DNA from: Polynucleobacter sp. 15G-AUS-farblos
Lineage (GTDB): Bacteria; Pseudomonadota; Gammaproteobacteria; Burkholderiales; Burkholderiaceae
Reading direction: 5' to 3'
Length of the DNA stretch: 64,000 nt
Assembly (NCBI RefSeq): GCF_018882445.1
Contig: NZ_JACVOM010000005.1
Location: 62,001 to 126,000, forward strand
Positions 1-64,000 of the stretch are shown here, in pieces (within the stretch, counting starts at the first letter, position 1; every line of letters begins with the position of its first letter). The notes beneath the pieces are model-generated. The model was given only the letters and a program-made list of their open reading frames with translations. It was not told the DNA's origin and did not search any database. The translations under genes and the position numbers were made by a program.

Positions 1-1203
1 AATTTCAGGAGGGAGCCAGTTAACACCTAAAAAATGGTCTTGATTGGTATTGATCACACTAAATACTAAAGCATGGTCACGCCATTCGTAATTCTTTGAT
101 AAATGGCTATCGTGAGCATGCAGTGCTGCTGCAAGGGAGTAGGTCCCAGGACCTAGATTAGCTGTGAAATTAAGAGTCAACTCAACTTGTTCGCCCGCTT
201 TGAGATTGAGCATCTCTTTGCCAAGATGGTGGGTGTTAGTTCCAAATACGGATTGTCCTACGCGGTCTTTGATCATGTAACCAAAGACCAAAGAATTGAT
301 ATTTTGCTCGCAACGTATCTTGACGCACAGGCTGACGGCTTGGCCTACTTGAATGACGTCCGTCTCATTTTGATTGGCAACAAGCGCAATAGTGTCAATC
401 TGGCACTCCCCAGTACCAGAGATGGTTTGAACTTTGCCTGACTCCAAGGCTTCTTGACGAACCGTTTGGTTCTCACGATCAGCGATCAGGGCATTGTAGT
501 AATCCATGACTTCTTCTGGCTTACCCTCTAGTGCAATGCCGCCACCGTTTAACAAGATAGCCCGATCGCAAATGGACTGAATCGCCATCTTGTCATGAGA
601 CACAATCAGTAAGGTAGTACCTTGTTCCCGAAATTCACGGATACGATCAAAGCATTTATGTTGGAAATAAGCATCACCAACGGAGAGCGCCTCATCCACA
701 ATCAAAATATCAGGGCGATGCGCTGTTGCTACGCTAAAGGCTAGGCGCATTTGCATTCCGCTAGAATAAAAGCGTACTGGTTGATCAATATATTCACCAA
801 TCTCAGCAAAGGCTTCAATCTTAGACATGAGACGTGAAATCTCATTAACGCCATAGCCCAGTAATTGACCTGCCATGAATACGTTTTGTCTACCAGTAAA
901 GTCGGGGTGAAAACCCATACCTAGTTCTAGCAAGGCTGCCACTCGACCCGTGATCTGAATCTCACCACTATTGGGATGAGATGTTCCTGAAATCATTTTG
1001 AGTAGCGTACTTTTTCCTGCGCCATTAGTTCCAATAATGCCAATAGACTCACCAGCTTTGATATCAAAATTAACATTTTTTAATACCCAATTGAGTTGGT
1101 GGCGCGGGTTACCAAATGGGGTCATCCATTCGATGAGGCGTGACCAGCGGCTTGGGTAGCGCTTATAGGCCTTGCCTAGATTGCGAACGCTGATAGTGCC
1201 CAT
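1..1203 (-). CDS. wzt: Wzt-type polysaccharide ABC transporter ATPase, 3' end outside window
   Basis: ATP-binding subunit of an ABC exporter for O-antigen or capsule glycans. The frame is open from the ATG at 1203 down to base 1 (401 codons), so the C-terminus is beyond the window. Walker A GTNGAGKS lies at residues 58-65, the signature YSSGM at 146-150, Walker B ILIVDE at 166-171 and the switch histidine at 203. After about residue 250 a beta-rich region follows, as in Wzt proteins whose C-terminal domain binds the finished glycan chain. The ATG directly follows the stop of the permease gene (no spacer), so translation is probably coupled. Family assignment is firm; the glycan is unknown. 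Confidence 0.93.
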   Translation of the reverse strand, partial: MGTISVRNLGKAYKRYPSRWSRLIEWMTPFGNPRHQLNWVLKNVNFDIKAGESIGIIGTNGAGKSTLLKMISGTSHPNSGEIQITGRVAALLELGMGFHPDFTGRQNVFMAGQLLGYGVNEISRLMSKIEAFAEIGEYIDQPVRFYSSGMQMRLAFSVATAHRPDILIVDEALSVGDAYFQHKCFDRIREFREQGTTLLIVSHDKMAIQSICDRAILLNGGGIALEGKPEEVMDYYNALIADRENQTVRQEALESGKVQTISGTGECQIDTIALVANQNETDVIQVGQAVSLCVKIRCEQNINSLVFGYMIKDRVGQSVFGTNTHHLGKEMLNLKAGEQVELTLNFTANLGPGTYSLAAALHAHDSHLSKNYEWRDHALVFSVINTNQDHFLGVNWLPPEI

Positions 1204-2001
1204 TTAGAGTTCGTCCACTATTTCACCGGAGTGTTTGCGGAATAATGCAAATCCGAGGTAATTAAAAATAATGGTTACAAGCACTAAAGGCCATAGGCTT
1301 GACCAGTTAGGCTCAATCCCTTTGGTAAAGATGTTTTGGTAAGACTCAGTCAGGGCGAATAAAGGGTTGAGTGCCATAAAAGGCCTAATGGATTCAGGAA
1401 GAATATTTGCTGAGTAAACAATGGGGGTGAGCCAGAACCAAAATTGTAAAAAGATGTTGTAGAACTGGCCTATGTCTCTAAAGAAGACATTGAGGACTCC
1501 CAAGGTAATGCCCAGTCCAATTGCAAATGCAATCTGCAAAATGAGAAGGGGGATACAGGCAAAAAAGATCATCCCAGGAAAAGTACCAGTGATGATTAAA
1601 AAGAGCGTAAACAGGAGAAAAATAATGCCAAAGTTGAGTAAGGCATTGAGGATGACAATAACCGGGAGGCAGATTCGCGGGAAGCTGAGCTTCTTCAGTA
1701 AATTGCCGTTATCAATAAAGACAGATTGCGCCTTGGTCGTAATTTCAGAAAATAGGGACCAAGTAATGATGCCGATACATAGATAAATACTGTAAGCAAA
1801 AGTACTATCAATTCCTGGTAGCTTAGCCCGCATGATTTGCGAAAAAATCACCGTATACACGAGGATCATCGCTAAGGGCTGAATAATCGGCCAAGCTATC
1901 CCAAGCAAGGAATTGCGATATTTAGATTGAAATTCTCGCTTAACACTTCCAACTATGAAAGCGCGGTATTTCCAAAGGGAAGACAGGCTGTTACTGAGCA
2001 T
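1204..2001 (-). CDS. wzm: Wzm-type polysaccharide ABC transporter permease
   Basis: ABC-2 type membrane subunit, 265 aa, with about six hydrophobic segments, the usual length for Wzm/KpsM/TagG permeases. It partners the ATPase encoded immediately downstream (stop TAA at 1206-1204 abuts the next ATG). Its own start overlaps the end of the glycosyltransferase gene by 11 bases. Known role of the family is export of undecaprenyl-linked polysaccharide across the inner membrane; the glycosyltransferase upstream fits that role. Confident on family, not on which polysaccharide is moved. Confidence 0.93.
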   Translation of the reverse strand: MLSNSLSSLWKYRAFIVGSVKREFQSKYRNSLLGIAWPIIQPLAMILVYTVIFSQIMRAKLPGIDSTFAYSIYLCIGIITWSLFSEITTKAQSVFIDNGNLLKKLSFPRICLPVIVILNALLNFGIIFLLFTLFLIITGTFPGMIFFACIPLLILQIAFAIGLGITLGVLNVFFRDIGQFYNIFLQFWFWLTPIVYSANILPESIRPFMALNPLFALTESYQNIFTKGIEPNWSSLWPLVLVTIIFNYLGFALFRKHSGEIVDEL

Positions 2002-4504
2002 TCACAGAGCTTAACAAATTATTTACCAAGGAGTCCGTACTTTCTTTCCAGGTCAGATGGGTCATCCCGCCTGATGTAGGGTGCTTCTGATTCTGATAAA
2101 GCGTAAGCCAGGACTGTACCGCCTGTGCATACTCAAATGCATTATCTGCTTTGTAGTAAAAGGCATGATCGCCAGCCACTTCTCTAAAAACGGGAATATC
2201 ACGTGCAATGATGGGAATGTTCTTGCTGGCCGCTTCAATGAGTGGAAGACCAAACCCTTCCCCAAAAGAGCCAGCAATTAAACAGGTGCTGGCATGGTAG
2301 AGCTTTTCCAGGTACTCATCACTAATGCTTTCAAGCCAAAATAGACGCTGATTCAGTTCCGGATGGGATTGAATTTTTTGAATTAATTCTTCTACCAGCC
2401 ATCCCTGCTTACCGATGAAGACTAGATTGACGTCAACGCCTTGCGACCAAAGTACTTCAAATGCTTCTAATGTTTGCGCATAGCCTTTGCGGGGTTCAAT
2501 CGTGCCAATTAATACAAAGCTTGTTTTAGCTGAGATATGTTCTAGTGTTTCTGTCGCATTTTCTGGTAATCCAGTGCTTGGAGCGGAGTTAGCAATATCA
2601 GCCCCAAGGTGAAACCATGAGACCAAGAAATTTGATGGAAGGTTCGGGATATTATCTTTTGCCCACTCCACATAGGTATCTGCAACAGCCTTGGATATGC
2701 AGAAGATGCCGTCATATTTACTAATTTCTTGAATCCACTTGGAGTGAACTTCATCAGTGCCATCAGGGAATGCCCATGGTAAAGCGATCGGCAGCAAATC
2801 ATAGACAACAAAATAGACTTTGAGGCCATTCAAGTATTGCGCTGCTAGATATTGCTTTTGTGCTTGCACAACATCAGCCTGTAAATCTAAGCCTAGGAAA
2901 ACATCGCCTGGCTGGGTAGTGATAGGCTCTTCAAGAACATCATCCTCAGGTAGACCCAGGTAACGAGCCTTCAGTCGATTGGCGTAGCGATAACCTAGAT
3001 GAAAATTATTGGCGTAAATTGGCTGAACGCTATAGCCAGCAGGAGGATTGAGTAGGAGCTCGCTCAATAGTGAACGAACAACGCGTTGGATGCCTGTTTT
3101 GGCATCACGCTTGTTGAGCTCGGATACGTCTATTAGAAGCTGCTTCTCTTTTTTGGGTGCGGGGAAATTTTGCGCTAAGCAAGCTGATAATGAAACCATC
3201 TGCTCTTCGCTTGGGATGAATGGCAGATTGATAATCTTTTTGGTCAGAACTTCAGGCCAATGATCTGTTGCATTGGAGATGCGATTTGGCTTAGCAATCG
3301 ATTCAAATGCCTTGATAGCACGTTGAGCACAAAAATCCCAGGAGAATTGCTTGGCATTCTCTTTGCCTAGGATTTTTAAGGAATCTAATAACTGGGGATT
3401 GGTTAAAACTTCTTGAATCTTATTAGCAATTGAATCGACGGAAAGAGGGTCAAAAAGTGCCTGAGGATTCTGAATGACCTCGGGAATGCTAGTGGCATTG
3501 GAGCCAATGACTGCAGCGCCTGATTTCATGGCTTCTAGAGCTGGAAGTCCAAAGCCTTCATGCCAAGATGGGAGGATGAATAGTTTGCAGGTGTAGTACA
3601 AAGTCTGCAATTCATCATCAGTAATATAGTCAGCAAAGATAATATCTTCAATACTTAAACCATTTTTACCGATTGCCTTAGTGAGTTCAGGCATTTCGCT
3701 ACTATCAATCCTGCCAGCTAGAACTAATTGATGTTGATTCCTCAGTGACGGATCAAGCTTTGCATAGGCCTGGAGAAGACGCTTTAGGTTTTTTCTAGGA
3801 TCAGCCCCGCCGGTATAAAGAATAAAGGGCTTTGAAATTCCCAGTTTTTGATTCAAGGCCGCTATATTAGTCTGTGGGGAGTGGTCTTGAAAGAATGGGT
3901 CCACAGCGGATGAAATATTCACAATCGAGTCTTCTTCAAATCCCAAGTGGTCTGCACCTTCTTGTCGAGAAAATTCGGATATTGCTAATAAGCAATTTGC
4001 CTTTTTTAAATCATTCAACTTACGAAGATAGTAGTTGGCATAGTTTTTGTTCGGCTCGAGATATTCCTTTGGATTGAGGAAAGGAATTAAGTCGTAAAAG
4101 GAGATGCTAATCGGGTAGTTATAATCAACTCGCCCAATGCTTGTAATGGCATTATCTCCATAGCCTTCAAACATACTGCTGATATGAAGCACATCAGGAT
4201 TTAAGTTGGCAATAAAGGCTTCGCGAATGAGTTCTGCTGACTCCCTGAGGTTCTGAGTTCCAGGGTTACATTCTTTCGTTGGGCCAGGAGCATACCAAAT
4301 GTGAATATTTTCTGATGGAAGGATTCCAGAAAAAGCCTCCCTGATGGGTTTAATCGTTTCTCGAAATAATCCATTTAGTACTAAGAGGACTTCATGATCC
4401 CCTGCATTTTGGGCAATGGCTTTTGCTAGCGAAAGAGAGTAGCGACCAATTCCTCGAAAACGGCTTGAGCTTTGAGCCCCCTGTAGATCAATAACGATAC
4501 GCAT
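1991..4504 (-). CDS. Two-domain GT4 glycosyltransferase
   Basis: An 837-aa protein holding two tandem family GT4 (GT-B fold) glycosyltransferase units, roughly residues 1-405 and 455-837. The first unit has an N-terminal GRYSLSLAKAI-like helix near residue 20, the sugar-nucleotide loop TGGADPRKN near 231-239 and the E-x7-E motif EGFGLPALE at 316-324. The second repeats this with EGFGLPLIE in its C-terminal half. Dual GT4 proteins next to Wzm/Wzt usually build the repeat or primer of an O-polysaccharide, for instance alternating linkages of one sugar such as mannose. That specificity is inference. No transmembrane segment is seen, so it is probably a peripheral cytoplasmic enzyme. Confidence 0.9.
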   Translation of the reverse strand: MRIVIDLQGAQSSSRFRGIGRYSLSLAKAIAQNAGDHEVLLVLNGLFRETIKPIREAFSGILPSENIHIWYAPGPTKECNPGTQNLRESAELIREAFIANLNPDVLHISSMFEGYGDNAITSIGRVDYNYPISISFYDLIPFLNPKEYLEPNKNYANYYLRKLNDLKKANCLLAISEFSRQEGADHLGFEEDSIVNISSAVDPFFQDHSPQTNIAALNQKLGISKPFILYTGGADPRKNLKRLLQAYAKLDPSLRNQHQLVLAGRIDSSEMPELTKAIGKNGLSIEDIIFADYITDDELQTLYYTCKLFILPSWHEGFGLPALEAMKSGAAVIGSNATSIPEVIQNPQALFDPLSVDSIANKIQEVLTNPQLLDSLKILGKENAKQFSWDFCAQRAIKAFESIAKPNRISNATDHWPEVLTKKIINLPFIPSEEQMVSLSACLAQNFPAPKKEKQLLIDVSELNKRDAKTGIQRVVRSLLSELLLNPPAGYSVQPIYANNFHLGYRYANRLKARYLGLPEDDVLEEPITTQPGDVFLGLDLQADVVQAQKQYLAAQYLNGLKVYFVVYDLLPIALPWAFPDGTDEVHSKWIQEISKYDGIFCISKAVADTYVEWAKDNIPNLPSNFLVSWFHLGADIANSAPSTGLPENATETLEHISAKTSFVLIGTIEPRKGYAQTLEAFEVLWSQGVDVNLVFIGKQGWLVEELIQKIQSHPELNQRLFWLESISDEYLEKLYHASTCLIAGSFGEGFGLPLIEAASKNIPIIARDIPVFREVAGDHAFYYKADNAFEYAQAVQSWLTLYQNQKHPTSGGMTHLTWKESTDSLVNNLLSSVNAQ

Positions 4505-4506
4505 GC

Positions 4507-4812
4507 TTATTTCTCTTTGCTGCCGGATGATGCTTGTGCTAGAAATTGCTGATAAATCAGTTTTGCTTGGGAAGTGAGATCAGCAGAAGTAATATCAACA
4601 ATTACGGGGCCAATCATTTGATCTGAGTATTCTTCATTTAACTTTAAAATACTTTTGTAGTAAAACTTTTTAATTTTTTTATGAAGTCCTGATTTGTGGA
4701 GATGGTACAAAATCTTCCCATGTAATCGTGGGTGACGATTCAGGAAGTTAAAGACAAGCCTATATAGCTTCAGAATGCTGGTTTTGATGAGGCTTTTGAG
4801 CTTATTTTTCAT
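4507..4812 (-). CDS. Hypothetical 101-aa basic protein of the polysaccharide locus
   Basis: I do not recognise a family. The protein has a lysine/leucine-rich first half (residues 1-55, predicted amphipathic helices, strongly basic) and a more acidic second half ending in SSGSKEK. It is separated by 2 bases from the double glycosyltransferase and is the first visible gene of the wzm-wzt operon, so it is almost surely co-transcribed with export and assembly genes. It could be a small membrane-peripheral partner of the glycosyltransferase, or the remnant C-terminus of a larger enzyme. The ATG at 4812 is the only good start. Confidence 0.6.
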   Translation of the reverse strand: MKNKLKSLIKTSILKLYRLVFNFLNRHPRLHGKILYHLHKSGLHKKIKKFYYKSILKLNEEYSDQMIGPVIVDITSADLTSQAKLIYQQFLAQASSGSKEK

Positions 4813-4902
4813 GCAATTGTGTTGGTCTTCAGTATCCCGAGATTATATTGCCTCATGGACTTGGGGGCCTGATTTAGGCTGTGCTTGCTGAACGTAGGAT
4901 GC

Positions 4903-5922
4903 CTAGGGCACCAAACTCAAAAATAGATACTCAAAGAAGATGATTAGGTGCACTACACCTTGTACGAGGGTCGTTCTTCCAATAGCCAATGTAAGGGCGC
5001 CAATAAAGAAGGATAGATACATCAAGACCATGTTGAGAGAGCTGATGCCCAGACTTAATTGCAGGTCAAAAATGATAGCAATAGCAGCAACAGTCGGAAT
5101 GGTTAAGCCAATACTCGCTAGAGCTGAGCCCAGTGCAAGATTGAGACTGCTTTGAAGTCGATTGGCGCGTGAGGCGCGCACGGCAGCAAAACTTTCCGGC
5201 AATAGAACGAGCAGCGCAATGGCAATACCGACTACTGTCTTAGGAGCGCCAATGGCTTTAACGCCAGCCTCAATGGCGGGGCTGAGTGCTTTCGCTAGGC
5301 CAACTACGGTAACCAAAGAAACCAACAGAAGACCAGCGCTGATCAGCGTTTTCGTATTGCTGGGTTTAGGGGCATGTACGCTGCTATCGGTCTTCTGCGC
5401 TTTGGATTTTGGAAGGTAGTAATCGCGGTGGGTTACTGTCTGAAAAAATAAAAATGCAGCGTAGAGTACAAAAGAGGCAATGCCAGCAAAAGCCAATTGG
5501 CTCTTAGTAAAGTCTGGTCCAGGAGTGCTCACTGTAAACATCGGCATTACCAAAATAAACGTGGCTAATGCAGTGAGTACTGCAAGTGCAGAGTTGGTTC
5601 CCTCGTTGCGGAAAGAGAGCTCGTGATGTTTGAGGCCGCCGACAAAAATACAAAGCCCAATAACGCCATTCATGATGATCATGACGGTTGCAAAGATGGC
5701 ATCACGAGCAATAAATTCTGAACCCGCATTACCAGTAAGCATCATCGATACGATTAAAGCCACCTCGATGACAGTGACACTCAGTGCAAGCACTAAAGTT
5801 CCAAAAGGCTCACCAACTTTATGGGCAATGACTTCAGCATGATGAACCGCTAAGAGGACGGCCCCAATCAATGCGGCACCCAGCAAAAAAATAACCCAAG
5901 TTTGATTTAGTAAAGTTGTCAT
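4903..5922 (-). CDS. chaA: ChaA-like calcium (sodium, potassium)/proton antiporter
   Basis: Integral inner-membrane cation/proton exchanger of the CaCA superfamily, 339 aa, with about eleven hydrophobic segments. The first alpha-repeat is visible around GEPFGTLVLALSVTVIE and the second around LLVLLPESFAAVRA followed by LNLALGSALASIGLT, the classic acidic-residue motifs for ion binding. The longest frame begins at a TTG (5940); I chose the ATG at 5922 because nothing supports the TTG. It stands alone, divergent from cbiX with a gap of about 70 bases. Family is sure; ion preference cannot be read from the sequence. Confidence 0.85.
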   Translation of the reverse strand: MTTLLNQTWVIFLLGAALIGAVLLAVHHAEVIAHKVGEPFGTLVLALSVTVIEVALIVSMMLTGNAGSEFIARDAIFATVMIIMNGVIGLCIFVGGLKHHELSFRNEGTNSALAVLTALATFILVMPMFTVSTPGPDFTKSQLAFAGIASFVLYAAFLFFQTVTHRDYYLPKSKAQKTDSSVHAPKPSNTKTLISAGLLLVSLVTVVGLAKALSPAIEAGVKAIGAPKTVVGIAIALLVLLPESFAAVRASRANRLQSSLNLALGSALASIGLTIPTVAAIAIIFDLQLSLGISSLNMVLMYLSFFIGALTLAIGRTTLVQGVVHLIIFFEYLFLSLVP

Positions 5923-5994
5923 AGCAGCTGGTTGGGGCAAGGATAGTCAATAAGGGGTAAGCTTATAGCATTTACAAGTCAATCTGAAAAAGCT

Positions 5995-6357
5995 ATGAAA
6001 GCAATCATTCTCTTTGGGCACGGGGCGCGGGATGCGCGTTGGCGAGAGCCCTTTGATCGCTTGGCAACACTATGGCAGGAGCAACATCCAGGTACACCAG
6101 TAGAGCTCGCCTTTTTGGAGATGATGCAGCCCTCACTAGAAGATGCGGTGAAGTCTCTTTGTGAAAAGGGCACAAGTCAAATAACAGTAGTGCCTGTCTT
6201 TTTTGGGCAAGGTGGTCACTTACGCAATGACTTTCCAGCACTACTTGAGGCATGCCAAAAGCAATACCCCAATCTCAAACTAAGCGCTACGCCTGCTGTG
6301 GGCGAAGACTTGGCTGTCTTGCAAGCCATTGTGGATTTCGGAGCCAGAGCCCTCTAA
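5995..6357 (+). CDS. cbiX: CbiX-type sirohydrochlorin chelatase (short form)
   Basis: Short (120 aa) class II chelatase that inserts Fe2+ (siroheme) or Co2+ (cobalamin) into sirohydrochlorin. Metal-binding histidines are visible as FGHGARD (His9) and GQGGHLRNDF (His75). The single-domain length matches CbiX(S)/SirB-like half-size enzymes that dimerise. Next to cobA and cysI its likely job is the last step of siroheme synthesis for sulfite reductase, so iron is the probable metal (inference). Its last 78 bases are also the antisense end of cobA. Confidence 0.88.
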   Translation: MKAIILFGHGARDARWREPFDRLATLWQEQHPGTPVELAFLEMMQPSLEDAVKSLCEKGTSQITVVPVFFGQGGHLRNDFPALLEACQKQYPNLKLSATPAVGEDLAVLQAIVDFGARAL

Positions 6358-7104
6358 ATTTTTTGCGCTTTGCTTCAGCGCTTCGCCAATCATGATGAGT
6401 GCGGGCGAGCTTGTATCAAACCATGAATCGGCTTTACCTGCGGCCAACTCTGAGAGAGTGCTAGACCACTGACGCTCACGCGCTGTGCTGACTGCTTCTA
6501 ATATTTGCACAGGAGTATCGAGTCCGTGATTAGGGCTTTTCTCAATGAGCTGCTGCGCAATGCGTGCCGCGTCTTTGCGACCCATGTAATACACCAAAGT
6601 GTCGGCACTTGGATTAGCAAGGGGCTCACCCAATCCAGGATTATCAGTGGCTTGGGCCAGTGTCACAAAGGCAACGCTACGAGAGATGCCGCGCAAGGTG
6701 AGTGATTGACCAATACTGGCTGCACCAGCTAGAGCAGCGGTGATGCCTGGGACTACTTCAACAGCTATGCCAGCATCCTTTAGCGTGCTGAGCTCCTCAT
6801 CGGCACGACCAAATAGCATGGGGTCGCCACCCTTAAGACGTACAACTGTTTGATATTTATGCGCCGCATCAACTAGACGCTTATTAATGAAGTGCTGCGC
6901 AGAAGATAACTTACCGCAACGCTTACCGACTAGTACTAAAGTCGCTTGTGGGCATAGCGCTAACATTTCCGGCTCGACTAAAGCATCATGAAAAACAATA
7001 TCCGCTTCTGCGAGTAATTTCGCACCTCGAACGGTAATGAGGTCAGCGGCACCAGGTCCAGCACCTACTAGATACACTTTGCCGAGAGAGTTCGCGGTAT
7101 TCAT
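6280..7104 (-). CDS. cobA: Uroporphyrinogen-III C-methyltransferase CobA
   Basis: SAM-dependent enzyme that methylates uroporphyrinogen III at C2 and C7 to precorrin-2, the branch point to siroheme. Seen motifs: GAGPGAADLITVRG at residues 14-27, VRLKGGDPMLFGR in the middle and the ALIMIGEAL strand near the end. At 274 aa it is slightly long; the tail after the conserved core (about 30 residues, rich in S, G, H, Q) is encoded largely on the strand opposite the end of cbiX and looks unconserved. It is a stand-alone SUMT, not a CysG fusion, and I see no precorrin-2 dehydrogenase gene here. One base separates it from the DUF934 gene upstream. Confidence 0.93.
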   Translation of the reverse strand: MNTANSLGKVYLVGAGPGAADLITVRGAKLLAEADIVFHDALVEPEMLALCPQATLVLVGKRCGKLSSAQHFINKRLVDAAHKYQTVVRLKGGDPMLFGRADEELSTLKDAGIAVEVVPGITAALAGAASIGQSLTLRGISRSVAFVTLAQATDNPGLGEPLANPSADTLVYYMGRKDAARIAQQLIEKSPNHGLDTPVQILEAVSTARERQWSSTLSELAAGKADSWFDTSSPALIMIGEALKQSAKNLEGSGSEIHNGLQDSQVFAHSRRSA

Positions 7105-7105
7105 C

Positions 7106-7690
7106 TTAAGAATTCAGTAGTGAGCGCTCTAATTGTGAGCGTTTATTGCGCCAACTATTTTGGGTGGTGACAGTAAACAAATTAAATTGATTTAAACCAA
7201 CATCAATACTTTGATCTGGACGTAATTCAAAGCTATCAAAGCCCACACGTGCGCCTTGAAGTAATTGATCAATCAGGACATCACCAATTGCCCGAATCTC
7301 GCCTTGCCAGCCTAAACGGTCGCGCAATAAGGCGGCGGTACTAAAGCTTCGACCATCTCTAAAGATGGGGAAATGGGCTGCTACTAAAGGCCATACTTTT
7401 TTACCGGCTTCAATGACGTCAGCATGTTTCAGAATATCTTCATCAGCGGCAAACCAGACGCCGATTTCACCTTTGCTGGCACGCTCGATAATGTCGGCAT
7501 TCTTGTGATGGGTAATCCACCAATGAAAAGGCACCAAGACTTTATGGGCGCCATGCTCTAGATCAGGAATGCCACCCTCGTCTAGTTCACCATTCCATAC
7601 CTGCCATTCATTCTGGATGAGAGAGGGTTGGCCACCCTTAGGAAAACGAATCACTTGAGGGTTAAATTGAATATTGGCTAAAGTAGTCAT
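7106..7690 (-). CDS. DUF934 protein associated with sulfite reductase
   Basis: A 194-aa DUF934 family protein, almost always encoded directly after cysI in beta- and gammaproteobacteria and thought to support sulfite reduction in place of the flavoprotein CysJ; the exact reaction is not established. The segment HKVLVPFHWWITHH and the strand around RDRLGWQGEIRAIGDVLIDQL match the family as I know it. Its ATG overlaps the cysI stop by 4 bases (ATGA), so translation is coupled to CysI. No signal peptide or membrane segment. Confidence 0.88.
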   Translation of the reverse strand: MTTLANIQFNPQVIRFPKGGQPSLIQNEWQVWNGELDEGGIPDLEHGAHKVLVPFHWWITHHKNADIIERASKGEIGVWFAADEDILKHADVIEAGKKVWPLVAAHFPIFRDGRSFSTAALLRDRLGWQGEIRAIGDVLIDQLLQGARVGFDSFELRPDQSIDVGLNQFNLFTVTTQNSWRNKRSQLERSLLNS

Positions 7691-9396
7691 GAGGCAAGAG
7701 CTCCCTCTGCATTCGGCTTATGCACCTTTGCTTTTGCATTGAGATATGCTGCCTCTTTAAATGGCGCAACTCCAAGACGACGATAAGTTTCGATGAATGA
7801 TTCTTCACCGTCACGTTGCCCAACATAGGTATTGATAATGCTGGTCATGACATCCGGAATCTCATTGGCATAAAAAGACGGGCCAATGACTTTGCCAATA
7901 GCAGCATCATTGCCTTGTTCGCCGCCTAAGGTAATTTGATACCACTCTTCACCATCTTTATCAACGCCAAGTACCCCAATATTGCCAACGTGATGATGGC
8001 CACAAGAGTTAATGCAACCAGAGATATTGAGACTGATATCACCCAGGTCATACAAATAATCGAGGTTATCAAAACGCTCCTGAATCGCCTTTGCAATCGG
8101 TAATGACTTGGCATTAGCTAAGGAGCAGAAGTCACCACCAGGACAGGCGATGATGTCAGTTAGTAAGCCAATATTAGGCAAGGCAATTTTTTGCTTCTTA
8201 GCCTCTTGCCATAAAGCGAGGAGTTGAGTCTGTTCTACATCGGCTAGCACGAGATTTTGTTCATGCGTAGCACGTAGCTCACCAAAGCTAAATTGATCAG
8301 CTAAATCAGCGATGGCATTCATCTGCGCAGTAGTGGCATCACCCGGCGCAATGCCATGATGTTTTAGAGAAAGAATCACGCTGGCATAGCCAGGTACTTG
8401 ATGGGCTCTGACATTGCGCTCATGCCAGCGGGCAAATGCAGCCTTCTCAGACTCAGGCACTCCAGCGATAAGTTGCTCAGTACTGAGCGCGCCCAATGTT
8501 TTATAAGTCGGCTTGGTGAAATGCTGTGCGACGCGATCCCATTCAGCCTGAGTAAAGTTGTCATCACCATGAGCAATATGCGCCCACTCACCTTCAACTT
8601 GGCGAGCAAACTCTTGCGGGCCCAGAGCTTTGACTAGGATCTTGATGCGCGCCTTGTAGAGATTGTCGCGTCGGCCAAAACGGTTGTAAATGCGCAGTAG
8701 AGCAGTTAAGTAGCTCGGCAGTAATTGCCATGGCAAATCTTCTTTAATGAGCGATCCCAATATCGGTGTCCGACCCATGCCGCCACCAGCATAGATGTTG
8801 GCTAATAATTGACCGGCAGCATTCTTCTTGAGTTCAATGCCTACGTCATGGCAAAGCAATACCGTACGATCTTCTTTTGCGCCATTGATCGCAAATTTAA
8901 ATTTGCGAGGGAGGTGAGCAAACTCAGGATGTAAGGTTGACCATTGACGCAGTAGTTCGCAAATCGGGCGAGGATCAACATATTCATCTGCAGCAACTCC
9001 AGCAAATGCATCGCTGGTGATATTGCGAATACAGTTTCCTGAAGTTTGAATCGCATGCATCTCTACTTTGGCTAATTCAGCCAAAATATCGGGAGTCTCT
9101 TCTAGTGTGACCCAGTTGTACTGAATATTTTGACGGGTAGTGAAGTGGCCATAGCCCCGATCATATTTTTCAGCAATCAATGCCAAAGTACGTAATTGTT
9201 TAGAGTTAAACAAGCCGTAGGGAATCGCAACCCGCAACATATATGCATGTCGCTGGTGATAAAGCCCATTTTGAAGACGCAGTGGACGAAACTCTTCTTC
9301 CGCCAGGGTGCCATTTAAGCGTCTAGAGACCTGATCTCGATACTGGGCAACCCGTTCATCTACAAGGGTTTGGTCGATGGCGTCATATTTATACAT
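7687..9396 (-). CDS. cysI: Sulfite reductase hemoprotein subunit CysI
   Basis: Siroheme and [4Fe-4S] enzyme reducing sulfite to sulfide for cysteine synthesis, 569 aa. The cluster and heme ligands appear as CPGGDFC (Cys418, Cys424) and CINSC (Cys461, Cys465). N-terminal arginines of the ferredoxin-like repeats (HFTTRQNIQ near 84-92) contact siroheme. First gene of a minus-strand operon cysI-DUF934-cobA, so cofactor and enzyme are co-made. No cysJ, cysH or cysDN lies nearby. A dyad-rich AT tract upstream (9452-9484) may be the CysB control region. Confidence 0.95.
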   Translation of the reverse strand: MYKYDAIDQTLVDERVAQYRDQVSRRLNGTLAEEEFRPLRLQNGLYHQRHAYMLRVAIPYGLFNSKQLRTLALIAEKYDRGYGHFTTRQNIQYNWVTLEETPDILAELAKVEMHAIQTSGNCIRNITSDAFAGVAADEYVDPRPICELLRQWSTLHPEFAHLPRKFKFAINGAKEDRTVLLCHDVGIELKKNAAGQLLANIYAGGGMGRTPILGSLIKEDLPWQLLPSYLTALLRIYNRFGRRDNLYKARIKILVKALGPQEFARQVEGEWAHIAHGDDNFTQAEWDRVAQHFTKPTYKTLGALSTEQLIAGVPESEKAAFARWHERNVRAHQVPGYASVILSLKHHGIAPGDATTAQMNAIADLADQFSFGELRATHEQNLVLADVEQTQLLALWQEAKKQKIALPNIGLLTDIIACPGGDFCSLANAKSLPIAKAIQERFDNLDYLYDLGDISLNISGCINSCGHHHVGNIGVLGVDKDGEEWYQITLGGEQGNDAAIGKVIGPSFYANEIPDVMTSIINTYVGQRDGEESFIETYRRLGVAPFKEAAYLNAKAKVHKPNAEGALAS

Positions 9397-9451
9397 AAGA
9401 GCGCCATTGTCATATTGATCAGATATTTCTCAAACGAATTAAAAGTCCTTT

Positions 9452-9484
9452 CTATATATGAATATGGGTATATAGGAATATTCC
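9452..9484. promoter_or_regulatory. AT-rich dyads upstream of cysI (possible CysB site)
   Basis: Two inverted repeats lie in the 171-base gap between the divergent cysI and serine hydrolase genes. CTATATA at 9452-9458 mirrors TATATAG at 9469-9475 across a 10-base spacer. GGAATATTCC at 9475-9484 is a perfect 10-base palindrome sharing one base with it. LysR-type regulators such as CysB bind dyads of this size upstream of sulfur genes. The factor is inferred only from the neighbour. Confidence 0.35.
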
Positions 9485-9567
9485 CCAAGGCCAAAGCTTG
9501 AAAACTCTGTTTCAATGCATCTAAGGATGTATTTCCTCAATAAGAACCATAAAACCACGGAGATAGG

Positions 9568-10839
9568 ATGAAAAAACTACAGGTTGCCAGCCTCATTGCA
9601 GGATTACTGGCCAGTGCCGCCATTTTTGCGGCTGATGCCCCTAAAACCCCATTGCCCATGAATGCAGGTCAGGGATTTTCTCAGGAAGGTCTCAAGCGAA
9701 TTGATGCCTTCTTTGCAAATGAGATTGCGAACAATCGGATGCCAGGCGCAGTATTGGCCGTTGCTAAAAATGGCAAGCTCAGTATTTATAAGTCATACGG
9801 TTATTTGGATAAAGCTAATAACAAGCCAATGACGAACGATGCTATTTTTAACTTGGCATCGATGACTAAAGTAATGGCCTCCGTTAGCGCCTTAACTATT
9901 TATGAAGAAGGCAAGATGCCTCTGAATGCGCCTATCTCAAATTGGTTACCTGAATTTAAAGAGATGAAGGTAGGACAAGTAGATGCCGAAGGAAAGCTGA
10001 ACTTAGTTCCCGCAAAAAATCCCATCACCATTCAGGATCTGATGCGTCATACGAATGGCTTAACCTATGGAGGTAGGGGTGCTACACCAGTTCATAAAAT
10101 GTACCCATCAGGTTCTGCGGTTGCTGCGATTCAATATACCCCTCAAGAGTTTATCGATAAGCTAGCTAGTGCACCCTTACTGTACGAACCTGGAACTGTC
10201 TGGGATTATGGGTTTGGCTTAGATGTCTTGGGCATTATTCAAGAGAAAATTGTTGGACAGCCCTTAGGCACGGTAATGCAAGATCGTATTTGGAAGAAAG
10301 TGGGTATGCCTGATACCACATTTGATCTGGCGGAAAAAAATCGTCCTCGCTTGGCACAGCCGCTTCCAATCGATCCTATTTCTGGTAAGCCACAAAAAGT
10401 CGATATTCTGACTAAAAAAGTGAAATTTGACTGCGGTGGTTCATGCGCTTACTCAACTGCTGGAGACTACATTCGCTTTGGTCAGATGTTGCTCAATGGT
10501 GGAAGTCTAGAAGGCAAAAGAGTACTTGGCCCACAGACAGTTGCTTTCATGACATCGAATCATTTGAATAAGGATATTCGCAATAATGTGGCAAACACTG
10601 AACCTGCTCGTATCGGATATGGCTTTGGATTGGGAGTTGCAGTGCGCATGGAGCGCGGACTTGCAGCAAACAATGGCAACGTTGGCGACTATTCCTGGAA
10701 TGGCGCTTACGGTACTGTTTTCTGGGCTGATCCAAAAGAGCAGATGGTCGTTGTCATGATGGGTGTTGCGCCTGGAGATATTCGCAAAATCCACCGCGAG
10801 CAATTGAACTCCGTAATTTATGGAGCGCTTGAGAAGTAA
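9568..10839 (+). CDS. Exported serine beta-lactamase-fold hydrolase (class C/EstB-like)
   Basis: A 423-aa enzyme of the beta-lactamase/esterase family with a Sec signal peptide (residues 1-22, cut near IFA-AD), so it is probably periplasmic. The nucleophile motif S-x-x-K is SMTK at 98-101. The second motif is Tyr214 in WDYGFG, where class C lactamases have YxN. Family members of this type are mainly carboxylesterases or peptidases; true beta-lactamase activity is uncommon. Start chosen at the ATG preceded by GGAGATAGG. It is a single-gene unit with its own terminator at 10865. Confidence 0.88.
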   Translation: MKKLQVASLIAGLLASAAIFAADAPKTPLPMNAGQGFSQEGLKRIDAFFANEIANNRMPGAVLAVAKNGKLSIYKSYGYLDKANNKPMTNDAIFNLASMTKVMASVSALTIYEEGKMPLNAPISNWLPEFKEMKVGQVDAEGKLNLVPAKNPITIQDLMRHTNGLTYGGRGATPVHKMYPSGSAVAAIQYTPQEFIDKLASAPLLYEPGTVWDYGFGLDVLGIIQEKIVGQPLGTVMQDRIWKKVGMPDTTFDLAEKNRPRLAQPLPIDPISGKPQKVDILTKKVKFDCGGSCAYSTAGDYIRFGQMLLNGGSLEGKRVLGPQTVAFMTSNHLNKDIRNNVANTEPARIGYGFGLGVAVRMERGLAANNGNVGDYSWNGAYGTVFWADPKEQMVVVMMGVAPGDIRKIHREQLNSVIYGALEK

Positions 10840-10864
10840 ATTCTTGAAGCTTGCACTAGAAAAG

Positions 10865-10894
10865 AAAAGCCCCGATGATTCGGGGCTTTTTTAT
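10865..10894 (+). terminator. Rho-independent terminator of serine hydrolase gene
   Basis: An 11-bp perfect stem (AAAAGCCCCGA at 10865-10875 with TCGGGGCTTTT at 10880-10890), a 4-base loop and a run of T. It isolates the hydrolase from higBA. Confidence 0.93.
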
Positions 10895-10924
10895 TTATAG
10901 CCATTAAAGGCTATGGAGTTAAAT

Positions 10925-10960
10925 ATTCTATTTGACAGAATCTTTAATACGGAATATAAT
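10925..10960 (+). promoter_or_regulatory. Consensus sigma-70 promoter and possible HigA operator for higBA
   Basis: TTGACA at 10932-10937 and TATAAT at 10955-10960 are both perfect consensus hexamers with a 17-base spacer. Transcription should start about 10966-10968, on or next to the higB ATG (10966), so the toxin message may be leaderless. ATTCT (10925-10929) and AGAAT (10937-10941) form an inverted repeat around the -35 box, a plausible place for HigA autorepression. The promoter is read directly; the operator is inferred. Confidence 0.8.
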
Positions 10961-10965
10961 GTCGC

Positions 10966-11244
10966 ATGATTCATTCATTCGCATGCAAAGAAACTGAAGA
11001 CTTATTTAATTGCAAAGTCGCTCGTAAATTTAAAAATTTTGAACGAATTGCCCGACGCAAATTATTGCAAATGCATGCTGCTACTAATTTGCTGGATTTA
11101 CGAGTTCCACCTGGCAATATGTTGGAGAGTTTGCAGGGAGGGCGTAAGGGCCAACACAGTATTCGTATTAATGGCCAATGGAGAATATGCTTTATTTGGA
11201 AAGAGGATGGCGCACACAAAGTAGAAATTGTGGATTACCACTAA
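10966..11244 (+). CDS. higB: HigB toxin, RelE superfamily mRNA interferase
   Basis: A 92-aa toxin of the HigB/plasmid-maintenance killer type. The N-terminus MIHSFACKETEDLF and the closing strands GQWRICFIWKEDGAHKVEIVDYH are the family hallmarks; basic residues at 24-37 (KNFERIARRK) would contact ribosome or RNA. Known role: cleaves mRNA on the ribosome when the antitoxin is lost. Toxin first, antitoxin second, 6-base gap, which is the usual higBA order. There is no room for a ribosome-binding site between the predicted transcription start and the ATG. Confidence 0.9.
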   Translation: MIHSFACKETEDLFNCKVARKFKNFERIARRKLLQMHAATNLLDLRVPPGNMLESLQGGRKGQHSIRINGQWRICFIWKEDGAHKVEIVDYH

Positions 11245-11250
11245 GGAAAT

Positions 11251-11556
11251 ATGATGACGAAACTACTAGATGAAATTCACCCTGGCGAGATATTGCTTGA
11301 AGACTTCATGAAGCCTATGGGTATTACTGCTCGTCAATTGGCTGCCGATATTGACGTATCACCAAGTCGAATCAGTGAAATTGTGCACGGATCTCGACCG
11401 ATTACTGCGGATACAGCTCTACGTCTCGGTATATTTTTCACCATGGACCCACGGTTTTGGATGAATCTTCAATCTGAGTACGACATGAGAATGGCAAAGC
11501 GAACGCTTCAAAGAGTAATAGAGCCGAGGATTAGAGTCTTTAAGATCGCTGCTTAA
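11251..11556 (+). CDS. higA: HigA antitoxin, XRE-type regulator
   Basis: A 101-aa helix-turn-helix antitoxin; the HTH spans about residues 22-60 (MGITARQLAADIDVSPSRIS, then NG/HGSRPITADTALRL). It binds HigB and represses the operon promoter. A good AAGGA lies before the paired ATGs at 11251 and 11254, so it has its own strong initiation site, unlike higB; this would favour excess antitoxin. The stop codon interlocks with that of the convergent gene at 11553. Confidence 0.9.
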   Translation: MMTKLLDEIHPGEILLEDFMKPMGITARQLAADIDVSPSRISEIVHGSRPITADTALRLGIFFTMDPRFWMNLQSEYDMRMAKRTLQRVIEPRIRVFKIAA

Positions 11557-11924
11557 AGTCTAAATTCTCGATAGTGCCGATACAGATTGGCGATGGAAGC
11601 AAATCCCAAGACAACAATGAGTACTGAAAAAAGGTATTCAGCACTTAGGTAGGTAAAGACTCCGAAGTGAATCAGTATCACTGCGGCAATAAAGGCCCCA
11701 ATTGAGCCAAAGGCTACTAACTTAAAGTTGGGAATAAAAGCGCCCAAGGTGATGGCGGCAAAAATGAGATACAACTCAGAGACCAATTGATCTGCAGTTA
11801 CAAAAATACGATTAGTTTGTTCTGGATCAATTAATTTACCCACCACGGCAAGGATCAAGATGGTTCCCAAGATAGCAAAGTTCAACTTTGCTTTGCTTAG
11901 AATGAGTTTGAGTTGATCGTTCAT
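11553..11924 (-). CDS. Hypothetical four-helix membrane protein
   Basis: A 123-aa protein with about four hydrophobic helices (near 15-33, 48-66, 68-88 and 92-112) and a basic tail YRHYREFRL. I do not recognise the family. It is encoded 5 bases after the 74-aa membrane protein gene, so the two form a small operon and may be partners. No signal peptide or catalytic motif is seen. It ends convergently with higA, sharing TTAA. Confidence 0.65.
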   Translation of the reverse strand: MNDQLKLILSKAKLNFAILGTILILAVVGKLIDPEQTNRIFVTADQLVSELYLIFAAITLGAFIPNFKLVAFGSIGAFIAAVILIHFGVFTYLSAEYLFSVLIVVLGFASIANLYRHYREFRL

Positions 11925-11929
11925 GATGC

Positions 11930-12154
11930 TTAAGAAGCACTACCGTTAAATACTAGGCTCATGCCTATCCAAAGGATGATGAAGGCAATCAATATGGTGG
12001 AACCAATCTTCTTGAGGAAGTACTCAAGAGTGTCCATATAGGCTTCATCCCCTTTGCCAAAATAGTGATCAAAACGCTTCCAATAGAGGCGCCCAACCAC
12101 TAGAGGAAGAAGCATGGCAACAATGCCCAAAATGATTGTCAAAGTATTGCTCAT
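11930..12154 (-). CDS. Hypothetical small two-helix membrane protein
   Basis: A 74-aa protein with two hydrophobic helices (about residues 4-20 and 49-69) separated by a charged loop containing RLYWKRFDHYFGKGDE. The longest frame begins eight codons earlier at a TTG (12178); I take the ATG at 12154, which leads straight into the first helix. Family unknown. First gene of a two-gene membrane operon with the 123-aa protein. Confidence 0.6.
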   Translation of the reverse strand: MSNTLTIILGIVAMLLPLVVGRLYWKRFDHYFGKGDEAYMDTLEYFLKKIGSTILIAFIILWIGMSLVFNGSAS

Positions 12155-12198
12155 ATTGATGGATATTCTTTCATGCAAATCATGGCTAAGTCAGATAC

Positions 12199-13101
12199 TT
12201 AATTTAGTACCGGAAAGTCGTACAGGATACATGGGTTATCGACCAGGATCGATTTTCGTAGATTTGGGTCTCTAACCCATTCCCCAAAGAGGTCGCAGAG
12301 ATCGGCATCATGCGGCATTTGCCTTTTAACCATAACGTGGGGCCAGTCGCTCCCCCAAATTAACTGCCTAGGGTTAGCTTGTATCACCGCATCATTGAAT
12401 ATGCGCATCTCTTGATAAGGCAGATTGCTGTCGCAAATCCGATAGGGCCCTGTCATTTTGACCCATGCCTTACCTTGCCGCATGAGTTCAAGCATACCCT
12501 GGAAGCCGGGCTCACTTACACCGTGCTTTGCATGAGAATAACCAAAGTGACCAAACACGACATCAACTGGAAAGTTCTCAAATACGGTTACTAAATCTGG
12601 ATATTCATTTACGTGCATCAGTAGCTCAAGGTGCCAGCCAAAAGATGCAATTCTGTTTGCAAGCTTAGTGAGATATTGAATGGGTAGTCCAGCACTTTTA
12701 TCAGCAACATCCACAATATTGCATCGCAATCCTCGCACGCCTGCTAAGTGAAGTTGTTCCAACTCCGCGTCGCTTGCATTATCAGCAATGACAGCAACCC
12801 CATGAAATTTTTCAGGATGGCTTTTGAGGGCAGCCACCATAGCGCGGTTGTCGCTGCCATACACGCTCGGCTGTACTAGGACTGCTCGATCTACGCCTAA
12901 TGAATGCAGTAGACGCGTGTAGCTTTCTAAAGTGGCATCTGGCGGTGTGTAGATACGCTCTTGTGCGTAGGGAAATTGATCAGCTGGACCGCAAACGTGT
13001 GCATGGCAATCAACAGCACCCTTCGGAAATTGAATCTGTGGTGATCGAATTTCCGAATCGGGTGCTTGGCAGAGTGGTGCAGTATTGCTATTGAGGCTCA
13101 A
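12199..13101 (-). CDS. Amidohydrolase-2 family hydrolase (PDC hydrolase-like)
   Basis: TIM-barrel metal-dependent hydrolase of about 300 aa, like 2-pyrone-4,6-dicarboxylate lactonase (LigI) and related dicarboxylate lactonases. Seen: the barrel-opening DCHAHVCGP (HxH near residues 33 and 35), VFGHFGYSH, and WGSDWPHV carrying the catalytic aspartate. No ATG is available: the frame opens at TTG 13119 and another TTG at 13101 has AAGAAG in front, which I chose. Both overlap the end of the Bug receptor gene, so translation is coupled. With the receptor it suggests uptake and ring-opening of a lactone or dicarboxylate; substrate not readable. Confidence 0.8.
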   Translation of the reverse strand: MSLNSNTAPLCQAPDSEIRSPQIQFPKGAVDCHAHVCGPADQFPYAQERIYTPPDATLESYTRLLHSLGVDRAVLVQPSVYGSDNRAMVAALKSHPEKFHGVAVIADNASDAELEQLHLAGVRGLRCNIVDVADKSAGLPIQYLTKLANRIASFGWHLELLMHVNEYPDLVTVFENFPVDVVFGHFGYSHAKHGVSEPGFQGMLELMRQGKAWVKMTGPYRICDSNLPYQEMRIFNDAVIQANPRQLIWGSDWPHVMVKRQMPHDADLCDLFGEWVRDPNLRKSILVDNPCILYDFPVLN

Positions 13102-14095
13102 TTGCAGCTTCTTTGGCAATCTTCTGATACTTCGCTATTTCTTCGCGAACAAACTTGCTAAATTCTGCAGGGCTCATCGGTGTTGCTTTGATTCCTTTAG
13201 TTTCATAAGCCGTTTTTACGTCGGGCTCTTGCATGGATTTATTAATACTTTGATTAATCTTGTTCACGATTGCAGGGGGTGTACCTGCAGGTGCCCATAC
13301 GCCAAACCACAAGCCAATCTCAAAGTTTGGGTAGCCTTGTTCAGCAATGGTGGGAATATCTGGTACAGCGGCATTGCGAGTTTTACTGGTAATACCCAGG
13401 GCACGGACTTTGCCACCTTTGAGTTGTGCGCTAGCCGTATCCAGTGGGGCCATATAAAACGCAGTGCGTCCAGCCATTGTGTCCTGGATAGCCTCAGGGG
13501 ATCCCTTATACGGAACGTGAATGAGTTTCACACCCATCAACTGATTGAAATACTCTGCAGCAAGGTGGGTTGAACTACCTACGCCGGCTGAAGCAAAGGT
13601 AATTTCTCCAGGCTTGGATTTAGCAGCTATCACTAAATCCCGAATACTTTGATAAGGGCCATCCGCAGCAGTGATCATGACATAAGGTGTTTGCCCAAGA
13701 ATGGCAACATCAATCAAACTTTTCAATGGATCGTAAGGCAGCTTTTTATAAATGGCTGGATTAGCAGCGTAGGATGCTGATTGCACCAATAAGGTGTAAC
13801 CATCTGGCTCGGAGTTCACGACAACGCCTGTGCCAATGAGACCACCTGCTCCGGGACGATTTTCAATAATGACGGATTGCTTCCAGGTTTCGGAGAGACT
13901 TTTCGCTACTACACGTCCTGCTATGTCTGCTCCCGATCCAGTGGTCAATGGAACGACCATTTTGACTGTGCGATCAGGATAGCTCTGTGCTTTACTTTGG
14001 GCTTGGCTAATGCTGGTGGTGACGGCAAGCCCAAGACCGAGGGTTAGGCTGAGGAAGCTAAGGGCAAACTGCCCTGGGCGTTTATTTGTATGCAT
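13088..14095 (-). CDS. Bug-type tripartite tricarboxylate receptor protein
   Basis: Periplasmic solute receptor of the TctC/Bug family, 335 aa, with a signal peptide ending around residue 33 (SQAQS). The mature start YPDRTVKMVVPLTTGSGADI and the later THLAAEYFNQLMGVKLIHVPYKGS are family signatures for the ligand cleft. Bug receptors are hugely expanded in Burkholderiales, often without cognate permeases nearby, as here. A GGAGACAAG ribosome-binding site precedes the ATG. Ligand is probably an aromatic or carboxylic acid matching the hydrolase downstream (inference). Confidence 0.9.
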   Translation of the reverse strand: MHTNKRPGQFALSFLSLTLGLGLAVTTSISQAQSKAQSYPDRTVKMVVPLTTGSGADIAGRVVAKSLSETWKQSVIIENRPGAGGLIGTGVVVNSEPDGYTLLVQSASYAANPAIYKKLPYDPLKSLIDVAILGQTPYVMITAADGPYQSIRDLVIAAKSKPGEITFASAGVGSSTHLAAEYFNQLMGVKLIHVPYKGSPEAIQDTMAGRTAFYMAPLDTASAQLKGGKVRALGITSKTRNAAVPDIPTIAEQGYPNFEIGLWFGVWAPAGTPPAIVNKINQSINKSMQEPDVKTAYETKGIKATPMSPAEFSKFVREEIAKYQKIAKEAAIEPQ

Positions 14096-14197
14096 CTTGT
14101 CTCCTTCAATATTTTTTATAGTTTCATTGGATAATCTACCATGCTCTCAAGATTACATAAATAACAATATCTAAAAATACAGAGAAAGCGGAGACAA

Positions 14198-15013
14198 ATG
14201 ACTCAGAAGCCAGAACACCAGACAATTCAGCTCAACGGACTAGAGCTAGCCTATCGATTTGATGGCCCCGAAGATGGCCATGTTGTTTTGATGGCCAATA
14301 GCTTAATGTCAAACTATTCGATGTGGGACTGGAATGTGCCTGCCTTGGCAGATCGCTATCGTGTATTACGTTACGACAAACGAGGGCATGGTGGTAGTCA
14401 AACTACTCCGGGGCCATATTCCATTTCTCAATTAGCGGATGATGCAGTGGCGCTGATGGATGCCCTAAAGATTGATAAAGTCCATTTCATTGGCCTATCG
14501 ATGGGCGGCATGATTGGTCAGCAAATGGGTGCTCGTTATCCTGAGCGCGTCTACTCCTTGTCATTGTGTGACACCGCCAGTGAGATGCCTCCAAGAAGTT
14601 TATGGGAAGATCGATTTGCAACTGCTCGCAAGGACGGTATTCCTGGCTTAGTAGACGGAACCATTCAGCGTTGGTTTACGGCACCCTTTATTGAGCGCGC
14701 CCCACAAGATATTGAAAAAGTTCGCCAAATGATTTTGGGAACTGGGGTTGAGGGTTATATTGGCTGCGCAAGTGCAGTGAGAGATATGGCGCAAACCACC
14801 ATGCTCTTAAAGATTAAGGCGCCCACATTGATTTTGACTGGACGCCAAGATCCAGCCTGTACAGTAGAGCAAGCAATCGTTCTGAATCGGATGATTGACG
14901 GATCAAAGCTAGTGTTAATTGAAGACGCCGCTCACTTGTCTAATATTGAACAGCCTGCCGTCTTTAATCAGACGATTCGGGAATTTATTGATTCGGTAGA
15001 TAACACCCTATAA
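14198..15013 (+). CDS. pcaD: Alpha/beta hydrolase, 3-oxoadipate enol-lactonase-like
   Basis: A 271-aa alpha/beta-hydrolase closely resembling PcaD, which opens 3-oxoadipate enol-lactone. Nucleophile elbow GLSMGG with Ser101, acid Asp in LTGRQDPAC near 219 and histidine in DAAHLSNIEQP near 248. Length fits stand-alone PcaD (about 260). No other protocatechuate genes adjoin it, so the substrate could be another lactone or ester; the divergent lactonase-like amidohydrolase supports a lactone theme. GGAG precedes the ATG by a short spacer. Confidence 0.82.
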   Translation: MTQKPEHQTIQLNGLELAYRFDGPEDGHVVLMANSLMSNYSMWDWNVPALADRYRVLRYDKRGHGGSQTTPGPYSISQLADDAVALMDALKIDKVHFIGLSMGGMIGQQMGARYPERVYSLSLCDTASEMPPRSLWEDRFATARKDGIPGLVDGTIQRWFTAPFIERAPQDIEKVRQMILGTGVEGYIGCASAVRDMAQTTMLLKIKAPTLILTGRQDPACTVEQAIVLNRMIDGSKLVLIEDAAHLSNIEQPAVFNQTIREFIDSVDNTL

Positions 15014-15056
15014 GTAATTGCAGTATTTTTTTGAAGTACCCCAACAGGAGAATTAA

Positions 15057-15635
15057 ATGGCTGACCCAACTATTGATCAAGTAAAGCAGATGCGTGCCGC
15101 AGTTCTAGGTGCTGCCGCAAAAGTACCAGGTGCTTTAATTGGTTTAGGAATTTTATTTATCGTGCTCGGTATGATTGGGGTTGCAGGCCAGACACTATTC
15201 TCCTTTGTCTCTATCAATGTGCTTGGCGCCTTTTTAATTCTTGGTGGTGTGCTCCAAGGTGCGCATGCAATGCAGTCGCATGGCTGGAAGAGTGTTGGTA
15301 TTCAAATCATCCTCTCTGTTTTATACATTGCAGCTGGCTTTTATACTTGGGCCTTTCCCATTCCAGCGCTTGAAGTAATTACTCTGTGGCTTGCAGCAAT
15401 CTTTTTTGTCACTGGCTTTCTGCGTTTGGTTTCCGCTTTCCAGCACCGTGTTTTTGCTGAATGGTTTTGGTTGGTGCTCTCATCAGCGATTTCTATCTTG
15501 ATGGGTGTTCTGATTATGAATAGCTTCCCATCCTCAAGCTTGTGGTTGCCCGGCCTTTTGATTGCTATTGAGCTGTTATTGCAGGGCTGGTCGCTGCTCT
15601 TCTTGGGCTTTGCTGCTCGCTCACTCACCAAATAA
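15057..15635 (+). CDS. HdeD-like DUF308 membrane protein
   Basis: A 192-aa protein with six hydrophobic helices in three repeated pairs, the hallmark of HdeD/DUF308 proteins. E. coli HdeD is linked to acid resistance at high cell density; molecular function is unknown. A clear AGGAG ribosome-binding site lies before the ATG. It sits between the PcaD-like gene and a small basic protein gene, all on the plus strand, so a shared transcript is possible. Confidence 0.82.
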   Translation: MADPTIDQVKQMRAAVLGAAAKVPGALIGLGILFIVLGMIGVAGQTLFSFVSINVLGAFLILGGVLQGAHAMQSHGWKSVGIQIILSVLYIAAGFYTWAFPIPALEVITLWLAAIFFVTGFLRLVSAFQHRVFAEWFWLVLSSAISILMGVLIMNSFPSSSLWLPGLLIAIELLLQGWSLLFLGFAARSLTK

Positions 15636-15670
15636 ACACCACTCATTAATAGACTTCAAGAGCAACAGCC

Positions 15671-15856
15671 ATGGCAATGAAAAAAACAGATCTTTTTAAA
15701 AACAAAGGATTGGCTGTTGCTAGTCGCATGAAAAATGCGGCCAAAGCACCGAAACCCGGTAGCGCTGAAGATAAAGTCTTAAGTAAAAAGGAGTTGGCGC
15801 AAGCGAATCCCTTGCTGGCTTCCTTGATGGGAAAAGCCAAGCCGAAATCTAAATAG
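15671..15856 (+). CDS. Hypothetical small basic protein, 61 aa
   Basis: No family recognised. The 61 residues are about one quarter lysine, start with MKKTDLFKNKG and end in GKAKPKSK, with no hydrophobic segment. The composition (K, A, P rich, likely disordered ends) suggests an RNA- or DNA-binding or ribosome-associated peptide. It follows the HdeD-like gene by 35 bases and precedes the TonB receptor gene by 21. Coding status is supported by its tight fit in the gene string; no strong ribosome-binding site is visible. Confidence 0.55.
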   Translation: MAMKKTDLFKNKGLAVASRMKNAAKAPKPGSAEDKVLSKKELAQANPLLASLMGKAKPKSK

Positions 15857-15877
15857 ATTCAAGAGTATTTCAATATC

Positions 15878-18040
15878 ATGAGTCAGCGCTTTCATTTGGG
15901 TCTAAAAGTTTGTGTATTTGCCATTACTTCTCAAGCACTCTTCTCCTCGGCACAGATTGCGCCACCTGCAAACTACGATCAGAAGTTAAGTGACGTCATC
16001 GTAAACGCAACGCGTTCTGATACTCCGCTGGATCAAATACCGCTGAACACTACTATCCTTACCAAGGAAGTATTAGAGTCATCACCTGATCAAACGATTG
16101 ATCAGGTTTTGAAAAATGTGCCTGGTGTTTTTCTCAATGATGTTCCCTACTATCAAAAAGATCCAACGGGACAGAGTATTAACGTGCGCGGTCTAGGTTA
16201 TGGGCGAACTCTCGTTCTGATTGATGGCTTGCCTGCAAACGATGCCTTCTACGGTACTGTGCAGTGGAACCAAATGCCTTTGTCATCGATTGAGTCGGTT
16301 GAGTTTGTTCGCGGAGGGGTCTCAAGTCTGTGGGGTAACTATGGCATGGGCGGTGTGATCAACGTCAATACCAGAACTCCCAAAAATAGCTCTCAAGACG
16401 TCACTGCGAGTTATGGTTCATTTGGTACTGGCAATGTATCCGCCTCTAAAGATTTGATCGTCTCTGATGCCATGCAAATGCGGTTTTCGGCAGATTACTT
16501 CTCGAGCGAAGGATTCCAGAACTACGCCACTATTTCTCCTGGATCACCTAGCAATATTAAAAATGGTATGGGGACTGATACGGTAAAGAACACCAATGTC
16601 CGTTTGCAAAATTACTTTAAAGCTACTCCCGATACCAATGGATTCTTTCGGATGGGCTATAGCACGATGGCTGATCTCAGTAATAACTATGCCATTGCGC
16701 CGAACTTGATTCAGACTGCAGATGTAGCTGGTGGCACTACGACGCAGCTTGATGTGGATAAAAAGACGCAAGTGAATGTCTATTACCAGTCCACCAACTT
16801 TTATAAGCAGACGGCAAATAATTTAAGCACTGCACCCAATAAGCCATACATCAACGCTAACTACACTGATCCCTATACAACCTTAGGCGCTTCTGCACAG
16901 TACACGCATGACCTGAAAGCGGCTGGCATCGATCAATATATATTGGGATTAGATGCCAGAAATATTTCCGCATCCAATCAAACCAATAATTTGGCTCCGT
17001 CTAGTGCTGTGACTTCAGTCAACTATGCACAAGGACAGCAAAACTTTTACGGCTTGCTTGGGCAGCTCAAATCAAAATCGAATGCGCTTCCTGTGGAAGC
17101 AACCTTGGGCGCCAGGGTAGATGTTTGGAATAGTCAAACGCCTACTTACTACAACCAAAACACGGGTAGTGCGGCTACCTATCAAGCTATTCCTAATAAA
17201 AGTAAGACGCAACTCAGCCCCTCTCTCGGCCTTTTATACAAGGCGAATAGAGACTGGGATCTGCGTGGTGCTGCTTATCAGGCCTTTCATGCCCCCAGTA
17301 TGAATAACACCTTGAGAAGTTATGGGTCTGCTGTGGGGGGTTGGTATTTAGCTAACCCAAACCTAACGCCTGAAACTATGACGGGTTACGAGGTGGGTAC
17401 TGACTATCGCTGGCGTGGCGGCTTTGCGCAATTTACCGCATTTAATAACTATATTAATAACGCGATTACGAGCTACAAGATTACGAGTGCAAATGCAGCC
17501 TTTGCGAATAGCCTGTGTAGCGCTTCAGGAATTACTGGTTGTGTACCTAACGTTGGTGGTAGTGGATTTACAAACGTCAACTATTACACCAACCAACAGA
17601 ACCTCTTAAGCCGTGGTATTGAAATTCAATATCATCATGATGTGAATTCTCGCTGGGCTCTTGATGGTGGTTATAGCTATACCCGAACTGTTTTGACCTG
17701 GAGCGCCACCAGTGACCCTACCAACACCCAAGTTGGTGGCGTACCCAAAAATATGGCAACCGCCGGTGTGACCTATTACCCTGTGCCTCAAGCCAGCATC
17801 ACTACCAACGTGCGTTATGTCGGCAATTCCTGGATGTCTACAGGTTCATTGCCCGTGCCAGCTTATGCAGTCGTTGGCTTAAAGGCCAACTATCAAATTA
17901 ATTCTCAAGCCTCTGTATATGCTTCGATTGTGAACTTATTGAATCGTCAATATGTGACTTTTAATATTGCTTCGCAGGCAACAGCGTATCAAGCAGGCAT
18001 GCCCCAAGCAATTACCGTTGGCGCGCGGATTAATTTCTAA
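15878..18040 (+). CDS. TonB-dependent outer membrane receptor
   Basis: A 720-aa receptor for energised uptake of a large or scarce ligand. A signal peptide covers about residues 1-25. A TonB-box-like DVIVNATR follows, then the plug (about 50-160) with VRGLGYGRTLVLIDG and GGVINVNTR. The rest is a 22-strand beta barrel ending in the outer-membrane signature phenylalanine (ARINF). There is no Fur box or cobalamin riboswitch in the 21-base gap upstream, so regulation must come from further up. The ligand cannot be told; siderophore, cobalamin and other metal complexes are all possible. Confidence 0.9.
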   Translation: MSQRFHLGLKVCVFAITSQALFSSAQIAPPANYDQKLSDVIVNATRSDTPLDQIPLNTTILTKEVLESSPDQTIDQVLKNVPGVFLNDVPYYQKDPTGQSINVRGLGYGRTLVLIDGLPANDAFYGTVQWNQMPLSSIESVEFVRGGVSSLWGNYGMGGVINVNTRTPKNSSQDVTASYGSFGTGNVSASKDLIVSDAMQMRFSADYFSSEGFQNYATISPGSPSNIKNGMGTDTVKNTNVRLQNYFKATPDTNGFFRMGYSTMADLSNNYAIAPNLIQTADVAGGTTTQLDVDKKTQVNVYYQSTNFYKQTANNLSTAPNKPYINANYTDPYTTLGASAQYTHDLKAAGIDQYILGLDARNISASNQTNNLAPSSAVTSVNYAQGQQNFYGLLGQLKSKSNALPVEATLGARVDVWNSQTPTYYNQNTGSAATYQAIPNKSKTQLSPSLGLLYKANRDWDLRGAAYQAFHAPSMNNTLRSYGSAVGGWYLANPNLTPETMTGYEVGTDYRWRGGFAQFTAFNNYINNAITSYKITSANAAFANSLCSASGITGCVPNVGGSGFTNVNYYTNQQNLLSRGIEIQYHHDVNSRWALDGGYSYTRTVLTWSATSDPTNTQVGGVPKNMATAGVTYYPVPQASITTNVRYVGNSWMSTGSLPVPAYAVVGLKANYQINSQASVYASIVNLLNRQYVTFNIASQATAYQAGMPQAITVGARINF

Positions 18041-18053
18041 AATTCTTGGTGTA

Positions 18054-19142
18054 ATGAAACTCACACCCTCGCAAACACCATCACAGCCCCAATCTCTTTT
18101 CTTAATTGATTTATTGAAGGTGGTGGCGGCTCTATTAATCATTCTTCATCATCTTTCCAGTTACGGGCAAATAGCGGAGGATGCACGCGCTGTTTTGCCG
18201 GGGCTGATGACTTGGTTATTTGAGTATGGTCGTTATGCCGTACAAATCTTTTTAGTGATGGCAGGGTACCTCGCAGCACAATCCCTTAGTCGCTTTGCAA
18301 GTAAGAGATTTAGTTCGCAAGGATTGCTTAAAGTCATCTTGAATCGATATCTGCGCCTGTTTAGTCCCTATGCTGCCGCACTGATTTTTACGGTCTTCTG
18401 CGCTTACATTGCACGACATTGGATCAACGATGAGTTTGTAGGTGAATCCGAGACATTAGGGCAATTCTTGGCCCACCTCTTTTTTATTCAAGGCATCTTA
18501 GGCTTAGATTCTATTTCTGCTGGTGCTTGGTACATCGCAATTGATTGGCAGCTCTATTCGGTTTTAGCGATCTTGCTAATTTCTTTTCCTAGCTACCAAG
18601 CAGTCATTTGGGTCATCAGCATACTGGCCGTGAGCTCGCTATTATTTTTTAATCGCTCCGGAACCTATGAGGCCTATTTCATTTATTTCATTGGCTCATA
18701 CGGGCTTGGTGTCTTGGCTTATCTAGCCAAGTGTTTTGAAAACTCGAATGTCAATCGTTTAGCTAAAACAGCCTTGATTGTGATTGGATGCATTATTACC
18801 ATTTCTTCTTTACAGCAGGTTTGGTTAAGAAACTTCCTAGCTTGGTTTGTCGCTATAGCTCTCATGTTCTGGGGAGATAAGCCGTATCCGATATCGCATC
18901 AGGGCAACTCTGTTTATCTGCAGGCTATTTCCTGGGGAAGCCTACGCTCCTATAGTGCATTCTTGATCCACTTTGCTTTTATCTTATTGGCTAATACTTT
19001 GTATATTGAAACCGGAATGCATACTCACGAGAGCGGTGCACTGGCATTGACTCTGATGTTGGGGGTGGTGGTTTGCAGCACGGTAGCTGCGAATTATTTA
19101 TATCGATGGGTTGAAGTGCCCTCGCTGAAGCTGAAGGTCTAG
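18054..19142 (+). CDS. Acyltransferase 3 family membrane protein
   Basis: A 362-aa integral membrane O-acyltransferase (about ten helices) of the OafA/NodX type, which acetylate or succinylate surface sugars. The motif ALLIILHHLSSYG near residue 30 holds the conserved histidine pair, and a conserved arginine-rich loop RYLRLFSPY follows. The frame runs upstream into the TonB receptor gene, but I place the start at the ATG at 18054, 13 bases after that gene's stop, because the family begins with a short cytoplasmic leader. The stop interlocks with darP as CTAG. Confidence 0.83.
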   Translation: MKLTPSQTPSQPQSLFLIDLLKVVAALLIILHHLSSYGQIAEDARAVLPGLMTWLFEYGRYAVQIFLVMAGYLAAQSLSRFASKRFSSQGLLKVILNRYLRLFSPYAAALIFTVFCAYIARHWINDEFVGESETLGQFLAHLFFIQGILGLDSISAGAWYIAIDWQLYSVLAILLISFPSYQAVIWVISILAVSSLLFFNRSGTYEAYFIYFIGSYGLGVLAYLAKCFENSNVNRLAKTALIVIGCIITISSLQQVWLRNFLAWFVAIALMFWGDKPYPISHQGNSVYLQAISWGSLRSYSAFLIHFAFILLANTLYIETGMHTHESGALALTLMLGVVVCSTVAANYLYRWVEVPSLKLKV

Positions 19143-19666
19143 AGCCCCATGTCTTTGAGGACGCGGAATATTTCTCGATAAGCCTTTGGAGGCTTATTCT
19201 GCTCTCTTTCTTTGCGCGCATTCCGAATTAAGGTACGCATATTTTGAATATCCATATCAGGATATTGCTCAATCATCTTCGTAAATGTCTCGTCATTCGC
19301 AATTAAGCGATCACGATAGCTTTCTAAAAAATGCAGCTTAGCGGTTTCAGCTTTGCTTACACCCTGAATAGCATCCAAACGTTTTTGTATGGCATCCAGT
19401 TCTTCGTCATCCAAGAAACGCATCAATTTGCCAAGATACTGTTTGTGGCGGCGAATGGCTTCGAAGCTTTTTATTTTGTTGGTCTCAGCAATAGCCGTTT
19501 TGATTGCCTCATCCAACGGAATGGTTTTTAGTGCATCACTACTGAGTGCCGCCAGAACTTCCGCCAATTTCTGACGTTCGGTCATTTGACGCTTTAGCTC
19601 GGACTTACTAGGGCCCTCATCTGGCTCAGCAAGCTTAGGCGTGCGGTTTTTCTCATTAATATGCAT
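19139..19666 (-). CDS. darP: Ribosome-associated protein DarP (YjgA)
   Basis: A 175-aa DUF615 protein, helical and highly charged, that associates with late 50S ribosome precursors and eases large-subunit maturation. Family landmarks seen: KSELKRQM near 20, the ETNKIKSFEAIRRHKQYLGKLMR core (about 84-106) and the closing AYREIFRVLKDM. Length is normal. It stands alone between convergent and divergent neighbours. Confidence 0.93.
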   Translation of the reverse strand: MHINEKNRTPKLAEPDEGPSKSELKRQMTERQKLAEVLAALSSDALKTIPLDEAIKTAIAETNKIKSFEAIRRHKQYLGKLMRFLDDEELDAIQKRLDAIQGVSKAETAKLHFLESYRDRLIANDETFTKMIEQYPDMDIQNMRTLIRNARKEREQNKPPKAYREIFRVLKDMGL

Positions 19667-19762
19667 TGCGTCATTTTAGACGGGTATTGAAATGATTGAT
19701 TCAGAACCTGGATTTCGGACTTTGGTAAATAATAGACAAATCTTGCTTTTTGACCTTAAGAC

Positions 19763-21388
19763 ATGACTTCTGCAAATACTTACGACTACATCATTATTGG
19801 AGCGGGTAGCGCTGGCTGCATGCTGGCTAAACGCCTCTCTGAAAATCCTGCCAAGCGGGTATTGCTGATTGAGGCTGGGAAAAATGACAACTACATTTGG
19901 ATTCATATTCCAGTGGGTTATTTGTATTGCATAGATAACCCAAGAGCAGACTGGCGTTTTAAGACAGTGAATGAAAAGGGTCTGAATGGGCGCTCACTCT
20001 TGTATCCACGCGGTAGGGTGCTAGGCGGGTGTTCTTCAATCAACGGCATGATTTACATGCGTGGTCAGGTTGGCGATTATGAATCTTGGGTACAAGCTAC
20101 AGGCGATGATGCATGGTCTTGGGAAAATGCCCTGATACGCTATAAACAGTTTGAGGATTACCACAGCAATGCAAATGAATGGCACGGCAAAGGCGGTGAG
20201 TGGACTGTATCGAAGCAGCGCTTACGCTGGCCCATCATGGATAAATTTAAAGAGGCAGCTGTAGAAGCCGGTATTCCGGCATCAGATGACTTTAATCGGG
20301 GCGATAACTTTGGCGTTGGATATTTTGATGTGAGTCAACGCGCGGGTTGGCGACTCAATACTTCAAAAGCATTTTTACGGGATGCAGCTATGCGCTCCAA
20401 TCTCACTGTGATTACTGAGGCAATGGTGAGCAAACTCAAGATTGATGCAAGCAGTAAAAATTGCACCGGAGTGGAATACATCAAGGATGGCACCACTGTA
20501 GAAGCCCATTGCGCAATTGAGCAGGGTGGAGAAGTACTCTTATGTGCTGGTGCAATTGGTAGCGTGCAAATATTGGAGCGCTCAGGCGTAGGCGCAGCAG
20601 CGCATTTAGATTCATTAGGCATTCCTGTGATTCAAGACTTGCCTGGGGTTGGAGAAAATCTACAAGACCATTTGCAATTGCGCATGGTCTATAAAGTCAG
20701 TGGCATTAAAACCCTAAATACCAAAGCCAATACTTTGTGGGGCAAGATGATGATTGGTCTAGAGTATTTGTTCAAGCGCTCAGGGCCAATGTCTATGGCT
20801 CCTTCTCAGCTAGGTGCTTTTGCTTATAGCTCGCCAGAGCAAGTGAGTGCAAACGTGGAATATCACGTGCAACCTTTATCGCTAGAAAAGTTTGGTGATG
20901 ACCTACATTCTTTTAATGCATTCACTGCGAGTGTGTGTAACGTAAGACCTACTTCGCGTGGTAGCGTTCATATCAACTCCACTGATCCAGAAGCGCCACC
21001 CCTCATTCATCCGAATTACTTATCCACCGATGAGGATAGAAAGGTCGCGGCTGATTCATTGCGACTCACTCGTCAGATTGTGCAAAGTCCAGCATTAAAA
21101 CCTTTTGCTCCAGAGGAATATAAGCCCGGTATGCAATATCAAACTGATGAAGAATTGGTGAAAGCGGCAGGAGATATTGGTACGACGATTTTTCATCCCG
21201 TGGGTACATGCAAGATGGGGCGTGCAGATGACCCAATGGCGGTCTTAGATTCTGAATTGCGTGTGAGAGGAATTCATCATCTGCGCGTAGTCGATGCCTC
21301 AGCGATGCCGACGATTACCTCTGGTAATACTGCGGCGCCAACGATGATGATTGCTCAGCGTGTTGCAGAATTGCTCACGCGTGAATAG
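19763..21388 (+). CDS. GMC-family FAD oxidoreductase (choline dehydrogenase-like)
   Basis: A 541-aa flavoenzyme oxidising an alcohol. The N-terminal FAD fold shows IIGAGSAGCMLAKRL (about 11-25). The GMC signature PRGRVLGGCSSINGM lies near 83-97. The C-terminal catalytic segment HPVGTCKMG contains the active-site histidine, and the tail VDASAMPTITSGNT is typical. It resembles BetA and alkanol dehydrogenases, but no betaine gene adjoins, so the alcohol is unknown. The EamA exporter downstream overlaps its stop, implying co-expression. Confidence 0.9.
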   Translation: MTSANTYDYIIIGAGSAGCMLAKRLSENPAKRVLLIEAGKNDNYIWIHIPVGYLYCIDNPRADWRFKTVNEKGLNGRSLLYPRGRVLGGCSSINGMIYMRGQVGDYESWVQATGDDAWSWENALIRYKQFEDYHSNANEWHGKGGEWTVSKQRLRWPIMDKFKEAAVEAGIPASDDFNRGDNFGVGYFDVSQRAGWRLNTSKAFLRDAAMRSNLTVITEAMVSKLKIDASSKNCTGVEYIKDGTTVEAHCAIEQGGEVLLCAGAIGSVQILERSGVGAAAHLDSLGIPVIQDLPGVGENLQDHLQLRMVYKVSGIKTLNTKANTLWGKMMIGLEYLFKRSGPMSMAPSQLGAFAYSSPEQVSANVEYHVQPLSLEKFGDDLHSFNAFTASVCNVRPTSRGSVHINSTDPEAPPLIHPNYLSTDEDRKVAADSLRLTRQIVQSPALKPFAPEEYKPGMQYQTDEELVKAAGDIGTTIFHPVGTCKMGRADDPMAVLDSELRVRGIHHLRVVDASAMPTITSGNTAAPTMMIAQRVAELLTRE

Positions 21389-22310
21389 TGCCCCCATTCA
21401 AAATCTCTATCGGACTGATCGTCTCCCTGTAAGCCACCTGCTACTGGCCTTAGCCATTGTGGCAGTGTGGGGCACTAATTTTGTGGTGATTAAAGTCTCG
21501 CTTGAGGCTTTTCCTCCATTCTTATTTGCTGCATTGCGCTACATTTTTGCCTTATTACCGTTGGTTTTCTTTTTCGCGAAGCCAAAGGTTCCCTGGTGGA
21601 ATCTCTGTGTTTATGGAGTAGCAGTTGGGGTTTGTCAGTTTGGCGTGATGTATTTCGCCATTGATGGCCGAATTTCTCCGGGCTTGGCCTCTTTGGTTAT
21701 TCAAACCCAGGTATTTTTTACTATCGGCTTTGCCATGTTTTTCGCAAACGAAAGATTGAAGCTATACCAAGCGATGGCCGTTGCTATAGCCCTCATCGGT
21801 TTATTAATTATTGCGCTGCACACAGATTCCACAACAACATTCTTGGGTTTAGCGCTAGTAGTGTTTTCTGGGCTCTCTTGGGGGGTGGCTAATACTGTCA
21901 GCCGTCGTGCCGGCTCCATCAATATGTTGTCCTATGTGGTTTGGGCGAGCGCTTTTGCGATTCCACCATTGCTTCTGATCTCTTTTGTGTTCGAGGGTGG
22001 GTGGGGCGGTATGAGTCTTGCAATCGCTAGTGCGCCAATAGGGGCCTGGCTTGGTGTCCTATGGCAGGCCTGGGGCAACACCCTTTTTGGCTATGCCGCT
22101 TGGGCATGGTTGTTATCAAAGCATTCAGCCGCCTTGGTAGCTCCTGCCCCATTATTGGTACCCATCTTCGGGATAGGGGCATCTGCTTATTTTTTAAGTG
22201 AGCCCCTGCCAACATGGAAACTCTACGCAGCGGGCTTTGTAATGATCGGTTTAGTAATTAATTTATTTTGGCCTACGCTAGTCGCTAAATTCGGGCGAAA
22301 TGCGGTTTAA
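21381..22310 (+). CDS. EamA/DMT-family transporter
   Basis: Ten-helix drug/metabolite transporter with two EamA repeats (about 20-145 and 155-300). The longest frame starts at ATG 21351 deep inside the oxidoreductase gene. I prefer the GTG at 21381, which overlaps the oxidoreductase stop by 8 bases and leaves a normal cytoplasmic N-terminus (309 aa). Neither start has a good ribosome-binding site, so coupled translation is likely. Family members export amino acids or metabolites; cargo unknown. Confidence 0.82.
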   Translation: MNSAPIQNLYRTDRLPVSHLLLALAIVAVWGTNFVVIKVSLEAFPPFLFAALRYIFALLPLVFFFAKPKVPWWNLCVYGVAVGVCQFGVMYFAIDGRISPGLASLVIQTQVFFTIGFAMFFANERLKLYQAMAVAIALIGLLIIALHTDSTTTFLGLALVVFSGLSWGVANTVSRRAGSINMLSYVVWASAFAIPPLLLISFVFEGGWGGMSLAIASAPIGAWLGVLWQAWGNTLFGYAAWAWLLSKHSAALVAPAPLLVPIFGIGASAYFLSEPLPTWKLYAAGFVMIGLVINLFWPTLVAKFGRNAV

Positions 22311-22453
22311 CAAAATAGCCTCTGGGCTAATGTAAAACCCTAATATCCAGCCCTTTTTTTGCCCTAGCATTAACAGTAAGATAGCAATTCGTTATCAGAA
22401 GTATCAATAAAAAAGTTTTTATTTAATTAGTTATTTTTAGTCATGGAGACTTT

Positions 22454-23638
22454 ATGAATATTCGTCGTCACATTTTTGCAGTAGCTGCTACTGCGTTGTT
22501 TGCATCTGGTGCTTATGCTGCCGATATCAAACTTGGTTTATCTGGCCCATTTACTGGTGGTTCATCTTCAATGGGCGTGAGTATGCGTGATGGCGTGCGT
22601 TTAGCTGCCAAAGAAATCAACGCTGCCGGTGGTATCAACGGCGATAAAATCGTTTTGGTTGAGCGCGACGATGAAGCAAAAAATGAGCGTGGCGTGCAAA
22701 TTGCACAAGAGTTGATCAACAACGAGAAAGTAGTTGCTACTCTTGGTTACATCAATACTGGTGTTGCATTGGCTTCACAGCGTTTTTATCAAGATGCCAA
22801 GATTCCAGTAATGAATAACGTTGCTACTGGTTCTATCTTGACTAAGCAATTCCCTAACGCACCAGAGAACTATATTTTCCGCAATGCTGCTCCTGACAAT
22901 ATTCAAGCACCATTGATCGCTAAAGAGGCGGTTGAGAAGCGTGGCTTGAAGAGAGTAGCGATTTTGGCTGACTCTACAAACTATGGCCAGTTGGGTCGTG
23001 AAGACTTAGAGAAGGCCCTCAAGACTTATGGCGTAACACCAGTAGCGGTTGAGAAATTCAACATTGGTGACGTTGATATGACTTCACAATTGCTCAAAGC
23101 AAAAAATGCTGGCGCAGATGTGATTTTGACTTATGCAATTGGACCAGAGTTGGCGCAAATTGCTAATGGTATGACCAAGTTGGGTTGGAAAAAACCAATG
23201 ATCGGTAGCTGGACATTATCTATGGCCAGCTTTATTGATACAGCGGGTAAGAACGGTGACGGCGCAACAATGCCACAAACCTATATTCAAACTCCATCAA
23301 CAACCCCTAAGCGTAAGTCCTTCCAAGAGGCTTACTTAAAAGAGTTCAAGCCAAAAAATAACAACATCGCTTCCCCAGTTTCTGCCGCTCAAGGTTACGA
23401 CTCTGTATACCTCTTGGCTGCAGCGATCAAGCAAGCAAAAAGCACTGAAGGTCCAAAGATCATCGCAGCATTGCAAGATCTGAAGACCCCTGTTGATGGC
23501 GTTGTTATTACTTACAACAAACCATTCTCTGCAACTGATCACGATGCCATCAAGATGAAAGACGTAGTGATGGGTGTAGTTGAGAACGGCCGCGTTGAGT
23601 TCTTGAATGCTGAGGATGCAACAGCTAAGAAGAAGTAA
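22454..23638 (+). CDS. livK: Branched-chain amino acid-type ABC substrate-binding protein
   Basis: Periplasmic receptor (394 aa) of the Leu/Ile/Val family (type I fold) with a signal peptide 1-22 (SGAYA-AD). The sequence IKLGLSGPFTGGSSSMG and the later AAKEINAAGGING are the usual N-terminal landmarks. A strong GGAG precedes the ATG. Codon use is strongly biased (for example mostly CGT for Arg), suggesting high expression. A hairpin terminator separates it from the permease genes, so it is likely made in excess over them. Ligand may be a branched-chain amino acid, another amino acid or an amide. Confidence 0.92.
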   Translation: MNIRRHIFAVAATALFASGAYAADIKLGLSGPFTGGSSSMGVSMRDGVRLAAKEINAAGGINGDKIVLVERDDEAKNERGVQIAQELINNEKVVATLGYINTGVALASQRFYQDAKIPVMNNVATGSILTKQFPNAPENYIFRNAAPDNIQAPLIAKEAVEKRGLKRVAILADSTNYGQLGREDLEKALKTYGVTPVAVEKFNIGDVDMTSQLLKAKNAGADVILTYAIGPELAQIANGMTKLGWKKPMIGSWTLSMASFIDTAGKNGDGATMPQTYIQTPSTTPKRKSFQEAYLKEFKPKNNNIASPVSAAQGYDSVYLLAAAIKQAKSTEGPKIIAALQDLKTPVDGVVITYNKPFSATDHDAIKMKDVVMGVVENGRVEFLNAEDATAKKK

Positions 23639-23698
23639 TCCCTTCTAGTTGGGCAGTAGGGACATTTATTCCGCACTGCAACATAAGTTAAAGTAAAG

Positions 23699-23721
23699 CG
23701 CCGCCCAAAAGGCGGCGTTTT
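23699..23721 (+). terminator. Intra-operon terminator between livK and livH
   Basis: A 7-bp GC-only stem (CGCCGCC at 23699-23705, GGCGGCG at 23711-23717) with a 5-base loop and four T. The short T run suggests partial termination, lowering permease transcript relative to the receptor. Confidence 0.75.
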
Positions 23722-23777
23722 GCTTACAATGTCGGATTCGTCAATAAAACAGTTTTAAGTATATTTAGGCCAACACC

Positions 23778-24656
23778 ATGGAAATGCTTGCACAAATCCT
23801 TTCGAGCGGTATAGCGGTGGGGATGATCTACGCGGTCATCGCTTTCGGCTTCCAGCTCACTTTTGCCACATCAGGCACCTTGAACTTCGGTCAGGGTGAG
23901 GCTTTGATGTTAGGCGCTCTTGTAGGTCTCACTTGTGTGGACGCCTTTGGCATGAACTACTGGCTCATGATTCCAGTCGTTTGTCTATTCGGCATGATCC
24001 AGGGTAGCTTTGTAGAGTTGATTGGTGTGCGCCCCGCAATCAAAATTAAATCTGAGTTTGGTTGGATTATGTCCACGATTGCGCTCGGTATTATTTTCAA
24101 GAACGTTGCTGAAAATATTTGGGGTCGCGATGCATTGCCATTCCCATCACCATTGCCAATGGAGCCAATGAGCTTCTTAGGTGCCAACATTTTGCCAATG
24201 GAAATCTTGGTTGTTTTTGGTGCTTTAGCCATGATGTTGTTGGTTGAGTTCTTCAATCGCAAAACTATTTACGGTAAAGCGGTAGTTGCTACTGCAAACG
24301 ACCGCGATGCGGCTGGCCTCATGGGCATCAACACCAGCATGGTGATTACCTTCTCCTATGCTCTCTCCTCTTTGACTGCAGCCTTTGCTGGTGTATTGAT
24401 TGCGCCTTTAACTTTGACTGGCGCAACCATGGGTGGCGCTCTCGGTTTAAAAGCATTCGCTGTCGCGATTATTGGCGGCTTGTCTAGCGGAATGGGAATT
24501 ATTGTGGGTGGCTTGATTCTCGGAATTGTGGAAACGGCAACTGGTTTTTATATTTCTACTGGCTATAAAGATGTGCCAGGTTTGATCTTGCTCTTATTGG
24601 TGCTTGCATTCAAACCATCTGGTCTCTTCGGCAAATCTGCAATTAAGAAAGTTTAA
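23778..24656 (+). CDS. livH: LivH-type ABC permease
   Basis: Inner-membrane permease of 292 aa with about eight helices, paired with LivM in the importer. Visible landmarks are the N-terminal GMIYAVIAFGFQLTFATSGTLNF segment and, near the C-terminus, GGALGLKAFAVAIIGGLSSGMG, which includes the EAA-like loop contacting the ATPase. Its stop overlaps the first base of the next ATG, so it is translationally coupled to the LivM-LivG fusion. Confidence 0.93.
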   Translation: MEMLAQILSSGIAVGMIYAVIAFGFQLTFATSGTLNFGQGEALMLGALVGLTCVDAFGMNYWLMIPVVCLFGMIQGSFVELIGVRPAIKIKSEFGWIMSTIALGIIFKNVAENIWGRDALPFPSPLPMEPMSFLGANILPMEILVVFGALAMMLLVEFFNRKTIYGKAVVATANDRDAAGLMGINTSMVITFSYALSSLTAAFAGVLIAPLTLTGATMGGALGLKAFAVAIIGGLSSGMGIIVGGLILGIVETATGFYISTGYKDVPGLILLLLVLAFKPSGLFGKSAIKKV

Positions 24657-26587
24657 TGATGAAATTGAAGTCTCTATTACCTCTATTAATTGCAATTGCG
24701 GCACTCTTTGCGCTGCCGTTATTTGTTCACAACCCGTATTACATTCACTTAGTTGAAACTATCCTCATCTATACCATCTTGTTATATGGATTGGATATCG
24801 TGGTGGGTTATGTAGGTCAGGTTTCCTTAGGTCACGCAGCTTTATTTGGTATCGGTTCGTACACCGCTGGTGTTTTATATTTCCACTTCGGTTGGACAAT
24901 TTGGGGAACACTACCCGCATCTATTGTGGTGACCTCCATCTTCGGCGGCATCTTGGCTTTACCAGCTTTGAAGGTCATCGGGCCATACCTAGCGATGGTG
25001 ACCTTAGCCTTTGGAACGATTGCCCAGATCTTGATCAACGAGATGACTTGGTTGACTGAAGGTCCTTTGGGAATCAAGATTCCTAAGCCTGACTTAATGG
25101 GTGTACCAATGACCAAGGCAGAGTACTTCTGGATGGTTGGCATTATCTTGATTCTCTCTATGATCGTCGTCGATCGTTTTGTGAAGTCACAAGTGGGCCG
25201 TGCATTTGAGGCATTGCGTGATAGCCCAATTGCTTGCGACTGTATGGGTGTATCCGTATACCGCTTCAAGGTAATCGCATTTGTGATTAGTGCAGCCTTT
25301 GCTGGTTTGGCAGGTTGCTTATACGCTTACTCTGAGCAATACATTTCACCAAATACCTATAACAATGAGCTAGCAGTTTTGTTCTTGTTGGGCATCATCA
25401 TGGGTGGACGTAAGTCTCGCCTTGGTGCTTTGATTGGTGCTGCGATTATTGTGCTACTGCCAAAGCTCTTGGACGATATCAATTTGTTCCGTATCGTTGC
25501 CTCAACCATTGCCATCATTGTGGTGGTAGGTGCTGGATTGGCTTTGTCTAAAAAGGTCACTACCCCAAGAAGAGTCGCAATTCCGATTGCTGGTGTTGTA
25601 GGTTTGGCAGCATTCTCATTCTGGCTCAATACCATCTCTGATTGGCGTTTGAGTATCTTCGGCTTCATGATTTTGCTGGTGGTGTATTACTTGCAAAACG
25701 GTATTGTTGGTTTTGCAAAGAGCTTCTACCAATCGATTGTTGGCAAAGCAAAAACCACTCGTGGTGAGCAGGCTGAAGAGGTGGATGATTCCATCAGCTT
25801 CATTAGCGCGGTTGGTAAGCAGAATGCTGGCGCAGAACTTCTGAAGGTAGACTCATTATTAATGCAGTTCGGCGGTTTGAAGGCTTTGAATAATGTCGAC
25901 CTCAGCGTTAAGCGTGGCACGATTCATGGCTTAATTGGTCCTAACGGCTCCGGTAAGAGCACCATGATGAACGTACTGACAGGTATTTACATACCTACAG
26001 CTGGTAGCGTGCTCTATGCTGGCGAAAGCGTTGTCGGTAAGACTTCTTCTGATATTGCTTTATCAGGTATCGCCCGTACATTCCAAAACGTTCAGCTTTT
26101 TGGTGAAATGACTGCGATCCAAAATATTTTGGTTGGCTTGCATCACACCTTTAAGTCAAACATGGCTGAGATTGCATTAAATCTTCCACGCTACAAGAAG
26201 GAAGAAGCTGAAGCCCATGCTCGTGCGATGGCGCTCCTGAAGTTCGTTGGTTTAGATGACTTAGCTAACGAAGAGGCGCGTAACTTGCCTTACGGTAAGC
26301 AACGTTTACTTGAAATTGCTCGTGCCTTGGCGCTTGATCCAGAATTGCTCTTATTAGACGAGCCAGCAGCTGGATTGACTGCACCAGACATTAAAGAGCT
26401 CTTGCGCATCATTCGTAAGATCCGCGATAGCGGCATTACCTTCATCTTGATTGAACATCATATGGACGTGGTCATGTCAGTTTGCGATACCGTATCAGTC
26501 CTCGACTTCGGTCAAAAGATTGCAGAAGGTAAGCCCGCTGAAGTTCAGGCAGACGAGAAGGTGATTCATGCCTACTTGGGTACTTAA
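24656..26587 (+). CDS. livM-livG: LivM-LivG fusion: ABC permease plus ATPase
   Basis: A 643-aa fusion. Residues 1-295 form a LivM permease (QVSLGHAALFGIG at 55-67; GRAFEALRDSPIAC at 181-194; family loop near 250). Residues 300-360 add two further hydrophobic stretches and a basic linker. Residues 395-643 are a LivG ATPase with Walker A GPNGSGKST at 428-436, a signature YGKQRLLEIARAL, Walker B LLLLDEP and the LivG tail EVQADEKVIHAYLG. Permease and ATPase are separate proteins in E. coli. Fused forms occur in some Burkholderiales. No frameshift or internal stop is seen. Confidence 0.93.
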   Translation: MMKLKSLLPLLIAIAALFALPLFVHNPYYIHLVETILIYTILLYGLDIVVGYVGQVSLGHAALFGIGSYTAGVLYFHFGWTIWGTLPASIVVTSIFGGILALPALKVIGPYLAMVTLAFGTIAQILINEMTWLTEGPLGIKIPKPDLMGVPMTKAEYFWMVGIILILSMIVVDRFVKSQVGRAFEALRDSPIACDCMGVSVYRFKVIAFVISAAFAGLAGCLYAYSEQYISPNTYNNELAVLFLLGIIMGGRKSRLGALIGAAIIVLLPKLLDDINLFRIVASTIAIIVVVGAGLALSKKVTTPRRVAIPIAGVVGLAAFSFWLNTISDWRLSIFGFMILLVVYYLQNGIVGFAKSFYQSIVGKAKTTRGEQAEEVDDSISFISAVGKQNAGAELLKVDSLLMQFGGLKALNNVDLSVKRGTIHGLIGPNGSGKSTMMNVLTGIYIPTAGSVLYAGESVVGKTSSDIALSGIARTFQNVQLFGEMTAIQNILVGLHHTFKSNMAEIALNLPRYKKEEAEAHARAMALLKFVGLDDLANEEARNLPYGKQRLLEIARALALDPELLLLDEPAAGLTAPDIKELLRIIRKIRDSGITFILIEHHMDVVMSVCDTVSVLDFGQKIAEGKPAEVQADEKVIHAYLGT

Positions 26588-26618
26588 TCACTAGAACTAT
26601 ATTGAATCGGTAAATACC

Positions 26619-27347
26619 ATGTTATCTATTAAGAATCTTGAAGCAGGCTACGGCAAAGTTAAAGTCCTCCATGGCATCAATATTGATGTTCCTAAGGGAC
26701 AAGTCATTACCTTGATTGGCTCAAACGGTGCTGGCAAAACCACTACCATGCGCGCCATTACGGGCATGATTAAACCAACGGGTGGTGAAGTCACTTTGGG
26801 CGGTGAAAAAATTGATGGTTACGACTCGCATAAGATTGCCCGCCTTGGTTTGGCGCACAGTCCTGAAGGTCGTCGCGTGTTCACAACCATGTCAGTGACC
26901 GACAATTTATTGCTGGGCGCATTTCCACGCTTTACAGGTAGCCGTCCAAAGGGCGACATTAACCATGATTTAGAAAAATCTTTGGAAATGTTCCCACGCT
27001 TAAAGGAGCGTCGCAATCAATTAGCAGGAACGCTGTCTGGTGGTGAGCAGCAAATGTTGGCAATGGCGCGTGCTGTGATGCTTAACCCAGAAATCATTCT
27101 CTTGGATGAGCCTTCAATGGGTCTTGCGCCAATCTTGGTTGAAGAAGTCTTTAAGATCATCTCTAACCTCAAATCTCAGGGTGTCACGATGTTATTAGTC
27201 GAGCAATTTGCTGCTGCGGCACTTAACGTGGCTGACTATGGTTATGTATTAGAGAACGGCAAAATTGCGACTCATGGACCGGCAGCCAAACTCAAGGATG
27301 ATCCTGCGGTGAGAGCAGCTTATCTTGGCGGTGCAGGTGGTCACTAA
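26619..27347 (+). CDS. livF: LivF-type ABC ATPase
   Basis: Second ATPase of the importer, 242 aa: Walker A GSNGAGKTT from residue 34, the LivF-specific SPEGRRVF, signature LSGGEQQMLAMARA, and Walker B IILLDEPSMGL. It lies 31 bases after the fusion gene and is the last gene before a strong terminator, completing the set livK, livH, livM-livG, livF. Confidence 0.94.
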   Translation: MLSIKNLEAGYGKVKVLHGINIDVPKGQVITLIGSNGAGKTTTMRAITGMIKPTGGEVTLGGEKIDGYDSHKIARLGLAHSPEGRRVFTTMSVTDNLLLGAFPRFTGSRPKGDINHDLEKSLEMFPRLKERRNQLAGTLSGGEQQMLAMARAVMLNPEIILLDEPSMGLAPILVEEVFKIISNLKSQGVTMLLVEQFAAAALNVADYGYVLENGKIATHGPAAKLKDDPAVRAAYLGGAGGH

Positions 27348-27369
27348 ACTCTTCTAAGAGTTGCTAATG

Positions 27370-27398
27370 AAAAGGCCCTGTCTATCAGGGCCTTTTTT
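27370..27398 (+). terminator. Terminator after livF, possibly bidirectional
   Basis: An 11-bp perfect stem (27370-27380 with 27386-27396), a 5-base loop and six T. The A run on the left gives four T on the other strand, so it may also end the convergent tauE transcript. Confidence 0.92.
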
Positions 27399-27417
27399 AT
27401 TGATGCCCTCAATGTCA

Positions 27418-28233
27418 TTAACTTGAGAAGCCCTTAAACATTAAGCTAACGGCAACGCCAAAGGTGAGAATGGCAAAGATTTGTTGCAATCTAGGACCGC
27501 TCAGTTTTTTGCCTAAGCCTCTCCCCATTAGCAAGCCGCCTAAGGCCCCTAATGAAAAAGGAATGGCAATATTCAGAGCAAGATTACCGGTAGCGGCAGA
27601 TACAAGTGAGCTGCCACTAGAGATGATGGCCAATACTCCCAAGGAAGTAGCAACTATTGATTGAACTGGAAGATTAGTAAAGCGCTTCAAGGCCGGCACA
27701 ATGATGAAGCCACCACCAACTCCAAGAAGGCCAGATAAGAAGCCTGCTAAACCACCTGAAAATAAAAGCGCTCTAGCGCAAGGCAGATTCCAAGTCAGTT
27801 TTCCATGCTCAGGATTGATAAGGCATGGAGGCGGTTTTTTAGGTGGCATCTTGATGCCTAAAATTTCCCTACGTGCCTCTAAATATAAGCGGGTAGAAAC
27901 AAAGAATAAAGTGCAGCTAAATAGAATCAGGAGTGGTTGATTGGGAATTTTCTGCGCCAGCCAAAGACCTACTGGCGAGAGTATTAAACCAATCATCGCC
28001 ATAAATCCCGCTGCCTTATAGCGCAATAGTTTGCTCTTAAGGCCCAATAGAGCGCCAACCCCTGCTGATATCGCAATGGCTGTCAGTGCAATAGGGGCTG
28101 CCTCAGCTACTCCGAGGTGCAGGAAGAATACCAAGAGCGGTACCGACAAAATACCGCCGCCAGCACCTGTCAGGCCCATGAGGATGCCGACAAAGATGCC
28201 CAAGGCTAAAGTGGTCAAGATTAAGTGGTCCAT
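27418..28233 (-). CDS. TauE/SafE-family sulfite or sulfur-compound exporter
   Basis: A 271-aa membrane protein with about eight helices. The repeated glycine motifs GLTGAGGGILSVPLLV (about 21-36) and GLLGVGGGFIIVPAL mark the TauE/SafE (DUF81) family, which exports sulfite or sulfoacetate. It is divergent from a persulfide dioxygenase gene and shares a 24-base dyad with it, so its likely job is to expel the sulfite made by that enzyme. The convergent livF terminator lies just beyond its stop. Confidence 0.88.
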   Translation of the reverse strand: MDHLILTTLALGIFVGILMGLTGAGGGILSVPLLVFFLHLGVAEAAPIALTAIAISAGVGALLGLKSKLLRYKAAGFMAMIGLILSPVGLWLAQKIPNQPLLILFSCTLFFVSTRLYLEARREILGIKMPPKKPPPCLINPEHGKLTWNLPCARALLFSGGLAGFLSGLLGVGGGFIIVPALKRFTNLPVQSIVATSLGVLAIISSGSSLVSAATGNLALNIAIPFSLGALGGLLMGRGLGKKLSGPRLQQIFAILTFGVAVSLMFKGFSS

Positions 28234-28254
28234 TGCATTTTATTTTATATTAAG

Positions 28255-28278
28255 ATAATATATAAATATATATATTAT
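28255..28278. promoter_or_regulatory. 24-bp perfect dyad, probable SqrR/BigR-type operator
   Basis: ATAATATATA at 28255-28264 is mirrored exactly by TATATATTAT at 28269-28278 around AATA. It lies 21 bases before the tauE start and 33 before the dioxygenase start. BigR and SqrR repressors bind AT-rich dyads in front of the same gene pair in other bacteria, so one repressor probably covers both directions. Confidence 0.7.
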
Positions 28279-28311
28279 TTGATCCACCATCAATCGCTCT
28301 GAAAGGCCATT

Positions 28312-29184
28312 GTGAACACTAAAAAAGCTGCAGAAATTGAATCCTTCTTTGATCCTGAGACTTGGACCTTTACTTATGTTGTGTCGGCCGGCAAAGGAAG
28401 TCCCTGTGTTGTGATTGACTCAGTACTGAACTATGACCCCAAGTCAGGGAGGACCGCAACGCGTTCAGCAGATCAGGTTATTGAATATATTCAATCGAAG
28501 CAATTAAAGCTTGAGTGGATTTTAGAAACCCATGCCCATGCAGATCATTTAACTGCTGCGCCTTATTTACAAGAAAAATTGGGTGGTAAGCTGGTCATCG
28601 GAGATCACATTGTGAATGTGCAGAATGTCTTTAAAGGTGTCTTCAATTTAGACTCAGGCTTCGCAACAGATGGCTCACAATTTGATCGCCTATTGAAAGA
28701 AGGTGAATCCTTGGCATTTGGTGATCTGTCATTAAAGGCTTTATTTGTGCCTGGACATACTCCAGCTTGTATGGCTTATGAAATTGGTGATGCCTTATTT
28801 GTAGGTGACACTTTATTTATGCCTGATGTTGGCACTGCTCGATGTGATTTTCCTGGTGGGGACGCTAGAGCACTCTATCAATCGATCCAGAAGCTCTTGG
28901 CTTATCCCAAGGAAACTAAACTGTATATGTGTCATGACTACCCTCCTAATGGCCGCTCACCTGAGCACTGCACCACTGTAGGTGCAGAAAAGGCCAGCAA
29001 TATTCATGTTCACGATGGCATCACTGAAGAGCAATTTGTACAAATGCGCACTAAGCGTGATGACACCTTAGATATGCCTAACTTAATATTGCCGTCGATT
29101 CAGGTCAACATTCGTGCAGGCCATTTTCCAGAGCCAGATAGTAATGGCAAGTCTTATCTCAAAATTCCATTGAATGCGCTTTGA
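28312..29184 (+). CDS. blh: Persulfide dioxygenase, ETHE1/Blh type
   Basis: Metallo-beta-lactamase-fold non-heme iron enzyme (290 aa) oxidising glutathione persulfide to sulfite. The first metal site THAHADH has His74, His76, Asp78 and His79. Further ligands sit in PGHTPAC (about 147-153), DTLFMPDVGTARCD and MCHDYPP. The length and the GTARCDFPGG motif fit the PDO group rather than glyoxalase II. Start is GTG. It leads the plus-strand operon with the regulator and a DUF2892 protein; sulfite would leave through the divergent TauE. Confidence 0.9.
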   Translation: MNTKKAAEIESFFDPETWTFTYVVSAGKGSPCVVIDSVLNYDPKSGRTATRSADQVIEYIQSKQLKLEWILETHAHADHLTAAPYLQEKLGGKLVIGDHIVNVQNVFKGVFNLDSGFATDGSQFDRLLKEGESLAFGDLSLKALFVPGHTPACMAYEIGDALFVGDTLFMPDVGTARCDFPGGDARALYQSIQKLLAYPKETKLYMCHDYPPNGRSPEHCTTVGAEKASNIHVHDGITEEQFVQMRTKRDDTLDMPNLILPSIQVNIRAGHFPEPDSNGKSYLKIPLNAL

Positions 29185-29503
29185 TATGAATATGACGATT
29201 TCAAAATCTGAGTTGAAAAAAATGCAGGCATCAGCAGAAGATGCTTGTAAGTTAATGAAAGTGCTCTCGAATCGAGATCGAATGATGCTCTTATGTGAAA
29301 TCGCCCAAAGCGAAAAGTGTGTTGGCGAGCTGGAAGCTGCTTTGGACTTGCATCAACCTACGCTTTCACAGCAATTGACAGTATTGCGTAAAGAAAAATT
29401 AGTAAAGACCCGCAGAGAAGGCAAGCAAATCTATTACACGCTTTCTAGTCAGGTTGCAGTTGCAGTAATGGGCTTGCTCTATAAGCACTATTGCAAGAAA
29501 TGA
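29174..29503 (+). CDS. bigR: ArsR-family persulfide-sensing repressor (SqrR/BigR-like)
   Basis: A 109-aa winged-helix repressor. The recognition helix region is LHQPTLSQQLTVLRKEKLVKTRREG (about 59-83). Cys41 (LLCEIA) and Cys107 (HYCKK), counted from the ATG at 29174, occupy the positions of the two redox cysteines of SqrR/BigR, which form a tetrasulfide or disulfide when persulfide rises and release DNA. Cys25 and Cys49 are extra. The start overlaps the dioxygenase stop by 11 bases; ATGs at 29186 and 29192 are alternatives and would shift numbering. Likely ligand site: the dyad at 28255. Confidence 0.9.
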   Translation: MRFDMNMTISKSELKKMQASAEDACKLMKVLSNRDRMMLLCEIAQSEKCVGELEAALDLHQPTLSQQLTVLRKEKLVKTRREGKQIYYTLSSQVAVAVMGLLYKHYCKK

Positions 29504-29544
29504 TGCTTGAAATAAACGGAATTACAGTTTGATAAAAGGAGTAC

Positions 29545-29763
29545 ATGATGAAATGTAACGTTGGCGGTATTGATCGGATCTTGAGAATTGCTGTTGGGGC
29601 GCTATTAGTCGCTTTGGCAGCCAGTAATGTAGTCGGTTGGTGGGGCTGGCTGGGGCTCATTCCATTAGCAACTGGACTTTTTCGCTTTTGTCCAGCCTAC
29701 CCATTGCTAGGAATGACTTCTTGCCCAAGTGCTGACAAAGGATCTGCAGCAAACAAGCGTTAA
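29545..29763 (+). CDS. DUF2892 inner membrane protein
   Basis: A 72-aa protein with two hydrophobic segments (about 10-26 and 30-46). The N-terminal KCNVGGIDRILRIAVG and the following CPAYPLLGMTSC are typical of DUF2892, the small membrane domain also fused to rhodanese in E. coli YgaP. Here it is separate but sits in a persulfide operon, so a role in sulfur relay or in anchoring a sulfurtransferase is plausible. The cysteines at positions 4, 54 and 64 could carry sulfane sulfur (inference). AAAGGAG precedes the ATG. Confidence 0.85.
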   Translation: MMKCNVGGIDRILRIAVGALLVALAASNVVGWWGWLGLIPLATGLFRFCPAYPLLGMTSCPSADKGSAANKR

Positions 29764-29787
29764 TCTGGTGGTCGGCAATATAGAAAA

Positions 29788-29809
29788 AGGTGTATCGAAA
29801 GTTGCACCT
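29788..29809 (+). terminator. Weak terminator after DUF2892 gene
   Basis: A 7-bp stem AGGTGTA (29788-29794) with TTGCACCT (29802-29809, one wobble pair), loop of about 8, followed by the T-rich CTTTCTTT. Imperfect U-tract, so activity is uncertain. Confidence 0.4.
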
Positions 29810-29838
29810 CTTTCTTTATCGCCTATCTCTTGGGGGAT

Positions 29839-30264
29839 CTAAATCTTGGAAGAGGTGCGAGGCCATTTCGCAAGGCTGTGAAAAATAAAGATTACAAAAA
29901 AGACCAGGCCAGTAAGCCAATGCAACTGGATAGTGATTTCACGAAGCTCTGCTGGACCGTAATACAGCATCCCTCCAGAGATGAGTAGGATCAATAGAAA
30001 ACCAAGCTGGGTAAATCCGCTAAACCGCTTTCTTTTAGATTGATACCCAGCCTTGAGGTGAAAGGGCAATACTGATCCTAGTGCAATACAGGCAAGCATC
30101 GCCGTGAGTCCATGACCTGCCAAAACCAAATGATTGCCCAATAAGGCCCGCTCAATCTGAAATTCATGGCCCAATAGATAAGCGCTTCCAGTGACTGAGC
30201 AGGCCAACATACCTGTCATCACAAATGCCCGTTGCCATCCCGGCATTTTTCCTAGTTGTCTCAT
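29839..30264 (-). CDS. Small four-helix b-type cytochrome-like membrane protein
   Basis: A 141-aa protein with four hydrophobic helices and histidines placed for heme: His45 and His51 in helix 2, His69 at its end, His115 and His129 in helix 4, plus His33. This layout resembles b561-type or DUF4405-like cytochromes, but I cannot name the family with certainty. It overlaps apbE by 4 bases and is the last gene of the Fur-box operon, so it may hand quinol or cytosolic electrons to the flavinylated periplasmic protein. Heme binding is an inference from histidine spacing. Confidence 0.7.
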   Translation of the reverse strand: MRQLGKMPGWQRAFVMTGMLACSVTGSAYLLGHEFQIERALLGNHLVLAGHGLTAMLACIALGSVLPFHLKAGYQSKRKRFSGFTQLGFLLILLISGGMLYYGPAELREITIQLHWLTGLVFFVIFIFHSLAKWPRTSSKI

Positions 30265-31082
30265 AAGGCAATTTGGATTGCTTGGGCGCTATAACGCGCA
30301 AAGCAGGGATGATGTCCCTGTCTTGAGAGGGCTAATACCTTTGTAAGCGCATCAGCATAGACGCACTCTTTAGCCAAGACCGAATAAGATCCAGAAAACT
30401 GCTCATGGATATCGAAGTCTATTTTTGATAAAGGATTGATGATGTGGCTGTGTTGCTGATCTCTTTTAGCAAAATACAAAGCGCTCGTTGCAATTGCCCC
30501 ATTAGATAGGGCGCCTAACTCAATCAAGTGCTGTGGTAATTGCGGGTTGCGAAGATAAATTGTTTGGGGCTCATTTCCAAATACTCTTAAATCACCACCT
30601 GCATTGACTATGCCTGAGCTGACACCTTCTTTAATGAGTGCTTTAACGGCTTCATCTACAGCAAAGCCTTTAGCAATACCGCCTAGATCAAGGCAGAGGG
30701 GTCGCAATGAACAAATTCTATCGTGGTCGATAAAGTAAAGATCCTCAATTCCACCAATGCCATGGTTCGCGAAGTCAATATGTTTAGGCAATAAACCAGC
30801 TGTGATCAGGCGATGACCAATACCGCAATTAAACAAGCCGCCAGAGTGGACATTGAGATCCTGAGCAATTCTGAGTATCTGAGCAGTCCATGGGTGAACT
30901 CGTATTGACTTGCAATGCACTTGCGCATTAATGATCGATAGCTCGCTATCAGCATTATGAAAGCTCATGAGCTGCTCTACTTTTTTAATCTGCTCAAAAG
31001 CACTTTGGATGGCATGATGAGCATTCTGATCTGCTATAGATATTTCAACAAAAGTTCCCAAAAGGGGCTGGCAACGCCTCAT
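30261..31082 (-). CDS. apbE: FAD:protein FMN transferase ApbE
   Basis: Transfers FMN from FAD to a Ser or Thr of a periplasmic or membrane target. 273 aa; seen are MRRCQPLLGTFVEIS at the start, DLGGIAKGFAVDEA near 134-147 and VNAGGDLRVFG near 160-170, the FAD and Mg2+ sites. It has no obvious signal peptide, unlike many ApbE proteins, so either export is Tat/Sec independent of a classical signal, or flavinylation happens before export. The substrate is almost surely the FMN-binding protein encoded immediately upstream (4-base overlap). Confidence 0.92.
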   Translation of the reverse strand: MRRCQPLLGTFVEISIADQNAHHAIQSAFEQIKKVEQLMSFHNADSELSIINAQVHCKSIRVHPWTAQILRIAQDLNVHSGGLFNCGIGHRLITAGLLPKHIDFANHGIGGIEDLYFIDHDRICSLRPLCLDLGGIAKGFAVDEAVKALIKEGVSSGIVNAGGDLRVFGNEPQTIYLRNPQLPQHLIELGALSNGAIATSALYFAKRDQQHSHIINPLSKIDFDIHEQFSGSYSVLAKECVYADALTKVLALSRQGHHPCFARYSAQAIQIAL

Positions 31083-31630
31083 TTTTTAATTTGAATCTGG
31101 GGATGTTTGAGGCTTAGTTCATATAAAACCGAAACTCTCTTCACGCCATCAGTAATATGTTTGCAAGATAGTGTGGCGCCCCCAATATTTTGAATATCTT
31201 GATTTAGCTTGATTGGGTCATTGGCATTTTTGCCGACAAATTGTTTGCGCCACTGGGCTTCTGCCACTTCATATCCGTAAGATTCAACATACTCTAGGAT
31301 TTCAATTCCAGTGATATTGCCGCTAGGACTGAGCCCTACGGCGTAGGTAATCATTTCATGTTTACCTACCACTTCATCGACGATGAACCAGCCCCCGTCA
31401 CTGGATTTCCAAATCCGATCTCCTTGAAAGGGATGTCGAATGCTTGAAGCAGTCCGCATCTTTTCCTGAAGGTCTTCAGAAATAATCATGGGCATCTTAT
31501 TGAGCTGCTTATTAGGCAACAGAATTTTTTGTGCTTGCTCTATAGAAAGGTAAATTTTGGCCTGAGCAATTATCGGTAGACTGATCATAGCTAAGCCTGC
31601 TATAGCTAGTGGGTAAGGTTTCCAGTTCAT
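31079..31630 (-). CDS. Periplasmic FMN-binding domain protein, flavinylation substrate
   Basis: A 183-aa protein with a Sec signal peptide (1-24, cut near AQA-KI). I moved the start from a TTG at 31636 to the ATG at 31630. The C-terminal FMN-bind domain carries IGGATLS; the Thr (residue 153) is the predicted covalent FMN site, matching the RnfG/NqrC-type [ST]GA[ST] motif except that the first Ser/Thr is Gly here. The upstream part (GYGYEVAEAQW) is the domain core. It lies between an outer-membrane protein gene and apbE in a Fur-controlled operon, so it probably carries electrons for extracytoplasmic reduction. Confidence 0.85.
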   Translation of the reverse strand: MNWKPYPLAIAGLAMISLPIIAQAKIYLSIEQAQKILLPNKQLNKMPMIISEDLQEKMRTASSIRHPFQGDRIWKSSDGGWFIVDEVVGKHEMITYAVGLSPSGNITGIEILEYVESYGYEVAEAQWRKQFVGKNANDPIKLNQDIQNIGGATLSCKHITDGVKRVSVLYELSLKHPQIQIKK

Positions 31631-31647
31631 CGTCAATGTTCTTTTGC

Positions 31648-32562
31648 TTAACTTAAAGGGAATCCCACTTTGAGGATGAATTCATTTACAGAATGACTAT
31701 CCCAAACCCGGGCATTTGAACACTCTGCAGTGCCTTCACCCATGCAGGTATTGCCTTTGAGCTGATAGCGCCAAGCGCCAGTGACCCACCAGTCCTTTGT
31801 TGCGTAATGGACATTGGGTCCGATAAAGGTCGCTTTTTGAACTTGGTTCTGAAGGTTGTAACTGGAGTAATCATTGTGCAAGCGCGCCTCCACACCTGCC
31901 GACCACTTTGGTGCAAATCGATAGCTTGCTCCCAGTAAAATGTCGAGCATCGATTCAGGAACATTGCCATTGCCGACAAACTTTAATTGTTCGTTAGCAA
32001 CGACGACGTTCCCAGCTAAGATTAGTCGATCATCAATAAAGTTCGACTGCAGTAGCAAGCGAGCTTCAATCTCATTCTTATTTCTACCTAAGGTGGGTTC
32101 AAGATATAGCCCCACACCTACTGGAGAAGTTACTGGATTAGTGATTCTATAAATCGCCTCTAATGAGCCGCCCTCAATGCCACTTTTTCTATAGGCGGTG
32201 CTTGGATCATGACTTTCAGGGACGCCGTATCCACCAGTGCAAGTGGCCATGTCATCGCAAGCTTCAGGATTGGTGTAGTTTTGATTGGCGTTGGTGTAGT
32301 AAGAATTGATATAGCCCGCAATTTGTAAGTCATTGGTAAGGCCATATTCCAACTCAGTTCTTGCCGTCCACGCTTCAAAGGTACCTGAGGCTTGTTGTTG
32401 ATTGAGTTGCAAACGTTGCTCAAATTCAAGGCTTCCTTTGGGCTGAAGATCTAAGGTATAGATCCAGCCAAAGACACCCTCGCCAGCATGGGCGATGGGG
32501 CTTGATAAAAGAGTGGCAATACAAAGACTGGTGGCAAGGGGCTTTTTAAAAGTAAAGGTCAT
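31648..32562 (-). CDS. Outer-membrane beta-barrel-like protein of Fur-boxed operon
   Basis: A 304-aa protein with a signal peptide (1-26, AHA-GEG). The mature part alternates aromatic and polar residues and ends in the phenylalanine-containing strand NEFILKVGFPLS, as expected for an outer-membrane barrel of about 12-14 strands. It begins GEGVFGWIYTLDLQPKGSLEFEQ, which I associate with the DUF6662 group of unknown function, from memory. Four cysteines (CDDMATC and CMGEGTAEC loops) could form disulfides in surface loops. First gene after the tandem Fur boxes, so it is likely the iron- or reductant-facing pore. Confidence 0.75.
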   Translation of the reverse strand: MTFTFKKPLATSLCIATLLSSPIAHAGEGVFGWIYTLDLQPKGSLEFEQRLQLNQQQASGTFEAWTARTELEYGLTNDLQIAGYINSYYTNANQNYTNPEACDDMATCTGGYGVPESHDPSTAYRKSGIEGGSLEAIYRITNPVTSPVGVGLYLEPTLGRNKNEIEARLLLQSNFIDDRLILAGNVVVANEQLKFVGNGNVPESMLDILLGASYRFAPKWSAGVEARLHNDYSSYNLQNQVQKATFIGPNVHYATKDWWVTGAWRYQLKGNTCMGEGTAECSNARVWDSHSVNEFILKVGFPLS

Positions 32563-32592
32563 GTTTTAAGTGAGGTGGTTGAAAAATATAAA

Positions 32593-32645
32593 TGAGAATG
32601 GTTCTCAATATAACATAGCAAATAAGAATGATTCTCAATTGAGAA
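32593..32645 (-). promoter_or_regulatory. Tandem Fur boxes
   Basis: Box 1 is TGAGAA-TGG-TTCTCA at 32593-32607, a perfect 6-3-6 dyad. Box 2 has AGAA-TGA-TTCT at 32625-32635, overlapping a perfect 14-base palindrome TTCTCAATTGAGAA at 32632-32645. Both contain the GAGAAT/ATTCTC halves of Fur sites. They lie 31-83 bases upstream of the outer-membrane protein start, over the expected promoter, so iron should repress the four-gene operon. The divergent DUF3820 gene starts 70 bases away. Confidence 0.85.
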
Positions 32646-32714
32646 AATGACCATTATTAATAAAATGGCTGCCTATGTAGGGGCTTTAACGTTTGCTTGT
32701 AAGATTTATCTTCA

Positions 32715-32957
32715 ATGGATGCACAAGCCCTAGAGAAACTCGTTTTAATGAAAATGCCTTTTGGTAAATATGCTGGTCGAGCGCTGGCTGATTTGCCTGG
32801 GAATTATTTAGCTTGGTTTGCTCGTGAAGGATTTCCAAAGAGCGAGCTTGGTCAACTATTGGAATTGATGCATACCCTTGACCATAATGGTCTACGCGAT
32901 TTGCTTGCGCCTATACAGCGGGCGCATGGTCTAGCGCAAAAGTCGAAATTACTTTGA
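32715..32957 (+). CDS. DUF3820 family small protein
   Basis: An 80-aa protein beginning MDAQALEKLVLMKMPFGKYAGR followed by LADLPGNYLAWFAREGFPK. The MPFGKYKG-like and LPxxYLxWF motifs define DUF3820, a small family sometimes annotated as a quorum-sensing-regulated virulence factor and also related to exonuclease-associated modules. Function unproven. Ends 9 bases inside the convergent nuclease gene. Confidence 0.85.
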   Translation: MDAQALEKLVLMKMPFGKYAGRALADLPGNYLAWFAREGFPKSELGQLLELMHTLDHNGLRDLLAPIQRAHGLAQKSKLL

Positions 32958-33923
32958 GCGGACGATCGCCGTAACCCGAGCGCGCTCATATTGAACACCG
33001 GGAGATTCTGGTGGGCTGCTTTGAATTAACTCTGCCTGTATCTGTGTTTGAGATTGAATCTGATTTGCTAGCTTCTGTGCGAGCTCGCGATTACGATCAT
33101 ATTGAATTTGTACGCTCGCAACCTTGCCTTCTTTTATTTGGGTAGTGAGCTCACTCATCTTCTGGGGGGATTCACCATCAAAGAAGATCGGGTACCAAGC
33201 CCCAATTGGTTTAGCTTGAGGCTTTAAGGGAAGGTTAAAGTCAATTCCAGTTTTTTGAACCAATTCTTCGTAAGAAATGGGAGGGTTCATGTTTGCTTCA
33301 TTGGTGTTTTCCACCCAATAGGCCCAAGCAGAATTTTTACTGGGGTCGTAAACCAATTTGAAGAGATGACTTGGAACCGTGACTTGTCCACTACCAATAC
33401 TTCCAGATTTGCCAACAGACCCGGTGTAAACATAAACATCCCCGCTAGCGCGTTTGATGTACTGCCTTGTGGGCTCTTCCACATTCTTTGACCAGATACC
33501 CTGATTGTTCTGTCTTGCCTGCGGCATCATATTGGCTAGGGAGAAGGACTGAGCCATGGATTGGTCAGTGTGCATATCCCCTGCAGGGGCATTATGTCCC
33601 CGGTCATAGCCGCTCCCGCGGTAGTCAGAGAGCTGGGCCCGTTCTGCAAAAGGAAGCCTGGCCTCTTCATAGAACTGGTTAGTCCTTCTGGGATGATGCG
33701 CTAAAAACTGTTTATGGTGCAACTTCTCAACTGTGTAGATGGGTTTCTTATCTTGCGGCGAGTAGTAAATGGCAAATCCATCAAAACAAAGATCACGCCC
33801 AGCCTGGGAGCTGCTTGGGATTTGTTGGTTGGGAAAGAGGTCCTTGCATTGATCGAATATGGCAAACGCACTGAAGTGGGTCAGCAGCAGGGCAAAAAGC
33901 AGGGCTTTACGAATGGCTTTCAT
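32949..33923 (-). CDS. Exported DNA/RNA non-specific endonuclease
   Basis: NUC1/Serratia-nuclease type beta-beta-alpha-Me endonuclease, 324 aa. It has a signal peptide (1-21). The catalytic motif DRGH is at residues 107-110 and the metal-binding asparagine lies in SLANMMPQARQNN (about 128-140). A C-terminal extension (about 240-324) rich in Gln and Ser follows the fold. It acts outside the cytoplasm, probably degrading nucleic acid for nutrients or in the periplasm. Confidence 0.9.
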   Translation of the reverse strand: MKAIRKALLFALLLTHFSAFAIFDQCKDLFPNQQIPSSSQAGRDLCFDGFAIYYSPQDKKPIYTVEKLHHKQFLAHHPRRTNQFYEEARLPFAERAQLSDYRGSGYDRGHNAPAGDMHTDQSMAQSFSLANMMPQARQNNQGIWSKNVEEPTRQYIKRASGDVYVYTGSVGKSGSIGSGQVTVPSHLFKLVYDPSKNSAWAYWVENTNEANMNPPISYEELVQKTGIDFNLPLKPQAKPIGAWYPIFFDGESPQKMSELTTQIKEGKVASVQIQYDRNRELAQKLANQIQSQTQIQAELIQSSPPESPGVQYERARVTAIVRSK

Positions 33924-33941
33924 AGCGTATTAGTTTAGGGC

Positions 33942-34106
33942 TTACACAGCCCCTAGAAAACTCTTACATGCTTTGCCATAGATAGAATTAGCTGCAGGGC
34001 TAGTCAAAACCGAGGGTGGGCGCGCCGCCATTTCCTTGAAAGCTTGGTCTGAAGAACTCACTATGTGAGAGAAAATGATGCGAAGCCAAACGGCGGTGCT
34101 ACCCAC
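33942..34106 (-). CDS. Possible small ORF, 54 aa, unknown
   Basis: An open frame from GTG 34106 to TAA 33942 with no ATG before the upstream stop at 34131. The predicted peptide has a hydrophobic start (STAVWLRIIFSHIV) and then SSSDQAFKEMAARPPS and a closing IYGKACKSFLGAV. It reads more like coding sequence than the other frames, but no ribosome-binding site or family is seen. It may be a gene remnant, or the signal may come from a structured RNA occupying the same GC-rich bases. Confidence 0.25.
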   Translation of the reverse strand: MGSTAVWLRIIFSHIVSSSDQAFKEMAARPPSVLTSPAANSIYGKACKSFLGAV

Positions 34107-34340
34107 TACCAGTAGAAATGAAAAAGTCTGCTATCACTAGATGTATGGTTTTGAACGAAGAATTTTCATTCCAAATAGTAAAAAAGTCCGAATTTCCCTA
34201 CTTTTTTATAGTATGAAATTAGCGCTTCCTAACTTCCTTAAGTAATTGATTTAATTAGATTAAATATCACTGATTGAGTTCATATTCGGGATCTCCCGTA
34301 TTTCAAGATCAAAAAGTAATGAAAATTACTTTCTTTATTC

Positions 34341-34369
34341 TTGACTTGATATAAGAACCTTTTTAGGAT
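34341..34369 (+). promoter_or_regulatory. Likely sigma-70 promoter of the transglycosylase gene
   Basis: TTGACT (34341-34346), 17-base spacer, TAGGAT (34364-34369). This predicts a transcript start near 34376 and a leader of about 65 bases before the ATG at 34443. Confidence 0.55.
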
Positions 34370-34442
34370 GACCCATGTTTTTTACATATTGCGTTGCAAC
34401 ATAAACAAAGTAACTGGGTTTATCAAGCAAAGCAAAAAATGA

Positions 34443-35444
34443 ATGAGTAAATGTTTATCTAACAATTCGAGTGAGATGCAGGATTCAAAGCCAATGACAT
34501 TGGCCGCGAAAGACCTGCTTGCCCACGCTATGGCCCCGGTCTTTAGGGTGATCAATGGCATCCTGGTTATGTCTGTATTTATGATCATCGGTCTTTGGCT
34601 CTCCGGTAATGGAACAAATGCAGGGCCTTTTGATTTAGCTCGTGTCTTAGTTCCGGATGAAGCACGCCATATGGTTTGGAACAATGGCTTTGGCATGCTT
34701 GATTCATATAAAGAATCCCCTGTTGCAGCTGATGCCGTTGCGAGTGATGCCGGGATTGCGGCTGTGCTCTACAAGTCTGCCGGCGCACCATCCACTGCAA
34801 GACACCCTGGTCTAGCTAGCGCTAAACAGCAAACGATAGCCTTGTTGATGCCTTCGGTCGCTCAAGTGCAGGTGAAGTCCATCTCCCATCTGTCTGATCG
34901 TATTCCGAGCTCCAAGATTGATCCGCAAGCTTTAGATAGCAACTTGATGGGATCGATCCAAAATCAACGTGCTGTTGCTGATTTCTTTGAAAAGAAATAC
35001 AACTTAGATCGCAGCAAGATAGAAGAGTATGTTTCGAATACCGTGCTCATTGCTAAAGAAGTCAATATTGATCCAGTGTTATTACTAGCAGTGATTTCTA
35101 TTGAATCTAACTTTAATCCCAACAGAAAGAGTCATGCTGGTGCTGAAGGTCTAATGCAAGTGATGACCTCTGTTCACAAAGAAAAGTATGCGCACTTTGG
35201 CGGCATCTCCGATGCTGTGAAGCCTGAAGTGAATATTCGTGTTGGCGCTTATATCTTGAAGTATTTGATTGCGACATCAGGCTCTTTGCGTAATGGCTTG
35301 AAGTTTTATGTTGGCGCTGCCAATGCAGAAGATGATGGCGGTTACGGTGACAAAGTGTTGGCTGAGAGAAATCGTCTGATCGCTTTGTGTCAAGACCGCC
35401 CTGGTAATCGCTTGACCTCGAATGAAAAAAATATTCGCTCATAA
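34443..35444 (+). CDS. Membrane-anchored lytic transglycosylase (SLT domain)
   Basis: A 333-aa peptidoglycan-cleaving enzyme. One transmembrane helix (about 37-54) anchors a periplasmic domain. A low-complexity linker runs to about 175, and the SLT domain begins near 190. The catalytic glutamate is Glu221 in ISIESNFNP, followed by GAEGLMQVM (about 233-241). The closing NGLKFYVGAANAEDDGGYGDKV is usual for the fold. An ATG four bases upstream is out of frame. A second in-frame ATG at codon 12 is possible, since neither has a clear ribosome-binding site. Confidence 0.88.
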   Translation: MSKCLSNNSSEMQDSKPMTLAAKDLLAHAMAPVFRVINGILVMSVFMIIGLWLSGNGTNAGPFDLARVLVPDEARHMVWNNGFGMLDSYKESPVAADAVASDAGIAAVLYKSAGAPSTARHPGLASAKQQTIALLMPSVAQVQVKSISHLSDRIPSSKIDPQALDSNLMGSIQNQRAVADFFEKKYNLDRSKIEEYVSNTVLIAKEVNIDPVLLLAVISIESNFNPNRKSHAGAEGLMQVMTSVHKEKYAHFGGISDAVKPEVNIRVGAYILKYLIATSGSLRNGLKFYVGAANAEDDGGYGDKVLAERNRLIALCQDRPGNRLTSNEKNIRS

Positions 35445-35462
35445 GAATTGCATGAGCAAAAC

Positions 35463-35489
35463 AAAGGCCACCCTGAGGTGGCCTTTTTA
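35463..35489 (+). terminator. Terminator between transglycosylase and FKBP genes
   Basis: 10-bp stem AAAGGCCACC (35463-35472) with GGTGGCCTTT (35477-35486), loop CTGA, T run. The A-rich left arm makes it usable from both convergent genes. Confidence 0.9.
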
Positions 35490-35524
35490 TTAGCTTGAAA
35501 ATCTTAGCAAGCTCAAAGCACTGC

Positions 35525-35872
35525 TTAATTTACGCCATGAAGTTCGACATCAAATACTAGCGTTGCATTGGGTGGAATAACGCCGCCAGCGCCACGTGCT
35601 CCGTATCCCATTTCTGAAGGGATGATTAAGGTACGTTTGCCGCCGACTTTCATTCCAGCAACACCTTCATCCCAGCCTTTAATAACATGACCAGCGCCCA
35701 AGGGGAAACTAAATAGTTGTCCGCGATCTAGAGAGCTATCAAACTTTTGGCCTTTATGGTCAGCTGCTTTGTCGTCAAAAAGCCAGCCTGTGTAGTGCAC
35801 ATCGACATGATTACCTGCGGTAGCTTCTTTGCCTTCACCTACTACCGTATCAATTTTTTGGAGTTCGCTCAT
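35525..35872 (-). CDS. FKBP-type peptidyl-prolyl cis-trans isomerase
   Basis: Cytoplasmic 115-aa single-domain FKBP, without signal peptide. Active-site residues are in [10 protein letters not shown] (about 25-34), [27 protein letters not shown] (53-79) and [28 protein letters not shown]. It speeds proline isomerisation during folding. It is monocistronic, divergent from nothing close, with the MFS gene about 115 bases upstream on the same strand. Confidence 0.94.
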
Positions 35873-35987
35873 GATGGTTTTCCTGTTTCATCTAAAAAAA
35901 TGTCTCACTAGTATATTCGAGTAGCTCTAAGCTTAAACCCTCAAAATCTATTATTGAATCCATCTCTAGCAAAGGCATCCTAGTGCT

Positions 35988-37184
35988 TTATTGGGGGATA
36001 GTTTGTTTCTTGTAATAGCCGCTTAACCAAATCAGAGCTCCTGCAGTAACGGCTACAGGAATCAAGGAGCCGATATTGAGAATGTTCCAGCCCTGTGAGG
36101 TAATAAGCGCGCCTGAGCCAAAAGAGGTAAAGGCCATTGTTCCAAAAACAAAAAAGTTAATAGCTCCCTGAGCCTTATCTCGCTCTTCAGGTTTATACGC
36201 TGTCATTGCCAGAGAAGTAGAGGCGGTAAATAAAAAATTCCATCCTACGCCGAGCAAAAAGAGTGCAATTAAAAACTGATGCAGATCTACTCCTGTTAAC
36301 GCAATGGAGATACAGATGAGATTCAGGAGCACGCCAAGGCCCATAATTTTCAGCGTGCCAAAGCGCTGAATTAATGAGCCAGTAAAAAATCCTGGGGCGA
36401 ACATGCCAATCACGTGCCATTCCAATACCAATGCCGTATCTGAAAAAGGCAGTCCGCAGATTTGCATCGCTAGAGGAGTAGCGGCCATGAGTAAGTTCAT
36501 GACGCCATAGCCCAGGGAGGCGCCAATCACGGCAACCATAAATACAGGCTGAGCCAAGATCTCCTTCAGGCTTCTTCCGGCTGACAAATGATGCTTAGTT
36601 TTGAGTTCTTCGGGGAAGTGGATGAATTGCATGACCCCGATGCCAATAAAGCCTGCGATAGATAGGGTGAGGTAAGCACCTAAAAAAGGAGTATCAAATA
36701 GATTTTTGGTCCAGGATGCCAAATTGGGTCCGATAACAGCCCCTAAAATGCCGCCAGCTAAGACCCAGGAAACGGCTTTATCGCGCTGGCTCAGATCTGC
36801 AAGCTCAGCAGCCGCAAAACGGTAGAGCTGTCCGTTAGCGCTGTAATAGCCCGCGATAAATGTTCCTGCTACTAAGAGCCAAAAGTTTTTGCTGATGGCG
36901 GCATAGGCGCAAAGAAGCGCGGAGAGTACAGCAACCAGAAGACCTAATTGAAACGAGATCTTTCGCCCAAAATAATTTTGGGATTTAGCCACTATAGAGG
37001 TGGAGAAGGCGCCTCCAACGACGTAGCCCATCACTGGAAGGGTGGCCATCCAGCTCACCGGAGCAAGGCTTAGGCCAACTAAGCCATTGATGGCAATAAA
37101 AGTGACATTGTTAGTTAGGAAAAGACCTTGGCAAACAATCAGTAACACCAAGTTTTTATTGAGTAGGGGGTGCTTACTGGACAT
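35988..37184 (-). CDS. MFS transporter
   Basis: A 398-aa major facilitator with twelve predicted helices. The loop after helix 2 reads KSQNYFGRKISFQLG, the family's conserved inter-helix motif. It resembles drug/metabolite efflux members of the MFS_1 group. Neighbours give no clue to cargo; the divergent icd gene is 236 bases away with its own leader. Confidence 0.87.
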   Translation of the reverse strand: MSSKHPLLNKNLVLLIVCQGLFLTNNVTFIAINGLVGLSLAPVSWMATLPVMGYVVGGAFSTSIVAKSQNYFGRKISFQLGLLVAVLSALLCAYAAISKNFWLLVAGTFIAGYYSANGQLYRFAAAELADLSQRDKAVSWVLAGGILGAVIGPNLASWTKNLFDTPFLGAYLTLSIAGFIGIGVMQFIHFPEELKTKHHLSAGRSLKEILAQPVFMVAVIGASLGYGVMNLLMAATPLAMQICGLPFSDTALVLEWHVIGMFAPGFFTGSLIQRFGTLKIMGLGVLLNLICISIALTGVDLHQFLIALFLLGVGWNFLFTASTSLAMTAYKPEERDKAQGAINFFVFGTMAFTSFGSGALITSQGWNILNIGSLIPVAVTAGALIWLSGYYKKQTIPQ

Positions 37185-37329
37185 GGGTGAGAGTTTACGG
37201 CGCTTTTGAGAATGGGGCTCTCTTGGTGGATTCCCTTAAATTGGGCACCTTACATAGGATTAATGGGTAAATATGGCATTTTTGCTGATGCCGATGATTT
37301 AAAATAGAGGACTCGCCTCATTGGCAAAG

Positions 37330-37391
37330 AGCCACTAAAAGTGGCTTGCAAAATGTGGAACGTGAGAGTGGCAGGGTAAAAACCTGACTCT
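37330..37391 (+). promoter_or_regulatory. Structured 5' leader of icd (two hairpins)
   Basis: Hairpin 1 is AGCCACT-AAA-AGTGGCT at 37330-37346, a perfect 7-bp stem. Hairpin 2 pairs AGAGT (37365-37369) with ACTCT (37387-37391) and CAGG (37372-37375) with CCTG (37383-37386), leaving a GG bulge and a 7-base loop. A possible -10 box TAAAAT lies at 37300-37305. Neither stem has a T run, so these are not ordinary terminators. I recall that candidate icd-linked RNA motifs have been described; whether this is one needs a covariance-model search. Confidence 0.5.
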
Positions 37392-37420
37392 GTAAATTTA
37401 TCAATATCGAGGAAAGATTA

Positions 37421-39655
37421 ATGGCTTCAGAGAAATCAAAGATTATTTACACCCTGACAGATGAGGCGCCACTTTTGGCAACTTGCGCATTTCTGCCAGT
37501 CATTCGCACTTTTACTGCTCCTGCAGGAGTGGAGATTGTAAAAAGCGACATCTCTGTTGCCGCACGTATTCTTGCTGAATTCCCAGAGCATTTAACTGAA
37601 GAGCAAAAAGTTCCTGATAATTTGGCTGCGCTTGGCAAGATGACTTTGATGCCAGATACCAACATTATTAAGTTGCCTAACATTAGCGCCTCAGTGCCTC
37701 AATTGCTAGCCGCGATTAAAGAGTTACAGGCTAAGGGTTATAAGATCCCCAATTTCCCAGATGATCCAAAAAATGATGAAGAAAAATCCATTCGCGCTCG
37801 TTATTCCAAGTGCTTGGGCAGCTCAGTAAACCCAGTCTTGCGCGAAGGTAACTCAGATCGTCGTGCGCCAAATGCTGTTAAGCAGTTTGCTCGCAAGCAC
37901 CCCCATTCAATGGGCGAGTGGAGCCAGGCTTCACGTACCCACGTTTCACATATGCATGGTGGAGACTTCTACTCAAGCGAGAAGTCTATGACGATGACCA
38001 AGGCCTGCGATGTGAAGATGGACTTGGTTACGAAGAGTGGTAAGACGATTGTGCTCAAGCCAAAAGTCTCATTGCTCGCTGGCGAGATCATCGACAGTAT
38101 GTATATGAGCAAAAAAGCATTGTGCGAGTTCTACGAAAAAGAGATCGAAGATGCTTACAAGACCGGCATGATGTTGTCCTTGCATGTGAAGGCAACCATG
38201 ATGAAGGTGTCTCACCCAATCGTGTTTGGTCACGCAGTCAAGATTTTTTATAAAGACGCGTTTGAGAAGCACGCAAAGCTCTTTGAAGAGCTGGGTGTCA
38301 ATGCCAATAACGGTATGAGCAGCTTGTACGAAAAAATTAAGACTTTGCCTGAATCTAAGCGCGAAGAAATTATTCAAGATTTACACGCTTGCCACGAGCA
38401 CCGCCCTGCTTTAGCTATGGTGGATTCCGCTAAAGGCATTACAAACTTACATTCTCCAAGTGACGTGATTGTAGATGCTTCCATGCCTGCCATGATTCGT
38501 GTTGGCGGAAAAATGTGGGGTGCCGATGGTCGCTTGCATGACACTAAAGCAGTGATTCCAGAAAGTACATTTGCCCGCATCTATCAAGAAATGATTAATT
38601 TCTGTAAAACCCACGGTAACTTTGATCCAACAACGATGGGTACTGTGCCTAACGTAGGTTTGATGGCTCAGCAAGCAGAAGAGTATGGCTCACATGACAA
38701 GACTTTTGAGATTCCAGAAGCTGGTGTAGCGCGTATCGTGGCTGATGATGGTACCGTTTTACTTGAGCAAAATGTCGAAGAGGGCGATATCTGGCGCATG
38801 TGTCAGGTAAAAGATGCGCCTATTCGTGACTGGGTCAAGTTGGCCGTCAATCGTGCGCGCCTCTCTAATACTCCAGCCGTATTTTGGTTGGATGAGTACC
38901 GCCCACATGAAGCCGAGCTTATCAAGAAGGTGAATACCTACCTGAAAGATTACGACCTGAAGGGTGTTGATATTCAGATCATGTCTCAGACCCGTGCGAT
39001 GCGCTATACCCTCGAGCGCGTGATTCGTGGCAAAGATACTATTTCTGTAACTGGAAATATTTTGCGTGACTACCTCACTGACTTGTTCCCAATTATGGAA
39101 TTAGGTACTAGCGCGAAGATGTTATCCATCGTGCCTTTGATGGCGGGCGGCGGCCTCTTTGAAACTGGCGCTGGTGGTTCTGCACCTAAGCATGTTCAGC
39201 AGTTAGTAGAAGAAAACCATTTGCGTTGGGATTCATTAGGTGAGTTCTTAGCATTGGCAGTATCTCTAGAAGATATTGGTGACAAGACAGGCAATCCAAA
39301 AGTTAAAATTTTGGCGCGCACTTTAGATGAAGCAACCGGCAAATTGTTAGATAACAATAAATCACCATCTCCACGTACTGGTGAGTTAGATAACCGCGGA
39401 AGTCAGTTCTATTTGGCAATGTACTGGGCCGAAGCTTTAGCCGCTCAAACTGAAGATAAAGAATTGCAGGCCTACTTTGCACCTTTGGCTAAATCACTCG
39501 CTCAGAATGAGCAGAAGATTGTGGATGAGCTCAAAGCAGTACAAGGTAAGCCGGCAGATATCGGCGGTTACTATGTGGCGGATGCAGAGAAGTGCAAGGC
39601 TGTCATGCGTCCAAGCGCTACCTTTAATGCGGCTTTGAAGGCTCTTAGGTCTTAA
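37421..39655 (+). CDS. icd: NADP-dependent isocitrate dehydrogenase, monomeric type
   Basis: TCA-cycle enzyme converting isocitrate to 2-oxoglutarate with NADPH formation. The 744-aa length is diagnostic for the monomeric IDH-II type. The cofactor segment SAPKHVQQ places Lys590 and His591 one position from the residues known to choose NADP in Azotobacter-type enzymes. The segment [20 protein letters not shown] (about 130-149) is the isocitrate site. GAGGAAAG precedes the ATG. A structured leader lies upstream and a strong terminator follows. Confidence 0.96.
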
Positions 39656-39675
39656 TAGAGCCTAATCTGTACTGA

Positions 39676-39703
39676 AAAGGCAAACTTCTGGGTTTGCCTT
39701 TTT
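39676..39703 (+). terminator. Terminator of icd
   Basis: 10-bp stem AAAGGCAAAC (39676-39685) with GTTTGCCTTT (39692-39701), loop of 6, T run. It separates icd from the BLUF gene. Confidence 0.9.
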
Positions 39704-39730
39704 CATTACTGAATATCGCACCTAGCCAAT

Positions 39731-40138
39731 ATGCAAAAACCAAAAGATCTAATAGAGCTGAGTTATCTCAGTGAAGCAATCTCAGACATGTCCTTCTTGG
39801 GATTGATGCGTCTATTAGAAGCGGCACGCAATTACAATCAAAAGCATGGCGTGACGGGCATTTTGTTCTATGACAATCAAGAGTTTGGGCAGATTATCGA
39901 GGGCGAACGCGCAGATGTGATGAATGCATGGCGCCGGATTCAAGACGATAAGCGCCATCATCGCATTCAGCTACTAGAAATCCGAGAGATCTCGGAGCGT
40001 AGCTTTCCTGGCTGGCTACTTCGCTTTTACGGCGGTGAATCCATCGCACGTGACTATCCAGCCTTAGCTGAGATGGTGGGTGGATTGGATAAGCATAGTA
40101 GGGCATTACTCAATAAGATGCGTTCATTTGAGCAATAA
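39731..40138 (+). CDS. BLUF-domain blue-light photoreceptor
   Basis: A 135-aa single-domain flavin photoreceptor. The residues of the light switch are present: Tyr12 (ELSYLSE), Asn36 (NYNQKHGVTGILF) and Gln54 (EFGQIIEG). The rest (roughly 100-135) is a short helical cap with no effector domain, so it must signal through a protein partner, as in PixD, YcgF-like or PAC-type partners. FAD is bound non-covalently. Its position, after the icd terminator and 56 bases before msrP, suggests an own promoter in the short gap. Confidence 0.9.
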   Translation: MQKPKDLIELSYLSEAISDMSFLGLMRLLEAARNYNQKHGVTGILFYDNQEFGQIIEGERADVMNAWRRIQDDKRHHRIQLLEIREISERSFPGWLLRFYGGESIARDYPALAEMVGGLDKHSRALLNKMRSFEQ

Positions 40139-40194
40139 GCATTAAAGCAAGATCAGTAGCACAATAGAGGCATTACCCTTGATGAAGGATTTAT

Positions 40195-41157
40195 ATGTCT
40201 TATTTTGATCCCCACATTCTGCCAAGCGATATTACGCCTCAAGCTGTTTTTGAAAACCGTCGTACTTTGATTAAAGCTGCGGCTGCTGGAAGTTTTGGCA
40301 TGGCATTAGCACCTTGGTTTTCAAGGCAGGCCCTAGCTGCAAGTCCAGAAAAATTAGCAGCCACGCTGAATGCTGCCTATGCTGCCAAAGATGAATTAAC
40401 GCCATATAAGTATGTCACCGGTTACAACAACTTTTATGAATTCGGTACAGATAAAAGTGACCCCGCAGCTTATGCAGGTAGTTTGCAGACCCGTCCATGG
40501 ACTGTATCTATTGAAGGTCTCGTTAAAAAACCCGTAACCTTGGATATTGATGCTTTACTTAAGCTCGCTCCGATGGAAGAGCGCATCTATCGGATGCGTT
40601 GCGTAGAGGGTTGGTCGATGGTGATCCCATGGGATGGCTATTCATTATCAAAGCTGATTAGTAAAGTAGAGCCCTTAGGCTCTGCTAAGTTTGTAGAGTT
40701 CATTTCTCTTGCCGATCGCAAGCAGATGCCAGGACTCAAGAGCAATGTTATTGAATGGCCCTATCGCGAGGGGCTTCGCATGGATGAGGCAATGAATCCA
40801 TTAACACTCTTGACCTTTGGGTTGTATGGCGAGATGTTACCAAAGCAAAACGGTGCGCCTGTTCGGATTGTAGTTCCTTGGAAGTATGGATTTAAGAGTG
40901 CCAAATCGCTTGTGAAGATTCGTTTTACAGAAGAGATGCCTAAAACCAGTTGGAGCATGTTTGATGCCCGTGAGTATGGTTTTTACTCCAATGTAAATCC
41001 GCAGGTGGATCATCCTCGCTGGAGTCAAGCAAGCGAAAGAAGAATTGGTGATGCCAAGGGCGCCTTTGCTCCCAAAATCAAAACGCAGATGTTCAATGGT
41101 TACGGCGATCAGGTTGCCAGCATGTATGCTGGTATGGACTTGAAGAAGTTTTACTAG
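40195..41157 (+). CDS. msrP: MsrP, periplasmic molybdopterin methionine sulfoxide reductase subunit
   Basis: Repairs oxidised methionines in periplasmic proteins; formerly YedY. A Tat leader shows [12 protein letters not shown] (residues 21-32), so the folded Mo-cofactor enzyme is exported by Tat. The molybdenum ligand is Cys136 in [15 protein letters not shown]. 320 aa, normal length. The next gene starts on the base after its stop, a lipocalin. Its membrane partner MsrQ is not adjacent but 7 kb away at 48353. Confidence 0.95.
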
Positions 41158-41715
41158 ATGATGAAGAGGAGTCATCTTCTTTTATTGAGCATTACCTTCG
41201 CGCTTCTCCACGTTCAGGTGCAGGCGCAAACAAGTGAGGTGCCAGTAAAAACCATAGCCGCTCTTGATGTACCGCGTTACCTGGGAACTTGGTATGAGAT
41301 TGCCAAATTCCCTAACTGGTTTCAGAGGAAGTGTGTGAGCAATACCAAGGCTGTCTATTCGATTAAGTCTGATGGCAATTTGCGAGTTCTGAACAGTTGT
41401 AAGCCGGCCGAAGGAGATGCTGCCGAAGCAGAAGGCACCGCTCGTCAAATTGGCGCTAAAGACTCTCCTAAATTAGAGGTGCGATTTGCTCCGGCTTGGC
41501 TCTCATTCTTGCCGATGGTGTGGGGTAACTATTGGGTGATTGATTTGGATAGCCAGTATCAACTTGCCGCTGTGAGTGATCCAAGGCGTGAGTACCTCTG
41601 GATCCTTTCTAGAACACCGCAAATAGATCCCAAGGCATACGAAGAATTGTTAGGCCGCTTAGAGGCTCAGCAATTCGATGTACGCAAGCTAGAACTTACT
41701 CCGCAAAAGAATTAA
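41158..41715 (+). CDS. blc: Periplasmic/outer-membrane lipocalin (Blc-like)
   Basis: A 185-aa bacterial lipocalin with a signal peptide (1-23, VQA-QT) but no lipobox cysteine, so it is soluble rather than a lipoprotein. The lipocalin motif GTWYEIAKFPNWFQRKC (about 43-59) and the closing LWILSRTPQ are visible. Blc binds fatty acids or lysophospholipids, and plant and bacterial lipocalins protect lipids from oxidation. Following msrP with no gap, it may act with it in envelope oxidative-damage repair (inference). Confidence 0.9.
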   Translation: MMKRSHLLLLSITFALLHVQVQAQTSEVPVKTIAALDVPRYLGTWYEIAKFPNWFQRKCVSNTKAVYSIKSDGNLRVLNSCKPAEGDAAEAEGTARQIGAKDSPKLEVRFAPAWLSFLPMVWGNYWVIDLDSQYQLAAVSDPRREYLWILSRTPQIDPKAYEELLGRLEAQQFDVRKLELTPQKN

Positions 41716-41746
41716 TCCAATTTCAAGTCACAATCTAATTGATTAG

Positions 41747-42670
41747 ATGAGCTCATTATTGCTGCCGCCAGGAATAGAGATTTACGAAAGAGGATGGCTT
41801 TCGGCAAATAATATTTTTCATTTTGGCGAGAGTGATGTGTCTATTGTTGATACGGGTTATCACGCGCATTCCAAGATGACCTTAGATTTAGTGAACAATG
41901 CATTAAAGAAAAATGAGCTCAAGAGCTTAAATAAGATTGTTAACACCCATCTTCACTCAGATCACTGTGGTGGCAATGCCGCTTTACAAACATATTTTGG
42001 CTGCGAGGTTTATGTCCCTGCTGCTGAGGCATTGGCTGTCAGCGACTGGAACGCAGATCTATTGAGTTATGAAAATCTGGGGCAGGAGTGTCCTCAATTT
42101 AGTCATCATGGGGTCTTGCTTCCTGGGCAGGAGATATTGTTAGGACGATATCTTTGGAAAATATTGGCAGCTCCAGGCCATGATCCTCATTCGGTCATTT
42201 TGTATCAAGCTGAACACCGCATTCTGATTTCTGCAGATGCATTGTGGGAGGATGGCTTTGGTGTTATTTTTCCGGAACTATGGGGTGAGTCTGGTTTTGA
42301 AGAGCTTGCACAAACTTTAGATCTCATTGAGAGCCTACCTGTTTCCTTAGTTATTCCTGGGCATGGCAGGCCTTTTACCGATCTTGCAAAGTCGATTGAG
42401 GCTGCGCGATCTCGCCTAGACTATTTAGCTTCTAGTCCTGACCGCAATTCGAGGCACGGGGCAAAAGTCCTGCTGAAATACAAACTACTAGAGTGGCAGA
42501 GCAAAGAGATCGCATTGGTAAATGAGTGGATCTTTAATACTCCGGCTCTAAAGGATGCCGCGAAGCACTTGCATTTGGATATGAATGCATTTTCTCAATG
42601 GCTAGTACAAGCTTTGGTGAAATCAGGCGCAGCCAAAGTGGATGGCGCATATTTAATTGATCACGGATAA
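41747..42670 (+). CDS. Metallo-beta-lactamase-fold hydrolase
   Basis: A 307-aa MBL-fold enzyme. The first metal site is THLHSDH with His68, His70, Asp72 and His73. A second ligand set lies in APGHDPHS (about 145-152), ISADALW and VIPGHGRP. The C-terminal helical region (220-307) resembles the LACTB2/quinolone-hydrolase-like tail. Substrate unknown. It runs with the SDR downstream and probably with the msrP cluster. Confidence 0.86.
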   Translation: MSSLLLPPGIEIYERGWLSANNIFHFGESDVSIVDTGYHAHSKMTLDLVNNALKKNELKSLNKIVNTHLHSDHCGGNAALQTYFGCEVYVPAAEALAVSDWNADLLSYENLGQECPQFSHHGVLLPGQEILLGRYLWKILAAPGHDPHSVILYQAEHRILISADALWEDGFGVIFPELWGESGFEELAQTLDLIESLPVSLVIPGHGRPFTDLAKSIEAARSRLDYLASSPDRNSRHGAKVLLKYKLLEWQSKEIALVNEWIFNTPALKDAAKHLHLDMNAFSQWLVQALVKSGAAKVDGAYLIDHG

Positions 42671-42695
42671 ATTTTTCATAAGGAAAATCATCGAT

Positions 42696-43466
42696 ATGGA
42701 ACATACACTTTTAGTTACTGGTGCTACCTCTGGGTTTGGTGCAGCGATTGCGCGTCGATTCTTGGCTAATGGTCATCAAGTGATAGCGACTGGGAGAAGA
42801 GTGGAGCGTCTAGACGCATTAAAAGCATCGCTTCCTGTAGAGCAGCAAAACAAACTATTGACGATAGCGCTCGATGTTTGCGATAGTGCGATGGTAGATG
42901 CTTTGCCATCAAAGCTTCCAGCTGAATTTTCTAGGGTGACTATCCTAGTCAATAATGCTGGACTAGCTTTAGGTTTGGAGCCTGCGCATAAAGCATTCCT
43001 AGAAGATTGGGATCGGATGATTGATACCAATATCAAAGGCTTAGTGCACATGAGCCGCGCATTTTTGCCTGGCATGGTTGAGCGCAAGCGTGGCCATGTG
43101 ATTAATATCGGATCTGTTGCAGCAAATTATCCTTATCCTGGCGGGAATGTATATGGCGGTACCAAAGCCTTTGTGCAGCAATTCAGTTTAAATATGCGGG
43201 CTGATCTCATTGGCACGCCTATTAGAGTGAGTTGTATTGAACCGGGCATGTGTGGCGGCACTGAATTTTCTAATGTGCGCTTTAAGGGCGATGAAGAAAA
43301 GGTAAAAAAAGTCTATAGTGGGGTGCAATTTCTCAGTGCTGACGATATTGCTGAGGCGGTCTACTGGTCAGCTACATTGCCGGCACATATGAATATCAAT
43401 GTACTGGAGGTCATGCCTATACAGCAATCTTTCAACCCATTCAATATGCATCGCGGCGAGCTTTAA
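42696..43466 (+). CDS. Short-chain dehydrogenase (YdfG-like)
   Basis: NADP-dependent SDR, 256 aa. TGATSGFG (8-15) binds the cofactor. The catalytic residues are Asn112, Ser140, Tyr153 and Lys157 (YGGTK). GRRVERL at 33-39 suggests NADP preference. The frame continues upstream to 42657 inside the previous gene, but the ATG at 42696 has AAGGAAA in front and matches the family N-terminus. YdfG acts on 3-hydroxy acids such as 3-hydroxypropionate and L-allo-threonine; same role is likely but not shown. Confidence 0.9.
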   Translation: MEHTLLVTGATSGFGAAIARRFLANGHQVIATGRRVERLDALKASLPVEQQNKLLTIALDVCDSAMVDALPSKLPAEFSRVTILVNNAGLALGLEPAHKAFLEDWDRMIDTNIKGLVHMSRAFLPGMVERKRGHVINIGSVAANYPYPGGNVYGGTKAFVQQFSLNMRADLIGTPIRVSCIEPGMCGGTEFSNVRFKGDEEKVKKVYSGVQFLSADDIAEAVYWSATLPAHMNINVLEVMPIQQSFNPFNMHRGEL

Positions 43467-44011
43467 GGTTTTGCTTCCCCATGTTTCCATTGATAAAACT
43501 GGGGATAAACTCGCATCACTACTGGACCATCAAAATCCCAAGATTTGCATTTGCCCAAGTAGAGCGGCGGCTTTTTCTCATCGGGATCAAACAGTGCGCC
43601 TGGAATAGATTGAAAGGCTGCAGTAGCTAAGTTATTGAGAAGATCGCGTAAATGAGTGCATCCCTGAATACCACCTAGATGTGTTTCAATTGTTTTGCGC
43701 CAACCTTTTCCAAGTCGTGCCCCAATGAGCGCATCCATTGGCGGAACAACAGCTGGGCACTCTGGATGCGGATGAGCGTCCATCGACACTTCAATATCTT
43801 GAATGACCAGCTGCTCATTGACACTTACCCGAATCCACATGTCATGAATTGCTTCACCCGGAGTCCAGGTTCTGCTTCCAGTGGTAAAGGGGTGGGATTT
43901 AGTATCTTTTAAATGCGCTTCAATGTCCCAGAGCCCATCTTCTCGGGCAAATCCATTAAAACTGATCTCACGTGAATGTAAGGGGCGGCGTGGTTTTGGG
44001 CTACTGAGCAT
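43463..44011 (-). CDS. DUF2889 family protein
   Basis: A 182-aa protein of the DUF2889 family, recognised from RPLHSREISFNGFAREDGLWDIEAHLKD and the later GCTHLRDLL. No catalytic role is established. It has no signal peptide. In other proteobacteria such genes often sit near aromatic-acid or CoA-ester catabolism. Its stop interlocks with that of the SDR gene in TTAA. Confidence 0.82.
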   Translation of the reverse strand: MLSSPKPRRPLHSREISFNGFAREDGLWDIEAHLKDTKSHPFTTGSRTWTPGEAIHDMWIRVSVNEQLVIQDIEVSMDAHPHPECPAVVPPMDALIGARLGKGWRKTIETHLGGIQGCTHLRDLLNNLATAAFQSIPGALFDPDEKKPPLYLGKCKSWDFDGPVVMRVYPQFYQWKHGEAKP

Positions 44012-44130
44012 GGTAGGTCATCGCATTTCTAGGGAATGCTAGTGATGATAATGAATTGGCTAAATCACCGCTGAAATACTATCTGCGTAAGGATCAAAGT
44101 AAGCGCTCTGTAGTATGCTTTGATGCATAT

Positions 44131-44853
44131 ATGGCAAAACCCATCTCACTCGAAAAAATACTTTTTAGCCAGGGATTTGGCACGCGCAGATATTGTGCTG
44201 ACTTGGTCTATGCGGATCTTGTGAAGGTCAATGGGGTGTTGGCGGATGATCCGGAAGAGCGCATTGCAACGGATGGCTTGATGCTCAATGTAGAGGGTAA
44301 GGATTGGGAATACCATGAGAAAGCTTATATCGCCTTTAACAAGCCGCCTAACTATGAATGCTCCCATAAAACCACGCATCATCCCAGTGTGTATAGCCTA
44401 TTACCCAGCCCATTTGTTGAGCGTGGCTTGCAGTGTGTAGGGCGACTAGACTATGACACCACTGGTTTGTTATTGATTTCAGATGATGGTCAATTCATAC
44501 ACAAAATGACAACCCCAAAGAAAAATATTGGAAAAGTTTATCGCATTACTACTCCTGATCCCATTACTGAAAAGCAAATGGATCATTTAATCAAGGGTGT
44601 AGTATTGGATGATGATCCAAAGCCTTGTTTTGCGACCGCATGCGAAAAGTTATCGGAGAATAGCTTGGCAATGACCATCGTTGAAGGTCGCTATCACCAA
44701 GTTAAGCGAATGATGGCTGCAGTAGGCAATCATGTTGAGCATTTACATCGGAGTCAAATTGGCGCTTATTGCATGCCAGCGGATTTGGCCCAAGGAGAGT
44801 GGCGCTGGCTATATCCGAATGATTTAAAGCAACTATCACAGAGTATTCAATAA
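44131..44853 (+). CDS. rsuA: RsuA-family 16S rRNA pseudouridine synthase
   Basis: Converts a uridine in rRNA (position 516 of 16S in E. coli) to pseudouridine. A short S4 RNA-binding domain (about 4-40) is followed by the catalytic GRLDYDTTGLLL with Asp107. The EGRYHQVKRMMAAVGN segment completes the RsuA/RluB signature. The open frame starts 25 codons earlier at 44056, but the ATG at 44131 gives the usual 240-aa form beginning right before the S4 domain. Phenylalanine-related phhB follows by 9 bases. Confidence 0.87.
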   Translation: MAKPISLEKILFSQGFGTRRYCADLVYADLVKVNGVLADDPEERIATDGLMLNVEGKDWEYHEKAYIAFNKPPNYECSHKTTHHPSVYSLLPSPFVERGLQCVGRLDYDTTGLLLISDDGQFIHKMTTPKKNIGKVYRITTPDPITEKQMDHLIKGVVLDDDPKPCFATACEKLSENSLAMTIVEGRYHQVKRMMAAVGNHVEHLHRSQIGAYCMPADLAQGEWRWLYPNDLKQLSQSIQ

Positions 44854-44862
44854 GAGGTTACC

Positions 44863-45168
44863 ATGTTACCTAGCGATATTCATCAGACTTTACCATTATG
44901 GGCATTAGACCCTCAGCAGCAAATCATCTCTCGTACATTTGTATTTGTGGATTTTGTTCAAGCATTTGAATTCATGAGTCAATGTGCTCAATACGCAAAT
45001 GAGATTGACCATCATCCAGATTGGTCTAATTCATGGAATAAGGTCGTGGTTCACTTGACGACCCACTCGGCTGGAGGTTTAACCCCGTTGGACCTTAAGT
45101 TTGCCCAAAAAATGGATACCCTGGCACTACAACTTAGTGCTCATCCCCCTCATGATCCTCTTCGTTGA
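44863..45168 (+). CDS. phhB: Pterin-4a-carbinolamine dehydratase
   Basis: Recycles the pterin cofactor of aromatic amino acid hydroxylases. 101 aa, with the family motif EIDHHPDWSNSWNKVVVHLTTH (about 44-65), the His pair being catalytic. No phenylalanine hydroxylase gene is in this window. Its last 35 bases are antisense to a small acidic protein gene. Confidence 0.9.
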   Translation: MLPSDIHQTLPLWALDPQQQIISRTFVFVDFVQAFEFMSQCAQYANEIDHHPDWSNSWNKVVVHLTTHSAGGLTPLDLKFAQKMDTLALQLSAHPPHDPLR

Positions 45169-45349
45169 TGCTCATGAGAATGGTGGCTAATAAGCCATAA
45201 ACCACTTCGGTGGCAATCATTCCGTCTTCATCCAGCTCGTCAATCAGGTCGTTTAGGCGGTCTTCAGTGGGTTCATTGAGTAGGGCCATGGCGCACTCGC
45301 AACCATAGTCAAAGTCTTCGTCGTTCTGGGTTTGGTCTTCGTTTGTCAT
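45134..45349 (-). CDS. Small acidic protein, 71 aa, unknown
   Basis: About a third of the residues are Asp or Glu (for example DELDEDGMIATE and NEEDHEGDEH). The open frame extends upstream to 45490, but the ATG at 45349 has AAGGATAACC in front and starts MTNEDQTQND, so I take the 71-aa form. One CGCEC-like motif (YGCECAM) could bind metal. No family recognised. Expressed against phhB; the 3' ends overlap by 35 bases. Confidence 0.6.
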   Translation of the reverse strand: MTNEDQTQNDEDFDYGCECAMALLNEPTEDRLNDLIDELDEDGMIATEVVYGLLATILMSINEEDHEGDEH

Positions 45350-45549
45350 GGTTATCCTTGGTTGAGTCTTCAGAATAGCAAATTCAGCAGGAATTCGATA
45401 GTAGAACCTAGAGATAGGGCTCTTAATAAGAGTCCATAGCTTCACCTTTCCGTTTGAGGCAACATGTCCGGACATCGGGTTTATATGCACTGCAAAAGTT
45501 CCATATTGATTTATAGTGTTCTAAAAATAAAATCACAAATGGAGGCAAC

Positions 45550-46047
45550 ATGCAGCTAAGTGTTAATGGTCAAATGTTCAATATTGATGTTGAACCAAAT
45601 ATGCCCTTACTTTGGGCTATTCGCGAGGCTGTAGGTCTCACTGGTACTAAATATGGATGTGGTGTTGCGCAATGCGGAGCTTGCACTGTCTATATGAACG
45701 GTGAGCCTGTGCGTTCTTGCTCGATTCCGGTTTCAGCAGTTGGTAGTGCCAAGATCACTACGATCGAGGCTCTCTCTAAAGATAATTCACATCCTGTGCA
45801 AAAAGCCTGGATTGCGCTAGACGTTCCGCAGTGTGGATATTGCCAATCCGGTCAAGTAATGGCTGCAGCTGCTTTACTCAAAAGAATTCCTAAGCCAACA
45901 GATGCAGATATTGATAATGCAATGTCCAATCTGTGCCGTTGCGGTACATACCAAAAAATTCGAGATGGTATCCATGTGGCGTCTGGTCAGAAAAAATTAG
46001 CAGATGTCTTGGCGCAGTATGACGCGTCTCTAGCGACACGTGGTTAA
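45550..46047 (+). CDS. [2Fe-2S] subunit of molybdenum hydroxylase (IorA-like)
   Basis: Small subunit, 165 aa, of a xanthine-oxidase-family enzyme. The plant-type cluster uses Cys37, Cys42, Cys45 and Cys57. The second cluster uses Cys95, Cys98, Cys129 and Cys131 (CGYC...CRC). It shuttles electrons from the Mo centre. It pairs with the 736-aa subunit 11 bases downstream. No FAD subunit gene is present, matching isoquinoline-1-oxidoreductase/aldehyde-oxidase type two-subunit enzymes. It lacks a signal, so export would rely on the partner's Tat leader. Confidence 0.9.
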
Positions 46048-46058
46048 GGGGGATAGAC

Positions 46059-48269
46059 ATGACATTAGAAAATAACTCACGTCGCGAATTTATTATCAAA
46101 GGCACCATATTAGGTGGTGGTTTGATGTTAGGGGTTGGAGCTATTCCAGATTTAGCTTTCGCCCAGGCAAATAGCAAATATGATCCTAATACCCCAACGA
46201 AGTATGGCGATGCAGAGGTTAATGCATGGGTCAGCATCATGCCGGATGACACTGTGTATATCCGTATTGCTCGCTCGGAGATGGGGCAAGGTACCCGTAC
46301 TGGATTGGCGCAACTGGTCACTGAAGAGTTAGAGTGTAATTGGAAGAAGGTGAAAACCCAATCTGCAACGCCGGGTCAAAGCTTAGCTCGTAAACGGGTA
46401 TGGGGTGAGCATGGTACTGGCGGTAGCCGAGGTATTCGTATCTCTGAAGACTATGTCCGTCGTGGCGCAGCAGCTGCACGAATCATGTTGGTTCAAGCGG
46501 CAGCGAATCAATGGAATGTCCCTGTGAGCGAGCTCAAAGTGGATAAGGGTGTTATTACCCATGTACCAACTGGACGCAAGACAACATATGGCAAAGTTGC
46601 AGAGCTCGCATCTACTTTGACACCGCCTGATCCAAAGAGTATTACGCTCAAAGATCCAAGAACTTGGAAAGTAGCAGGTCAGCCATATGCTCGCCTCGAT
46701 ACGGCAGATAAAGTCAATGGCACCAAGGTATACGGAGCAGATTTACAGCTGCCTGGCATGTTGTGTGCTTCAGTTAAATCTTGCCCTGTCTTTGGCGGAA
46801 AATTGGTCAGCTATGATGAAGCCAAGATTATGGGTATGCGTGGCATCAAAGGTGTTGTCAAGATTAATGACAGTACGGTTGCAGTTGTAGCCGATACCTG
46901 GTGGCGTGCCAATAAAGCGCTAGGCTCTCTTCCTATCGTATGGGATGAAGGTAAGGCTGCCAATGTCTCACAAGATAGTATTAATCAAATGATGCGCGCT
47001 GGTCTTGATGAGCAAGGTGATTTTTGGCAGCGCAAAGTGGGTGATGCTCCTGCTGCAATTTCTGGTTCAAATAAAAAGGTTGAGGCAATCTATTTCACAC
47101 CTTTCCGTGCGCACGTCACGATGGAGCCCATGAATGCAACTGTGAAGATTTCAGGTGACCGTGCAGAAGCCTGGGTTCCAACTCAGAATGGTGAAGGTTC
47201 GCTTGCGGCCTTATCCGAGGCAACTGGGTTCCCATTAGATAAGTGCGAAGTCTACAAATTAGACTCTGGTTGTGGCTTGGGTCGCCGTGGATCTATTCAA
47301 GACTTTACTAACTATGCCGCAAAAGTTGCGCAAAAGTTTCCGGGTGTTCCTGTGAAGGTGCTTTGGAGTCGCGAAGAAGATATGACGCATGATTTTTATC
47401 ATCCGATTGCCATGGCAAAGATGACTGCAGGCCTTGATGGCTCCGGAAATATGACCGGTATGCACATTAAGGTAGCAGGCCAGTCTATTAATGCGACTCT
47501 GGCTCCGCAAAATATTAAAGATGGCAAAGATACACGGCAACTCCAAGGCTTTTATGAGAAAGGTCCTGATGCACAGCTAGGGTATACCTTCCCAACCTTG
47601 CTCACTGAATATGTCATGAAGAACACCCATGTTCCAGTAGGACCATGGCGTGGTGTGAATACCAACCAAAATGGTCTATTCATGGAGTGCTTTATGGATG
47701 AGTGCGCAAAGGCTGCTGGAAAAGATCCTGTGCAATTTAGACAGGTTCTCATGCAAAGCCATCCAAAGCATTTGGGTGTATTAAATGCAGCTGCAAAAAA
47801 AGCAAATTGGGATAAGCCTTTGCCCCCAGGAAACTTTAGAGGCATTGCGCAGTTTATGGGTTATGCCAGTTACTCTGCTTGTGTTGCCGAAGTCTCAGTC
47901 CAAAACAATATTGTAAAAATCAACCGCTTGGTATTTGCTTTGGACTCAGGGCACGTAGTCAATCCATACCTGACTCGCGAGCAGATCGAGGGTTCAGTAG
48001 CAATGGCCTTAGGTGCGATCTTTACTCCCGAGATTACTGTGGAGAATGGTCGTATCAAGGAGCAAAACTTGGATTCTTATCCATTGATTAAGCTTTCTTC
48101 TACGCCTCGCATTGAAACGGTATTGGTACCTACCTATGACTTCTGGGGTGGGGTTGGTGAGCCTACGATCTGTGTGGTGGGCCCCGCTGTAGCCAATGCT
48201 ATTTCTGCAGCAATTGGTAGGCCAGTTCGTAACTTCCCGCTTTATAAGGAAGGTTTGAGCTTAGCCTAG
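46059..48269 (+). CDS. Molybdopterin subunit of periplasmic aldehyde/N-heterocycle oxidoreductase (IorB-like)
   Basis: Large catalytic subunit, 736 aa. A Tat leader is visible (SRREFIIKGTILGGG, Arg8-Arg9) with cleavage near AFA-QA. The Mo-active-site glutamate is Glu701 in GGVGEPTI. The Mo-cofactor loops GTRTGLAQLVTEE and PVGPWRGVNTNQNG are seen. It resembles IorB and membrane-type aldehyde dehydrogenases that pass electrons to a cytochrome c, not present here. Natural substrate unknown. AAGGGGG precedes the ATG. Confidence 0.9.
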   Translation: MTLENNSRREFIIKGTILGGGLMLGVGAIPDLAFAQANSKYDPNTPTKYGDAEVNAWVSIMPDDTVYIRIARSEMGQGTRTGLAQLVTEELECNWKKVKTQSATPGQSLARKRVWGEHGTGGSRGIRISEDYVRRGAAAARIMLVQAAANQWNVPVSELKVDKGVITHVPTGRKTTYGKVAELASTLTPPDPKSITLKDPRTWKVAGQPYARLDTADKVNGTKVYGADLQLPGMLCASVKSCPVFGGKLVSYDEAKIMGMRGIKGVVKINDSTVAVVADTWWRANKALGSLPIVWDEGKAANVSQDSINQMMRAGLDEQGDFWQRKVGDAPAAISGSNKKVEAIYFTPFRAHVTMEPMNATVKISGDRAEAWVPTQNGEGSLAALSEATGFPLDKCEVYKLDSGCGLGRRGSIQDFTNYAAKVAQKFPGVPVKVLWSREEDMTHDFYHPIAMAKMTAGLDGSGNMTGMHIKVAGQSINATLAPQNIKDGKDTRQLQGFYEKGPDAQLGYTFPTLLTEYVMKNTHVPVGPWRGVNTNQNGLFMECFMDECAKAAGKDPVQFRQVLMQSHPKHLGVLNAAAKKANWDKPLPPGNFRGIAQFMGYASYSACVAEVSVQNNIVKINRLVFALDSGHVVNPYLTREQIEGSVAMALGAIFTPEITVENGRIKEQNLDSYPLIKLSSTPRIETVLVPTYDFWGGVGEPTICVVGPAVANAISAAIGRPVRNFPLYKEGLSLA

Positions 48270-48291
48270 TAAGATCAGTAATCCAGAAAAG

Positions 48292-48312
48292 GCCACCGCA
48301 AGGTGGCTTTTT
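48292..48312 (+). terminator. Terminator of molybdenum hydroxylase operon
   Basis: GCCACC (48292-48297) pairs with GGTGGC (48302-48307) around GCAA, followed by five T; an A run on the left extends the stem past one bulge. Confidence 0.87.
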
Positions 48313-48352
48313 CATCTCTACCATTCTAAAAATATGTCGTCTAATATGTCTT

Positions 48353-48934
48353 ATGCATCTTCTAAAGGCTAGCTTCTTTATCCTTTCCTTATTGCCACTC
48401 ATTCGGCTGATATGGCTTGGGATGCATGACGACCTGGGTGCTAATCCAGTGGAGTTTATTACACGCTCTACAGGAACTTGGGCCTTGGTTTTCTTGTGTA
48501 TTACTTTGGCCATGACACCACTACGTTTGCTAACTGGTACAGCGATGTGGATTAAGATGCGCCGGATGTTTGGGCTATTCTGTTTTTTTTATGCCTTGCT
48601 TCATTTCCTGATTTGGATTTGGCTTGATCAAAATTTTGATGTATCTGCCATGATCAAGGATGTGATAGATCGGCCATTTATTACCATGGGTTTTATAAGC
48701 TTTGTTTTTTTAATTCCTTTGGCATTGACATCAAATCAATGGTCGCTGCGCTCGCTTGGTAAGAATTGGAGCTTATTGCATAAATTGGTATACATCATTG
48801 CCTTCACAGCGATAGCCCATTACTGGTGGCATAAAGCAGGTAAGAATGATCTTGGAACTGTCAGTATTTATGGGCTGCTTATCTTGCTCTTATTGGCCTT
48901 CAGAATTCCGAAAGTGAAGCAGCTCTTCAAATAA
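48353..48934 (+). CDS. msrQ: MsrQ, heme-binding membrane subunit of the MsrPQ system
   Basis: A 193-aa, six-helix ferric-reductase-like cytochrome b (YedZ) that takes quinol electrons to MsrP. Seen: ARSTGTWAL near 33 as RSTGTWALVF, histidines at FYALLHFLIW (helix 3), LHKLVYIIAFTAIAHYWWHK (helix 5). It lies 7 kb from msrP and behind a terminator, so it has its own promoter. Usually the two genes are adjacent, so the separation is noteworthy. Confidence 0.92.
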   Translation: MHLLKASFFILSLLPLIRLIWLGMHDDLGANPVEFITRSTGTWALVFLCITLAMTPLRLLTGTAMWIKMRRMFGLFCFFYALLHFLIWIWLDQNFDVSAMIKDVIDRPFITMGFISFVFLIPLALTSNQWSLRSLGKNWSLLHKLVYIIAFTAIAHYWWHKAGKNDLGTVSIYGLLILLLLAFRIPKVKQLFK

Positions 48935-48962
48935 GGCTGCTCTTGATCTCTGGAGTAGATCT

Positions 48963-49586
48963 TCAAGCTTCAATCATGAGTTCTGGAATAGATGAAAGAT
49001 TGAGAATATCTTTCGCAGTCTCGGGGGTGGCATTGAGCCATTCTTGAAATAGCTCTGGTCTTAAGGGGACGACAGTCCGCTTCTCATCCTCTGGCTTATG
49101 AAGACGATTCATGACAGGATGGCTATCTGCGTTAATGGTCAGCATTGAAAATGACACGATCAACTCGCCTGTTTCAGGCTCGGTCCAAGTATCCCAAATA
49201 GAGGCAATAGCCATCGGCTGACCATTAGATTGTTTAATCGGTGTTCGAACCGCTTTACCGGATTCATAACTAGGCTCATAAAATGCATCTGCTAAAGCCA
49301 AAGCGTAATGACGCTGAGTCCAGGCATGTTTATATGAGGGCTTGTCCACTACGGTTTCAGTTCTAGCGTTATAGGTTTTCCTACCAAAATCATCATCCTT
49401 CGCCCAAGAGGGGATCAGGCCAAAGCGGGCCAATCCAATGGCAGTTCGTTCAGTCTTGTGACTCTTAAGAACAATCGGCCCAGGATAGGTCGGAAATACA
49501 TCATGAGCGCTAGATTGGGGAAGCACAAGATCAAAGTGAGATTTGACCCAATCTGTATTTACGGTCGTGAGATATTGAACGCACAT
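48963..49586 (-). CDS. yedK: SRAP-domain abasic-site protein (YedK/HMCES)
   Basis: Crosslinks to abasic sites in single-stranded DNA through Cys2, shielding forks from breaks. 207 aa starting MCVQYLTTVN, where Cys2 becomes the N-terminal catalytic residue after Met removal. YNARTETV (about 82-89) and HPVMNRLHKPEDEKR (about 155-170) hold the active-site Asn, Glu and His. Normal length. Monocistronic. Confidence 0.93.
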   Translation of the reverse strand: MCVQYLTTVNTDWVKSHFDLVLPQSSAHDVFPTYPGPIVLKSHKTERTAIGLARFGLIPSWAKDDDFGRKTYNARTETVVDKPSYKHAWTQRHYALALADAFYEPSYESGKAVRTPIKQSNGQPMAIASIWDTWTEPETGELIVSFSMLTINADSHPVMNRLHKPEDEKRTVVPLRPELFQEWLNATPETAKDILNLSSIPELMIEA

Positions 49587-49610
49587 AGCAAAACGACATT
49601 CAGTTAGACA

Positions 49611-50276
49611 TTAGGATTTTGGTAATACTTCTTGCAAGAAGCGAGAGATATCAGCGAGCTCTTCATGATTAACAGAGTGTTCCATTGGATATTCATTCCA
49701 ATCTACTGGATAGCCTAGCTTTTCTAGGAGGGCATGAGAGGCTTGGGCTCGATCCAAAACAACCACTGGATCATAAGTGCCATGCGCCATAAAAATAAGG
49801 GTGCTTTGATTGGCAATATGCTTCTCGATATTTAAAGATAGCGCTAATGGCAGATAGCCAGACAAGGCAATAATGCCAGCGAGTTGATGAGGTAAGCGTA
49901 AGCCGATATAGAGTGCCATTGCACAGCCTTGTGAAAAACCAGCAAGCACTATGTGCTGGTAATCAATTCCGCGTTGCACTTCACGTTCAATTAATTCAAT
50001 GATCGATGCAGCAGATTGCTTAATGCCATCAGCATCTTCTTGATCCATGAGATTTCTGCCGATGATGTCATACCAAGCGGGCATCACGTAGCCACCATTG
50101 ACGGTTACGGGCATGCTTGGTGCGCTTGGGAATATAAAGCGAATGGCGGGATTGGATGGCAGGCGTAGCTCAGGAATGATAGGGACAAAGTCATTACCAT
50201 CTGCACCAAGTCCATGAAGCCAAATGACTGCGCAAGTTGGGTTGGGTGAAGTTTCTAGTTCTATACAAGGAAGCAT
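49611..50276 (-). CDS. Carboxylesterase/phospholipase, EstB-type alpha/beta hydrolase
   Basis: A 221-aa cytoplasmic esterase. The family HGLGADGNDF (21-30) precedes the nucleophile elbow GFSQG with Ser115; Asp in GTYDPVV near 165 and His in MEHSVNHEE near 200 complete the triad. It matches bacterial homologues of acyl-protein thioesterase / carboxylesterase 2. Substrate undetermined. Confidence 0.92.
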   Translation of the reverse strand: MLPCIELETSPNPTCAVIWLHGLGADGNDFVPIIPELRLPSNPAIRFIFPSAPSMPVTVNGGYVMPAWYDIIGRNLMDQEDADGIKQSAASIIELIEREVQRGIDYQHIVLAGFSQGCAMALYIGLRLPHQLAGIIALSGYLPLALSLNIEKHIANQSTLIFMAHGTYDPVVVLDRAQASHALLEKLGYPVDWNEYPMEHSVNHEELADISRFLQEVLPKS

Positions 50277-50360
50277 GGCACGATCATCTCAATGAATAAG
50301 GAATGATCATTGTAGTGTTTTGATTCCAGCGGATTGCGCTGGCCAATCTCAGGGCTGGAC

Positions 50361-50579
50361 TTAGTTTTCTAAAACCACGAAATCACCGCGGGAAACTTTT
50401 TCTCTAAATTGAGAGAAAGAAAATAGGGCTTTTATCTGTGCACTCAAGGAGACTTCTATTTTGCCTTCGGGGGTAGGATTGGCAAAATACTCGCCAGCAG
50501 GAAATAGGGTCTCCAGGCTATTTTTTGAGTCCGTTGCTTGGGTGAGAAGCGTCTGACTTTGTGTGATTTTGATAAGCAT
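50361..50579 (-). CDS. Hypothetical 72-aa protein
   Basis: No family recognised. A soluble, serine-rich peptide with the segments LFPAGEYFANPTPEGKIEVSLS and FREKVSRGDFVVLEN. A KOW- or SH3-like small beta fold is conceivable from the closing VSRGDFVVLEN, but this is weak. It is isolated between the esterase gene and a 217-base gap. Confidence 0.5.
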   Translation of the reverse strand: MLIKITQSQTLLTQATDSKNSLETLFPAGEYFANPTPEGKIEVSLSAQIKALFSFSQFREKVSRGDFVVLEN

Positions 50580-50796
50580 GGCCTATCTTAGATTCTAAAA
50601 ATGAATATGAATTGCCTAAGTGCACAATTCAAATACAGCGTGCACCATAGTGTGAGTAGGGCCTCAGCACCCTAGAGCCCAACTGCTATTGATCTATGAG
50701 GGGCTAGCTTTAAGAAGCTCACTTTTTCGCACTTTTATGGTGCAAATTATTCTAGCTAAACCAGAAGTTGAGTTTTTAAGCCGGATGAATGCTGAA

Positions 50797-52050
50797 TCAG
50801 ACGTAGCGCGCAATAAATACTTTATCGCCCTTGGGTTTGAGTTCAATCCAAACAAAATGGCCTGAGCCGGGAGCAACATCAATGGCTTCATTTTTGCTAT
50901 TCCACATTTTTTCTAATGTGATGTCGTGATTGCCAGCAGGTTCGATGATCTCTAATTTATCGCCTACAGCAAATCGATTTTTGACATCAATCTTGACTCG
51001 CCCTGTAGCTTGATCCACTTCAATTACTTCACCAACATACATGCTGCGACCAGATAGGGAGTGACCTCTCATATAGAGTTGGTATTCCTTATCGTGGTGA
51101 CGCTCATAAAAGCCATCGGTATAGCCGCGATTAGCCAAACCTTCTAGACTTCCGAGGAGTGCTGGATTTAAAGGGCGTCCTGCAACGGCATCATCAATTG
51201 CAGCGCGATAAGATTGGCTTGTGCGAGCAACGTAGTAGGGTGACTTAGTGCGCCCCTCAATTTTGAAAGAATCGACCCCCATCTTGGTAAGTCGTTCAAT
51301 ATGTTCAATAGCTCGTAGATCTTTGGAGTTCATGATGTAAGTACCATGCTCATCTTCTTCGATTGGCATCAGCTCACCAGGATTGCCGCTCTCCTCTAAT
51401 AGGAAGACGTCACCACTGGCCGCTTCTTCTGCCGGTAGGACTTTATAGTCCCAACGACAGGCATTAGTGCAGGCGCCTTGATTGGGATCGCGATGGGACA
51501 TATAACCAGATAACAAGCAGCGTCCAGAGTAGGCCATACATAAAGCACCATGTACAAAAACTTCTAACTCCATTTCTGGACAATCTTGCCTTACCTCTTC
51601 GATCTCATCAAATGAGAGTTCGCGCGAGAGAATCACTCGGCTGATACCAACAGATCGCCAAAACTTAGCAGCAGCACCATTCACGGTATTTGCTTGAACT
51701 GATAAATGAATAGGCATATCAGGCCATGCTTCTCTGGCCATCATGATGAGACCTGGATCTGACATGATCAAAGCATCTGGTTTTAAGTCAACAACCGAAG
51801 ACATATCCTTGATATAGGTACGGGTCTTTCCACCATGCGGCAATACATTGGAGACTAAATAAAATTTCTTGCCAAGACTATGGGCGGTATCAATACCCTC
51901 TTTCAAGACTTCCATCTTGCCAAAGTCATTGTTGCGAACTCGCAGTGAGTAGCGAGGCTGTCCTGCATAGATTGCATCCGCCCCATAATGAAAGGCGGTT
52001 TGTAGCATATTGATGCTACCGGCTGGGGCGAGAAGTTCTGGTGTTTTCAT
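50797..52050 (-). CDS. trhP: U32 peptidase-family tRNA hydroxylation protein (YegQ/TrhP)
   Basis: A 417-aa U32 family member like E. coli YegQ/TrhP, which helps make 5-hydroxyuridine at tRNA position 34 with prephenate as helper. The start TPELLAPAGS (3-12) and the cluster-type cysteines Cys171 and Cys178 (CMAYSGRC), Cys194 and Cys198 (CTNAC) define it; these could hold an iron-sulfur cluster. The C-terminal beta-barrel domain (about 330-417) is present. The citE-like gene starts upstream by 21 bases. Confidence 0.9.
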   Translation of the reverse strand: MKTPELLAPAGSINMLQTAFHYGADAIYAGQPRYSLRVRNNDFGKMEVLKEGIDTAHSLGKKFYLVSNVLPHGGKTRTYIKDMSSVVDLKPDALIMSDPGLIMMAREAWPDMPIHLSVQANTVNGAAAKFWRSVGISRVILSRELSFDEIEEVRQDCPEMELEVFVHGALCMAYSGRCLLSGYMSHRDPNQGACTNACRWDYKVLPAEEAASGDVFLLEESGNPGELMPIEEDEHGTYIMNSKDLRAIEHIERLTKMGVDSFKIEGRTKSPYYVARTSQSYRAAIDDAVAGRPLNPALLGSLEGLANRGYTDGFYERHHDKEYQLYMRGHSLSGRSMYVGEVIEVDQATGRVKIDVKNRFAVGDKLEIIEPAGNHDITLEKMWNSKNEAIDVAPGSGHFVWIELKPKGDKVFIARYV

Positions 52051-52071
52051 TATTCGCCTATTTTATGAGTT

Positions 52072-52944
52072 TTAGCGATTAAATGAGTTGATGGCCTGTG
52101 CAAGAGCAAGAATGCGCTTTGCATCCTGTATATGGAGCTCTTCAATCAATTTTCCATTCAGAACGGCAATACCAGCCCCCGATTGGATTGCCGCTTCATA
52201 GGCGGTAATTCTTTGTTGGGCCTCTTCGATTTCTGCGGGAGATGGCCCAAAGATGTCATTGGCTAAGGCTATTTGGCTGGGGTGGATGAGGGTTTTGCCA
52301 TCAAAGCCCATATCTCGCCCTTGAATGCATGAAGTCCTTAAGCCTGATTCATCATCAAGGGAGAGGTGAACACCATCTAATACACATAGTTGATGGGCTC
52401 GTGCAGCCAAAACCGACAGAGAAAGTGCCGTCAGCGTTTCTACGCGGCCAGGTGTGTGGCGTGCATGTAAATCTTTCACTAAATCAGATGTGCCCAGCAC
52501 CAGCGCCTCAAGTGCTGGATGTGCACTACAGATTTCCGATAATTTAAAAATTGCCATCGGTGTTTCAATCATGGCCCAAATCGTGAGTTGATTTGATGGG
52601 TTGAGCTGTTTGAGATGTTCTGCAGCAGCTTGGATTTGGGCAGCGGACTCCACTTTGGGCAATAGGATGGCATCAGCCTTACTGTGGGCAAATGCTTTTA
52701 AATCATCCAAACCCCATGGGGTATTTAATCCATTGATTCTGACTACTGTCTCTCGATGACCAAATCCAGACTCTAGAGCGGCATGAATATTAGCGCGTGC
52801 TACGACTTTCGAATCTGGAGCGACTGCATCTTCCAGATCGAGTATGAGAGAGTCGGCAGCAAGAGATTTGGCTTTTTCAAGTGCTCGGGTATTTGCGCCA
52901 GGCATATACAGCACTGAGCGTCTTGGTCGATTGATATTAATCAT
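52072..52944 (-). CDS. CitE-like CoA ester lyase (HpcH/HpaI family)
   Basis: A 290-aa TIM-barrel lyase that splits acyl-CoA thioesters such as citramalyl-CoA or malyl-CoA. Seen: RSVLYMPGANTRALEKA (8-24), LILDLEDAV (33-41) with the Mg2+-site acid residues, and MIETP near 125. It is not part of a citrate lyase operon (no citF or citD), which points to a stand-alone citramalyl/malyl-CoA lyase. It neighbours HMG-CoA lyase and CaiB genes across an IclR regulator. Confidence 0.87.
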   Translation of the reverse strand: MININRPRRSVLYMPGANTRALEKAKSLAADSLILDLEDAVAPDSKVVARANIHAALESGFGHRETVVRINGLNTPWGLDDLKAFAHSKADAILLPKVESAAQIQAAAEHLKQLNPSNQLTIWAMIETPMAIFKLSEICSAHPALEALVLGTSDLVKDLHARHTPGRVETLTALSLSVLAARAHQLCVLDGVHLSLDDESGLRTSCIQGRDMGFDGKTLIHPSQIALANDIFGPSPAEIEEAQQRITAYEAAIQSGAGIAVLNGKLIEELHIQDAKRILALAQAINSFNR

Positions 52945-52990
52945 GATGTGTATATCGCTTGTAAATAAAAAAGATCATATACGAGGGTTC

Positions 52991-53707
52991 CTACTGAAAT
53001 TTTCCACCCAATAACTCTGTGAGCTTTTGTGCACTGGCTTTAACCATAGATGCCTGCTTAGCATTAAAGCGATAGGTTGGCATAGTGAGCGTAATCACTC
53101 CGATCAATCCTTCAGCATTAAATACGGGTGATGAGATGCCAGAGATTTCTTTCACTCTATCGCCAGCAACAGCCAGCACCATGGCCTCTCGTATTTGGGC
53201 ATTTGCTTTACCTGGCGCGCCTTCAAAAGCGCGCAATACCTTTCCGCCTGCGCCTTTGTCGATAGGCAATAGATCACCCACTTTGATATGGTCTCGTAGA
53301 GCTTGCTTAGAATCCACTCGATAAAGACAAAGACGCTCTTCACCTTGCCTTACATGAAAGGCAGCACTTTCTTGAGTTGATTTCATCAGCTGTTCCAAAA
53401 TAGGAATGACCACCGTTTCCAATGATTGCTGCTGCTGATAGGCGGCATTGAGTGTGGCAATGGCAGGACCCAGCACATACATTCCATCAGAGCGCTTCAT
53501 TACTAAAAGGGCGTTGCTGAGTGAAGCAAGCATTCTAAGCGCAGTACTTTTGTATAAACCTGTAGCTTCTGCTATCTGATTTAAAGAAAGCTCGATATTC
53601 TGCGATGAAAAAAGACGCAAGATGGTCAGCGCTTTATCAACAGAGGCTACCCCAGACTCGGCTAGAGCAATTTTTTCTTCGCTTTGCTTGCTGGATTTTC
53701 TTGGCAT
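52991..53707 (-). CDS. IclR-family transcriptional regulator (left)
   Basis: A 238-aa regulator: winged helix (about 18-80, IAEATGLYKSTALRMLASL) and effector domain (about 90-235, GKANAQIREAM, GISSPVFNAEGLIGVITLTMP). It is divergent from the HMG-CoA lyase gene, whose promoter region holds a partial dyad, so it likely represses or activates that catabolic gene set in response to a pathway acid. Confidence 0.9.
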   Translation of the reverse strand: MPRKSSKQSEEKIALAESGVASVDKALTILRLFSSQNIELSLNQIAEATGLYKSTALRMLASLSNALLVMKRSDGMYVLGPAIATLNAAYQQQQSLETVVIPILEQLMKSTQESAAFHVRQGEERLCLYRVDSKQALRDHIKVGDLLPIDKGAGGKVLRAFEGAPGKANAQIREAMVLAVAGDRVKEISGISSPVFNAEGLIGVITLTMPTYRFNAKQASMVKASAQKLTELLGGKFQ

Positions 53708-53736
53708 GGACAGTATGGGTTAAATCTGTTTTAATA

Positions 53737-53763
53737 ATAGAACTATATTCCATAGGATAGAAC
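53737..53763. promoter_or_regulatory. Candidate IclR operator between regulator and HMG-CoA lyase
   Basis: TTCCAT (53748-53753) and ATAGAA (53757-53762) form a 5-of-6 dyad around AGG. ATAGAAC also occurs at 53737-53743 and 53757-53763, a direct repeat two helical turns apart. The half-site TTCCA recurs in the operator of the second IclR gene at 59498. Confidence 0.45.
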
Positions 53764-53766
53764 ACA

Positions 53767-54711
53767 ATGCATTCTGCGTCAACTGATGTTTTGATTAGCG
53801 AAGTAGGCCCTCGCGATGGTTTGCAGTCGATTAAGTCCATCATGCCAACTGCTCAAAAGAATCTATGGATCGATGCTTTGTATCGGGCTGGTCTGCGTGA
53901 GATCGAGGTGGCTTCCTTTGTACCGGCTAAGCTATTACCGCAAATGGCAGATGCCACTGAGGTCGTACAACATGCCAAAACACTTCCTGGTTTGACGGTG
54001 ATGGCCTTGGTGCCGAATTTGAGGGGCGCTCAAACTGCCATTGAGGCTGGTGTACATAAATTAACCATTCCTGTTTCCGCTAGCGCTGCGCACTCTCTTG
54101 CTAATGTTCGTAAAACACGGGAGGAGATGGTTGAAGAAGTCAGAAAAATTGTTGACTATCGCAATCAATACGCTCCACATATCAAGGTAGAGGCTGGCAT
54201 TGCCACTGCGTTCGGTTGCACCCTCCAAGGATTGGTTGCAGAAGATGATGTCATCTGGATGGCTGAGCAGGTCATTGCCGCTGGTGCAGATGAGTCCGGC
54301 TTATCAGACACTACAGGCTATGCCAATCCAGCGCAAATCAAACGATTATTTAAACGCCTCAAAGCTGCCATCGGAAATAAAGCTGGTGCAGCGCATCTTC
54401 ACAATACCCGGGGCTTAGGTCTCGCAAATTGTTTGGCTGCTTTCGAAGAGGGTGTTACCTCATTCGATTCCTCAATGGGTGGCTTAGGCGGCTGTCCTTA
54501 TGCACCTGGGGCTTCTGGAAATGTTGTCACTGAGGATCTGGTCTTTATGTTTGAGGCAATGGGTATTAAGACAGGCATTAACTTGGATTTGCTATTTGAA
54601 GCACGCAAGCCTTTGCAGGCAGGTGTCCCAGATGAAATGATTTACGGCATGGTGCCTGAGGCGGGAACCCCAAAGGGATTTGTCCCAGCGAGCCAAGGGA
54701 GCTTTTCATGA
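53767..54711 (+). CDS. Hydroxymethylglutaryl-CoA lyase
   Basis: Cleaves HMG-CoA (or similar 3-hydroxy-acyl-CoA) to acetyl-CoA and acetoacetate. 314 aa; metal and catalytic motif VGPRDGLQ (13-20, Arg16, Asp17), HLHNTRGLGLAN with the metal-binding histidines near 217-228, and the signature GGLGGCPYAPGASGN carrying the catalytic Cys near 253. Its stop overlaps the CaiB gene start by 4 bases (ATGA). The substrate could be HMG-CoA from leucine, or a related branched CoA ester. Confidence 0.93.
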   Translation: MHSASTDVLISEVGPRDGLQSIKSIMPTAQKNLWIDALYRAGLREIEVASFVPAKLLPQMADATEVVQHAKTLPGLTVMALVPNLRGAQTAIEAGVHKLTIPVSASAAHSLANVRKTREEMVEEVRKIVDYRNQYAPHIKVEAGIATAFGCTLQGLVAEDDVIWMAEQVIAAGADESGLSDTTGYANPAQIKRLFKRLKAAIGNKAGAAHLHNTRGLGLANCLAAFEEGVTSFDSSMGGLGGCPYAPGASGNVVTEDLVFMFEAMGIKTGINLDLLFEARKPLQAGVPDEMIYGMVPEAGTPKGFVPASQGSFS

Positions 54712-55904
54712 GCGATAAGAATCATCTCCCTTATGAAGGGATTCGCGTAGTGGAATTTACCCATATGGTGATGGGCCCAACCTGCGGAATGATTTTGGCT
54801 GACCTAGGAGCTGAGGTTATTAAAGTGGAGCCAATTGATGGTGATAAGACCAGAAATTTATTAGGTTCTGGAGCAGGTTTTTTCCCCATGTTCAATCGCA
54901 ATAAAAAAAGCATTGCAGTTGATATGAAAACACCAGCTGGACTAGAGTTGGTTAGAAAACTAGTGGCTACTGCAGATGTCATTAGTGAAAACTTTAAGCC
55001 GGGCACCATGGCAAAGTTGGGTTTAGATTACGAAACCTTAAAAACAACCAATTCCCAATTGATTTATGTTTCACACAAAGGATTTTTACCGGGTCCATAT
55101 GATCATCGCACTGCTTTAGATGAAGTGGTCCAAATGATGGGTGGTTTGGCCTATATGACCGGTCCCGAAGACAGGCCATTGAGAGCGGGATCCTCTGTCA
55201 ATGACATTATGGGAGGCGTCTTTGGTGCCATTGGTGTGATGGCGGCATTAAGACAACGAGAATTGACTGGTGAAGGACAAGAAATTCAGAGCTCTCTGTT
55301 TGAAAATAATGTCTTCCTAGTGGGTCAGCACATGATGCAATACGCCGTGACGGGTAATGCTGCTAAACCGATGCCAAGTCGTATTTCTGCTTGGGCTATC
55401 TATGATGTTTTTGAAGTAGCAGAGGGCGAAAAAATATTTTTAGCCGTTGTTACGGATACTCAGTGGAAAATTTTCTGTGATGTCTTTGGTTTTGTAGATT
55501 TATATGCCGACCCTAATCTCAAACTCAATAATCAACGTGTTCAGGCAAGACCCACTTTGATTCCGGAGATCAAAAAACGCTTAGCGGGCTTTACGGCAAA
55601 AGAGATAACGGCTATTTTTGAAACAAATGGACTCCCTTTTGCACCCATTACAAGACCTGAGCAATTATTTGATGACCCCCATCTGATGGCAACGGGTGGT
55701 TTAGCACCCATTACTTTGACGGATGGCCCTAGAGCTGGCAGTCAAACAACAACACCATTGATGCCATTGATGATGAATGGAAAAAGACTGGGAGTACGTT
55801 TAAATCCACCGAAAGCAGGGGAGCAAACAAACGATATCTTGGGTGAACTTGGTTACAGTGCAGATCAAATGCAGAAGCTCTCATCTGATGGTGTAGTTGC
55901 CTAG
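54708..55904 (+). CDS. Class III CoA-transferase (CaiB/Frc type)
   Basis: Moves CoA between carboxylates. 398 aa with the catalytic aspartate Asp166 in GSSVNDIMGG, the N-terminal GIRVVEFTHMVMGPTCGMILADLGAEVIKVE split over residues 11-41, and the C-terminal NPPKAGEQTNDILGELG. It is translationally coupled to HMG-CoA lyase, so it probably makes the CoA ester that the lyase cleaves, for instance from 3-hydroxy-3-methylglutarate. The stop interlocks with the convergent MFS gene as CTAG. Confidence 0.91.
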   Translation: MSDKNHLPYEGIRVVEFTHMVMGPTCGMILADLGAEVIKVEPIDGDKTRNLLGSGAGFFPMFNRNKKSIAVDMKTPAGLELVRKLVATADVISENFKPGTMAKLGLDYETLKTTNSQLIYVSHKGFLPGPYDHRTALDEVVQMMGGLAYMTGPEDRPLRAGSSVNDIMGGVFGAIGVMAALRQRELTGEGQEIQSSLFENNVFLVGQHMMQYAVTGNAAKPMPSRISAWAIYDVFEVAEGEKIFLAVVTDTQWKIFCDVFGFVDLYADPNLKLNNQRVQARPTLIPEIKKRLAGFTAKEITAIFETNGLPFAPITRPEQLFDDPHLMATGGLAPITLTDGPRAGSQTTTPLMPLMMNGKRLGVRLNPPKAGEQTNDILGELGYSADQMQKLSSDGVVA

Positions 55905-57508
55905 TCCTGAATGGTGGATGCAACTCGTCTGGTAATTTTTGGCGGGTGCGCATCGATATGAAAATCATGGCGCTCCTCTTGCATCATGAGATCTTCGGTG
56001 GTGAATCGATCAAATCTTCTTAAGTAATCAGCCCAAGTTTCAAAGACAAAGTCTTCTACAAATCGACCTGGATGCTCTGCATCTTCAAACAAGCTCCAGG
56101 AAAGTGCGCCTTGTTTTAAGCGAGACTTCCTTGTTTTGGCCATGAGCTTCTTAAATTCTTCCGCTTTTTCTGGCAAAGTCTGATACTCAATGGAGATCAT
56201 GATGGGCCCAGCATGTAAATCGATATCCGCTCCAGCATGAGGACGTTCAATTGGACAGACTGGTGTGAAATCTTCCAATGGATGTTGATCGATTCTGTAT
56301 TTGCGTAGAAAAAATAATACGATTAATCCAAAAATTGAACTCAGCACAATGCTGATAACAACATCAAACTCATCAGCCAGCCTACCCCAAACTGCAGCAC
56401 CTGCTGCGCTTCCTCCCATTAAACCCATTTGGTAGATTGACATTCCTCTTGCTCTGACCCATCCAGGAAGAGTGAGTTGAGCTGAAGTGGTTAATGAGTT
56501 GGCAATACTAATCCAGGCCGCACCGCAGATCAGCATGAAAAATGCACCCAGCCAAATATTGGGCGCAAGGACTACGCCAACTGAAGTAAACGCAAGAACA
56601 AATAGACCGTAACTAATCAGATCGGTTGATTTGATGTATTTTCTTAAGCGAGGTAATTGGGATCCCGCGATGATGGCGCCCAAGCCTAAGCAGGCAAGCA
56701 AAAGGGTGAAGGTATGAGCATCACCATCAAAGTGCGTCTTAGCAATTACTGGCAGAAGTGCAATTAGTCCGGTTGATTGAAAGAAAAATAAGAACGCACG
56801 AAAAATAATATTGCGCATCCGATTGGACTGCCATGCGTACTGCATGCCTACACGCATAGCACCCACAAATCGCTCTCCTGGCAATGTGCTGACGTAGCTC
56901 TGATATCTCCAGCGCATGATTACCACGGTTGTGATCACACATAAAATCATGTTCAAGGCAAATACATAGGTACTGCCTGCTAATGCAATGATGGCGCCAG
57001 CAGTAAGTGGACCCACAATGCGTGAAGTATTCATGGCAATCGCATTGAGTGCTAGCGCGGAGGAAAGAGATTCTCTCGGGACGATCTCTGGAACAATGGC
57101 AGCAAAGATGGGCCAGCGCATCGCCAGGCCAATGCCGTTGGTAAAAGTGAGAAGAAGCAATAAGTAAGGATTGAGTACGCCAAAGACCAAAGACAGCATC
57201 AGAACAGTTGCATTGATTGCTAACCAAATCTGTGCAAAAACAAAATAGTGTTTGCGGTTAATGATGTCAGCAAGTGCGCCGCTTGGTACACCCAATAGTA
57301 AAACGGGCAAGCTTGAGGCCGTTTGTACTAGTGCAATGAGGGTTGCCGATGTCGTTAACGATGTCATAGTCCATGCCGCTGCCACATCGTTCATCCACAT
57401 GCAGATACTGGCTGTTAACCAGGTTAACCATAGGTTACGAAATACCGTATGCCTCAGTGGCGCAAGCCATCCCTCGGAGATTAAGGGTTGGACTTGCAGT
57501 TGCTTCAT
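55901..57508 (-). CDS. MFS_3 transporter with C-terminal cytoplasmic domain
   Basis: A 535-aa exporter of the EntS/MFS_3 group. About twelve helices fill residues 15-405. The last 100 residues (about 435-535) form an alpha/beta domain with SIEYQTLPEKAEEFKKLMA and FEDAEHPGRFVEDFVFETWADYLRR, similar in look to dimeric ferredoxin-like (ABM-type) barrels. EntS exports enterobactin; cargo here is unknown. 9 bases upstream lies the thiolase gene, so it may be co-transcribed with it. Confidence 0.86.
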   Translation of the reverse strand: MKQLQVQPLISEGWLAPLRHTVFRNLWLTWLTASICMWMNDVAAAWTMTSLTTSATLIALVQTASSLPVLLLGVPSGALADIINRKHYFVFAQIWLAINATVLMLSLVFGVLNPYLLLLLTFTNGIGLAMRWPIFAAIVPEIVPRESLSSALALNAIAMNTSRIVGPLTAGAIIALAGSTYVFALNMILCVITTVVIMRWRYQSYVSTLPGERFVGAMRVGMQYAWQSNRMRNIIFRAFLFFFQSTGLIALLPVIAKTHFDGDAHTFTLLLACLGLGAIIAGSQLPRLRKYIKSTDLISYGLFVLAFTSVGVVLAPNIWLGAFFMLICGAAWISIANSLTTSAQLTLPGWVRARGMSIYQMGLMGGSAAGAAVWGRLADEFDVVISIVLSSIFGLIVLFFLRKYRIDQHPLEDFTPVCPIERPHAGADIDLHAGPIMISIEYQTLPEKAEEFKKLMAKTRKSRLKQGALSWSLFEDAEHPGRFVEDFVFETWADYLRRFDRFTTEDLMMQEERHDFHIDAHPPKITRRVASTIQD

Positions 57509-57517
57509 GGTCTGATC

Positions 57518-58720
57518 TTAGACGCGTTCAATGACCATGGCGATACCTTGACCTACACCAATACACATGGTGCATAAGGCATATCGTTTTTGCTGTTCTT
57601 CTAGTTCGACAAGAGCAGTAGTAATGAGGCGCGCACCGCTCATGCCTAAGGGATGCCCTAAAGCGATGGCACCCCCATTCGGGTTAACACGCGCATCATC
57701 ATCGGCTACGCCCAATTCTCGAAGCGTAGCAAGACCTTGCGCAGCAAAAGCTTCATTCAGCTCAATCACATCGATCTGATCAATAGTCATTCCTAAGCGT
57801 TTGAGTAGTTTTTGGGAGGCTGGTGCGGGCCCAATACCCATAATGCGTGGCGGTACTCCCGCAGTAGCCATCCCCACTATTTTTGCTCTGGGTTTAAGGC
57901 CATATTTTTGAACAGCTTCTTCACTAGCGAGCAGGAGGGCGCATGCACCATCATTGACGCCAGAGGCATTGCCAGCAGTGACTGTGCCATCGGGGCGCAC
58001 AATCGGTTTGAGTTTGCTTAGTACATCAATCGTGGTAGCACGCGGATGTTCGTCTTGAGAAACGACTAGCGGCTCTCCTTTTTTCTGAGGAATAACAACC
58101 GGAGTAATTTCTTTTGCAAGTCGTCCACTAGCTTGAGCTGCAGCAGCTTTGTTTTGGCTTCTGAGTGCCATCTGATCTTGGTCTGCCCGATTGATCTTGT
58201 AGTCATCCGCAACATTTTCAGCAGTCTCAGGCATGGAATCTACGCCATGAGCACTTTTCATGAGCGGGTTGATAAAACGCCAACCAATAGTGGTGTCTTG
58301 AATAGAATGGTTTCTAGAAAACGCAGAATCCGCTTTACCCATCACATAGGGTGCGCGGCTCATGCTTTCTACGCCTCCTGCAATGGCGAGTTCAATTTCA
58401 CCAGCAGCAATCGCTCTAGCGGCGGTACCCACTGCATCCATGCCGGATCCGCATAAGCGATTGATTGTTGCGCCCGGTACGTTCGGGGATATGCCGGCTA
58501 GCAGCGCACTCATGCGGGCGACATTGCGATTATCTTCGCCTGCTTGATTGGCGCACCCATAGATGACCTCATCTACTTCATCCCATTTCACCTGAGGATT
58601 GCGCTGCATTAATGCTTTGATTGGGACGGCGCCCAAATCATCAGCGCGAACGCCAGATAATGATCCACCATAGCGGCCGATGGGGGTTCTGATTGCATCA
58701 CAGATATATACAGTGTTCAT
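57518..58720 (-). CDS. pcaF: Acetyl-CoA acyltransferase, 3-oxoadipyl-CoA thiolase type
   Basis: A 400-aa thiolase. Cys90 (NRLCGSGMD), His356 (HPLGMSGAR) and Cys386 (CIGVGQG) fall exactly on the known PcaF catalytic positions. The 3-oxoadipyl-CoA thiolase start [15 protein letters not shown] is present. It cleaves 3-oxoadipyl-CoA to succinyl- and acetyl-CoA, the end of the beta-ketoadipate route, though no other pca gene adjoins except the distant PcaD-like hydrolase at 14198. Probably controlled by the IclR gene upstream (15-base gap). Confidence 0.9.
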
Positions 58721-58734
58721 GATTATTAATTAGC

Positions 58735-59505
58735 CTAGTTTGATTTTTTGAGCTCAAGCTCAATCTTATCTTTTAATTCAAAAAGTGCAGGAGCATAGCT
58801 TTCCAAAAGTTCGTTTAATTTACTTTCTGCAGGAGTGCTTAGATTAAGTGATGCATAACTGCCATTGAGTAGCTGAACTGAAGTAGAGATTGCTGAAATT
58901 TCAGGGAGCCATGTAGCAACACAATACCCTTTATTTGACATTGATTCTATGGCCTCTTGAATTTCTTTTTCTATTTGCGTCCAGTTTTTAATTTTCTGAT
59001 TTTTCAATTCGAGAAGTAGCTGCTTTCTACTATGGGGATCAAGCTTTGCGATCCATGCCCTCCCTAAAGAGGTTCGCTCAATTGGCACCCTTTGGCCGGC
59101 CGCCACTGTTCTCAAAGCAACATTCTTGGTGTAGCGTATCGATTCTAGATAGACCATTTCGAGTCGATCAGCCACCGCAAGGCCAACATTGAGTTTTAAC
59201 TTTTCAGAGGCCTTACGCATGAGTGGTTCAGCCAGCTTGATCTCAGTTGAACCTGTTTTGAAGGCATGACCAAGGCAAAGGACCGTTGGTGCTAAGCGGT
59301 AGGCCTGTCGAGCTGAGTCATGCTCTAAAAACCCGGACAGAACCAAGGTTTGGGTAAGGCGACTAATGGTGGAGGGGGGTAAACCGGTCCGTTCCGCGAT
59401 TTCGCTATTGCCCAACAGGCCCATGCCAGGCTTGAAGCAGCGCAGGATTTCTATCCCCCTAATCAGGGAGCGGTTTGTTTTGGAGTTTGGCTTAGCTAAT
59501 TCCAT
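58735..59505 (-). CDS. IclR-family transcriptional regulator (right, PcaR/PcaU-like)
   Basis: A 256-aa regulator with winged helix at about 15-75 (LPPSTISRLTQTLVLSGFLEHD) and an effector domain including ERTSLGRAWIAKL near 125-137, which is typical of PcaR, PobR and PcaU. Its start codon lies inside a perfect dyad (59498-59516), which implies autoregulation. It heads the minus operon with the PcaF thiolase and faces a Bug receptor gene, so it is a likely switch for both directions. Confidence 0.9.
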   Translation of the reverse strand: MELAKPNSKTNRSLIRGIEILRCFKPGMGLLGNSEIAERTGLPPSTISRLTQTLVLSGFLEHDSARQAYRLAPTVLCLGHAFKTGSTEIKLAEPLMRKASEKLKLNVGLAVADRLEMVYLESIRYTKNVALRTVAAGQRVPIERTSLGRAWIAKLDPHSRKQLLLELKNQKIKNWTQIEKEIQEAIESMSNKGYCVATWLPEISAISTSVQLLNGSYASLNLSTPAESKLNELLESYAPALFELKDKIELELKKSN

Positions 59506-59516
59506 CTGGTGGAATT
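59498..59516. promoter_or_regulatory. Perfect dyad overlapping IclR start codon, likely operator
   Basis: AATTCCA (59498-59504) and TGGAATT (59510-59516) are exact mirror images around a 5-base spacer. The iclR ATG (59505-59503) lies inside it. The site also rules against the longest plus-strand start at 59509 for the Bug gene. The dyad size matches IclR-family operators. Confidence 0.7.
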
Positions 59517-59589
59517 AAACCATAAATTGGGGATAGATTTCAGCCATACTGCTTTAACCATAATCAAACCAATACCAGTGGAGACTAAT

Positions 59590-60588
59590 GTGCTTTCTAA
59601 GGCCGCAAGTTCAAAACATTTAAACCTCGTTGCCGGAGCTTTATTTAGCTTAACGGCTCTATTCATTCACTCGCATGCAAAAGCTGCATACCCAGATAAG
59701 CCTATTAAGGTGATCGTGCCCTTTGCCCCGGGAGGCGGAACTGATCTCGTTGCCAGAACTTTGGGTATATCGATGGCCGAAGATTTGCGTCAGCCTATCG
59801 TGATTGAAAATAAGCCTGGTGGCAGCACCATGATTGGCACTGAAGCACTTGCAAAGAGTCCTGCTGATGGTTACACGCTAGTGGTTGCAACTCTGGCGCA
59901 TGCAGTTAATCCCAGTTTAAAAGCAAAGCTGCCTTATTCACAAGATAAAGATTTCGCTCCAGTGATTTTGGTTGGCGTCTCTCCAAATGTAGTGGTGGTA
60001 TCGGCGAATAGTCCTTACAAAACCTTTCCAGAATTTCTTGCGGCTGCAAAAGCCAACCCTGGAAAGTTATCGTATGCATCGCAAGGTGGCGGCACTTCAG
60101 CACATCTAGCTGGAGAGCTATTCAATTCACTGGCTAATACAAAATTGACTCATGTGCCTTACAAGGGTGCTGGTCCTGCATTAACAGATGTTATTGGCGG
60201 TCAAGTTGATGTGATGTTTGCAACTGCATCAGCGGTGGGTAGTTTGGTGGATGGCGGCAAATTGCGGGCGCTTGCTGTTACAACCCCAGCACGCTCACCC
60301 TCGCCGCAATTATCGATGTTGCCAACGGTTGCAGAGAGTGGCGTGCCAGGATATTCCGCTGGAAGTTGGTATGGTTACTTTGCTCCTGCTGGGACTCCGC
60401 CCGATGTGATTAATAAGTTAAATGCATCCATTAAAAAAGCATCACAGTCTCCAGCCTTTAAGGCGCGCGTTGAAGGGGAGGGTCTAGTGGTCAGAGCTGG
60501 AAGTCCTGAAGAATTTGGAAAGTTTGTTAAGGCTGAAGAGTTGCGTTGGCGTACCGTTATCAAAGACGCCAACATCAGCCCAGATTAA
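59590..60588 (+). CDS. Bug-type tripartite tricarboxylate receptor protein
   Basis: Second Bug receptor of the window, 332 aa, with mature start YPDKPIKVIVPFAPGGGTDLVARTL and the ligand segment HLAGELFNSLANTKLTHVPYKGAGP. The frame opens at ATG 59509, but that codon lies within the IclR operator. The GTG at 59590 has GGAG six bases upstream and gives a clean signal peptide (VLSKAASSKHLNLVAGALFSL, AKA-AY), so I use it. It begins a plus-strand cluster with enoyl-CoA hydratase and acyl-CoA ligase, so it likely binds the acid that they degrade. Confidence 0.88.
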   Translation: MLSKAASSKHLNLVAGALFSLTALFIHSHAKAAYPDKPIKVIVPFAPGGGTDLVARTLGISMAEDLRQPIVIENKPGGSTMIGTEALAKSPADGYTLVVATLAHAVNPSLKAKLPYSQDKDFAPVILVGVSPNVVVVSANSPYKTFPEFLAAAKANPGKLSYASQGGGTSAHLAGELFNSLANTKLTHVPYKGAGPALTDVIGGQVDVMFATASAVGSLVDGGKLRALAVTTPARSPSPQLSMLPTVAESGVPGYSAGSWYGYFAPAGTPPDVINKLNASIKKASQSPAFKARVEGEGLVVRAGSPEEFGKFVKAEELRWRTVIKDANISPD

Positions 60589-60608
60589 AAATACTCGCTA
60601 GGAAAAAA

Positions 60609-61403
60609 ATGACATACCAATTAATTGAACTTTCAGTTGAGCAAGGTATTGCTACCTTGCGCCTCAATCGTCCTGAAAAACGGAATGCGATGAGTGACGA
60701 TATGCGCTCTGAATTGATTGAAGCTTTAGAGATGATTACGGCAGATAAATCCATTCGTGCGTTGGTCTTAACTGGCAACGGCAAAGGTTTTTGCGCAGGC
60801 GGCGATATCTCTGGCATGGAGAAGCGTATGCAGGCACCAGCTGGAGAGCTTGCCTATAACGGCTGGCATCGTCAGCAACGCGTTCATCATGCAGTTTCTC
60901 TTTTGCACACCATGCCAAAACCAACCATTGCAGCTGTGAATGGGCCAGCATCTGGTTTGGGCGCGGACACAGCATTAGCATGCGACTTCATCATTGCTTC
61001 TGAAGGTGCGAATTTCACCTGGTCATACATCAACCGCGGGATTATTCCTGACGGAGGTGGTATGTACTTTTTGCCAAGACGTGTGGGCCTAGTGAAGGCT
61101 AAAGAACTCATTTTCTCGGGCAGGAAGGTAGATCTTGAAGAGGCTGCCCAAATCGGCATCGTCGATAGGGTTAGTAAGTCAGAGGCATTGGTAGCTGATG
61201 CACAAGCTTGGGCGAAAGAGTTAAGTAAAGGTTCTGCTACTGCGCTTGCATTAGGTAAGACGATCTTGAATCAAACCTTTGAAACCACTGCTGCCCAAGT
61301 CTTTGCACAAGGAAGTCAGGCTCAAGGTATTTGCTATACCAGCACTGAGCATCGTGAGTCTGTCATGGCCTTTCTGGAAAAAGCCGCCGCTGCTAAGAAA
61401 TAA
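60609..61403 (+). CDS. Enoyl-CoA hydratase/isomerase family protein
   Basis: Crotonase-fold enzyme, 264 aa. Oxyanion-hole motifs GKGFCAGGDISGM (about 59-71) and PTIAAVNGPASGLGADTALACDF are present. The acid residues typical of the hydratase (two Glu) are not both obvious; GGMYFLPRRVGLVKA is where Glu164 would be, here replaced by DGGGM, so dehydrogenation-type or isomerase activity is possible. The frame opens at 60546 in the previous gene; ATG 60609 has AGGAAAA in front and matches the family start. Confidence 0.87.
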   Translation: MTYQLIELSVEQGIATLRLNRPEKRNAMSDDMRSELIEALEMITADKSIRALVLTGNGKGFCAGGDISGMEKRMQAPAGELAYNGWHRQQRVHHAVSLLHTMPKPTIAAVNGPASGLGADTALACDFIIASEGANFTWSYINRGIIPDGGGMYFLPRRVGLVKAKELIFSGRKVDLEEAAQIGIVDRVSKSEALVADAQAWAKELSKGSATALALGKTILNQTFETTAAQVFAQGSQAQGICYTSTEHRESVMAFLEKAAAAKK

Positions 61404-61416
61404 ATAAGGTTAATAG

Positions 61417-63513
61417 ATGAGTAATGCAATTCAAAAATTGATGGAGCCTCGCAGTATTGCGGTTATTGGCGCATCAACTGATCCGAAAAAAACTGCAGGA
61501 AGGCCTATAGCTTATTTGCAGAAACACCACTTCAAAGGAAAAATTTATCCTGTCAATCCTAGGGTAGAAGAGATTGCAGGTTTGAAGTGCTACCCAGATA
61601 TTGGATCTCTACCTGAGACCCCCGATGTTGCCATCATCATGGTGGGAACAGATAAGGCGCTGAGTGCAGTTCAGGAGTTATCTCAACGCGGTACACCTGC
61701 AGCGATTGTTTTAACCAGTGGCTTTGCAGAGCACGGACCAGAAGGTTTAAAAAAACAAGAAGAGTTGATTGCTGCTGCTGGCGCAATGCGCATCCTGGGG
61801 CCTAATACGATTGGCATGGTCAATGTAACTGATGACATACCTTTGTCTCCAAGTAGCGCCTTAGAGATGGATGAATTTCCAAAGGGTGGTGTTAGCGTGA
61901 TCTCACAAAGTGGTGGCATTTTGGGGTCGCTGCTATCACGTGCGGCAGCTTCAGGCTTAGGACTTTCAAAATTGGTTTCCACTAGCAATGAAGCTGACTT
62001 AGGTATGGCTGATTTTGTTAATTATTTAGTTGACGATGCTAGTACTAAAGTAATCGTGCTGTATATCGAGAGTATTAGACATCCAGAGCGATTTCGTGCA
62101 GCAGCTTTAAGAGCTAGGCAGGCCGGCAAGCCGATTGTGGTTTATAAGGTTGGCAAATCCGAAGCGGGTATTAAAGCAGCGGTTTCTCATACTGGTGCCT
62201 TAGCTGGCACTGACAAAATGTATGACGCCTTATTTAAGCAAACTGGAATTATTCGCGCCAATAAATTCTCTGATTTTTTGGATATACCAGCAGCGCTTTC
62301 TTCTGGAAGGGTTCTCAAGGGTAAGCGGGTTGCCATTTTGACCTCTACTGGTGGAGCGGGAACCTTAGTTGCTGATAGTCTAGGTGAGTGGGGTTTTGAA
62401 ACACCAGTACCCGATGAAAAAACGGCTGCAAGACTACGCGCCTTGCAGCCGGGTGATCAAGCAGTGTTAGACCGCAATCCGATTGATGTCACCCTAGCTG
62501 GTTTGCAACCCGATTTGCTGCGTGGCGCTATCAGCGCATTGCTGGACAGTCCAAGCTACGATGCTTTGATCTTGATCTTAGGTTCTTCGAGTCTATCGAT
62601 GCCCGACTTGATGGCGGGGGCAGTGCGTGATTGCATGCAAACTAGTGAGAAGCCTGTCATTGCTTATGTCAGCCCCCATGCGCCTATTGCCGGAGCGCTC
62701 ATGACGAAGTTGGGTGTACCTGCATTCTCACAGCCTGAAAGTTGTAGTGTGGCCTTATCGAGCATGTTGCATGCTAGTAGTCTGCGTGGCGGTATTACTG
62801 CTACGGGTTCGCAATCTACTATTCCTAAGGCTCTTGATGCTTCACTGTTGCATGGATCCTTGAATGAGCATCAGGCAAGGAATCTCTTTGCGGCTTTTGG
62901 TATTCCGGGAGTTCGTGAAACCGTAGTCAATGCGCAGCAGCCGAATTTAGACGCCGTGAATGATTTAGGTGAAAAATGCGTTCTCAAAATTTTGTCAAAT
63001 GAGATTACGCATAAAACTGAAGTGGGTGGCGTTGCGTTAAATATACCTATTGCAGAAATTGCAGAAAAGCTTCATGCCATGGCGGCGGAAGTGAAAATAA
63101 AGTCTGGCGCGGACATAGAGCAGTTTCTCGTTCAAGAAATGGCTTCAGGTGGAATGGAGTTCATGGTGGGAATGCACCGTGATCCTCTGGGCACAGCTAT
63201 TTTGGTTGGTATGGGTGGGGTTACGGCAGAACTTTTTAAAGATACCAATATGCGTTTGATTTCTCCTGGAAAAGCATTGAGCTCAGCAGAGGTATTGGAG
63301 ATGCTACAAGAGTTAAAAACATGGCCCTTGCTAGATGGCTATCGCGGCAGACCCAGGTGTGATGTCGATGCTTTAGTCAACGCGATTGTTCAATTTTCAA
63401 CCATGGTTGCTGCTATGGGTGATCGCTTGATTGAATGTGAAATCAATCCTATCTTTGTATTTCCTGCAGGTCATGGGGTAAAGGCTGCAGATGGCATTGC
63501 TGTTTTGAACTAA
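61417..63513 (+). CDS. ADP-forming acyl-CoA synthetase (NDP-forming, Acd/PatZ-type core)
   Basis: A 698-aa fused enzyme joining acid and CoA with ATP going to ADP and Pi. Order seen: CoA-binding domain (10-130, AVIGASTDPKKTAGRP), ligase domain with phospho-histidine His258 in VSHTGALAGTD, and ATP-grasp domain from about 480 (VLKILSNEITHKTEVGGV). No acetyltransferase domain is attached, unlike PatZ. With the hydratase and receptor it would activate an imported acid to its CoA ester. Starts 13 bases after the hydratase gene. Confidence 0.9.
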   Translation: MSNAIQKLMEPRSIAVIGASTDPKKTAGRPIAYLQKHHFKGKIYPVNPRVEEIAGLKCYPDIGSLPETPDVAIIMVGTDKALSAVQELSQRGTPAAIVLTSGFAEHGPEGLKKQEELIAAAGAMRILGPNTIGMVNVTDDIPLSPSSALEMDEFPKGGVSVISQSGGILGSLLSRAAASGLGLSKLVSTSNEADLGMADFVNYLVDDASTKVIVLYIESIRHPERFRAAALRARQAGKPIVVYKVGKSEAGIKAAVSHTGALAGTDKMYDALFKQTGIIRANKFSDFLDIPAALSSGRVLKGKRVAILTSTGGAGTLVADSLGEWGFETPVPDEKTAARLRALQPGDQAVLDRNPIDVTLAGLQPDLLRGAISALLDSPSYDALILILGSSSLSMPDLMAGAVRDCMQTSEKPVIAYVSPHAPIAGALMTKLGVPAFSQPESCSVALSSMLHASSLRGGITATGSQSTIPKALDASLLHGSLNEHQARNLFAAFGIPGVRETVVNAQQPNLDAVNDLGEKCVLKILSNEITHKTEVGGVALNIPIAEIAEKLHAMAAEVKIKSGADIEQFLVQEMASGGMEFMVGMHRDPLGTAILVGMGGVTAELFKDTNMRLISPGKALSSAEVLEMLQELKTWPLLDGYRGRPRCDVDALVNAIVQFSTMVAAMGDRLIECEINPIFVFPAGHGVKAADGIAVLN

Positions 63514-63532
63514 ATAAAGCCCATTCATTGAA

Positions 63533-64000
63533 ATGACTCAGGACCTAGCGATTAGAACCCAACATATCCCTTACCAAGAGGGAAGTGTAGCTTGGCATGA
63601 GTTTGGCGAACCGATACCACATCGTAAGCCATTGGTTTTATTGCATGGTGGTCATGGTAGCTGGGAGCATTGGGCCCGCAATATTGATACTTTGTCACAG
63701 CACTTTCATGTGTTTGTACCAGATATGCCGGGCTTTGGTGAGTCATCATTTATTGATAGTCAATTTCAGCCAGGAATCATCAACCCCATGATTGCCACCA
63801 TGAATACCTTGCTTGGTGAGCATCAGGAAGTGGATATTGCAGGCTTCTCGTTTGGCGGTTTTGTTGCTGCGCATATGGCCAATCAGCGTCAGGGCATTGC
63901 TAAGCTTGCACTGCTAGGTAGCGCTGGCCATGGAGGTCCTCGTCGCCCAAGAGGTGAGCTCTTAGCTTGGAAGGAGATTTATGCAAGCGGGGATACGGCT
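63533..64000 (+). CDS. Alpha/beta hydrolase, 3' end outside window
   Basis: The frame is open from ATG 63533 to the right edge (156 codons), so it is a partial gene. N-terminal oxyanion motif LLHGGHGSWEHW (about 41-52) and nucleophile elbow GFSFGG near residue 113 mark an alpha/beta hydrolase of the meta-cleavage-product or esterase class. It starts 19 bases after the ligase gene and on the same strand, so it is the next gene of the catabolic cluster. Reaction probably hydrolysis of an ester, lactone or ring-cleavage product in the same pathway. Confidence 0.83.
   Translation, partial: MTQDLAIRTQHIPYQEGSVAWHEFGEPIPHRKPLVLLHGGHGSWEHWARNIDTLSQHFHVFVPDMPGFGESSFIDSQFQPGIINPMIATMNTLLGEHQEVDIAGFSFGGFVAAHMANQRQGIAKLALLGSAGHGGPRRPRGELLAWKEIYASGDTA

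Follow-up and report, generated by a model that had tools for sequence, protein, structure and literature searches.

The locus lies on the minus strand of a 64,000-nt stretch of DNA, hereafter the window, from a host assembly totalling 2.2 Mb (38 contigs); two named protein relatives as well as many contigs with the same operon belong to Polynucleobacter. The four genes are transcribed in the order barrel, FMN_bind protein, ApbE and four-helix protein, and are accompanied by the following features:

31648-32562, minus strand: DUF6662 outer-membrane beta-barrel, 304 aa; Pfam DUF6662 8.6e-11; signal peptide by eye; model with 12 strands
31079-31630, minus strand: exported FMN_bind protein, 183 aa; Pfam FMN_bind 8.2e-11; predicted FMN on Thr153 (DIQNIGGAT)
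30261-31082, minus strand: ApbE (FAD:protein FMN transferase), 273 aa; Pfam ApbE 8.1e-39; PDB relatives are ApbE proteins; without signal peptide or room for one
29839-30264, minus strand: four-helix membrane protein, 141 aa; His51, His69, His115 and His129 conserved; predicted di-heme cytochrome b; model pLDDT 88.3
32623-32637, no strand assigned: Fur-like box 1, TAAGAATGATTCTCA, palindromic (7-1-7) and overlapping the probable -35 region
32593-32607, no strand assigned: Fur-like box 2, TGAGAATGGTTCTCA, 30 bases from box 1 and just after the likely -10 region
29788-29809, no strand assigned: terminator-like hairpin, a consensus match listed for the plus strand, just beyond the operon end

Pfam matches and structure models agree with the gene set proposed in the first-pass annotation. 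The start of the FMN_bind protein was taken to be the ATG at 31630, with the open frame reported by the program beginning at a TTG at 31636, and counted from this ATG the earlier numbering of Thr153 as the predicted FMN threonine is right. The barrel and FMN_bind genes are spaced by 17 bases, and the FMN_bind/ApbE and ApbE/four-helix junctions are 4-base overlaps (ATGA), just as had been claimed for two of the three junctions within a single unit. The terminator-like hairpin sits between the convergent ends of the operon and a YgaP-like gene on the plus strand; such sites occur six times in the window versus 3.5 expected. A consensus promoter scan of the window returned two sites, both on the plus strand and none for the minus strand of the operon, and a looser script gave TTGAGA-17-TGTTAT on the minus strand upstream of the barrel as a weak candidate (9/12).

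The gene order is widely conserved. A search of a contig collection with the FMN_bind protein yielded 399 places with a relative. The best 80 of these take in Comamonadaceae bins and Sheuella as well as an Azonexaceae genome; 74 of them have all four genes in the order of the operon, from barrel to four-helix protein, and the other six end at a contig edge. Among 299 family genomes drawn separately, 49 have the FMN_bind protein. From this draw 37 loci were read: 21 loci of the genus have all four genes (with broken frames in L043 and L051), six further ones are of the DUF6662 type, with the four-helix gene found by tblastn in five of them, and ten have FMN_bind and ApbE genes with no detectable DUF6662 gene. 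DUF6662 matches were obtained in 11 of 397 Pseudomonadota genomes, five in the genus and six in five other families, and all six genomes outside the genus carry the FMN_bind, ApbE and four-helix genes in the same order, the four-helix genes being recognised by eye. On a Sphingomonas plasmid, the names given by NCBI read DUF6662 family protein, FMN-binding protein, FAD:protein FMN transferase and hypothetical protein. Within Polynucleobacter the four-helix gene was matched in 137 of 186 genomes and in 113 of the 144 good ones, weak matches included. Since the order is kept across families and classes, chance co-location of the four genes was rejected, and the view that they form one transcription unit is supported.

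Tandem Fur boxes had also been described, and both palindromes were located. For scoring, 15-mers upstream of the barrel start were compared with the Fur consensus TGA(G/T)AATNATT(A/C)TCA. The scan covered the 73 of the 80 loci with a clean barrel start and 150 bases upstream (excluded were L099, L115, L123, L127, L148, L149 and L155). A 15-mer scoring at least 13 was found in 68 of these 73 loci, of which those within one genus are not independent, and a score of at least 14 was reached in 65; no 15-mer of at least 13 was present in L150, L151, L153, L154 and L161. Paired boxes, 27 to 30 bases apart, occur in 60 of the 73. Of 775 regions preceding other open frames at these loci, 1 reached the lower and none the higher threshold; for 1460 shuffled upstream stretches the counts were 15 and 0. 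The boxes become weaker with distance: five of the six distant DUF6662 loci have boxes with scores between 12 and 14, L182 has none, and the best score in the two sphingomonad loci is 12. In the window alone, four matches to the Fur pattern at up to two mismatches compare with 2.63 expected, so they are not rare there. The whole 2.2-Mb genome contains four Fur-like sites at up to one mismatch: two are the boxes of the operon, the third precedes the gene of a FutA/FbpA-type protein, with a top PDB match at 1e-97 and a second, called "iron transport protein", at 1.7e-91, and the fourth a HiPIP gene. The above-chance support for the boxes is hence genome-wide (two of the four best sites) and comparative (68/73 versus 1/775). 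Taking all genomic sites at up to two mismatches as a regulon was rejected, with 12 sites against 11 for a reversed-pattern control. A conserved predicted Fur box at the promoter, the sequence criterion for a Fur regulon member, is thus found here, and the operon is apparently controlled by iron via Fur. Lack of conservation of order or boxes in relatives had been named as grounds for refuting the first reading; both are kept, and therefore this test failed to refute it.

The FMN_bind protein scores 42.8 bits against its Pfam cut-off of 22, begins with a signal-like N-terminus with an AQA site, as judged by eye, and has RnfG/NqrC as its PDB relatives. Since it and ApbE are the sole matches of the genome to their Pfam families (E 0.001), the two are presumably partners. 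The equivalent of Thr153 is kept in all 127 loci covering the site. The motif across loci is DIxNI(S/G)GAT, with QNIGGAT as the 7-mer of the protein in the window, and does not conform to the published 7-mer D-x-x-[S/T]-G-A-[S/T], in which Asp stands six residues before Thr (PMC12052999). Asp is found eight residues before Thr in 125 of 127 loci and at the published place in none of the 127, and the residue three before Thr, published as Ser/Thr, is Gly in 78 of 127. In one tested protein the loss of the Asp had minor effects only (PMC12052999). A Cys-x-His following Thr153 was dropped as a defining feature, with Cys present in just 108 of 126 loci and Ser in 14.

The ApbE protein begins with MRRCQPLLGTF and has no earlier in-frame start codon. 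Among 126 loci, some genomes counting twice, at most 15 residues precede the conserved GT motif in 97; in 25 a longer N-terminus is possible, with the top hydrophobic 11-residue stretch averaging just 1.61, and four, missed by the motif search, are short by eye. No signal peptide or hydrophobic N-terminal stretch was found in ApbE among these 126 loci, so the usual mark of an exported or lipidated ApbE is lacking. The FMN_bind proteins of the 126 loci start with signal-like sequences by eye, and a twin-basic motif within the first 14 residues occurs in L185 only. Most characterised ApbE proteins are lipoproteins, and one cytosolic ApbE is named, with a soluble substrate (excerpts of PMC12052999). 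A signal-less ApbE with a signal-bearing substrate therefore points either to flavinylation before export or to an exit of ApbE by an unrecognised route. The signal-less ApbE and the off-consensus motif were both absent from the first reading of the locus. By sequence, an exported FMN_bind protein and a clustered ApbE, the marks of an ApbE-flavinylated extracytosolic system, are both present, and FMN attachment is predicted.

The last gene was described earlier as coding for a histidine-rich four-helix membrane protein, which is borne out by a four-helix bundle in the structure model and by four central His conserved in 45 of 45 alignment rows and in 73-74 of 74 clean frames. Its score against DUF4405 (PF14358) is 14.7 bits, below the gathering cut-off of 26.7, and of 45 relatives, 30 show a DUF4405 hit at E up to 0.1 (best 1.1e-4) and one touches Ferric_reduct (0.0094). 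Searching PDB sequences with a profile of the four-helix protein gave an antenna peptide only (E 0.28), and Foldseek with the model gave no match at E 0.001; in a fold comparison the model resembles di-heme cytochromes b, including the superoxide oxidase of E. coli. The protein is hence predicted to be a di-heme cytochrome b. The outer-membrane-type barrel of the first-pass annotation likewise holds, with 42.3 bits against a DUF6662 (PF20367) cut-off of 27, the best stretch covering profile positions 218-278 of 308 only, and a 12-strand model whose closest fold in VIA-align is a secretion channel, with small-molecule channels and autotransporters also among the nearest folds. No paper with the term DUF6662 was found among open-licence PMC papers, and it is absent from the main text of PMC8238504.

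In its way of working the operon would resemble the flavinylation-linked reductases described in PMC8238504 and PMC11334425 (both in part), but by the tests run it is not a member of their PepSY and DUF4405 classes. The DUF4405-ApbE clusters of Huang et al. 2024 have apbE beside a His-rich membrane cytochrome with four central His, as here, and heme b was shown for one DUF4405 protein (PMC11334425, in part). However, their cytochromes have six helices and often a Flavodoxin_4 substrate, as against four helices and an FMN_bind substrate here, and the operon adds the DUF6662 barrel and Fur-like boxes and stays below the DUF4405 cut-off. PepSY-like systems including FoxB share the combination of membrane cytochrome, ApbE and substrate, are tied to iron reduction, and are reported to be Fur-repressed in Shewanella and Caulobacter (PMC8238504 and PMC11334425, in part), whereas the four proteins of the operon have no match to PepSY (PF03929/PF16357; Pfam, E 1), DUF2271 or DUF4198. 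The main text of a paper on Fur in Shewanella does not mention ApbE or FMN. Electrons are also led through the membrane to a flavinylated protein in MsrQ-like systems and in further flavinylated ones, of which some include the iron transporter VIT1 (PMC8238504, in part), but our four-helix protein has no MsrQ or ferric-reductase Pfam match. RnfG and NqrC share the FMN_bind fold and Thr-linked FMN, whereas the operon's protein stands alone, without Rnf/Nqr partner genes. VciB of Vibrio sits in the inner membrane and has iron reductase activity on the extracytosolic side; it is PepSY-like and, unlike the operon, not tied to flavinylation genes in the portions available of PMC8238504 and PMC7376174. 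The earlier statement that no named system has this exact set agrees with the open-licence PMC literature, where none was found. Of the earlier interpretation, the single unit, the Fur-like boxes, the barrel, the flavinylation-type exported protein and the four-His membrane protein stand.

Our preferred reading, which we regard as somewhat better than an even bet, is a Fur-repressed iron-assimilation module reducing ferric iron in the periplasm along the path quinol, cytochrome b, FMN protein and Fe(III). Under iron scarcity Fur would come off both boxes, allowing all four genes to be co-transcribed. The four-helix cytochrome would take electrons from the quinol pool, a source suggested because the operon contains no NAD(P)-binding gene, and move them via two putative b hemes through the inner membrane. 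ApbE would load FMN onto Thr153, and the periplasmic FMN_bind protein might then accept the electrons and reduce Fe(III), free or ligand-bound, that would have entered through the DUF6662 barrel. Fe(II) would be imported by FeoB where present and otherwise by another importer. Gene order, box conservation, the conserved Thr and His, the predicted folds and, by eye, the signal-like sequences are observed; we infer each of the chemical steps, including heme and FMN, the direction of electron flow, iron as the substrate and the cargo of the barrel. The host genome has no match to FeoB/FeoB_C, FTR1 or Nramp and one to ZIP; here the ZIP protein would be a candidate, as would the transporter that belongs with the Fur-boxed FutA-type protein. 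FeoB is present in 113 of 186 Polynucleobacter genomes and in 92 of the 144 good ones. Counting strong four-helix matches (E up to 1e-20), 77 good genomes have both, 25, including the host, have the cytochrome but no FeoB, 15 have FeoB only and 27 neither, an odds ratio of 5.5 uncorrected for kinship; with all matches the numbers are 85, 28, 7 and 24 (odds ratio 10.4, likewise uncorrected). This co-occurrence, with shared ancestry still in the counts, fits a reductase feeding Fe(II) transport. In one distant genome the module lies directly behind imelysin, di-heme oxidoreductase, imelysin and DUF1513 genes, a neighbourhood of the iron-uptake type.

Other functions have to be weighed against periplasmic ferric reduction. 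First, the flavoprotein could strip iron from TonB-imported ferric complexes of siderophores or xenosiderophores, as FoxB does, with the barrel exporting or recycling the ligand. The genome's five matches to TonB-dependent receptors, the secretion channel as closest fold of the barrel, a TonB receptor about 2 kb from one locus of the sister type described below (L192) and the place of the PepSY-like FoxB in the published family of membrane siderophore reductases (PMC11334425, in part) speak for it. It is unlikely nonetheless, as visual inspection of the open frames at the six distant DUF6662 loci revealed no TonB receptor or siderophore gene and none of the four Fur-like sites at up to one mismatch precedes a TonB receptor.

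Second, the iron link might be regulatory only, and the true substrate copper, oxidants or damaged periplasmic thiols. In this regard a sister lineage has to be considered, in which FMN_bind and a signal-less ApbE follow another porin, often, among the matches listed, together with a MauG-like peroxidase. This version was missed in the first reading. A four-helix protein is readable in L066, L067, L069 and L192, and five of six scanned loci have no box of at least 13, L067 being the one that has. A tree of 39 FMN_bind proteins splits the DUF6662 and porin types with weak support (79/90). The core is found with a different porin, and thus the outer-membrane barrel is the exchangeable part; the role of the core may extend beyond iron. 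Copper or heavy-metal genes adjoining L054 (by eye), multicopper oxidases adjoining L191 and the likeness to superoxide oxidase point the same way, but the Fur-like boxes in 68 of 73 barrel-type loci and the iron-uptake-type neighbourhood speak against another substrate, which is slightly less probable still than siderophore reduction.

Third, barrel and flavoprotein, which share one operon, might pass electrons to acceptors outside the cell, such as Fe(III) or humics. Polynucleobacter inhabits humic waters, which would suit such an outward electron transfer; it is improbable, given a single FMN domain with no multi-heme protein in the operon, a 12-strand barrel nearest to secretion and small-molecule channels and autotransporters, and boxes of a starvation-type regulator. 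Finally, superoxide oxidase feeds electrons to quinone, and the similar four-helix protein might supply the quinone pool with electrons taken from flavin or Fe(II) in the periplasm, but induction under iron starvation is hard to reconcile with this direction, which we consider highly improbable.

Should the operon reduce periplasmic Fe(III), it might tentatively stand for an unnamed, DUF6662-marked family of periplasmic ferric reductases, spread over Beta- and Alphaproteobacteria and other proteobacterial families, supplying Fe(II) for uptake and with a flavoprotein loaded with FMN in the cytosol by a signal-less ApbE before export; this broader proposal is considerably less probable than the preferred reading of the operon itself. 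No description of cytosolic loading of an exported ApbE substrate before its export was found in the portions of the literature available, and the combination makes flavinylation before export a testable question. If true, DUF6662 gains a role. FeoB needs Fe(II), yet a periplasmic reductase making it is not known for every Feo user; in Sphingobium SYK-6, for example, FeoB takes part in iron uptake and no vciB-like gene was found (PMC7376174, in part). A conserved, Fur-boxed module of candidate cytochrome, flavoprotein and barrel is a concrete candidate for this supply. The operon may also bear on the niche of Polynucleobacter. The species of this freshwater genus are not alike in their genes for taking up Fe(II) and Fe(III) (excerpts of PMC5018217), and P. 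asymbioticus is said in one paper to be unable to use the Fe(III) of its medium (excerpts of PMC6629928).

Frame-broken copies of the operon genes occur at L043, L051 and L139, loci of single Polynucleobacter genomes, and because of these copies it is suggested that the operon was lost in some lineages. A further DUF6662 gene stands outside the operon in genome G064, which holds the complete operon at a separate place. This second gene has its own Fur-like box, the FMN_bind and ApbE genes are not found alongside, and it adjoins genes that in other species flank the operon. The features of these and other related loci are as follows.

L187 (genome G064), 3693-4607: second DUF6662 gene
L091, 6813-6992: example copy of the small open frame between the barrel and FMN_bind genes
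L185 (one distant relative), 1841-2233: Rieske protein gene directly 3' of the four-helix gene

The small frame (MEIQNLLVAALTHLVKFQ...) encodes 59-64 aa and separates the two genes at 26 loci among the best 80 of the 399 contig places encoding an FMN_bind relative; it is absent from the window. Comparison among the loci showed that substitutions in the frame are concentrated at third codon positions, one of the 26 copies (L135) carries an internal stop, and no Pfam match was obtained for the three copies tested.

Different partners accompany the core in other relatives. The FMN_bind protein of L185 bears a twin-arginine signal. At L059-L067, L069, L191 and L192, FMN_bind and ApbE are joined to another porin or an unmatched protein; these sister operons also include a four-helix protein, where readable, and often a MauG-like peroxidase, and L191 additionally encodes multicopper oxidases and a ferritin-like protein.

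Two features of the window itself were noted.

15878-18040: one of the genome's five TonB-dependent receptor matches
27418-29763: TauE-like permease, metallo-beta-lactamase, ArsR-type regulator and YgaP-like genes, adjoining the operon

The window scan found no Fur-like site with two or fewer mismatches near the receptor. The gene set adjoining the operon looks like a sulfide or persulfide detoxification set, and the metallo-beta-lactamase gene is close to the operon at 13 of the 21 Polynucleobacter loci with all four genes.
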